Source: Branchiostoma floridae (Eukaryota; Chordata; Leptocardii; Amphioxiformes; Branchiostomatidae). Taken from it: DNA of 64,000 nt. Position 1 is the first letter of the stretch. Every line of letters begins with the position of its first letter. The stretch lies in contig NC_049997.1 in assembly GCF_000003815.2 (NCBI RefSeq), forward strand, positions 12,160,822 to 12,224,821. Reading direction: 5' to 3'. Both the position numbers and the translations under genes were made by a program. Shown one piece after another: positions 1 to 64,000 of this stretch. The notes under the pieces were generated by a model. That model saw nothing but the letters and a program-made list of their open reading frames with translations. It was not told where the DNA came from and did no database searches.

Positions 1-2628
1 GATGTTGTAGTCGACTAGGAAAATGGTCATCATGGCGACGAAGATGCCTGACGAGGCGAGCACACAAGCCAGGAGGCGGTTGGGTCGGAATCCATGATGA
101 CAGTATGTGTTAAAGAACATGCTCTCGCTTGCCACCTGTTTACCTTTACCGAGTTGTTTCTGAGGCAACGCGTCTATCAAACGTCGTCCACGTAAATTAG
201 CTGGACGTGAGCATGTGTAACCTCCGTCAGAGACAGGGTATGGGTTGTGCCAGTTCGCAGGCCTGTCGTATTTGTCCTGGGCCCACTCAACAAACCACAA
301 CAGACTACAATCACACAGAAACGGGTTGTCTGCAAGGTCCAGATTCACCAAGCGGTCGAAAACAGGACTCAGCGCGGTCTGGTTCAAAACAGGTAACCTA
401 TTGCTGCTGAGAATCAACTCCTTCAACAGATACAGATGTTGAAACGCGTCATCAATCACCGCTATCCTATTAGCTGCCAGTTGAAGATGAGTAAGGTTGC
501 CCAGACCTTCAAACGTCCTCGCGGTTATATTCTGCATCTGGTTGTAACTGAGATCCAGGAATTGGAGCTGCGATAGTCCACGGAAGGCGGATGGTGCAAT
601 GGTGTTGATGTAATTATGGCTAAGGGCAAGATGTGTTAGCTGGACCAACCATTGGAAATTTCCTTTCTTGATGACAAGGATATTGTTGTGAGAAAGAACC
701 AACGTTTTCAGGTGGACAAATCCCTTCATAAATGTCTCATCTATCCTCCTGAAAGCATTATTATCAAGCATGAGCGCTTCTAAGTTTGATAACTGGTAAG
801 GTATTAGATAGTTCGGATCATAGTTCATACCGTTGTGAGAAAGGTCAAGATAGAGTAAGCTACGAATGGAGAAGATAGTATTAGGCATGTAACGTATGCT
901 GTTGTACTTTAAATCTAGAACAGTAACGTTTTCGGGCAAACATCCACTTTCAACGTGTTTAAGTACATTGTAACTCAAGTTCAAGTGATAAACACTCTTC
1001 AAACCTTCAAAGGTGAATGATATGGAGAAGTGACATGGTGGACTTGAACTTTTCTCGTCGTTATGTAAGTTGTTGTGACTAAGATCAAGATATTCCAATG
1101 TCTCCGGGAGTCGAGCTCGGGAGGTGTACATGTTGTTATTATTAAGATAGAGATAGGTGAGGGATGCTAGTCCCTCAAAAACTCCTGCAGGTACGTTACT
1201 GAGGAAGTTTGCGTCCAGGATAAGATGTTGAAGAGAACACAATTCTTTAAACACGCCTTGTGGTAAGGTATAAATGCTGTTAAGACTCAAGTCGAGATGT
1301 ACGAGTGACGACAGTCCACTGAACGTCTTGTCTTCTAAAGTCTGTAAGGAGCCCCACACCACGTCGCTATACATGCGTCCTGCCATGATATCTCTGAATA
1401 TTCTATCATTCAGACTTTTGAGAAGTCTATTAATCCCTGACAGAACCAGACTTTGTAGATGTGAGAAGTTCGCAAAGGAGTTAGCGTGTATGGCGGTAAC
1501 GTTGGACATCACTAGAGTCAAAGTTCTCAAATCCGTCAGGTTCTGTATTGCTCCCATGGTTTTTGGTGTTATTGTGTTATCCTGGTTCACGCCAAAGTAT
1601 AACTCCTGGACCTGTGTGTGTTGGAGCTCCGGTAGCACGTGCTCAATGCTAGGATCAGATATTTCGGGGAGATACAGCGAGTGAAGCTGCCCGACTGACT
1701 TAAGCAGTCCGGGCTCTATGACCAGACTGTCGAATTCGAAGAAGTTCCCCAAGACTTGTCGAAGATCTAAAATCTTCAGACGTTCTGACAGTGGCAGAAA
1801 CATCTGGGTATTAAAATCAACAGGAAAATAGGACGCATATACGTGTATTGTTATGAACTCCAAGTTTGTCAAGTTCCTAAAGTGGGGTCCAAAGTACAGG
1901 TCGCTTGGTCTATGAACATGGAGAACCAGTCTTACAAGTTTGTGCAGAGGTGCCCACAGCATGCGTCGTTGTAGAAATCCGCTTCCACTGTTGCTCCTTT
2001 CAATTGTGGTGTTCCCATCCTCTGTTGTGTTGTCCCGTTCTACGATGTCAAGTACTTTTAATGAAGTCAACGAATCAAATACGCGGTCAGTTAGATAGTC
2101 GACGTTTGCCACCCCTAGATACAGAATCTTTAGACTTGTTAAACCCCGGAACACCCCCTCATTGATCGTATCCGTGTATGTGTCCACGTCAAGGCGTACC
2201 AGGTTTCGCAGGTCTTTGAACAGTCCATCCTGAAGAACAAACGTGTACAACATATTTGGTACTCCTCGTGTCAAATCCAGTCGTTCCAAGCTCTCCAAAC
2301 CCGCGAAGGTACCAACCTCGATAGTCTGAATGCGCATTCTTGACAGATATAGCTCTCTCAGGTTTCGTAACCCTTGGAAAGAATCGTTGTGTAGTTCTGT
2401 GATGTTGTTTCCACTGAGATCCAAGGTTGTGACGGATTCAGGGATGCCAGGTGGTACTTGTGTGAGGTTGGAACGGGCTGGATCTAACCCTGTACACAGC
2501 ACTGTTGTTGAGGTCCAAACCTGACGCACAGCGGGGAGGAGTTGTCCTTTTACTTGTACCTGGTGGGTTCCAAAAGCCGAAACCACAGCTAAGAAGACCG
2601 CGATCATCGTTTTACTTTTAGACTTCAT
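1..2628 (-). CDS. Toll-like receptor-type LRR transmembrane protein, 3'-truncated by window edge
   Basis: One uninterrupted frame runs from an ATG at 2628-2626 to base 1, giving 876 codons with no stop. The start is followed by a short lysine-rich stretch and a hydrophobic segment (MIAVFLAVVSAFG), a plausible signal peptide. The rest is a long series of leucine-rich repeats of the LxxLxLxxN type (for example LEYLDLSHNNL, LQFLDLSYNQMQNI). An LRR C-terminal cap with NPFLCDCSLLWFVEW lies near residue 770, and a hydrophobic helix (LLACVLASSGIFVAMMTIF) begins near residue 850. This signal peptide, LRR, LRRCT, membrane order is that of Toll-like receptors; the expected cytoplasmic TIR domain would lie beyond base 1 and is not seen. 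Only one C-terminal cysteine cap is visible, as in vertebrate-type TLRs. The coding part is a single exon. Alternatives are an LRR receptor without TIR. By family it would be a pattern-recognition receptor; the ligand cannot be told. Confidence 0.85.
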   Translation of the reverse strand, partial: MKSKSKTMIAVFLAVVSAFGTHQVQVKGQLLPAVRQVWTSTTVLCTGLDPARSNLTQVPPGIPESVTTLDLSGNNITELHNDSFQGLRNLRELYLSRMRIQTIEVGTFAGLESLERLDLTRGVPNMLYTFVLQDGLFKDLRNLVRLDVDTYTDTINEGVFRGLTSLKILYLGVANVDYLTDRVFDSLTSLKVLDIVERDNTTEDGNTTIERSNSGSGFLQRRMLWAPLHKLVRLVLHVHRPSDLYFGPHFRNLTNLEFITIHVYASYFPVDFNTQMFLPLSERLKILDLRQVLGNFFEFDSLVIEPGLLKSVGQLHSLYLPEISDPSIEHVLPELQHTQVQELYFGVNQDNTITPKTMGAIQNLTDLRTLTLVMSNVTAIHANSFANFSHLQSLVLSGINRLLKSLNDRIFRDIMAGRMYSDVVWGSLQTLEDKTFSGLSSLVHLDLSLNSIYTLPQGVFKELCSLQHLILDANFLSNVPAGVFEGLASLTYLYLNNNNMYTSRARLPETLEYLDLSHNNLHNDEKSSSPPCHFSISFTFEGLKSVYHLNLSYNVLKHVESGCLPENVTVLDLKYNSIRYMPNTIFSIRSLLYLDLSHNGMNYDPNYLIPYQLSNLEALMLDNNAFRRIDETFMKGFVHLKTLVLSHNNILVIKKGNFQWLVQLTHLALSHNYINTIAPSAFRGLSQLQFLDLSYNQMQNITARTFEGLGNLTHLQLAANRIAVIDDAFQHLYLLKELILSSNRLPVLNQTALSPVFDRLVNLDLADNPFLCDCSLLWFVEWAQDKYDRPANWHNPYPVSDGGYTCSRPANLRGRRLIDALPQKQLGKGKQVASESMFFNTYCHHGFRPNRLLACVLASSGIFVAMMTIFLVDYNI

Positions 2629-3001
2629 GTTGAGCTGCTTTTCTCTATATATTCTTCTCAATGTTGCTCTGTGGAAAGATACTCGGAGTTAGTAAAGGGG
2701 GATAAATTAATCTCCCTGCAGATCCTACGATGCCATAAGATAGTATCAAAGCTGGCCAGGGAGTATGGCCAACCAAAGCCAGGGAGTCAAACGGGCACCG
2801 GTTTGATACTATATTACACCACCGTGGATCTGCTTGGAGATTAGGGATGAATAAGTGACGGTACGTTTCACTACGTAGATAATGCCCGTAACATGGGTAC
2901 ATGAATGCTAATGATCTTCATCGACATTGACGTTAATTCTCCCAAGATCATCATATTCTGTCTTAAGTTATGCCAACAACGCCTCCGGAGCGCCCCCCCC
3001 C

Positions 3002-3126
3002 TACACACCTGTAGACAGACACAGACACACGCACACATACAGACACTCACACACACACATACAATAACACGCGCACACATACACAAAACTACACACACAC
3101 ATACATGAAAGCACACGCACATAGAC
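3002..3126. repeat. CA-rich microsatellite
   Basis: Imperfect (CA)n tract with GACA and TACA interruptions, preceded by a short C run. The cysteine/valine-rich and threonine/histidine-rich open frames across it are artefacts of the repeat. Confidence 0.9.
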
Positions 3127-4255
3127 AGGCACTTGTACACCGAAAATATTACATTTGGTGCGGGTGGACCTTGAGGTAATGAATTTATGCCATTAGATCG
3201 ATATTTCCAGTTACTTTGCGTTTTATATCAAGATTCTGCGAAGTCTGAACAAGAAGCACTGACAGCTATGTTTGTATCTGCAGAAGCCAGTGGCTAAACA
3301 AAAGATGAAACGTTATTTATGTCACACCAACAGCTTCACAATAGATCGCGGCCAGGTCACCACAACTCGACCCGAGCATTGAGAGTGCGGTATGGTCACG
3401 CAAAAGTGGGCGTCACCCGATACACCCCCTCCAGGGGAGTGTTAAGTCCCACATGACGTCACACGACAGAAATACTAGTAGCTTGTTACGGGTTTAGTTT
3501 CAAAGACTCAAGGACTCATGTCCAAACAGTTGTTGGAAGACTTTTTAACAAACGCTTAACCGTCTGTAAGCGTTAACGTTACGGTTTGCCTTCTAACGTC
3601 TGCTTGAAGATTACAAAGAAGGTACCATTGTTGAAAAGTGTCCTCGCAGACTTATATCCGAGCAGATGAGAGGGAGAATTGCGACGCTTTCTGTCTTCTG
3701 TCTCATTTTTTGTAATAAATGACCCTTGTAACTTATTTAGGAAATCTTCCAATATCTTCTTGGAAATTACGACTGTTAGGCTTCAATCAGCATTAGATCA
3801 GCTTCGAGATAACTAGGTGTAGGTAGAAAGCTACCAGAGGATGACATTCAGCCCCTAGTCATAAAGAACGTTGCTACCTGCTACATGGGTTGAATTACGG
3901 AACACTTCCTCTTTTTCCTGTATACGTAGCCTGAAGAACGTATAAGCTGCACCATGCCTGACATGTCCTGTGTATGTCCAATATTTCTCTCTGGTGTTTT
4001 TTCACGCCACCACAGATCGTCTTGTGAAATTTTGTTTGCCAGTTGTTTTTGACTGTCGGAGGGTAACGCTACGTGCACGTGCACTTATCTCCATAGACTA
4101 TGTAGGCGCAATCTAAGTTTATATAGCTAATATATTATATAGCTTTAATATATTAGGACTGTGATATTCTGATGCCTTAGATATGGTACACAGGAGGTAC
4201 GATTGATCAATGAACTAGGAAAAGTCGAGTTAAAGCGTATGAACAGCCTCATTTA

Positions 4256-4600
4256 CCTTTAAAGTCTACCGCCTCGTTTGTTGATACATCTGCTAGTTTC
4301 ANNNNNNNNNNNNNNNNNNNNNNNNNNNNNNNNNNNNNNNNNNNNNNNNNNNNNNNNNNNNNNNNNNNNNNNNNNNNNNNNNNNNNNNNNNNNNNNNNNN
4401 NTTGTTTTTGACAGACATTTATAGGGAGTCAGAAACGGAGCTGCCTGCATTTTAACATAGTTTCAACAACGTATATGGCACGCATTTTCAACAAAGCCTA
4501 ACTGTCATAAATGATAGATATGTAAGAGGTATTTGACGCCATGTACCTAACGTTACACCCTTGGTCTTTACACTAGTTTTACAGCATCTTACTTTTTATC
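4256..4600 (+). repeat. Dispersed repeat, copy 1 (gap-interrupted)
   Basis: Resembles 5924-6190 in the same orientation: shared blocks include CCTCGTTTGTTGA, TTGTTTTTGACAGACA, GGGAGTCAGAAACGG and CCATGTACCTAACGT. The 100-N gap falls inside it. No coding capacity is evident. Confidence 0.7.
4302..4401. other. Assembly gap (100 N)
   Basis: Exactly 100 N, the usual placeholder for a gap of unknown size. It interrupts one copy of a dispersed repeat whose second copy (5924-6190) shows what is probably missing. Confidence 0.95.
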
Positions 4601-4913
4601 ACGATTGTATACATGAATAGATGACTGGTTTCTTACCTCAGAATACGCTGAGTCCTTTTCTTTCCTAGGTTTGGGTTCTGCAAGACTTGGAGTAGCAGGA
4701 TCAAGTGAACTGATCACCAACCTAAGCTCTCAAGGAAATGAAAGAAATTGGCCGGAAACTGTGATGCTTGGTGGGAAGTACCCGTATTTCCGCAACACAA
4801 AATGGTGACTCACCAGCTCTGTCCAGAAAAGACGACTGTGTCCAAGATCCTATAGATCCTCAATCACTTCTGTGATCTTCTCTTCATGGTGTTTGGTAGT
4901 AGTCCGTAGTCTA

Positions 4914-4984
4914 AAACGCCTAAAACCACGTCTAAAATGCCTAAAACCACGTCTAAAACGCCTAAAACACGCCTAAAACGTCGA
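4914..4984 (+). repeat. Short tandem repeat, (ac)gcctaaaacc unit
   Basis: About five imperfect copies of a 10- to 18-bp unit built on CGCCTAAAAC and CGTCTAAAA. No coding content. Confidence 0.75.
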
Positions 4985-5279
4985 ACCACTCACGTTAATC
5001 ACAAGTGAGCTCTTCAGGCGCTAACCATGTTATGTGCACTCATGTACGTCTTTGTCGTTTTCAGATCGAGTGTTTTGTGTAGAGACAAAGAACTACAGTC
5101 CTGGGGCGTTCCATTATACCACCATATACGGTTACGATGGGAAATGTTTTGGCATATGCCCGTGAATGTTTGTACTTACAGTAATTTCTTAAGATCTCAT
5201 TGATGTATTACTCCGAGTGGGTACATAAACTAAAGAGTTCCGACTCAAAAAATTAACGGTTGTACGGACGCGGTGACTA

Positions 5280-5550
5280 GTAAATTAATTCCCTTTTAAC
5301 TGATCTCGAACGTTAGATTGGTGAAAGTTTGTTTGTAACTGAAGAAATTAACAGGTGAAGTTTGGCAGCCGCGGGCTATGTCGGAGGTACACAGTCCTGG
5401 GTCCTGAGTTGTGCGGTGGACCGATGTTCTCTAAAAAGTGCCTGTTGCGGAGCGCGGCTAACAGCATTTTTTAATCGTCATAAACAATACTGTATATCTA
5501 GAGATGACGAAGGGTAAATGTGCTCAACAAAGAATCAATTATATCTATAC
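5280..5550 (+). repeat. Dispersed repeat; inverted partner at 57020-57300
   Basis: The reverse complement of about 57020-57300 matches this stretch in order: GTTAGATTGGTGA, GTAACTGAA.AAATTA.CAGGT, GCAGCCGCG, GTCGGAGGTA, then GGGTAAATGTGCTCAACAAA. Two copies in opposite orientation 52 kb apart mark a mobile or retroposed family that I cannot name. Confidence 0.65.
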
Positions 5551-5786
5551 AGTTCATGTTCGAGGAAGCAAGGGCAAAGCCCAAACAAGTATTATACTAA
5601 ACACGTTCTCTATCTATATGTTGTTGTTTACACTAAGCAAGTGGGTCAACCGTATCATAGACAACCAGTAGTTCGACTGAATCTAATTATATAACAACAT
5701 GGTAATTAAGGGTCCTTACTGTCATAGCCTCCTTCGCAGACGCCGGGGGTGGTGGCGTTTATTTTTTAAGGAGCGTTTTTTTACGC

Positions 5787-6310
5787 CATTTTCAACATGG
5801 GGTAAGCTGCAAAGTTTTCTAGGCCGGGGAAAGGAATTTTACCGAAACCCGATCGGGTGCGGTATAAGTAAAACGCCGCCGCTCTTGAAGTTTGCGAAGA
5901 GGTTACAAGCTTCAAAGACTACTTCCTCGTTTGTTGACACATCTGCTAGTTTCAAGACGTTGTTTTTGACAGACACCAGGGAGTCAGAAACGGTACAGCC
6001 TGTATCTCACATCATATCAACAACTTACTTGTACACAATGTATTTTCAACTCAGCCTGCATTTGAGGTAAGTTGGACTCACGATTCCGCCATGTACCTAA
6101 CGTAACACCCTGGATCCTAACACTAGTTTGCAGTGTCTTACTTTTTTAGACGATTTAAACGATCTTACTTTTTACACGACTTTTATACACGGTTTTCAAC
6201 ATAGGGTCAGCTGCAAGGTTTTCTAGGCCGGGAAAAGGAATTTTACCCAAACTCGATCGAGTGCGGTATAAGTAAAACGCCTCCGCTCCAGAAGTCTCCG
6301 AAGGAGGGGC
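5787..6310 (+). repeat. Local direct repeat pair (5787-5890 and 6193-6300)
   Basis: Both copies contain GGTCAGCTGCAA/GGTAAGCTGCAA, TTTTCTAGGCCGGG and GTGCGGTATAAGTAAAACGCC in order, so about 105 bp is present twice in direct orientation. The dispersed repeat at 5924-6190 lies between them. The open frame across 5699-6070 is built from these repeats and has no recognisable domain. Confidence 0.75.
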
Positions 6311-8208
6311 CGACCCTATTGTCATTCTTGTTCAGCCTCAGAAACTCATGTGATGTGTATTTTGTTCTCAGGGAGGCTGAACAGGATTAGTATGCACGAC
6401 ACATGATCATTTAAGCTGTCAGCTTTGCTTAGCGATATAATATTCCCGACTTTTGTTTAGTTTTAAGCTTTATCATTACACGGGATATTGTTATTTGTTT
6501 TCACTTTGTTATTGCTATCATCAATATTATTACCCTGTTTATTTTCATGTTTCAATTAAATGGTTTGTTTTCTTTGTATTTGTTTGTCTTATTTAGGAGC
6601 CAGTCTCGTAGACACAATACTACAGAAATAACATTGCTTCTGTTACCGGCTCCTCTTATACATGTATTTGTTTTCTTTTCTAATTCTATTCTAAGTAGGA
6701 TAAACAAATTAAAGATAAACAATTATGCTTCCCTTGTCTGTCTTTTGTGCCACTTTTATCTTTTATTCTAACTCTAATCAAGGAGGTTTTAAATATTTTG
6801 AACCTCATTGCTCTAATAAGCCATCCGATGTCTGATCTCTCCTGATTGGTGACCATCTTGCGCCATTGTCTGAGAGGCGAGCTCTGATTGGCCACCGCGA
6901 TTTTGAAATTAGACCCCATGAAGCACCGCGGTGAGAAGATACTTACGTCACTTCGAAAATTCTGAAATTGTGAGCGGACACGTTGCCACTTCTGTGCCAG
7001 AATTACAAATCAGTGAGGCTGACGCTAAGGAATTCGTCAGAGCTGATATACATATACAGATGAGGTAAGATCTTTTATATATCTATCTCCGTAACAACTA
7101 GTTGTGTGATGAAATGGCCATGCATTGCGTCAAAAAAACTCAAATACATGTATTATAAATTAGATATCTGTTTAAATTAATAACAGACGGTAGCTGCTCT
7201 GTTAAATTTGCCTCAGTATTAAACGCCACGTGGGCGGGAAAGTTTTTTGTCCTTGACTCGACTTTCATTAGCCAGCAATGCTCGATCGCATCGCCCTGGA
7301 AATTGACTGTACACTTTTTTCGAGTTTGAAATCGTAGCCTAGACCAGAAAAGAATACAGCAGTAGTTGGCGATGTTTGACAGCCTTCTACTGTTTGCGAT
7401 GAAATTTTCATGTATTTGGTTTTGTTTATGGAGCTGAGCAGTCGGAAATATGGCGGGCATAATTGTATAAAAGACAACAAAATTCCAGTCATTGTTTACC
7501 ATACAGACACATTGTAAAGGAATGTAAGGGGACTGTGGTCTATATTTCAAACAACAGAAGTTGCATTATACATGTACTATAGTAGTCTGGATGCCAGACT
7601 GCTATCAGAAGCTATAATATGACCTTATCGTGACTCAGGTCCAGTTAATGCCAGGTAGATGCCAAGGAAACGTCACTTACTCTCAACAGGAACCAAAAAG
7701 GAAGACCTTATGATGAAATGCATTTTGCTCATGCTAAGCTGAACAATTAGCATATCAAACCATGTATTTGCATATAAGCGTCAGCAAGATGGTTTTGAAA
7801 ACCTGTAGATTGCACTGTAAGTCCTTCCTCAACCATTATCATTTCAGACTTTTTGTATTTTCCTCAGTTTCATTGTAAAAACTTATTTCTTAATACCATG
7901 TTTCTAACATCTCTATACGAGCGATCGCGATGATGTTACGGTGACGCAGTGGTAGACAATAAGCAGGTGTTTGGCAAAATATTGATTTACATATTAACCA
8001 GTAATTTAATCTGCAACTTTGAATATAAATTTCTAATCCAATCTGCTGACGTCCTTGTAGGCACCAGTCATCGAATACCCCGGATATAAACAACAACAGC
8101 GATCACTCGTATGCAAATGAGAGTTAACGTTTCTAATCTAAGATTTAACAACGTTAACGTTGTGTATATCTCAGACCGGTTGAAACTTTTGTATACCGTG
8201 ACCGCACA

Positions 8209-8333
8209 ACGCTACTACACCAATCACACGTTACTACACCAATCACACGTTACTATACACCAAGCACACGTTACTACATCAATCACACGTTACTACACCA
8301 ATCACACGTTACTACACCAATCACACGTTACTA
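8209..8333 (+). repeat. 19-bp minisatellite just upstream of the zinc-finger gene
   Basis: About seven near-identical copies of CGTTACTACACCAATCACA, one with a two-base insertion, ending about 70 bp before the zinc-finger start codon. Each unit carries CCAAT, so the array multiplies a CCAAT-box-like motif in the probable promoter or 5' UTR. A regulatory role is inference only. Confidence 0.85.
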
Positions 8334-8400
8334 CTACAAACTTCATTATCCCGTGTTAAAAATATTGTCCCGATCATTTCCAAACAGCTATTCGCTCATC

Positions 8401-10074
8401 ATGGTAAGCAGAGCTGAAACCAAGCAGTTCGCAGATGTGAAGTCGGGAGAAGATTCGACATACACCGATCAGCAAGACAATGTTGGCGACAGTGGAAAGA
8501 GTGACAAGAAACAGAAAGTGAAGAAACAGCACAGCTGTGAACAGTGCAACAAGCAATTCGGTCGACTCGATCATCTGAAGACTCATATGCGGACTCACAC
8601 AGGTGAGAAACCCTACAGGTGTGAGGAGTGCGGCAGGCAGTTTAGTCAAGGGAGTCATCTAAAGCAGCACATGAAGACTCACACCGGTGAGAAGCCGAAC
8701 GTTTGTAAGATTTGTCTGAAAAGTTTCGCACAGACAAGTGCTCTGAAGTCGCACATGAAAACCCACACGGGAGAAAAACTGTACAGGTGGANNNNNNNNN
8801 NNNNNNNNNNNNNNNNNNNNNNNNNNNNNNNNNNNNNNNNNNNNNNNNNNNNNNNNNNNNNNNNNNNNNNNNNNNNNNNNNNNNNNNNNNNNNNNNNNNN
8901 NNNNNNNNNNNNNNNNNNNNNNNNNNNNNNNNNNNNNNNNNNNNNNNNNNNNNNNNNNNNNNNNNNNNNNNNNNNNNNNNNNNNNNNNNNNNNNNNNNNN
9001 NNNNNNNNNNNNNNNNNNNNNNNNNNNNNNNNNNNNNNNNNNNNNNNNNNNNNNNNNNNNNNNNNNNNNNNNNNNNNNNNNNNNNNNNNNNNNNNNNNNN
9101 NNNNNNNNNNNNNNNNNNNNNNNNNNNNNNNNNNNNNNNNNNNNNNNNNNNNNNNNNNNNNNNNNNNNNNCAGCATGCGGTTTAGTCGGCTGGGTCATCT
9201 AAAGGCACACGTACGCACACATACCGGTGAGAAACCGTACACGTGTGACAAATGTAACAAAGGCTTCAGTCAGTTAGCTTATCTGACGACTCACATGCGG
9301 ACTCACACGGGTGAGAAGCCGTACCGGTGTGAGGAGTGCAGCAAACAGTTCACTACGCAGGGTGAGTTGACTATACATGTGCGAACTCACACCGGCGAGC
9401 GACCATACACATGTAAGGAATGCGGTTGGACTTTCAGTCAACGGAGTAACATGCGAACTCACATGCGGACTCACACAGGTGAGAAACCGCACAGATGTGA
9501 GGAATGTGGCAAACAGTTCTGTCTGTTGAGTGATCTGAAGAAACACATAAGGACTCACACTGGGGAAAAACCGTACTCGTGTGAAATTTGCAACAAAAGC
9601 TTTAGGGAGAAAGGCCATCTAACGATTCACAAGCGGACTCACACAGGGGAAAGCCCGTACAGGTGCGAGGAGTGCGGCAAGCAGTTCATCACACTCTCAC
9701 ACCTCAAGAGCCACGTGCGGGCACACACTGGCGAGAAACCGTACAAGTGCGAGCAGTGCAGCAGACAGTTCAGGGAGCTTTGTTCATTGAAAGCACACAT
9801 GAAAACTCACACAGGTGAGAAACCGTATAGTTGTGAGGAGTGCAGCAAGCAGTTCACTGTGATGTGTAGTCTGAAGAAACACATTCGGACACACACTGGC
9901 GAGAAACCGTACACGTGCGATGCGTGCAGCCGGCAGTTCAGTGAGCTGGGTCATCTGAAAACACACATGAGAACGCACACCGGTGAGAAACCGTATACCT
10001 GTGAGGAGTGTAGTAAGCAGTTTAGTCAGCTGTCTACCATGAAAACACACATGATGCGGGCCCACTCTTGCTAG
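8401..10074 (+). CDS. C2H2 (Krueppel-type) multi-zinc-finger protein, internal gap
   Basis: Single-exon frame from an ATG at 8401 (MVSRAETKQ) to a TAG at 10072. An upstream in-frame extension has no ATG, so 8401 is chosen. An acidic, charged leader of about 40 residues is followed by tandem C2H2 fingers of the C-x2-C-x12-H-x3-H form with TGEKPY linkers. Three complete fingers precede the N gap (8792-9170), one partial and ten complete follow it; the gap length fits four to five more fingers. The last finger has an extra residue in its histidine spacing (HMMRAH). At the left gap edge the frame reads YRW where YRC is expected, probably a one-base error at the contig end. No KRAB, SCAN or BTB domain is seen. 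By family it is a nuclear DNA-binding protein; the target is unknown. Confidence 0.9.
   Translation: MVSRAETKQFADVKSGEDSTYTDQQDNVGDSGKSDKKQKVKKQHSCEQCNKQFGRLDHLKTHMRTHTGEKPYRCEECGRQFSQGSHLKQHMKTHTGEKPNVCKICLKSFAQTSALKSHMKTHTGEKLYRWXXXXXXXXXXXXXXXXXXXXXXXXXXXXXXXXXXXXXXXXXXXXXXXXXXXXXXXXXXXXXXXXXXXXXXXXXXXXXXXXXXXXXXXXXXXXXXXXXXXXXXXXXXXXXXXXXXXXXXXXXXXXXXXSMRFSRLGHLKAHVRTHTGEKPYTCDKCNKGFSQLAYLTTHMRTHTGEKPYRCEECSKQFTTQGELTIHVRTHTGERPYTCKECGWTFSQRSNMRTHMRTHTGEKPHRCEECGKQFCLLSDLKKHIRTHTGEKPYSCEICNKSFREKGHLTIHKRTHTGESPYRCEECGKQFITLSHLKSHVRAHTGEKPYKCEQCSRQFRELCSLKAHMKTHTGEKPYSCEECSKQFTVMCSLKKHIRTHTGEKPYTCDACSRQFSELGHLKTHMRTHTGEKPYTCEECSKQFSQLSTMKTHMMRAHSC
8792..9170. other. Assembly gap (379 N) inside zinc-finger array
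   Basis: A sized gap within a tandem array of 84-bp finger repeats, where collapse or mis-sizing is common. The frame is the same on both sides if the length is taken literally, but the exact finger number cannot be trusted. Confidence 0.95.
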
Positions 10075-10720
10075 TGACCGCAAAACGTGGGAAAGGGACA
10101 AAAAGCTTTCGTTCAATTCTTACAAAGGATATTCAATATGATACGGAACCATATGAATACGCATATGGAGATTACTGTAGTCTCTGTCAGTCAGTTTATA
10201 CAGACTGTAAGTAGCCCATCAATTGGGTAAAAAGACAATAAACCGTTAATAAAACTTTGTCATCTATTGGCCAAAAGCATGGTCAGGAGTTTGGCGATTA
10301 GAAGTGCAGAAATGTCTCTAGCATGATTACGTATAGACAGAAGAAGTGCATTTGTGTGAAACTGTTACCTCTTAGCACTTAGACTTTCTCCTACTTTGTT
10401 GCGTTTGCAACGCTAATTTCTGTGAATATGCAAAATGTTAATCTTTGGATTTTGTGTTTTAACTCCTCGTACACTGCAAGTTGTTTATCATTTTTTAATG
10501 TGTTGTTATCCATTAGAATTGAGAAATGGTCTTAGGACGTATAGAGGCAGCCATCATTTAGATTAGCCCGTGTACATGAATGTTCATTTTATAATTAGCT
10601 GTTTTGACTAGTTTTTTTTTACCATCCTGTTATTGCTGTTAGTAGATCAGTTTGAAGTTTGCTTTCCATTTATGGTATTGTTGTATTGAATAAAGGGTCG
10701 CAACTGTATCACGTAGTTGA
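10075..10720 (+). other. Probable 3' UTR of the zinc-finger gene with poly(A) signals
   Basis: AATAAA motifs occur at 10237-10242 and 10689-10694 after the stop codon, in AT-rich sequence without open frames. Either could end the transcript; which is used cannot be told. Confidence 0.45.
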
Positions 10721-12029
10721 TGTGATCTTTTCATGTAAGTTCATTAGCACACAATTACACACAAATACAAACAATAGTTCATAGGCACAATCTTCCGTGG
10801 GGTAATCAATTATGGTGTTTTTCATGTGGGTTACTGTTTAGCCCTCTTTGCAAGGAAAAATCATGTCTCTAAAACCGGATTCCATTTTCCAGGTAGTTGT
10901 CTCAGTATTGTAACACTAGGACCAAGCAAGGACGTTATGGACCAAGGCAGTAACCTAACCTCTGCTTGTGAAGTATTTACGTTTAATTAGTTCCAATCGA
11001 CGACAGCTTGTGTTGTACCGGCTACAGATGCTTTGATAGGGGCTGAGATTATTGGAGATGCTGGTGTCGTTTTATAATCTTACAATACTTACAGAAGCAT
11101 TGCTACGGTGCCTGAAATCGACTGGCATCATACTAAAATACAAATAAGTGCACAAAAGGGATCTGGAGTTATAGCTGTGGACACACGGACTACTGCTATA
11201 TCTCCGAAGGAGGTGAACCTCATTCAAGGAGGTAATGAATACATACAGACTACAATCGATGATCGCGGAGTCTTTGATGCGTGTCAAGGGCGTCACCTAG
11301 CGGATCAAAAAGGAACATCAGAAGAGTAATATCCCAATGCAATTTTAGATTGTATATTGAACAGCGATCTCTAGCAGCTAAGTTATTTGCCCGCAGAACA
11401 AACGTCTACACCGGTTGGTCAATTTATTTTATTGGACCAATCAGCATCCATATCACAAAGGTGACTGCTTAGTTGCAGTTCTAATTTATTCCGCTGAGTA
11501 ACAGTGGCGTTTTTGTACCGTAGCTGTTGCTGAAGCGACTGGAAATGGATAACAGACACGAGAAACGCTGTTTTTAACAAACGGGGACTCTTAGAGAGCT
11601 AAAACTTAGCAAACGAATGGTGCAGTTGCTTCCAGATTGTTCTGAAGTGTAAAAATGACGCAGAGGACCGTCCAATTTTACATAATCCTCACGTAGGAGC
11701 AGGGTGTTGATCCGAGGTACCACCAGTATGTATATTATTTGAGACAGTGTCGCAGGCATTGCTCCTTCATTTTGAGAAATCATTTGGCCATCATCGGTTT
11801 TCAAAAGTATTTCGAAGCCCGATGTCCTTTGTGTCGGATAAACTCTGCCATTTTGAATTGGTTTACCCAAGGAGGCTCTACAAAACCTGCTTAGTGTATG
11901 CGGTTGATGATCGCAAAGCTGCAGTTGGCGGATGCAAAGATAGATGGCGCTAAAACATGACCGTGAAAAACACTGAATTAATGATGTAAACGGACGTGTA
12001 TGTTAGCGGTGGGGACTGCGTAGAAACAG
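10721..12029. other. Intergenic, nothing recognised
   Basis: AT-rich sequence with only short open frames lacking domain signatures. Confidence 0.5.
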
Positions 12030-12240
12030 ACGTCCGTAGGGCACAGATGTGTGGGTTTGGTCAGGTGAGTACTCTACACACTCACATGCGGACTCACACT
12101 GTTGTGAACCCCTATAAATGTGAGCAACGCAGTGGACAGTTCATCAGGAAAAGTAATCACATGAAGGCACTACATCATGGTAAGAAACCTTAGAGATGAG
12201 AGGAGTGCAGCAGGCAATTATTAAAGCATCTTTGGCAATA
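12030..12240 (+). pseudogene. Decayed C2H2 zinc-finger relic
   Basis: The frame reads GFGQVSTLHTHMRTHT, then PYKCEQRSGQF, clearly derived from two tandem C2H2 fingers with the linker changed from TGEKPY to TVVNPY and the second zinc cysteine lost (CEQR for CEQC). After KKP two stop codons interrupt a third finger-like stretch (EECSRQLL). It lies 2 kb downstream of the intact gene in the same orientation and is probably the remnant of a tandem copy. Confidence 0.8.
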
Positions 12241-12260
12241 TATGCAAACCAACGTGAGAA

Positions 12261-15200
12261 AACCTTCTTTTCTACGTTATTGTATACAATAGGCTTTATA
12301 TACTTGAATTTGGTAAGCTATTCAACTGTACGAAACATCTGTTTAGCATACGTTCACTGAGATGTGGAGAAATACATAGTGTCTTTGAATAAAGATTCAC
12401 AAGTCATTCGCTAAAAATATAGATGTAATAACTTCTTAAGAGAGTACAGTGACACTAAGAATATCAGGAAAAAAACGGCAAATGCATTTCTTTCTCTTCT
12501 AAATCTTTAATTCTCTATTTTGTACTGTACACATACATACATGTACATAACAGGAGGCAAGTGTCTTTCATAGTAGTACACAAGTATAAGACATCCGTAA
12601 TATACAACAAAAACACCACACACACGTATACATATATACTCAAGGGTGCTTCTTCGTAAATCACACGATTCAATGTGATATAGAACAGAACAAGCTAACC
12701 ACATAACGCTGGGTGATTCAGAATTGCATATCACATTTCATTAGACAACTATTCTTATCTGCAAAACTACTTAAAAACAAATCTAAACAACATAACATCT
12801 CTTTACACAAAGACAGTGCCTATGTACAATTGACAGTGGAAGGAAGCATTCTCACATAATGAAGAAAGTAATGTTATAGTCATACTGAACATATGTCTAA
12901 GTATGTAGCAATCATAATTACTTTACCCATACATACTTGGCACGTCTTAAGTCATAAAACAGCACAAGACAGAAATCTGAATAAGTTACAAGTGATCACC
13001 GATGCTAAGACAAGAGGTATAAACAGCTGGATAGGTATGAGTGAAATATGTAAGAAAAAAAATATGCGTTAGTAGTAAAGAAAGACCCAGGTTTGAAATT
13101 TTGCTGCCCAAAACTATATTGAGAAAATTAGATGTCACTGATTTTTTCTTGTCCCTATCTAGTCCTCTGTTAGAATACCAAATGTACTACATGAACTGTA
13201 CAGCCATTTTGAAGGTACACAAATGTCCCCTATTTGTTGAGAAAATGTTCACTCTTAAAAACTGAAAGTGAGAATCTTCCACTTTCACCCAGGCTTTGTG
13301 TATTGTATTGTAAGTAATACTATGGTCACTTTCGGTGCGTAGGGCAAGATTTAACAGTTCTGAGAAAGAAGCGAAGAAGTATGGCTATGGGAAAATATAT
13401 ACCCTGTGACATAGTTGTTCAGTCTACTCTGTTTATAGATACCCTTTGAGTAAAATTACCAAGGAAAAAAAACAGAAGCAGTACACAAAAATTATAAGAA
13501 AAACTTAAATGTTCAAGCCTCATAATTCATATGCTGGCATCACTATAATTATTCTTAATAAGTCCTCTATTCTTTGTTTAGTCACATAGAATGAATTTTT
13601 CACAATAAGCAACAAAGCATGGAAATGTGACAGATAGCACATATCTTACAGTAGAACACAATTTATCAGTGACATCACTAAAATATGTGCACATGTGTGC
13701 ACAAGATTCTGTGATGTCACCAGACATGTTCCCAGTTATGACAGATTTGGAAAACTGATTCATAGAGTTGTCAAAATTAAACATTTTTGACAATTTCCTA
13801 TAATACATAATTATAAGTATCGTTTTCTTTCGAAGCACTGGTTAAATGTGGGGTACAACAAGGGTTCAATCAGGGCTTAGGTTAGTAATATGGTGTCAAA
13901 ACCTAACAGTTAACTAAATCTATTCTTGTCTTCTTAATGGAATGTTCCTGTAATGTTTAACACTGAAATCCATGTTGGCACTGAAGTTAGCAGTTCACAT
14001 TTTTGCCTCTTTGAAGAAAAGTTTCTTCAGAAAATGTCAAGCAATTACTGTAACACTCTCTCATCACTATACTTTTGTCCTAGTGCATCTGAGACTCATC
14101 TACATAAAGCTTTAGCCAATCAGGGACAAGAATTCCAACAAAGGGTCCTGATTGGCTGCATAAAATCTGCTGATAATCTGTGTAATGCTCTGATTGGTTG
14201 GGAAATTTTGCTGCTCTCTTGATTGACTGACTTAAGGAATGTACTCCTTTTGTACTTTCAAACTTTTGGAGAATGAAATGTTTCCATAGTTTCTACACAA
14301 TCTTCAAAATCCTAAACATTATACACATACATAATGTTCCATAATGTCTATATCTATATACATATCTTGAAGCACATTCTCTGCTAAAAATAGAATCATT
14401 ATAGGGAGTGTATTATTCTTCATTGTTTGATATGTTTCCATGAACACCATAATATGTTAAATGGAACAAAGCTTTTTTTCCTATAGTTCTTCCAGAGAAT
14501 AAAGCATATAACTTTCTACTAGCAATCCTGGTATTGTTAAACACCTGTTTGATTCTTTGAACCTTGGAAAATGAAGAACATTTAGGCATGGCAGATCTTG
14601 GAAAACTGTCTGTTTGGTACTTTCCAAACTTATTTTATGGCACTAAAATTCTCATGATCATATTTACATTCACCTAGCCGGCTGCTAATAATTTGTCTTT
14701 TTTGTCTTAATTGTCATTGTGTCTTTTCAAAGCTGTATATTTAAATCTATTGGAAGTATTCAAAATTCATTTATGCGGGATATATCTTAAATCTGCATAA
14801 TACAATAGACAGGATGTATACTGTATGGCAATATGCTATCTGGCAATTCTAAATAGATTCCTGCAATCTTTCTCCAAATAATCATTATAGTGCTCATAGT
14901 ATAAATCTACATATAGCATATAGATATCAGTATAAATGTGTACGTAATACAGTCTTTTTTTCTGAGGAAAAACAAAAACTGCTATATAATGGTACGACCC
15001 GTTCCCCTAATGCAAAAAGATTCTGGAATGTGAATAGTCATAAACTTACAAAGTCTGGAACAAAAATAGTTGGATATAAACATATATGACGATAATTATA
15101 TACCTGACAACCTATATTTCATACATACAATCACAACATTATGTGTAAACATAGAATTTCACCCAACGAGCAGCTAGGCATCTACGAATTCCCTATAACC

Positions 15201-15851
15201 TAGAGGCTGGAATATACAGGCACAAATTCACTCGCCAGAATATACATGTATTGTCCTATAGTATATCTTGATAAATAGCAATACATTTGTATATTGAAGT
15301 ACGTTCACCATATCATATATATTGACTGCTCATGTAAGGTATTTTCATTGTTGGAATGCTAGAAAATTGAGAGAATACGGTGCACATAATAGGAAGCTTG
15401 CTTACATCAGAATAAAATTCAGAAACAGTCCTTTTTTCCTTGTTTTAAAACTACATGTATGTATAAGCAAAGATAAAGCTAACTTTATGATATAAGAAAA
15501 AATGATTAGTATTCAATATGATGAAAATATGTCTCGTTGATATTTTCTCGATGATACATAAAAAAAGTGATACAAACATGTTATCTACAGTCATGGCTAA
15601 AGTTGGTCCCTGTAACATAAAAAACAATTACTGGTACATGAACAAGAGCTCCCCCTATCCATTTCAAGTTGCACTGCAGATGAGTATGTTGACTGTTCCC
15701 ACAAAACAATTGTTTATCTGATATGTGTCTCAAAAACTCAGCTCCTACAATACTTATCATACAGTGATGACAGCTTTTTTTGTGACCGTATTCTCTACTT
15801 TGAGGACTGCAACACACATTGAGGGAAGAGACTCCTCCAGTTTTCAGAAAG
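12261..15851 (-). other. AT-rich gene-free stretch, possible long PDE3 3' UTR
   Basis: This 3.6 kb lies directly downstream of the PDE3 stop codon, is uniformly AT-rich and has no exon-like signal on either strand. I could not pick a poly(A) site, so the UTR assignment is a guess from position. Confidence 0.35.
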
Positions 15852-30133
<14,282 letters not shown>

Positions 30134-30714
30134 CTGGAGACAACAGAAACAAGGTTTAGGTTAGACAAATATAACTCAAGGCTTGAAATACTTTTTTCTG
30201 CAAAGCTGCACTGGTGCAGGTAACATTGAAAATTACCTGCACAAGACAAATTTTACATGCACCACTCTGAATTTAGGAAGAATGGATTGCACTAAAATTG
30301 TTCAAAGAACCATTGCTATTTTTTCTTTCATACTTTTAATATTGGTAGTAACAGTCAATAACTAATTAAATAACAATCCATATACACCTGCATCATAAGA
30401 ATTAAGACATTTACGTAAAAAAAACAGTACATGGAACAGTGTAGGTTAGGTGCAGGTAGACACCAGAAATACCTGCCCAGCTCCAATTTTACTTGCACTA
30501 ATTATAACCAGCATATGCAGGTGGTATTTCGAGCCCTGTAACTAGTTTATTGTTTCAATCCACAAACACTTATTATAAATACATTGCAGAATCTTCTGTG
30601 CAGAAGATGCTGAATTGCACACTTTAGAATTATACAAACATATGATACAGTTACAAGGGAATGCTTATCATAAAAACAATATCAAAACAAACAAATACAA
30701 AAAACTTCTTGTGA

Positions 30715-30812
30715 TACAAAGTAGCGAAAGAAGGGTCAGCCTTAATACCGGAAACCACAGGAATCCACAGGAAACCACATGAAGGAGTGTATAATCTACT
30801 GAAATACAGTAT
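30715..30812 (-). mobile_element. Non-LTR retrotransposon 3' fragment, inverted copy
   Basis: The reverse complement closely matches 31870-31965: CAGTAGATTATACA, CCTTCATGTGGTTTCCTG, TGGATTCCTGTGGTTTCCGG and TATTAAGGCTGACC in order. It is therefore a second, oppositely oriented copy of the same reverse-transcriptase tail. Confidence 0.7.
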
Positions 30813-31755
30813 GTACATTGTAATGATGAGTTAACATGGCAGGTCGCTATATTTTGGCAAAGAATAATCTACATATGGCCCTGGAATGAAGAAATCGTCA
30901 GAAAACGCATGAGACGACGGGCCGGACCGACGCCGCCCGGCGGCCATGTTTGTTTTCATTGCAGAGTAACATTACATGTTTGTTTAGCGGGTTCTGATAA
31001 CTTTCACAACAAGACAGCTGATATATCTACCGAACTTCAGTGCAAAAAGCTGTTATATATTGGAATAGATATTAGATATATGAATTTACTTGGATTGTGT
31101 TAAGAATCTGTTTTCTTTATTTCTTTAATAAAGCTTGCTTCTTTTAACCATTACATAATTTTGCACAAGCAACACATCCAGTCCGCCAACTTAGCAATAA
31201 AACGGTGTCCTACGTACTTTCAAGAGTGTATATTTATATGGCATACCCATACTTTCCTGTATTGTAAAACGCGGAACAGAATATTGTGGTCCTTCCAATA
31301 AAGAACAATTCATTAATCCCTTATCCCGATCATGTCTTAGAGTCTGCAACTGAAATACGCACACCAGCTTGAGTTCAAAATAAAGCCCTGAAACAGTATA
31401 AATTATTTTAAAATCTGGCTAAAATATGAAAGTTCGTCCAGTAAAAACAGCGTGCCAGAAAGGACAGAAGCTAGTCTCAAGAAACAACTCATATGGGAGG
31501 AAGAAAATTTGCTTAAAATATTCACCTGTGAATGGCTTGTACTGTACACGACAATGATTCAAAATACAGACAACAGCCAAATATAACACTGAAAATGCTG
31601 ACAAACCGGTTTGGTCAATCAGGCCTAATAGATGTACAAATCTATGTAAATTTTCATCCCTTTGTCTAATTGTATGTCCTTGCAATTGGGAAAGGCACTT
31701 TGCACGGCTTTTATCATTATTTCACTCCGGTGGAAATGGGTAGCTTCGGTTAAAG

Positions 31756-31986
31756 TTGTCCCTCTTAAATGTAAGTTGTATAGGCTACAAGTCGTTTAGT
31801 GTCAGAGTAGTAAATGACTGGTATGACCTACCACAGGGTGTAGTGGACTCTAAATCAGTAAATGAGTTTAAAACCAAATTGTATTCCAGTAGATTATACA
31901 TTCCTTCATGTGGTTTCCTGTGGATTCCTGTGGTTTCCGGTATTAAGGCTGACCGGCGAAAGAAGACTAGTGTATACAATGTGTAA
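31756..31986 (+). mobile_element. Fragment of a non-LTR retrotransposon reverse transcriptase (C-terminal end)
   Basis: The frame reads FSVRVVNDWYDLPQGVVDSK then SVNEFKTKL, matching the conserved C-terminal tail of CR1/L2/jockey-like reverse transcriptases (RVVNxWNxLPxxVVxxxSVxxFKxxL). It ends with a stop at 31984. The rest of the element is absent, as is usual for 5'-truncated copies. Confidence 0.75.
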
Positions 31987-32696
31987 ATAGATATGAGACA
32001 TGGACAAGGATGGGGCTAGAACACAGGAATTCTGGTTTACATGTAATTCTAGATCTACAAAATATGTAGTTTTTTGCAAAATGGATGAATAAATGAATGA
32101 ATGAACGAGTAACTGATGCATGAATGAGTAAGCACAAATGACTGACTGAATCTAGTGAAATGCATAAGTCCATGAATAAATGAAAAAAAAAATTAATGAA
32201 ACTAATGAAAAATGAACAAACAGATCAACAGGATATATAACTGTATAATTGTAACAGAACTGATGTACTCAAAAGGAGTCATTACTATTAATATACTAAG
32301 AGAGAAAACAAAAACCAAGATGATAGTATACCATACATTGATGCATCATTTTCTCAATGAATATTATGATAGAATAACCAAATGTCAACTTAAAGCCCCT
32401 GAGTTACCGTTTAAGTAACAGAAAGCATGACATTTCTCAAATTAAGATGAAAGATACCTTCCTATTTTGAGAAGGTCAGGCAGAATTAGATGTGTAGTGC
32501 TGCAATTATTGTATAATGGTACATCAAATGTTGCCTGTTCGACCAATTTGGGTCAATCCCACACAGTAAAGTACATGTGATAAAGTGACCTGGGGGGATT
32601 ATGGGTGTGTGTGTGGGAGGGGGGCATAAGTGGAATCCTTCTTCAAATCAACAGTTTATACAACTGTTCCTCTTCTATCAATTTCCCCCTCTACCG

Positions 32697-32936
32697 AAAG
32701 GTGGTATCTCACTACATTTGGGGCACCAGTGCGGCACTGCAGGGTTCGAAAGATTTTGAATTTTCTTACATTTTGTGTATTTTGATGTCTTCTAAGTCAT
32801 ACTTTTACTTGTTGCGTAATATCTAGATTATGGAAAAAAAATTCCGCGAAAATAACACAACAGTGCCACAGTCAATGAGCCCCACAGTGCGGCACCAGTG
32901 CCCCAAGTCCAGTGAGATACCACCTTAACCAGTAAA
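32697..32936. mobile_element. MITE, family C, copy 1
   Basis: Inverted ends of about 50 bp: AGGTGGTATCTCACTACATT with TTGGGGCACCAGTGCGGCAC on the left, and GTGCGGCACCAGTGCCCCAA with AGTGAGATACCACCTT on the right. Other copies are at 39212-39474 and 47612-47680. Confidence 0.8.
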
Positions 32937-34549
32937 CTGGGTACCAAAATGCTACTGTTGGAGGAAGATGCTGGATATATACAAATTAATATACCAAGAT
33001 AAAGCAAGCATGTCCAGGACACATACATGTAAGATACATTATGACTTTCCAAGACCTACCCTACGACCATACATCCTTACATTCGTATCTAGAAAGATCC
33101 ACACACAGACAAACACACAACAAATATAACTCCATTTTTCATGGAGGTAAAAATAATATGTAAGGTCCATTTTGACATTTAGCAGGCACAATCACTAAAT
33201 ATGGTTACTTAATAAGTTAATATGATTATCATGTACTTCACTGTTGAGATGATGACACTAAGTATCATAGCTGACAAGACTACCCCACATGAATATGTGA
33301 AAAGTCAAAGTGCAAATCATACACACATTTACATATTATATGGTGTACGTTTTAACAATAATCATTGGCAAAGTCTAATATCAACCTGAAAACTTTGATT
33401 AAAAAACAACTACGTAACAGCAAACATTAACAAAAAGGCAGATGAATGGCAGCAATGTCCGATGTACATTTGATTTGTTAGCAGCCTTGAACAGCAATGC
33501 TTTGGTGCTAAAAATAACACTCAAATGGCACCAGTGCCTGAGGATAGTATGTACAGTAAGTACATCAATATAAGTTATGGGATGGTGTGAAGTCCAAATC
33601 TCCTACCTTAACATAAATTGTTTGTATGAATTACTGTATGAATTCCTAAGGCCTCATACTCTACCTGTCGAGTTATGATAGTAAAACTTGTAGCTAATCA
33701 ATTTGAAACAAGAAAAGTTGGAATGTGTACAAAACACATTTTTAAGATCTTTTCAATCACGCATTCAATTTCGAGCTCCTTATTTGCATATTAGTACTAA
33801 GATTCAGTCTTTGTGATAAGTTGTAGTGAGATTTTGAATATGAATCTACACACAACTGGCCAATATGACACAAAATTGGCACAATGACAGAAGAATCCTT
33901 GAAATTAGGATTTTTTCTCAAAAGTCTAATTTGCCAACCTAAGATCAAGTTCTTTCAACATGAAACTTAGGCATGTACATGTATCATGTTTCAAGTTACC
34001 AGCAAATAGAATGACTGCTATAGTTATGACACATACTAGTAACACAATTCATTATCATTGTGATTTTTCTTCCAGTGTCATTATCAGTAATTTCATCTTC
34101 CCCCTAGTCCCCCTAATTCCGTTAAAACCCCCATCCGTAATCATCTCACACTGCCAGCTTACGATTTCTCCACATTACCAGTTCTTAGACAAATCCGGCT
34201 TATTCGCTAATACGTCTGCCCGGAATTTCCCATAAACAAATTGCGCCAGACGGCATCACACGGTCCATTTACAACAATCAAGAACACGTCAGAAGCAAAA
34301 TGTTTGAACCTGCAACTTATCTCACTTTCTGCGTTTGTAAATTAAGGACAAAAGCTTGTGTGTTCTACATGGGGAAGTCGTTCTACTTGATCGGGATTGT
34401 CATCAGCGTAGCAGACATATTCATTGTCGGTTCTCAACCTTGAAGGGTATACCCGTCACGTATATTAATCCGCAGAATATTTTATATTCAAAATTACCTT
34501 CACAAGACAAAGTCCTCAAAGTAGTTTCCGAGCCTGATGGCGCATAGGG

Positions 34550-34800
34550 CGGCGCCCATCTCCATTTCAGTAGCCATGGGCCACACAACTTTGTGCAATC
34601 ACTACAGCAAGGGTCTAGTCTACTTGTAGTGGTGTGTATTTAACTACCATACTCTTTCCCGAATGCTGAGTGGTAAGCAGAGAAATCAGCGTATACCATT
34701 TTTAAGTCTTTGGTATGACTCGGCCGGGGATCGAACTCACGACCTACCAAATGCAAGGTGAACACTCTACGGTCTACCCACTCGGCCATCGCACCGGTCA
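34550..34800 (-). mobile_element. tRNA-derived SINE, copy 1
   Basis: On the minus strand it begins GACCGGTGCGATGGCCGAGT (A-box-like GGCCGAGTGGG) with GGTCGTGAGTTCGATCCCC (B box) about 45 bp later, then a non-tRNA body ending near GAGATGGGCGCC. The same order is seen at 50921-51212. Confidence 0.8.
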
Positions 34801-35440
34801 TAAGTCAATTTTACAAACAAGCACATGGGGACATACAGAACTTTTGCTGATTATTAATATTACCACCTGTGAAATATTTGTATTTAATGATCCCAACCAT
34901 GCATGTACTTGCAATGCTCCATGTACATGTATCCTAGTGCATCGCATAAGCCTCACATGTTTTGTGAAATATTGACAATAGCAAACACAAACCAAGAAAA
35001 ACAACCAAACACTCCAACTGATTACAATGATATGTATGCCCCATTACCCAGAATAGGAATGGTTTCTTCACAGTTTTCTAGTTTGATTGATTCTTCATAA
35101 AATCTACTTCCTCAGGTGAATGGTTCAGGTACAATATGTCTGGTGTGACATTACAATATAATGTATCAAACCCTGCGAAACATTCATTTTGGGACATCAG
35201 CCTTGAAGGGTATGTATAAATCCGCCCACCTCTGTCAACCACCTGGAAATGAGGAGTCCACAGTTCGGCAATAATAATGAAATCATTAATGTTAAATTGT
35301 GCCCCCAAGGCAAGTCACATTCAAACTGGGAGGAAAATGTCATCAGCGTGAGTCCTGTAACGTTTATACACTGTTTGCACATGGTTAATCTGTCTCCAGG
35401 ATTCACCTCAATCACGTTTTCCTGACATTTTCTGAGATGT

Positions 35441-35663
35441 AACGCTGTTCACCTTTATCCGTGGGGTAACCTATATCCGTTGTTTTTTAAAACAGGGTAT
35501 TTAGGCACATATGAAGTTGACGGGTGGTAGTTTAAAACTACAATGTACTGAAAATATTGAAATTTAAACCAATGTTCTTCAACATGATATCCCCAAATAC
35601 CCTGGCTGTTTTTTTAAAGCAATGGATATAGGTTGCCCAATGGATAAAGGTGAACCAGCGCTA
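35441..35663. mobile_element. Palindromic MITE, family A, copy 2
   Basis: Begins AACGCTGTTCACCTTTATCC and ends with the inverse GGATAAAGGTGAACCAGCGCT; internal GGGTAACCTATATCCGTTGT pairs with the right arm. Same family as 22554-22770. Confidence 0.8.
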
Positions 35664-36726
35664 CATAAAAGTTCATTTTCTAGGTAAAACTGTGAATGAA
35701 CTCTTAACTACCAAATTCAAAAGCAAAGACAAAATAGAATTCTATGAGACATAAGCATATATACATGACATATCACTAATTTGGTAAAATAAGATAGAAG
35801 GCAAAAAAGAGAAGCTTTCTGCAAAATGGAGTTTTTTCACTATTATTATTTCATACTTTAGTACATCTTGTAATCCTATTAAGAACATAAAACACTATTT
35901 TTAATGGCTGAGACAGACACAACTTAAGAAAATTTATTCCCTTACTTTGCAAAGTCTTCAAGCTAACTAAAATCTGTGTATCAAAGTTCAAACATCTAAA
36001 AAATATTTCATCAAACTGTACAAAATGAACTACCCAGTAAAAATCTTCAGGACATTAAAGTTTGAACATCATTCCAGTTTATGATTGGATATAAGAATGA
36101 AATGGCTCAGACATAATAGGCTTTTATTGTAGCCATTTTATGAGGCCCTTAATCAGATATTTCAGGTAATCTTCACACTCTACCTTGGGAGGATTGCACT
36201 GATGATGTTTTATGTGGGAGCACTGAAAAGTTAATAAAGTCGTAAAGCAACTTTGTGAATATCCGTTCAAAAACTTGCGCTGAAATATCACGTATTGTAC
36301 TTCACTTTGTCTTCTCGGTAACAAACTTCCATGGTCTGAGAAGATTTAACTCGTTCTCTGAACTAAATGGCAGGAGGGCGTAAAAAAAAGTTGGCAATTT
36401 ATTTGTTATCGTTACAGTCGTGAAAATCGTGAACATAAAAGTACATTGAAAAAGTCAGAAATTACAGTAACTATATAAAATGCAATATTCAAAGCTAAGT
36501 TGGAAGGATGGCAACGGCAGAGACAATCCAATATTTACCAATTTCCACTTTTCTATTAGAACCTTTTTTCTGCAGAATCATGTCTAATGTAATATGCCAG
36601 TTGTACACTAAAAAGTAAAACTTTGTTTCAATGAATAAACTACAGTGGCAAGTCTTTTCCATTCATTCCTTTTGATCATGGAAGCTCCCAGAGTCGTCCT
36701 CAAGTCTGACTAGTCTGTACTTTGTC

Positions 36727-36880
36727 AGTGTCTCTTGTATGTCATCTCTCCATCTGTTCCTGGGCCAACATTAAGGGCATTTCCCCTTTGGATTGTACTT
36801 ATAAGAGCTATATTGGGAATTCTTCCCTCATCTATTCTCTCCACATGTCCCAGCCATCTGAGAGCTGCTCTGTATATGTC
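36727..36880 (-). mobile_element. Non-LTR retrotransposon fragment (RWLGHVERIDEGRIP motif)
   Basis: The minus strand reads IYRAALRWLGHVERIDEGRI then PNIALISTIQ, the conserved segment near the C-terminus of endonuclease/reverse-transcriptase polyproteins (RWLGHVxRMxxxRIPKxxL). A frameshift follows. The plus-strand open frames here are its antisense. Confidence 0.65.
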
Positions 36881-39211
36881 TTATTCTATCGAAGATTCCT
36901 CTCAGGTAAGTGTTTCTCAGTCTGTCAGCTGTCAGAGGATGGAAAAGACGATGCTATCAGCTGACAGGCCCTATCTTAAACCTACCTTAGGAAGATATTA
37001 GAAGATGTATGACTATAGTAACTGTAGCAGAGATATGCATTTCTGATACTTTATAGCATTACATGTTGTACTTTTAAATGTATACATGCACATTGGCCTA
37101 TAAAAACAAGTGGGCTAGACTGTAAATTGATTTGAGTTTGTGAGGATTTAAACTTCATTTTGCAGTAGGTTAGGACTTAGGAGAGCTAAAAGTCATGTAC
37201 AGATTTTTAGGTTGAAACAACTGCAGTATTGCAATGGAGCTACTGCACAGTGCTTTGGTGGCAATTTGAGATCTTGCAAACCCATTACACAAGATGTAAG
37301 ACCTTAAAAAGACTGAATTTGCATGCCCATCTCATCTAGCTAGAGTCTTCACGAGCTGAAGCACTACTCTGTGTCAATCTACAGTTTGCATGTGAGGTTT
37401 GACATTGACAAACTGTCAACGTTATTGAACGTAATGCCAGCTGGATGACTGAAAGTCCTGATATACCGATTGCGGAAAGTTCATCTCATACTTTGGGGCC
37501 TAACACTACAGTACCACTACCAGGAGTATGCATCCAAATTCTGTACATACAAGAGACAGGTTGAGTGAAACCTGTGGGAGTCAAAGGCAGTGGTTGCAAC
37601 CAGAAGATTTCTAATTGTCTCTCCTCATCCAACTTTTTCAGGGAATGGCCTGTTTCTGACTGCTGACTGTCTATCACAAATAAGAGTTCAACCAATGAGA
37701 GCAAGGCAATTAGCAGTTTGACCAATGAGTGGATAGATGTTCATAAAATATTTGCATTTTTATCTTAATTTGCATTTCTACCTTTTGACAGAGGTGACCA
37801 TGGTTAATGGGATCAATACAATGGGTTTACTTCAAGGTCCAAATGTATGCGTCTAAAAAGAGTATAATTTTAATTCTTTTGATAACTGAGTTAGAATAAT
37901 CATACCAAAATACCATAATGATTAGGTATGGAAAATCTTGCAACAGTAACTGTATTTAATCTTGCTCCAAAGACTGTTTAAATTTATTGCAAAATTCTTC
38001 ATCACTTTTTCAAGATCTAAAAATCCTTAACACTCTCTTTATCTTCTCAACGCAACGGAAAATACAGTCACCTACTCACGTAAATAACACTGAGAACACG
38101 CACTTTACCTAGCTTTGAAATGCAAGGAAACGTATATCTTGTAAAGCTTTCTGGAAAAGCCCATTGCCTTAACACCTTGCAATCACCACAAAATCATGAC
38201 TGATGATACAGCATTGGCAAGTCATACATTTCAGCAAAGTAGGCCATCAATTACTCTGTTATGTAACCGCTAGGAGGGATATCCTACAATGCTATTGTTT
38301 TCCTTGGGGGTTACGGATGGCATTTTCTACTCGTAGTTACATTCAGATGTATGTTTGCTATCAAAGAGTGCAACAAAGCATAGCACAGTGAACTACTAGC
38401 AATTGGATGATACTATTACAGGGGAGTTCTTGGCAGGTTGTGGATATGAAATATTGTGTAGTAAAGAATGCTTGATATTAATGATAAATACTGTGATATG
38501 AGCCTCTAACTTAATGACTAACAGTATATACATGATAACAATAATGGGGACCAATAAATATGCGGTCGGATAGAAATTATTTATTCTTTTTAAAGTTTGA
38601 CAAAAGCAGTTTCAAAAGACTACAACATTATATTATAGAATAGAACAGATGTACAAAATCAATGTATATGATGGTTTCATGTCATTTGATACTGATAGCC
38701 ATTGCTAACAAGATTTCAGAAAACTGGAGAGATATGTGACGACATTCCTGATCATATTCTTTGGCTCAACTTAACTGCCAAAAGGCTTGACTACGTAACC
38801 ACTTTTGCGTGCGCTGTAATCTTGCCCTGGCACCCAAATTTCGCAAGTTAAGTGCATGCTCGCGGTGCATCCAATGTTACCTATTCGAATCATGCTCCTA
38901 ACATTGTAAGCTATAAGGCCTTGGAAAATCAAACTTGTGTTTCTGATTACAGCCCTATAAAAAAATTGGGGTAGTAGGCAGACGTTCTCTTTATTTTAAC
39001 ATGTTTCATTTTTCATCAGATGTTGGCCAAAATACTGTAACTGTGTAAGTAATTATGCAATTAGGCGTCAACCTTTTTTGGTGGTGGGTCTGCGCCTTAT
39101 ACCAATTTTTCTATTAATGATTCTACAATGTTCTCATCATTCAGATGTCAGATAAAACATTTTATTGTTCCTTGCCAGTGGTCAATCCCCCCCTCCCCCA
39201 CCACACGCACA

Positions 39212-39474
39212 CACTCTCACTGCACTTGGGGCACTGTTGCGGCACTGCGGGGTTCGTAGATGATTGAACGAATTTCGGAGATAAAGAACAAAATTCCATT
39301 TGGGTATTTTGTTGTCTTCTACGTCATACTTTTACCTAGTACGCAATATCATTACAAGATTATTACAAACATACAAGATTATTACAAACCGCGAAAATAA
39401 CAAAACATTGCCACAGTGAACGAACCCCGCAGTGCCACACCGGTGCCTCAAGTGCATTGAGAGTCCACCTTAAG
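39212..39474. mobile_element. MITE, family C, copy 2
   Basis: CTCACTGCACTTGGGGCACT on the left is mirrored by GGTGCCTCAAGTGCATTGAG on the right, with GCGGCACTGCGGGGTTCG and CGAACCCCGCAGTGCCACAC inside. Interior shares GTCTTCTACGTCATACTTTTAC with copy 1. Confidence 0.8.
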
Positions 39475-39611
39475 GTTCCTTGGGTTAAGTTGGGAACAAA
39501 AGATTTTTGTTTACCTTGGCCTAAGTTTAACACTGATGTTCATGAGTCAGCAGCGATAGATTATTATATTTCAGCCATACATAGTATGGTGAAATATATT
39601 GTATTCGTAAT

Positions 39612-39641
39612 GTTTCTTTCTTTCTTTCTTTCTTTCTTTCT
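39612..39641. repeat. (TTTC)n microsatellite
   Basis: About seven perfect TTTC units. Confidence 0.95.
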
Positions 39642-39774
39642 CCTGTCAAATCTTCAAAGTGATTCATCTCCGCCGTTCCTGGACCGAATGACCTGAAATT
39701 TGGCACAGGGGTAGAATGGGCCAATACCTTGATGCTTTTTTCTCAGTTTTTTTATATCTGCCTCTAAAATGATT

Positions 39775-40440
39775 TTATTGAGATTTTTTGGTCAATTTTA
39801 GACCAAAACTGTATATTTTGGCCCCTGTACCCTGGTATTACAACCAAATGATCTGAAATTTGACAGAGATGTGCCTTGATAATGCCCCCATATAAATTCG
39901 ATAACACTTTTGGTGTACAGTACAACAAAATGCTTATTTTTGCGATTTTTTTACCAATTTTTGACCAAAAAAGGACACTTATGGCCCCTGTACCCTGGTA
40001 TTACAACCAAATGAGCTGAAATTTGACAGAGATGTGCCTTGATAATGCCCCCATATAAATTCAATAACACTTTTGGTGTACAGTACAACAAAATGCTTAT
40101 TTTTGCGATTTTTTTACCAATTTTTGACCAAAAAAGGACACTTTTGGCTCCTGTACCTTGGTATTGCAACCGACTGAGCTGAAATTTGACACAGATGTGC
40201 CTTGATAATTCCTTCATATAAATTCAATAACACTTTTGGTGTACAGTGCAACAAAATGCTTATTTTTGCGATTTTTGGCCAATTTTTGACCAAAAAAGGA
40301 CACTTTTGGCTCCTGTACCCTGGTATTACAATTGAATGACCTGAAATTTGGTATAGATAGGCATTAGATACTTGGTAACAAGATTCAAGTAAAATTTTTG
40401 ACATAAACAACTTTAAAATGATTAATTTTGGCACTTTTCT
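39775..40440. repeat. 163-bp tandem repeat, about four copies
   Basis: The anchor GGC(C/T)CCTGTACC recurs at 39821, 39984, 40147 and 40309, spaced 162 to 163 bp. Units share ATTTTTGACCAAAAAAGGAC, TCTGAAATTTGACA-like and AACACTTTTGGTGTACAGT blocks. The open frames on the minus strand here are repeat artefacts. Confidence 0.85.
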
Positions 40441-41675
40441 GAGGGGAAATTTGTTTTCTTTTGGCCTCCTGACGTGACCTTCCGTGACCCCGCACAGAGC
40501 CACACCTGTGCGCGTCAGCCGGAGAGTTAATTGAATCAAAGACCTAGCCAATCAGCGAAGAGGAGGCCAAAGGCTAATTAATATTCATAAGCGGGGCCTC
40601 ATGATCCCGTATATAGCAGTGTTCCCGCCAGGGGGAGCGAAGCCCGCCTAAGGCTCTCGCATTTTAGACTATTCAGAAGGCTTTATATTGTATCAGTTCT
40701 TAGGGGCATATCTATGATAATCGCAGCAGTCACTTAACTTCTCTTCAGGAGTTTAGCGTAACACTATTTCAGGTCAAACCGTCAAAGGCAACTAAAAACA
40801 AACTTTAACGTTACTGAGTTCAACAGTACTTATAACTTGTTATCCGAAGTTGAAACGCTAGCGATGGTATTTTCGCTGCGCTGTTAGCTCCGTGCGACTG
40901 TTGTTGACGGTCTTATAACGGTATATTTTGCACCCCTGTACCCTGGTATGAGTAACATTTGGTATAGATAGGCATAAGATAGTTGGTAAAATGATCCAAG
41001 TAAAATTTTTGGCTTAAAGTACTGTAAAAGGCTTAATTACAGCACTTTTTTTAGGGGAAATTGGTTTTCTTTCGTTCTCCATGCCATGATCTTTCGGACG
41101 TTCACCCCACAGAGCCGACATCTGCACCTGCGTCTAGCCGGCAGGAAGAGTTAATTCAATTAATGGTTCAGCCAATCAGCGAAGAGGAAAGCGAAGGCTA
41201 ATTAATATTCATAAGCGGGACCACACAATACGTTAACTTGAAGACTCAGGCCGTACAGACTTCTCGCCAGGATTTTTTCAAAGCGTCGGACAGGGGTCCG
41301 GGGGCCGCCGAATGTCCCTGGCGGGATCCAGGGGCAGGGCCACTGTGGGGGGGGGGGGGGGGGATCCCAGGTGGGCGAAGCCCCCCCGGAAGCTCTTGCA
41401 TTTTAGACTATTGAGAAGGCTTCTTTTATCAGTTTTTTTAGGGCCATATCTATAATCGTAGCAGTCACTTACTTCTCTTCAGCAGTTTGACTTTAAAATA
41501 TTTCGGGTCAAAGCTTCAAAGACAACTAAAACCTCATAAACAACAAACTTTACTTAGCTCAACAGTATACAAAAATATTGTACGGGTTGCCATCCTTAGT
41601 TGAAGCGCTTATTTATAGCGCTAGTATCTTCGATGCGCCGTTAGCCGCCGTGCGACTTTTGTTGACGGTCTGATA
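40310..41675. repeat. Diverged tandem duplication of about 0.6-0.7 kb (40310-40912 and 40921-41675)
   Basis: Blocks occur twice in the same order: GGTATAGATAGGCAT, CAGCCAATCAGCGAAGAGGA, GGCTAATTAATATTCATAAG, GCATTTTAGACTATT, CGCAGCAGTCACTTA/CGTAGCAGTCACTTA and TTGTTGACGGTCT. The 163-bp repeat feeds into the left edge of the first copy. A 17-base G run lies at about 41347 in the second copy. No coding content recognised. Confidence 0.8.
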
Positions 41676-42277
41676 TCCCTACGTCGCCGCCTCGCTGATA
41701 TTCCCACGAACATGTTTCAAGAAAAATACCCAGCAAAAAACGCTGTTCTGCGTCAAATTCTATTCTATAAAACATGTGGGACTCAGTGTTATAGTCTAAA
41801 TATTTTGTAGAAGCACCGCTGTAGGAAAGAAGGTCCAAGCAATGTAAAACATCACGTAGCATGAAGTTCGCTGTCAACTGGCACACAGCACATGGCTGTT
41901 TGAAACTCTAAGTCTCATCAACAGCCGTGTTTGATTGATAGCCGGCGGTCCTTTGATGAAGTCGGCGAAAGGTGCGTTAGTTAGAAAATCTGCGTTTAGT
42001 TTTGATACGTAATTATAAGTTAGACAGTGGCGAGAATGATTATTTTCTCATCAATATTTCTCTTCAGAATTATTTGAACTTAATTGTACATCTAAACAAT
42101 TGGCTTACCTGTGCAATGTTTATATGATTAATGATCAGTGTACTGAAATCATGTGTAACGTATGACTCCTAGTCAATAGATTAGCATTTTCTCTATAGTG
42201 ACCACCTGTCTATAGTGGCCACATTTCCTAGTGCTGTTGTTGTTTGACATAAACTTTGAACATTTAAATTGTAAGTA

Positions 42278-42418
42278 ACTTTAAACTGCCAGAGTTTCAG
42301 CCCAATAAAACACTCTCAGCGCCAGGGTATGAACAGACTGACCAGACAGACGAAAATAAATCCTCGAACAAGGTTCAATCGTATCTTCCGGGTCTGGCAG
42401 GAAGTTGTTAAACTAAAA
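42278..42418. mobile_element. Diverged relative of the piggyBac-like MITE at 16947
   Basis: Shares TTTAAACTGCCAGAGTTTCAG with GCCC.AT.AAA and later CGAACAAGG and CTTCCGGGT with 16947-17181, ending near GTTGTTAAAC. The middle is shortened. Confidence 0.6.
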
Positions 42419-43601
42419 TAATAATAGGCTCGATGGCTGATTGCATACAAAGTAAAACAGTTTAACAGTTTTACAGCTTGAAGAAAACAAACGCTCCTAC
42501 AGTACCTGCACCTGCTTGATAATTATTAAATCGTATGCCCTACTTGAATAAAAAAAATTTCACTGCAATAATGAATGTACCCACATCACAAGGAGCTTAT
42601 ACTTTTTTTAAACTTACACCTAGTTATCGTACTGAAAATTGTTAATGACATTACATGAAGTCATTCAACAATTTTCAGTCATGATGAAAATTTTCTGAAT
42701 GGAAAGTGTGATTATTGTCATTTTCTGAAAAATAGAAGCAAGCTCTGTTTTTACCTGGAATCAATTCACAATACCAGTCCACTTTGGGGGATAATGTACT
42801 GTTAAGAGGATGTTCCATTTTTGCGCAGGGGTGATTTGGAACAGTCCAATGTTGCGTGGGAAGGGGTATGGCTGAAATATGCTGTATTTGCTCTTAAGCA
42901 AATGTCGGCCTTTCTAGTTCCCTCTAAGACCTGTGTATATCTCAGGTCTCTCATTGAATCACATAGTTCAGGAGCATGGCTCAAACCTGCCCTTTACAAA
43001 ATCCATAGGGAACAAGGAAAGACAGGTTGGGAATTCTGATAAGGTCCGCCTTATACGATGGTACTGAACCTTACAGGAGGTTTCTCCGAGGGTTTTTAAA
43101 AGGACTGACTCCAGGGGATGGCAAATCAATTCTAAATGGCACGGCGCGCTCTCTTCAGTAAAGGACCTGTGGTGAAAAATGGTCACACAGCAATTTCTTT
43201 ATTAGAGATGCTCTGCAAAAAGTGCTCTTTGTTATCAATATGGGTTGGTCAGATTACAAGATGTATGGTTAGGGATCGGGGGAATCGCGTGAGGAATATG
43301 GTTTTGTATTTTGATCTGGGTATCAATTGTCATTTTCAGTTGATCTGCTATTGCAGTGAATCCTTGATAAATAAACTTTGGAGAGTGATGGGAGTTGCAG
43401 GGCAAACTAGCTACATTTGTAGCTACACAACATATATCTAATCTAGTATCTGTAACCTTTTGCACCTTATTCAAGTTATTGCTACTAAAGAGTTCGATCA
43501 AACAACAAACTATGTAAAACTCAGGCACATTGTCTTTCCTTGTTTTCATGCTAATACATCTATGATGAAAAATGAACTTGAAATGAAAAAGTTGACTGCA
43601 T

Positions 43602-43802
43602 TTCAATACATTCAAGTTAGCGGGGATTTAATTTCATGGTAGCAGGAAAATGGAGTGTTCGCGGTGGTTTTAAGTTCACGGCAGTGCTATAGACTGTAGT
43701 CAAAAACTATAATGGAAACGGTAGTTTTAAGTTCGCGATAAAGTGGCCACCGCAAAAAGCGCGAAATTAAAATCCACCACGAACATTTCGGCATTTACGG
43801 TA
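43602..43802. mobile_element. MITE, family B, full copy
   Basis: The left arm TTCAAGTTAGCGGGGATTTAA is mirrored on the right by TTAAAATCCACCACGAACATT. Interior repeats of GGTTTTAAGTTC lie between. A truncated relative is at 24404-24540. Confidence 0.65.
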
Positions 43803-44339
43803 CAATATTCCCAGCTAAATGCTGAAAGGATCATGTGAACCTGATATGAGTCTGTTTTTTTGACACTTATGGTATTCCATTTGGAGAGTATTATGGTTAT
43901 CATAATGGTTATTTTGCAGCAAGGTTTTGTAACTGACCGCCCATGCAGGTACTGGACACTATGGAGACTAATACCTGCATTATGCACAAAAGAAAACCTT
44001 CCAACCGGTCAGCTCAATACATGCCCTACTTTAACCTCTTCCATCAGAGATGTCACAGTTTGCTGAACTGTGATCGATTGTAGTAACGATAGGCTAGTGT
44101 ATGCCTGCCAACCGTGCCGCCTCTCGGCCCCGCATGGCCGACCATTGATTCTTTTCCCGCGAGCACTTTTCCACCCCTGCCCACAATATCTTAAGGATGT
44201 CCATCTCTGTCTATTCCTATTAAGCAAGGAGAGCCTAGCTGACGCCATGGCCTAAGGAATACCGGAAAGTATACGATACAAGTTGGATAATACATCTACA
44301 ACTTGTTTAAATGAAAATCATCATCCTCTTTACGTGGCA

Positions 44340-44525
44340 GTGCACATCTCCATTTGTATAGCCCTTTGGCCACACAATTGTGCAAGCAATACAGAAAGGG
44401 GCTAGTCCACAGTAACTAGTGTAAGTGGTGTGTGTTCAGCCACCATACCCTTTCTTTGTGCTCAGTGTTGAACAGTCGCTGGCAAGACCCAACTATGGCT
44501 TGAACCTGCAAATTCCTGGATGCAA
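44340..44525 (-). mobile_element. Degraded SINE body, copy 2
   Basis: Minus-strand body similar to 34550-34800 (TGTGTGGCCAAAGGGCTA, GGAGATGTGCACTGCC, AAGGGTATGGTGGC) but the tRNA-like head is poorly conserved. Confidence 0.55.
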
Positions 44526-46032
44526 AATTGACACTCTAGTTACCAGGCTATTTGCACTGTTTCTACATGTAGGACTTACCCAACATAAAACTTTTAAAAC
44601 ATGGTTTTCCATCAGAAAGAACAGCATAATAGCTACCAAAAAATCAGCACCACGGACAAGCCATGCCAACCATGTTTGGTGGTAGTAGAAGAACAGCACA
44701 ACTACACATATTTTACTTATGGATTTGATGGAAAGTTTTTGCAGTGCGCATTTCAAAGTTGTTAGCAACTAGTTATATTGATATCATGCTGTTAGTACAG
44801 CCAAACCTTTAGAAGTGACCAGCTCTAAATCAGAACAACTTCGCCACTGTAGCCACTCCATAATCAGTGCCATATCTCCACATAAAATCCCTGACAACCT
44901 CGACCCACTCAAGGCCAGGGCCCTTCTTACTCTGATGACCGAGCCAAATATCACTCACTCTCACACTTTAAATTCAGAAAAACCCACTCAAATAGAGCAA
45001 TCCATAGAACCCACATTAAAGTGTATTGATTTGTACATCACAAATCTGCACATGAATCCAAAACCGTACTTCAAGGCTACTTCTCAATCAGAATTCAGAT
45101 TTTCAGAACTCGCCTGGGGTACATGTAGACACATCAATCCATGGAGGGTACCACACATCAATATCAATTTCTTGCTGACCGGCGCTTGGCGAGAAGAAAA
45201 AAAGATTTCACAAAACGTCCCACACGGAAATCGATAGGGACATCATCCGCTCGATTGTTTCCATCACTTTTCCGAAAGTCCAGTTCACCTATTATCTAAT
45301 GTGTTTGGCAATTTAGCTAGATTGGAAATCGTAACGAAGCGTATGTGATTTAACGGCAGCACCAACCTGCAACCACAGACATGTATTCGAAGTTTGAAAC
45401 ACCCACACGAGAAAAACGGTTCAGAGTCATGTCCGAGAACTACAGGTCAAACAAACTCCATATATGGTTATCGGGTGGTGTCGGATTATTCCCGCGGTTT
45501 TAACGAGACTCATTGAATGCATGTCTACTGTGCAGGAGAGATTATATTACAAAGTAGATCGCTAATCAGCGAGATGTGGTTCAGTAATGGAGGCTTTTCA
45601 ACCCGCGCCACTTCTCCGGATGCATTCAAACGATTCCATTATTGCATTACGGCCGGGAGGCACCCTCAATTACTATGGCAATCAAATCAGCGTTATGTAC
45701 GAAGTGTTTAGGTTTCATGGTCATGGCCTGGCTGTTCAACATGCCTGTCTACAAGAATAATCTTTTATGTCTGTACTACCACTAAAAAATCCAAGGATAG
45801 GCAAGGCAAGTTTTATGTCTGTACCCCTAAACAAATCCAAGGATAAGCAAGGCACTTTTCCATCTTTTCATTTTACAGTTGATTACAAAATAAGAATACA
45901 GGTTAGTTTTGTACTGTGGAGTATACACTAGTAGGTGAAGTGACTGACAATCATTCAACCAAGGGCTAAACAGACACCAACTGCACAATGCATACACCTT
46001 GACAAATCCTAGTATGGTATTCCCCAAATTCT

Positions 46033-46172
46033 TCCACTCCCATGAAAAATTGTTGGTTTTTTAATACCAGTGTCCTTGGTACTGAAATTCTTTCTGTCCA
46101 TGTCCACTCCCATGAAAAATTGTTGGTTTTTTAATACCAGTGTCCTTGGTACTGAAATTCTTTCTGTCCATG
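46033..46172. repeat. 70-bp tandem duplication, two copies
   Basis: TCCACTCCCATGAAAAATTG at 46033 and again at 46103, with TACCAGTGTCCTTGGTACTG and TCTTTCTGTCCATG identical in both. The near identity implies a recent event. Confidence 0.9.
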
Positions 46173-47611
46173 TCTATGTTGTATTGTACTGTTCAGACTC
46201 CATAGTTGTACGTGGGAACTTCTTTTCCAGTGTATGTCTTGCTTACTAATTCAGCCAGTCATAAACACAATGTCGAGGCATTTCCCCAAGCTTTGACAAC
46301 TCCGGTGGGTATAGAAGGGGCAATTCTGGTGTCCATTTCACCTATTTGTCATGCGTAGCTGAGCTCTCATGTTCTTTGGGTCAGACTGGGGGCCTCGCGC
46401 TGGAAATGTCAAAGTTAAGAACTGCCATTACTTCAAACGAGTGTAATACCCAGAGGGATGGTGGCTGGGAGACGTCTTGACACTTGCAAGACTCCAACAA
46501 GACTTCCGGCTAAGAAGTGTGGCAAAGGAAAAAAGTATTACCCAGACAGTTTCGCTGCGTCTATGCATATTCTGAGGACCTGCATCAATTATCGGCCATT
46601 TTCAACCATATTCTAAATCGTACAAAGCAGCTTAAAAATAAGCAAATATATGCCATCGATTGCAAAAATAAATATCTGAAAATGCATACTAATGTCAAAG
46701 AACATAGTGTGAACAAAGAAGATGTGAAAGAACAAAAATGAAGAATCTATTCTTCTGTATACTATATTCTATGTGTTCAGTCATTTGTTAAACCCGTCTA
46801 CTTAGATTTCATAATGAAAGAGACTTTTTTTTGGTCAAACTTTTTTTATTTGCACGCTCGCATCCGTTTTAGGATTCCCAGAGGATGTCATCCATATGAT
46901 CAAATCAACATGGCCTAAGGCCTTTTCTTCTGCTTATTAGCACAAACTTTGTTCTTTGTTTTCTTTTGAATCAAAGTAAAGCTCAAAAGTGAAAAGCATA
47001 TAGCAGACAGACAAAAAGCGACGTGTCAGAATCACAGAATAAAGACGGAGCTTCATATATACATGTACAGTGATTGCAATTCATAGCTATGCTATGCTGA
47101 AATGCCAAGTCATCAGTCTTAAATAAATTTTTTTTCTTCTTCTGTAGCTGTAACACATCATCACAAATCTTAATTAGCATATGATCTAATATAAGATAGA
47201 GCATGGTATCATTACTGAATTGATTAGCCTGGCGGTGGTTACCTAATGGAGTTGAGGTAACGGCAAGCCACGAGCCCAATTTACTGTTTCAAATGAAATC
47301 CCTATGGATTGCGCATGAAGGCATGAAGACTAGCGATCTGTACTCAGACCACAACTCAACGTCATAAAATAATTAGGCATGTTTCCCAGTTTCTCAAGCA
47401 TTGGTTAACACAGAAAATAGAGCCAATAGCAAGAATTCTATCGATGGCCATGAAAATACGTAGGAAAATACCATAATTTCAGGCAAGTGAAAAGTTGGTT
47501 CGGGCAATACTTGCCCAATAGGACAAGTGAATTTTAGAAAACTTGTCCAACCCTGAATGATGCAACAGCTTCACATAGAAAGAAACAGACATTCGATTCA
47601 CAGTCAAGCCT

Positions 47612-47680
47612 GTGCCGCAGTGAAAGAACCCTGCAGTGCCACACCGGTGCCCCAAGTGCAGTGAGATACCACCATAACCA
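47612..47680. mobile_element. MITE, family C, right-end fragment
   Basis: CCCTGCAGTGCCACACCGGT and GCCCCAAGTGCAGTGAGATA with CCACC match the right ends of copies at 32697-32936 and 39212-39474. Confidence 0.7.
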
Positions 47681-47887
47681 GAAGTAAGAAATTGGATTGA
47701 TGAGGCCCCATGATTGTGGTGTCCTTATCAGAGCCGGGCCACCTGCCTGTCAGGAAATTGAAACCCTGGCTTGATGCAGGGGTATTATCATGTCCAGGAT
47801 ATTACCTTTTATAGACACTGGGGTGACTGTAGTGTACAGTATCATCCATGATTGCCCCCCCCCCCCTTCTGTCTTTTGGAAACATAA

Positions 47888-48243
47888 CCTTAGGCCCAAT
47901 CTATACACAGTTTTTGCCGATATCTGTGGAGATGTCGGGAGGGATCTGGAACGTTGGCCACGGGACACCCGTGGCACTTGCAGTCATAAACAGCTATATA
48001 GCCTAATGAGCCCGCGTAATATGCTAATGAGCCCTCCCAAAGTCGGGACACATCTACACGCGCGCGGAAGCTGTCGGGGACCCCTGCTAAGCTATCGTAC
48101 GAATCCTCCGGACCTTTCGGGAGAAATTCTGCCGATATCTTTATGGCGATATTGCAGTTCCATCTAGATGCTGAAAAAAAGCTGCTCGCGAGAGGTTGTC
48201 GGTTCGCCGATATCGGGAAAAACCGTGTCTAGATCGTGCCTTA
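47888..48243. mobile_element. MITE, family D, next to the Kolobok-type element
   Basis: Left end CTTAGGCCCAATCTATACAC with AGTTTTTGCCGATATC, right end GCCGATATCGGGAAAAACCG with TGTCTAGATCGTGCCTTAG, forming inverted repeats of about 40 bp around a 356-bp GC-rich interior. It ends 125 bp left of the TTAA at 48368. Confidence 0.75.
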
Positions 48244-48367
48244 GATACGAATAATTATAGTACTACCCATGGAAAAGGTGTATCATTTAGTTTTAAAAGC
48301 TTGTAGGATTGATTCAGAAGTTGATTATGCATTATCCATATAATCTTAACATTGTTGATTATAATAA

Positions 48368-48371
48368 TTAA
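48368..48371. repeat. Left TTAA target-site duplication
   Basis: TTAA directly abuts the left terminal repeat; the right-hand twin is at 55946-55949. TTAA targets are typical of Kolobok and piggyBac elements. Confidence 0.85.
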
Positions 48372-48662
48372 AGCCCCCATGCAACGGCCTATGCGAATTT
48401 TGAGAAATAAATGAGGCTAACCATGTGTAACACGGAAATAAAGTCCTTCTTGACGAAGCGCCACCTATTTTGCACGCACAAAGCAAAAACTGCACCTCCG
48501 GCTCACATTTCTCAAAAGTGCGGCTGGACCGGAAGTGACGTCACACGGGGCATTCCCGGCACCGCGGGAAAAACATCAACACTTTTGCAGACGACATTTC
48601 TGTCTCAGCGTCAACTTTCACTTCCTTCCTTGTTGTTTCCGTCGTTATGTAATTTTTTCGTC

Positions 48663-51600
48663 ATGGTTAAACGCTGTGTGGCTTTTGGGTGTAGTAACAC
48701 GTCTCGGTTAGGTTTTAGTTTGCATAAATTCCCCCAAACTCCGTGGAGACGTCGTCAATGGGAGCGGTTCGTCCAGCGCCGAAGAGCACAGTGGACTGTA
48801 GGTGCCTGTTCCTACCTTTGCAGCAAACATTTCTCCGTGAAACAGTTTTATGGCGGGCTTGAAAGTCAATTCGGGCTGGACAGGCGGGCCAAGCTGCAGA
48901 AAACGGCCTGTCCGGATATCTTGGACGCGGCAGACGCAGACGGAAGTGCCGGGCGAGAAGGAGCGTCGTCTGCTCGCCGGTCAGCTGTCGAGAAGCTCAA
49001 CAATCACCGGGTAGGTGACATATTCCAACGAAATAATATCAGATCTATGGTAAACGACGAAAAATATATAAAAATAAGATATTGGTGTGTGTTGTATGTT
49101 TGAACAAACAAATAAAGGTAGCGTATCTACGAAATTAAGTGGCCCATGGGGGAGGGGGGCGCCGGCAAAATATGTAAACAAACATGCCTACGTCACGCTT
49201 GTTCCGTGAAACGCTGGCTTAAGTATGGGGTTAATTACATGACATATATCAACATGGCATTCACTGTCATCATATTTTCTGTTTTTGTAACTGAGCCCGT
49301 AAAAATGATGCACTCTGAGCTTACTTTAGTTTAGCTGATGTCTTAAATGTCATGTTGTAGGGTTATATTTTGTAGTTTTCTAGTTTGTAAATAGTTCTAT
49401 CCCTTCATCTTTCATACAGATAATTGCCGACCTGCTAGAGGATCATGTAAGTTGTTGTTTTCTATAGAATAAGTTTTGACAGTTTACTCATAAAGTGCAG
49501 GCAGTCTGGAATATACGAACATTTCTATTTTTGTTATTCTTGATGTATTGTGTTACTGAAAATGAACACATGTGCAGTACTTTGTTGAAACAATATTAAC
49601 TACATGTATTTAATGAGAAGAGGTCATTAAGTATTTCTTGCATTGCTTGGATGACAGTAGGTTTGTACCTACAATGTACCAAACAATAAAATTTGCAATA
49701 AAATTGTTATCATCAATTTGCTGTAGGAGAGTGAGGCAAGAGGCACTGTTGAAATTGAGGTAAGTGAATTACAGATATCTAGATAGCAACTCGTTTATTT
49801 TCTGAGACAATCTTTTTTGGTGGCCGGTTTTGAATGTAACATGATATAACGTTACATACTGAGTTGTTATGGCATGTGATTGTTCATCAAGATATGTATC
49901 ACAAAATTATTGTCATTTTATTAGAAATATTATGACAGATGCTTCATGCCCACCATTTTTTGACTTAATGATTATGCAACAAATCATAAATTTTCTCCAT
50001 ATTAAGGATGAGCAGCTAGAAAGTGCACAGGATGCTGGTCACATGGATGTTGGAGTGCAGACAAAACAATCAGTCAGAAACCAAGGTAAAGATTATGGTG
50101 TAGTTTGGTTTATAACATTGTTAAAATGTATTGTGACAACTATTTGGGAATGGAAGAGTTGGTCAACCCTCTTTTTCTTAAACCTTCCTAACAAATTAAA
50201 ATAAAGCACTTTCTTTTCTTCTGTATTACAGGCACCCAGGTTACACCAGGAAAGGCTGATGTGGGTATTCAGTGTATGCTGCTGTGCCCAGAACATCATA
50301 CCCACATGCAAGAGGATGAAGAAGAGGAGGAAGAGGAAGACGAGGAAGAGGAAGATGATGATGATGATGAGTACTTCCCTACAGAGGAGGAGCTCTTGGG
50401 GGCTAAGAGGTTTGCCATGTCAATTTTGTAAAAACACAATACTATTATAGTTCCTTTTCTCACTGTAGCCACAGTTGTCACTTTTTCCCTCGTAATATTA
50501 TCAGGTTTATTTACACAATCTATTCTTTGCTTTCATTGCCAAATACATGTAGTGATGATGAGGACTTTGACCTTGAATGGGAAACACATGAGGGAAACAC
50601 AGACACACCACCGCCACCACATCGTGAGAGGAAGTACCTTGTGTTTGAAAGTGCTCTGCTACAACTCTTTACCTTGTGTCTGCTTTGTGGCGGAGCAGTG
50701 AACTTGACACTTGACACGGCAGGCTCTTTCTTGCAAGTGACACAAGTTTGCAAGTTATGCAAGTTTGTGAGGAAATGGTCTAGCCAACCATTCATCGGCA
50801 ACACACCGGCAGGAAACCTCCTGATGTCAGCGGCTATTCTTTTTGCAGGTATTATGATTTACTGTTGTAAGATGTATTACAACATTCATCTTTACCTCAC
50901 ATTCTATACCGTTTGTTTCTTGACCGGTGCAATGGCCTAGTGGTTAGAGTGTTCGCCTTGCATTCGGTAGGTCGTGAGTTCGAACCCCGGCCGGGTCATA
51001 CCAAAGACTTTAAAAATGGTACATGCTGCTTTCTCAGCTTAGCACTCAGCAATAAAGAGAAAGAGTATGGAAGTTAAACACACATCACTACTAGCGGACC
51101 AGCCCCCTGCTGTAGTGGCATAGTGTATGTGTGGCCCAAGGGCTACTCGAAATGGAGATGGGCGCCACCCCAAAAGCATCTGCGCAGATATAAGGGTAAC
51201 TTTAACTAACTTAACTTATACCGTTTGTAAAGTGTGGCTTAAATATAATTCTAAAACTGTTAAGTACATAAAATTTATAAACAGTTATATATGAGAATAT
51301 TTGAATATAGGAGAATATTTCCAGTCATTGTCACCTAACAGTAACAAATCAATGTCTTTGTAGGTGCAATTCCCAAACAAGCGCTGCACATGTTCCGGCA
51401 TTTGAGTTGCCAGTGTGTCTCCATCAGGACTTTCTTCCGTCATCAGCGCCTTTACCTGCACTCTGCAATCCAGAATGTGTGGCAGGCACAGCAGGATGGG
51501 CTACTCAACTCAGCTGTACAGCCGCTCATCCTGGGCGGTGATGGGAGGGCGGACAGCCCAGGCCACTCAGCAAAATTTGGGTCATACACATTGATGGACT

Positions 51601-53707
51601 TGAGAACCAGCAAGATTCTCACTATTCAGTTGGTTCAGGTAAGCTAAAATGTTTTTCTTTTTTTTTTTGCATCAAATTTTTTGTACCTGCATGCGTTTAA
51701 ACAATCATATCCATTTGCAGTGAGTTTCCTTAGGAAGTATTCAGTGTTCTTTAGACTTCATTACTGCTCACTTTGTTATGAAAGCCATGTCCTGCGATTG
51801 TTATAATCAAACTACTACTATAACATCTATCTTTTCATAGAGCAATGAAGTTGCTGGCGGAAGCAATAACATGGAGAAGGAAGGGTTGGTGAGGGCAGTG
51901 GCATTCCTACAGGCCAGGGGGTTACAGATCTCCACCCTAGTGACTGATCGCCACCTACAAGTTGCAAAATGGGTCCGGGAAAATCTGCCAGCCACCCGGC
52001 ATCTGTATGACATCTGGCACATCGCTAAAGGTTAGCATTTTTTAGATATTTATTTTGGCTCACCACAATCTCTGATGAAGCTTTGAATAGGATTCAATAA
52101 ATAATAACCATGAAACATGTACAATCCATAGACATTTTTTAACATTGGCGTTTTTTGGCGTTGTACTACCAGGGATCAGGAAGAAACTGAGTGCACTAGG
52201 AAGACAAAAGGAGTGCGAGCTTGTCATCGCCTGGATCCAATCCATAATAAACCACCTGTACTGGTGCGCGACAACTACCAGGGAGGGAGAGGGAGAGCTT
52301 TTAGCAGCAAAGTGGGCGTCACTAGACAACCACCTTCACAATGTGCACAGGGGACACAGTCAGCTGTTCCCCCGGTGTGAACATGGTAGAGTGGCGAGAA
52401 GGAGGCAGTGGCTTCAACCAAGTAAGACTTGTTGAGCTATTGTTAGGCGCGAATTCAGCAATTTGTGATATACAGAACATTATTCATTTATTGAGATGGT
52501 TTTGTATGTAAGACAAAGTGAATGTGCATATGATCCAAATACAAATTATTGAAGTATATTTATTTTTCAATCGATTCTGGACTGTGGTAGTACAACTACT
52601 ATTGCATCTGCATAATTCAATTTCCATCAATATTTTTTTTCTGTTTCAGACACAAAGGCAAGTGTCAAGCTGACTGATATCATCAACAAGAAAGCTTTGC
52701 TGCGGGACATCAAGAAGTTGAGCAACAAGTATCAAACGGCAACGCTGGAGGCATTCCACTCACTGATAAACCATTTTGCACCAAAATGGGCCTCATTTTC
52801 TTACTGGGGTATGTTGTCAAGGTGAGTTCTACTTCCAAGATGAAGACAACAAATTAAAACTAAAATAAAATGTTATCCTCCATAAACATCAAATTTCTCA
52901 CTTTATAAACATTTGTATTCTAGATTGTACTGATCTGTTTCTTTTTTACAATAAAGATTTTAAACAACAACAACAACAACACTAAACTACCAGGTTATGT
53001 AAATATGCCATTTTCAATAACTGGTGGTTTAACTTTAAGGGATTTCTAGTGTAGAGACCCCCACCCCCACCCTCCATGTATGCAGAGTTTATATATATTG
53101 TTCTACATTGTATTGGCAGACTTTGGGATTGGAGATATTGTACATTTTTTTCAGGTTGGTGTAATTATGTAGCCTAGTGTAATTATGTAAGTAGATGTTA
53201 CATATAACCTGTTTTGCTTTTGTATCAAATTGTACTCTACTCCTCTCACAGGCTGTACTTAGCAGTACTTCACAGCAATGAGAACTGTGGACGGCCCCAG
53301 CTGGAAACAAAAGAGGGTGACAAGGTCTTCAAACTTCGCTTCAAGAAGTTCAAGAAGGCTTGCACTGTGCAAGAGGTAGTGGGAGACTGTACATTTGGTA
53401 AGGACTACTGGTACTTAAATTGATTGTAATTGTTTTGAATTTATGGAGAATTGTTAGGTCACTCTATAGCTAGTTTATGTACACAAGAAAAAATATATAA
53501 CACAAATTCAGCTGTCCAATTCTCTTCTTTCTGTAAAATGCAGACTATGTGACTGTCCTTATGGAGGAAACCATCAGGATCTGTGATGCTGGTGAGGAAG
53601 CACATCTTGTTCAACCGCCACCAACACTGGCCAGTGCTTTTGACAGACCAGAGAAGGAAGCTGCAGTGGATGCGCACAGAACACGGTTTGGCAGAAATGA
53701 TGACTAA
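48663..53707 (+). CDS. THAP-domain transposase, Kolobok-like, 12 exons, 718 aa
   Basis: Exons: 48663-49010, 49420-49446, 49727-49759, 50007-50085, 50232-50409, 50553-50848, 51364-51638, 51841-52030, 52173-52421, 52650-52821, 53252-53397, 53544-53707. All introns are GT-AG and every phase matches. The ATG at 48663 begins MVKRCVAFGCS, the start of a THAP zinc finger. Its zinc ligands are C5, C10, C53 and H56, with an AVPTIF-like box (TACPDIL) near 82-87. An Asp/Glu-rich stretch follows at about 190-215, then two CxxC pairs (C264/C267, C288/C291). The core has GGDGRADSPGHSAK (D380), VTDRHLQVAKW (D448), YDIWH (the DxxH signature, 469-472) and TLEAFH (E592), a candidate DDE triad. By family it would bind the element ends through THAP and catalyse cut-and-paste transposition in the nucleus. 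Catalytic assignment is by motif only. Confidence 0.88.
50921..51212 (+). mobile_element. tRNA-derived SINE, copy 3, nested in transposase intron 6
   Basis: GACCGGTGCAATGGCCTAGT with A-box-like GGCCTAGTGG, then GGTCGTGAGTTCGAACCCC (B box) and a body with GGAGATGGGCGCC, ending in AAGGGTAACTTTAACTAACT. It lies wholly between the donor at 50849 and the acceptor at 51363, so it does not break the gene. It is head-to-tail the same as 34550-34800. Confidence 0.85.
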
Positions 53708-53746
53708 GGAAACAGTTAGACCCTAATTCCCTTTGACTCCAGTGAA

Positions 53747-55724
53747 TTAATCTAAAGGTGGATATTTGAATCCTGTATACTGTGCTGACGGGAAGGTCTC
53801 TCTAATCTTCTTGACCGCACAGGCAGGGTTGATAACTCTTATCCTGGCTCCTAGCCACCCCCAACACCACCTCACCAACTGTCGGTACGCAACGTATCTG
53901 TATCTCCTAAATGAAACAAGTTTAACTTTGTTATAGAATACATGCAGTGAAGTTACTGTTCCCCATCTGTGGTCGTCTTTAGTAAGATGAAGTGCTGCTA
54001 ACGCAGTGGACTACTATACAATTAGCAACCACTTCTAATGTTAACACTGAACCGTTTAAAGTACTGTGTTGAAATGTGCAGGCTGCTAATAGATGAACAG
54101 AGTACTAGTAATAGAATGGTGGATTTCTATAGGTTACTTTGTTAATGATCATATGAACAATGTCATTGTCATCCCTGTCATAGAAACTGTACACTGGTTA
54201 CCTATGAAGCAATGTAAACAAATGTTCCATAGGATTATCAACATTTGTACATGATACATAATGTTATATGTACATGTTTTTGACTGCTTATGTTACTTCC
54301 AATGTTAACACTGAACTTCTTGAAATACTGTATAAAATATAGAGGCTGCTAAATATGTTATTGCCGGTTAATGTCTGAGTAATACAGTAATAAAGTATAA
54401 AGAGTAAAAGAGTATTATTGATAGTCTAGAGTAGATGGTGAGTCTTGTGAGTCTATGAGTATGGTGGATATCTATAGATTAGTATCAATTCAATGTAACG
54501 CCCTTCGTAGAAACAGTATACCGATTGTCTGTACATACAAGTTCCTTATCAACATTTGTATATGTATATAAGTTTGTTTCAAGAATTGTTAACAAACATT
54601 TCCTGACTGGTCAGCTTTATGATTCGGTTGTTATAATAAAGCTTTTCATCACTTGACAAATGATGACATGGCATGCATGTACAGTACAATAAAATGATGA
54701 CATGGCATGCATGTACAGTACAATAAAATCAATTGGCTGATGAACAACAAATTGACCCATTTCAGTATTGATTAATGTATTGGGTATGTTGACAAATTGA
54801 TTGGTATATTGATTGATATATTGATTGGTTGATTAATTGATTGGTTGATTGATTGATTGATTGGGTATTTAAATTTCATTCATTGTGTTTGATGGATTGA
54901 CAGCTTACTCATGAGTTGGATCTTGACTGGGCCCATACTCCTGTCTATATTGAAAGTAAGCACACTGAAGACACCAGATGTCAAGGCAGATAGACCTAAA
55001 CCCAGGGTGCAGGGTAATGCAGTCTGGGACAGGTGTCACAAGCTGGTGCCTTTTGTCATTTATCGGTGACAGCTCATGGCAGCAAATGCACTCTGCCGCT
55101 GTGGGCATGATAACGCAGTGGCCACATGTACACCTGAAACACCACATCATACAGGTATGGAACTTTTCCCCTAATCACTTCATTATTTCAAATTCCAAAT
55201 AAGCACAGGAAATTTACTTGGGATACATGAAATAAGTTGAATTTATTCACTTCACAACATTCAACATGTGGACATTATCCGATGCACTGTGATGGTAGCG
55301 AAAAACTATAAACTTTTGCAAATTGAACAAGCCCGTACGCGGGTGGGAGGGGGGCGGAATGGTTCCACCGATTTCGTGCCATGGGGACTAAACTGCGAAA
55401 ATGAGGCTCAAAGCAAAATGCTACCACGAAGTTGCACTATTCAGGGTCCCATTACAAAATAATGTAAAGATATAGACTCTATACAGACAGCGTAAAAAAA
55501 TTGCGCACAAAATTCACTTGGAACAAACTATTATGACGTGAGTTTGGTGGGCGCGGTATCGAGTACAGTACACACCAGGTCAATGAGGTCAGCCGCTCCG
55601 CATTTCCACGATCTTCTACTTCTGCCGTGTCGCTGTCATCCTCCCCTGCCTCGGGCTCGAATTGATACGGCAAAAACGGCACAGCCTGGTCGAGATCGGT
55701 CGTGTCACGATCTGCGCCCGCCAT
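53747..55724 (-). CDS. Stand-alone P2X7 C-terminal (ballast) domain protein, 3 exons, 177 aa
   Basis: Exons in transcript order: 55724-55576, 55133-54909, 53906-53747 (stop at 53749-53747). Junctions use CTG|GTGTGT with TTTCAG, and CATGA|GTAAGC with ATTTAG; phases agree. The ATG at 55724 opens a 49-residue acidic leader (EDDSDTAEVEDRG). The domain then starts at WCTCGHCVIMPT (50-61), with CICCHEL (65-71), CITLHPGFRSICL (88-100), YVAYRQLVRWCWGWL and a final YTGFKYPPLD. These are the landmarks of the P2X7 cytoplasmic ballast domain, which in the receptor binds zinc and guanine nucleotide. No P2X channel part is present upstream, and the promoter region (55725-55945) is inside the transposon. 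Its role is unknown; it could assist transposition or be cargo. An alternative exon-2 acceptor near 55063-55071 is less likely because it adds residues before the WC motif. Confidence 0.88.
54661..54728. repeat. 34-bp tandem duplication inside the transposon
   Basis: TGATGACATGGCATGCATGT and the following ACAGTACAATAAAA occur twice in a row. Each copy contributes an AATAAA, which could serve as poly(A) signal for the transposase transcript. Confidence 0.9.
54760..54866. repeat. (ATTG/ATTGATTGGT)n low-complexity tract
   Basis: Imperfect ATTG tandem tract in the intron between ballast exons 2 and 3. Confidence 0.85.
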
Positions 55725-55945
55725 TTTGGCTACCGTCTTGGCGAGGAGGCGGGAGTACCCCGTGTGACGTCACATGACGTCATCCACCAACTTTGCCGAC
55801 CTCGGGGAAACCCGATACGTTTGGCGCGCTGTGTTAGAAACGACGGCGCGATGGGGGCCGCGGTGCCTATGGTTGATAACTCCCACCGGCAATCTCACAA
55901 ATAAGCAAAGAAAATAAAACTTTTCAAACCCGTTGCACTGGGGCT

Positions 55946-55949
55946 TTAA
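55946..55949. repeat. Right TTAA target-site duplication
   Basis: TTAA immediately outside the right terminal repeat, matching 48368-48371. Confidence 0.85.
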
Positions 55950-56378
55950 TGACTAAACAACTTAAATTGGTTAAAGTTCTTGACTCAAAGGACAATGCTG
56001 ACACACCACTTTTACTTAACCCTTAATCTACATGTATAGCTAATTATCCCTTAAAGTGCTACAGTGTCTTTTTGACACCAAGTTTACATATAGTGAATAC
56101 TGATAGCATTATGTAAAAGGGAGAGTATTCTAAACACTATCATATACAAGCTGTCAGCATTCAAGCAACTTCTGCAGAAAAATCAGAATCTGATACTTTA
56201 AAAAAAAATGATAAAAATATGTATGACTTGTTAGGTGACAAATTATATACCCCAAGAGGAAATTACCCCCAACTGGTTAATGTTCTCTGTGAATGTAATT
56301 ACATTTTGTACATCTACTTTTCATTCCCAAAGAGTGTTACTAACACATTCTCAACTAAAACGAGAAATTCTCCATACG

Positions 56379-56590
56379 ATATCTGCAGATTGCAGTCACC
56401 TATCTGCAGACTGCATATACCTATCTGCACACTGCTGTCACCTATCTGCACACTGCAGTCACCTATCTGCACACTGCAGTCGCCTATCTGCACATTGCAG
56501 TCACCTATCTGCAGGTGCAGATAGGTATCTGCATATAGCAGATACCTGACTGCTGACTACAGTCACCTATCTGCACACCACAGTAAATTT
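56379..56590. repeat. 21-bp minisatellite (TATCTGCACACTGCAGTCACC)
   Basis: About seven imperfect direct copies, then inverted-looking and degraded ones (GCAGATAGGTATCTGC at about 56516). The cysteine/leucine-rich open frames across it are repeat artefacts. Confidence 0.9.
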
Positions 56591-57019
56591 ATAAGACTGC
56601 ATACACTTATCTGTAGATTGCAGTTACATATCTGCAATCTCCATACACTCAGGTGAATGCAATCAGTTCAGTCTGTAGGCTGTATATGTACATCAAAAGT
56701 ATGTTAAATTGTCAAGTTAATGTTTACTTACGAAAATAAGAGAACAAAGAGCCCTGTTAACCTGCATCAGATCTGTCATACCTGACTTCTAATTACAGTT
56801 ACTGACGAGCAGCCAAAGTGACTTCTGGTGGAAATCTCTGTAATGGCTTTCCTGTATTTTGTTTGCTATGCTCGTTTCAAAGGGGTTATTGTAATTTGGA
56901 CACCTAAGGTCTCATTGATGAGTTTTTTCTTCCCAAAGACTTCTATGTTATAATTCGTGGTTTACTTGGGCGCGTTCATAATGAAGCTATGTGAAATTTC
57001 AGCAGATTTTTCATTCTTT

Positions 57020-57300
57020 GTTGAGCACATTTACCCTATACCCAAAAAAATGCCAACGTCAACTATACATAGGTCAAGTTATTTTTTTTTATGATTAGTA
57101 AATCCCCACAGAAGGCTCTTTTTCCCTACTATTGTAGAACCACACCACTCAGAACCCAGGTGGCTAGCACTGTATACCTCCGACCTGGCGCGCGGCTGCA
57201 AAACTTTACCTGCTAATTTATTCAGTTACAAAGAAGCTCACCAATCTAACTTTTGAGATTAGTTGCGCTGGCAAAGGGGGATTTATTTCTCACCGCTAAA
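57020..57300 (-). repeat. Dispersed repeat, inverted partner of 5280-5550
   Basis: See the copy at 5280-5550: shared blocks are in reverse order and complement, including TTTGTTGAGCACATTTACCC and CCAATCTAAC. Identity is moderate with a long insertion difference in the middle. Confidence 0.65.
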
Positions 57301-57879
57301 CACACGAGTCCATGCAGGCGTTTATTTTTTGGCTCTTTGAAAGTTTGAGGTCATTTTAAGTGTTTAGGCAGACCCTTAGTCTTACAAATAAAGGCAATTT
57401 TTGAGGGGCGACATGAAAACCCTTGTTATATGTTCCTTAATGTCTTGTGAACAATTGGCCTTCTTGGTGTGCATATTGCCCCTCATTTATGCCAAAAATA
57501 TTCATTATGAAAGAATTCCAATTGTCTATACATATAGGAAATGCCTGGGTAGGGTCTGCCTGGGTTTATTTAATGTCATATTATTTTACAAACACATATG
57601 CTGCGGAATGCTGCAAAAATTCAGGTGTTTATACAATATATTCTTTGATACATAATCTGTTGAAAATAACACTCCCTTCTCAAGTCAAGTCCCTTTGAAA
57701 AGATGAATAGAAAGCAAAAGAGATTGGAACAGATATGAAAGTTGTGTTAACATCCATAACATTACAGCATTGTAAAATGATGTGGAATTAAGTGCTCTAA
57801 AAGAAAGATTTTGTTTCTTCCAAGATCCAATCTGATTTGGACAGGCTAGAGGATATATTCCTCCGCTAGAGGATATATT

Positions 57880-58930
57880 CCTCACGCCCCTGTTACTCCT
57901 GTCATCATTAATTGGCCATGAAATGGCTTAAGTCAACAATGTTCTCTGGGGGTGGGGTATCTTGAAATCTGTCTCAGAGGCAGCATGATATATTCCCAGC
58001 ACCAGCACTGTAACTGTTTGTACTATACAATATAAACACTGTCTCTATTAAGGAATGTAAGCTGACACACTTATGTGTACCACTAGGCCACACCAATTCA
58101 ATTTCTTGGTTCACGGATTTTTTCATGAAAAATATGGAGCGAACGGGCGAAATAAAAATAAAAATTGTAAAATGGTTGGGGTAAAGGTAACGGCTAATCC
58201 AAAACATAAAGAAAAAAATGTTTTCAGCTTGAAAAAAGTACAAAAACACTATTATTGTACAGTAACAGCACCTGTACCCACATTTTAAAGAGCTTATGAT
58301 ATAAAGGTTAATTTGCTACACCAAAAAGTTGATGAATGGTTTCATTAGTGGTGAAAATTTGCTGAGTGGTAATTCTTATTTTTATTTTTTTTTCCAAAAA
58401 ATAGGAGCGAGCGAATCCGTGAACCAAGAAATTAAATTGATGTGGCCCTAGGTCAAAATTCAAAGTTCCTTCATCAAGTTCACTACAAGTTAGTGCACAA
58501 GCCATATCCAATAATTCAAAATTTTTGTTGTGCCTTATGATAGTTTTCAAATTCCAAGGAACACAATACACATATACCATAATACCCTCATTGTTTAGAA
58601 TAGATGGGCAGCAGATGTTCGGGCATGCAGGGTACTGACATACTGGACAGGATGTATCAGGTGTCCTTGCTTCCAGATCTATAGTTCAAGCAGATGTTGG
58701 GAAAATATATGATGTTTTCTGACCTGAAGAGGTTCCTCTGATAGCCACTTTTGCTGCTCAAAAAACAGTACGATCTTTTACCCCAAGATCAGTTCTAGCT
58801 TCTGTCTTGTCCAAGATTGCATAGAAGCTGAAAGTATATGGGGAAAAAGGCTTCCCACAGAGAGATTCTATTCTCCAGAAACTGTAGACTAGCACTAGAA
58901 AATTCTGAAGAAGTTTCATTACATTCTCCT
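57880..58930. repeat. Diverged 1-kb repeat, copy 1 (partner 61290-62360)
   Basis: Blocks in common and in order with 61290-62360: AATTGGCCATGAAAT, GATGTTCTCTGGGGG-like, CATGATAT.TTCCCA, AATGTAAGCTG.CACAC, CTAGGCCA/TTAGGCCA, AAGCAGATGTTGGG and CTAGAAAATTCT. The pair is 3.4 kb apart in direct orientation. The first copy is interrupted by the 58084-58450 element. Confidence 0.65.
58084..58450. mobile_element. MITE, family E, inserted in the diverged 1-kb repeat
   Basis: TAGGCCACACCAATTCAATT with TCTTGGTTCACGGATT on the left mirrors AATCCGTGAACCAAGAAATT with AAATTGATGTGGCCCTA on the right. The partner repeat copy at 61290-62360 lacks this block, so it behaves like an insertion. A short palindrome with the same GGCCACATCAATTCA core is at about 23282-23317. 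Confidence 0.7.
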
Positions 58931-58987
58931 CTGTCTCTGAGGTGTTTGGAATCTAAAAAAAATGCGAGTTAACTTGATATTCAACAT

Positions 58988-59187
58988 AACGCTAGTTCAC
59001 CTTTATCCGTTGTACCTAAAAACAGGATACCTAGGGATATCACGTTGATGGACGGTAGTTTCAAATTGCATTTTTTTTCAATATAATGCAGTTTGAGACC
59101 ACCGTCCATCGACTTGATATCCTGAAATACCCTGGTGTTAAATACAACGGATAAAGGTTACCCCGCGAATAAAGGTGAACTAGCGTT
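58988..59187. mobile_element. Palindromic MITE, family A, copy 3
   Basis: AACGCTAGTTCACCTTTATCC and its inverse GGTGAACTAGCGTT bracket a perfectly nested second pair (GATGGACGGTAGTTTCAAA-like arms around 59040-59115). This is the best-preserved hairpin of the three copies. Confidence 0.85.
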
Positions 59188-61289
59188 AATACCTTCCAGG
59201 TAAATATGCAACCTGTAAATTTGCTCATGGCAAAGTTGCGGCTATAAACATCATCATATTTTTCTAAGTAAGTAAAAGATGACTTTTTTGCTGGACAAGG
59301 TTAGAATAAATCTTAAAATTTGTCAAAGCAATTTAGAAGGTACTCAAGCTAGGGGCTATGTCTCCAGTACATTCCAGATGTGATCAGTTCCACATGGATT
59401 GTCCCAGGCAGGCCAGGGAAATGCTGCCCTGACTGATCCCTTAGGGGGTAATACAGACCAGGCGCTTGGTCAAACAGACTCACACAACTTCTTTGTCTTT
59501 GTGGCCTGTAGCATGTACATGACTGGCCCAGACACAGAGGAGCTAGCTCCAGGACAATGATATGAGTAGAGTTGATCTATCCTTTACAATTTGATTCTGG
59601 TATCTACTGGACAAACAGACTCATGCCCGTAGCCAGAATTTTGATTGGGGGCGTTCTTTTCAGTACTTGTGGGACCATGGAGGGCCTCTGAAACACTATT
59701 TCCTGCATTTTGACTGATAGACTAAATTTTGCTGATAGACTCGCTTAGATTGAATGAAATTTCTATCAGTGAAAAATGCCAGTCAGTCCGGCTTTGAAAA
59801 ATCTCGGACTGTAAAAAGCAGACCTTTGAGCGTGAAAAAGTGGACCATTTCGGCATGTGTGTGGGGTTCTTCCGAAGTGTTAACATGTGTGTAATACAAC
59901 AGTACTCCTTCTCTGGGTTGAGGAGCCATGAGGACCAGATTAGTCATGCTTGGCCTGACACATTACAGGAACTAGGATTCTGATGTACCATTGAATCTTG
60001 AGAGAAAAGACAAGTACTCTACTCTGCAAGTATTTGACGCATGCTATGATTAAAGATAAACTTTCATAAAAAAACTGTAACCATTTTGCTATTACAGAAG
60101 GAATTTGTAAATATCTAACAATAACAGTGAATATTGCCTTGAAATGTGTTTGAGACAATCCCTGTATTTGCTACTTCCTTAGATTCTCACGAACTGGTCA
60201 GGCAACTGTTGAGCATTTTATTCATCATTGTCCTGGCCTTATGTTTCTCAGGGGATTTAGAAGAGGACTTTCACCTCTTTTTGACCCTTCTTGAAAGACA
60301 GGAGGAGAGTAGAAAAATCCTCTTCTGGCTCCTGGAAATCGCACATGCATGGGCCCACACTATTACCACTATATAGGCCAAATGGTTTGATTGGTGGCAC
60401 TTGAACACCACTGTCCTGTTACACTACTCCCCCTTTTCTTTTTTAAATTCATCCTCGACTCTCCAAGTTTGATATTCCTAATGGCTATCCGGCATACTTT
60501 GCCATTTCTCATAGGGTCAGTGCAATCACTGAAACACTAAGAGGTGAGTAGAAACAGTTTCCTGACTCCAGGGATTTGAACTGGTGGCATTGAACTGCTA
60601 AGTGCTACTTGGATTAAGTTCAAAATTCATTGAACTATAACCCTGTTCAGATCACATAACTCATTATAGAAAAGTAGGACACTTTCACAGTCTTATACTG
60701 CTTCCAGAAAAGAAGTCAAACCCCAAAAGCTTAGACTGTACATGTAGCTCTCAGCAGTCCATAATATTACCTGTATTTCTAGAATAGCCACGGTTTTTAC
60801 TTGTCACCATTGTTATCTATTCCAAAGTCTTTTATTTTCAGTATGTTTACTATATATTCTGTATGTGTCATGCTGCAATTAGCCCCCAGGAAAGAACTTG
60901 CAAATAAAACTAAATCTATATTAGAATCACAGGGGATAGGCCATATTTGACTTTTCATTGAATTTTGGTTCCTAAGTCCACCATTAGCGCCCATACTAAT
61001 AGCTAGTTTGGGTGCCTCTGAGTTTTACACGAGTGAGTTCTAATCCAGCTCTGTAGGATGAGTATTACCAACACCCTGGGCAGGCCCTGTTACCCAACAT
61101 TTTGGCTATGCGTGTAAAGACCAATGGGAATGCGGGAATAAGAGCCAGAGGAGTGCGCTGAAGTCATGTTATTGCAATACCCTGTGTCTAGGTGACTTTG
61201 TGGCACTACATGTACATGTAGCTAATGTCATCGTCTATATGTGAAATAGACACAAAAACTGACTGAGCAGGCTACCAACTGCTGTTATC

Positions 61290-62360
61290 TTTGAGCAATT
61301 GGCCATGAAATCAGACTGCTCTCTTAACCGATGGTTAACGATGTTCTCTGGGGGCTGATCTCAGAACCTCATGAGGGAAGTTATGTGAAGGTTTGGTTGT
61401 CCCAGGCCCAACATGATATTCCCAACACTTCTGACTGGAAATGCTTATACTAAAATCTCATTGCTAAAAAGCTGATGCAGCTTTCATCTCCAAGACATGT
61501 AAGCTGGCACACCCACACTGTAGCATTAGGCCATTATAGCAAGTACTTTATGTTGTGTTGTAGCCTAATGGTTGTACTTGAACAAGTGACACTGAGGGAT
61601 CTGGAAATGACTGTAGTTGAAGACTGAAATTTATGATGTCTATTTTGAGGATTCAGCCATCAAATGTTTTTTAGTCATTTTGTTTTTTTCCGTACAGTAT
61701 ATCACTATTTTTGCAGTCTGCAGGGGGTATCATCCACGAAATCTCTACTTGCTGTGGCCTGTGGTGGAACTTTAAATTCAAAGTTTGTTCACTCACTACT
61801 GTGTAAGAAAAAACAACATTCATTGCTTTGTTTTGCTTCAGTTCTACAAGTTTTCAAGTTAGAGTACATGATATATTACACAGATACTATGATATCATTA
61901 CCACTGGTGATTGTTTAGATTTGGCAGTAGACCCTTGTGGCACAGGACATCAGGTTATCTTGCTGACATCTAGGATCTAATCTCTAACTCTAAGCAGATG
62001 TTGGGCTAGACAAATGTTATATGTCTTCTTCATGAGTCTTCTGGAAGTTTCTCTGTAAACCACTACCCCAACTTGGAAAGAAGGGCTGACAGAAAACCTA
62101 GCTGCAGGTCAAAAAACATTGCCATCTTATTATAATCTTTCTCCTATTATTGAAGATAAATTTAGCTCCTTTCTGCTCCAGGACTGCATACATGGCATAG
62201 GAGCTATACAAAGTATTAAAGGCAAACATAGGACTGGTCAGTATTGTATAAGACAATTAACTAAACATGAAAAAGAGTTCCACATACCATAGAGGGAATC
62301 TTCATAATGTAGAGTCTAAAGATTAGGGAACTTATTATAAAAAGAATACTAGAAAATTCT
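61290..62360. repeat. Diverged 1-kb repeat, copy 2
   Basis: Partner of 57880-58930; carries the same ordered blocks without the inserted MITE. Confidence 0.65.
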
Positions 62361-63235
62361 TACAAATTGTACAAGTATGAAGTGCAAGGGCTACATATTA
62401 CACAGGAGGCACAAACGTTCATCATTCCAAAGGAAAATTTCTTTTTTGATGAGGTGTTAAGAATCCATCTAAAAGTCAGCTTTAATTTACTAATTTTAGG
62501 GTTTGAGTTATAATCTGTGGAAATCTGTTAAAACCATTTTGCCTTCAATTTTTGTCCAAAGTGATGGATAAAAGGTAAATTCTATATATTAATTCTATTC
62601 AAGGTGCACTGAGCAGCTCTCATGTAGTATCTTTTTCTTCAATCAGTGTGAAAGGGAGAAATCACCACCAGCCTTCCCTTAGAACAAAGACCCTGGTGTT
62701 TCCCTACATGGTGGCCATATCTGAGGTCACAGAGAGGTGACCACATGTGACTGTATCATATGTCCTGTGCCCTCAATTTGTTCAAACAAGGAGCCTTGGT
62801 TCAGACATGTGTCTGACTCAGATAACTTGTACAGTCTTTTTGTAAAAGGACATTTTTGTTTTAAGAAGAATTTCCTTTCACAAAACAATAAATAGTCTAT
62901 CTGCACAAATGCATTTTTACTCTGTACATCATCTGAGCAGAACTCCTTGAGGTTGCCCTGAGCTTTTGGTACCCTAGGGGCCAGGCGCCAGTATCAGGCA
63001 GCTACATGTAGGACAGTTTATTGGCCCAACAGGACAGTCAGCCCTGTTTAAGTTTTAAGACCTGGGGAGTTTATGCCCGATAAGGTCCACTGATAGCCCC
63101 TGGGCTTCCTTTATACCTTGCAAGTAGATCAGTAATAGTCGATAAAGGAAGACTTTTTCCAAATCAGAACACTTGTTGTAGGTCTGATTCTTGGCCCTTG
63201 AACCCCCCCCCCCCACAAGACTCTGCATGCCTTTT

Positions 63236-63424
63236 TCCGTTAAGCGTTACGAGCCATTTTAATTCACCGTTAATCGTTACCGACCCGCTCTAATTCAACG
63301 TTAATCGTTATCGGTATATTCTTCGTGAAGCGTTATTGGTCGTTTTGATTCAACGTTAATCGTTATTTGTTATCCCGAATTCACCGTTAACCGTTCCAAT
63401 AAATTCTTCGTAACCCGTTACACT
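63236..63424. repeat. Tandem repeat built on ATTCAACGTTAATCGTTA
   Basis: Four to five imperfect copies of a roughly 45-bp unit containing CGTTAATCGTTA or CGTTAAGCGTTA with CGT.A and ATTC(A/C)ACGTT; flanked left by a run of C. Confidence 0.8.
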
Positions 63425-63454
63425 ATACAAAGGAAGTCAAATGCCAGATAGATC

Positions 63455-64000
63455 CCCTGAAAATGCAGGAAATGGCGTTTCAAAGGGTCCAGATTTCAAA
63501 ATTTCTCCGAGCCTCCCGGCCTTCGGCCCTGATCATGGTAAAATATGTTGCGGAAGCGTCGCCCTTTAAAACTTTATCACTCATACAGATTTCAGTGTCA
63601 AACATAGCTAAGTTTCGGGCAAAAGATTATCCTAGGATGCAGAAAATGAGGTTTCTCCGGACCTCCCTTGAAACGGCTTGCGCCTTTGGCGCTCACGACG
63701 ACATGGCGAATATATGTCAGGGGCGTGGGTTTTCGCACATAAACAACCTTTCTCTCTAATAAAATGTCATATAATTAAGCTCGTCTTACGGCAAAATCTG
63801 TCCTTCATGCAGTAAATGGCGTTTCAGACGGTCCAGATTTCAAAATTTTCCCGGACTTATATTGCAACGCCTCGTGCCTTCCGAGTTCGAATTGGTAAAA
63901 ATATATCGGGGCTTTGGGGGTTTAGGCCAAAGCTACGAGTATGATCATGTGTAATTTGATGAAAATGTCAAAATCAACCTAGCTTAGTCGGTCGGCAAAA
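63455..64000 (+). repeat. Direct repeat of about 345 bp, partial second copy
   Basis: ATGCAGGAAATGGCGTTTCA with GGTCCAGATTTCAAAATTT near 63463 recurs as ATGCAGTAAATGGCGTTTCA with GGTCCAGATTTCAAAATTTT near 63808. A diverged third version (ATGCAGAAAATGAGGTTTCT) is at about 63638. The open frame at 63463-63759 runs through this repeat and has no known domain. Confidence 0.75.

Follow-up and report, generated by a model that had tools for sequence, protein, structure and literature searches.

A TTAA-flanked lancelet transposon, probably of the Kol0 lineage, carries the ballast-domain gene KolX beside its THAP transposase

The closest described relatives of the element reported here belong to Kol0, a lineage of Kolobok DNA transposons which encodes both a transposase and a second protein, KolX (Kojima and Bao 2022, PMC9587614). 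In the available portion of that paper, Kolobok elements are characterized by 5'-RR and YY-3' termini, KolX is matched to the cytoplasmic ballast of P2X7, P2X7 is stated to descend from a P2X4-like gene that fused with KolX, and nanor is proposed to be a domesticated KolX. Kol0 is named there for vertebrates, annelids, cnidarians and sponges, and Branchiostoma for KolobokP only. With respect to the receptor, the available text of Rump et al. 2020 (PMC7016195) identifies R546, H547, R574, R578 and K583 as the residues of rat P2X7 that contact GDP, of which only R546 and R578 are described as retained beyond deuterostomes. In the P element, another THAP transposase, GTP is required and is bound in an insertion domain of the transposase itself, according to the part of PMC7776569 available.

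An earlier sequence-only reading of this DNA regarded the link between ballast domain, transposon and P2X7 as undescribed. The link is already in print: because Kojima and Bao 2022 (PMC9587614, available portion) state both the ballast fold of KolX and the fusion origin of P2X7, the central idea is not new. Within the PMC literature, KolX together with Kolobok was found in that paper only, Kolobok with P2X7 occurred elsewhere in one further paper, which mentions each a single time, and Kolobok with amphioxus occurred in one paper, on a caecilian Hox cluster. What is new here is a lancelet catalogue, together with the retention of two of the five GDP-contact residues, both arginines, in 9/9 lancelet families; the elements themselves may already stand in the Repbase catalogue. 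The locus provides independent support at base resolution, in a second invertebrate chordate setting, for the view already published of the P2X7 ballast as a transposon protein.

The window, the whole 64-kb stretch of DNA that was analyzed, derives from contig C19, and genome-wide searches covered 513,431,437 bases in 431 contigs. The TTAA-flanked element occupies positions 48372-55945 of the window and has AG...CT ends. Its features, by sequence inspection and inverted-end search for the target sites, by recurrence of the same end at other loci for the left repeat, by minus-strand reading from 55945 to 55930 for the right repeat, and by predicted spliced models for the two genes, are as follows.

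48368-48371, no strand: TTAA, left target-site copy
48372-48387, plus strand: left terminal inverted repeat, 16 bp, begins AG, AGCCCCCATGCAACGG
48663-49010, 49420-49446, 49727-49759, 50007-50085, 50232-50409, 50553-50848, plus strand: exons 1-6 of the THAP-domain DDE transposase
51364-51638, 51841-52030, 52173-52421, 52650-52821, 53252-53397, 53544-53707, plus strand: exons 7-12 of the THAP-domain DDE transposase
53747-53906, minus strand: KolX exon 3, including the stop codon
54909-55133, minus strand: KolX exon 2, with the zinc-site cysteines CxCxxC ... CxCC ... C
55576-55724, minus strand: KolX exon 1, containing the ATG, an acidic stretch and the motif PYQFEPE
55930-55945, minus strand: right terminal inverted repeat of 16 bp, with CT as its last two bases on the plus strand, AGCCCCAGTGCAACGG
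55946-55949, no strand: TTAA, right target-site copy

The two 16-bp terminal inverted repeats are identical at 14/16 positions, and the matched ends with TTAA on both sides that had been read from the letters were confirmed to the base. Among 200 sequences of 8 kb generated by a first-order Markov model, none contained a TTAA-flanked inverted pair of at least 14/16 identity and at least 2.5 kb separation. Genome-wide, the 16-base end pattern produced 16 matches compared with 2 for a reversed control, and 15 of the 16 were directly preceded by TTAA.

The two multi-exon genes that had been placed between the ends, a THAP transposase and a stand-alone ballast protein, were likewise recovered as predicted spliced models, each with a Pfam match. 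The transposase model (plus strand, 48663-53707, 12 exons, 718 aa predicted, 11/11 introns GT-AG) matched THAP with E 1.2e-11, and its matches to the DDE_Tnp_ISL3 and MULE Pfam models were sub-threshold only. Residues D380 and D448 are conserved in 9/9 families, and E592 in all five families in which that stretch was recovered, the stretch being missing from the recovery in four. The KolX model, which is convergent with the transposase within the element, lies on the minus strand and comprises three exons encoding a stand-alone protein of 177 aa predicted, with a match to P2RX7_C at E 6.2e-14.

The 16 end matches resolved into four copies with both ends (8 matches) and 8 single ends, in a pattern search which misses any copy whose second end diverges beyond the pattern tolerance. 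KolX was present in two of the four two-ended copies, namely the window copy and a copy on C202 (L035), which lies at a different site within its own TTAA pair and holds both genes. The two copies differed by 22 substitutions over 6263 aligned sites (0.35%) and 54 indel columns, and the C202 transposase has an internal deletion of about 1.3 kb (window 51472-52746). The match of L035 to the window stopped on either side where the element does, with no flank matches among those listed; since similarity runs from TTAA to TTAA and the flanks differ, the C202 copy is a separate insertion and not the other allele. The two genes have therefore moved together, and recently. The third two-ended copy (C2, 4.8 kb) contained pieces of the transposase gene and a vestige of KolX exon 1 (E 5e-5), with KolX exons 2 and 3 undetected in it, and the fourth (C4, 235 bp) is a deletion product scarcely larger than both ends. 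The reading of the locus as a Kolobok-type TTAA transposon in which the ballast gene is integral, the element acting as a vehicle for the domain, is borne out by the C202 copy and by the 15 of 16 ends preceded by TTAA. Consistent absence of the ballast gene from copies sharing these ends had been set as a sign of chance insertion; two of four carry it, a third keeps part of exon 1, and the fourth is the 235-bp deletion product. An empty site was found for neither the window copy nor the C202 copy: their joined flanks produced 0/2 matches across the junction, one of the two lists covering 40 scored from 482 candidates, and hit only the flanks from which they were built and parts of dispersed repeats.

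To place the two genes across the genome, a transposase-core search yielded 40 matches clustered into 29 loci, and two ballast searches combined yielded 31 ballast loci. Thirteen transposase-ballast pairs were no more than 7 kb apart (13/29 transposase loci, 13/31 ballast loci) and 13/13 were convergent; these pairs are not independent and were sorted into nine families, A to I, by our own delimitation. In family E the final transposase intron houses the KolX exons. An inverted-end search of 20 fetched loci and the window identified TTAA-bounded inverted ends in ten (window, L021, L022, L023, L028, L029, L035, L048, L051 and L052), the fetched stretch stopping short of one or both ends, or being gapped, for several of the other eleven. 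KolX exons 2 and 3, or a single-exon equivalent, lay inside 9/10 of these TTAA-bounded copies, L048 being without them, and the ends around KolX in L021, L022, L023, L028, L029, L051 and L052 start with AG or AC. Five families (A, B, C, E and F) have copies with TTAA at both ends and KolX in between. KolX is a transposon gene and not a trapped host gene. Near-identical copies at separate sites were found in families A, B, C and E, which marks several KolX-bearing elements as young in the lancelet genome; KolX could therefore be studied in its native role.

By the transposase-core query, 16/29 transposase loci and 18/31 ballast loci were unpaired, the 18 ballast matches having no transposase core within 100 kb. 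Two of these 18 (L028 and L052) are TTAA-bounded copies from which part of the transposase has been deleted and in which the transposase end exons are retained. Four others (L025, L027, L033 and L034) had no transposase within 9.9 kb by two queries; close reading covered these six of the 18. Since a nearby ballast gene was not located for 16 of 29 transposase loci, KolX is either not strictly required, or was lost or missed at those loci.

KolX is under purifying selection: between families A and C, dN was 0.172 and dS 1.42, a ratio of about 0.12 over 127 codons, in a data set where between-family synonymous sites are mostly saturated (A-E and B-F infinite, C-E 2.48, D-G 3.96). Within-family pairs were generally too alike for such estimates, as illustrated by the pair C10-C1, whose 1 synonymous and 2 non-synonymous differences are uninformative. 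Ongoing selection within the youngest copies was considered, and the differences between the window and C202 copies (KolX 1/534, transposase 5/1453 and non-coding 16/4276 sites) do not discriminate. Across the nine families, protein distances for the transposase were correlated with those for KolX (Mantel r 0.67, permutation p 0.0008). The KolX tree contained a split uniting A and C at 86 and the transposase tree united C and E at 100; this contrast would suggest exchange of KolX among families A, C and E, which is not claimed, because the conflict is not significant for KolX, whose data remain compatible with the transposase topology (AU 0.149).

When KolX was compared with PDB sequences, 4/4 distinct matched sequences were P2X7 chains. 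The best E for the similarity to P2X7 was 1.9e-7 by phmmer with KolX alone as the query, and 1.2e-16 with a profile built from related ballast proteins of the lancelet. Five of the seven zinc-site cysteines (C51, C53, C56, C88 and C154) were aligned with P2X7 by phmmer, and the CC pair (C67, C68) meets the P2X7 CC only given a gap of about five residues, which phmmer did not place. As the AlphaFold model on KolX alignment A2 was unusable (mean pLDDT 38.9), the ballast fold of KolX is shown at the level of sequence only. In the exon-by-exon search, P2X receptor exons gave 8 matches, 7 of them around 13.75 Mb of C11 and 1 around 7.12 Mb of C19; C11 has no ballast match, and the sole C19 ballast match is the window's own, 5 Mb off. 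With the nearest ballast match at that distance, there is no sign, at the resolution of such a search, of a P2X7-like fusion in the lancelet genome.

Taken together, the window element is very probably a complete Kol0-lineage Kolobok DNA transposon of the lancelet genome which includes KolX as its own gene. From what is known of the family, the THAP-DDE transposase would bind the element ends and move the element by cut-and-paste into TTAA. KolX would act in trans as a zinc-stabilized accessory subunit binding either transposase or transposon DNA, a role, for example in targeting, assembly or nuclear entry, which we favor by a modest margin over other functions. The second protein of PIF/Harbinger elements serves in targeting, assembly or nuclear entry. 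On the argument of Kojima and Bao 2022 (PMC9587614, available portion), this domain would have joined a P2X4-like channel to become the P2X7 tail.

Two other accounts would each be unlikely to about the same degree. KolX might instead be a counter-defense protein that guards the transposon against silencing by the host or against DNA-repair checks and takes no part in transposition chemistry; a small, conserved gene of its own, missing at many of the related transposase loci, is what a helpful but dispensable factor would look like, although nuclear zinc-binding adaptors act more often on DNA or transposase. The direction of transfer might alternatively be reversed, with a Kolobok ancestor having captured an early animal host ballast gene and the P2X7 domain coming from the host gene. 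This has in its favor the ballast-only loci L025 and L027 and the stand-alone ballast proteins reported from sponges to fish (Rump et al. 2020, PMC7016195, available text). However, the lancelet ballast genes with an intact neighbor are transposon genes, no ballast match lies closer than 5 Mb to the P2X exons (8 matches, C11 and C19), and Kojima and Bao 2022 (PMC9587614), in the portion available, regard the stand-alone ballast proteins as Kolobok KolX.

A more specific function, in which KolX supplies guanine-nucleotide binding in trans to the THAP transposase by analogy with the P-element GTP domain, appears doubtful, and more so than either account above. The GDP-site residues of KolX are of interest in view of the GTP requirement of the P-element transposase, which is likewise a THAP protein. 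Among lancelet KolX proteins, equivalents of R546 and R578 were present in 9/9 families, of H547 in 2/9, and of R574 and K583 in 0/9, a sequence pattern that neither demonstrates nor rules out nucleotide binding by KolX. If the idea were true, the GDP-binding tail of P2X7 would be the relic of a transposon nucleotide-cofactor subunit. Weakest of all, and barely credible, is that a transposon once landed beside, or swallowed, a host ballast gene: the 18/31 ballast matches lacking a transposase core within 100 kb and the four loci lacking one over 9.9 kb would suit it, but it is refuted for the window element because the C202 copy carries both genes elsewhere, and the 13/13 convergent pairs across nine families, the position of KolX between TTAA-bounded ends in five families (A, B, C, E and F), and the deletion copies among the unpaired loci (L028, L052) also stand against it.

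With respect to known systems, piggyBac shares the TTAA target, but no piggyBac transposase Pfam match was obtained at E 0.1. KolobokP was also set aside: no direct terminal repeat was observed among 20 of 47 families listed, and the second protein here is P2RX7_C, whereas KolobokP has long terminal direct repeats and a His-Me nuclease. P elements and THAP9 have a THAP-domain DNA transposase in common with the window element; P elements, however, produce 8-bp duplications and carry a GTP-binding insertion within the transposase (PMC7776569, available part), while the window element has TTAA and a separate KolX. The C-terminal ballast of P2X7 is significantly related in sequence to KolX in the zinc and GDP-site region, with the R546 and R578 equivalents kept, but KolX is a stand-alone protein with its own N-terminal part and no channel domain. 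Nanor and other stand-alone ballast proteins (PTHR36981), as far as described in the available text of Rump et al. 2020 (PMC7016195), share both the stand-alone domain and a short N-terminal part; the lancelet ballast gene differs in sitting within a transposon, and the terms "transpos", "amphioxus" and "branchiostoma" have 0 occurrences in the main text of that paper. The closest correspondence is with the Kol0 type Kolobok-1_XT, which, in the available portion of Kojima and Bao 2022 (PMC9587614), shares TTAA, 5'-RR...YY-3' termini, KolX with the ballast fold and, putatively, a DDD/E transposase; the elements described here differ in their lancelet host, and in an intron structure and a convergent or nested layout absent from that portion of the description. 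The Kol0 label draws on a TTAA target duplication and AG...CT ends of the 5'-RR...YY-3' form, both features of Kolobok, together with KolX and a putative THAP-DDE transposase, and with the transposase taken as such it fits every feature of the window element that could be tested here.

KolX is carried by a family B element for which copies were recovered at two genomic loci:

L021, 3286-9792: family B element with KolX, TIRs of ~350 bp
L022, 376-6860: the same element, TIRs of ~350 bp

These copies share 98.9% identity across the two sites and, as TIRs of this length flank a KolX-carrying element, long-TIR and short-TIR forms therefore coexist.

Ballast genes of the FRHAAYR type, a separate ballast subfamily, were located at L025, L027, L033 and L034, and no transposase was found at these ballast-only loci when 9.9 kb was searched with two queries. 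The ballast gene of L033 contains an internal stop codon. All four loci are candidates for domesticated or orphan KolX. A transposase core was also identified in the searched genome:

G000, contig C2, 2785219-2785914: Kolobok-like transposase core within an 872-aa open frame

Genome ballast searches returned no match on the same contig up to 10 Mb from this core, which could belong to another lineage or be a domesticated gene.

Further features were recorded within the window:

8353-10074: long C2H2 zinc finger open frame, containing a masked N run
about 34547-34800: dispersed repeat, ~250 bp
about 50924-51173: second repeat copy, in inverted orientation to the first, within a transposase intron

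The repeat copies, detected through comparison with the family A copy on contig C202, are 83% alike and look like a tRNA-derived SINE; ARAGORN detected no tRNA within the element (48372-55945).

Gene layout was analyzed at three family E loci:

L050, 5798-6936: nested KolX, convergent with the transposase gene
L051 and L052: same arrangement

At each, the last intron of the transposase gene encloses the KolX exons, whereas in family A the two genes are not nested.
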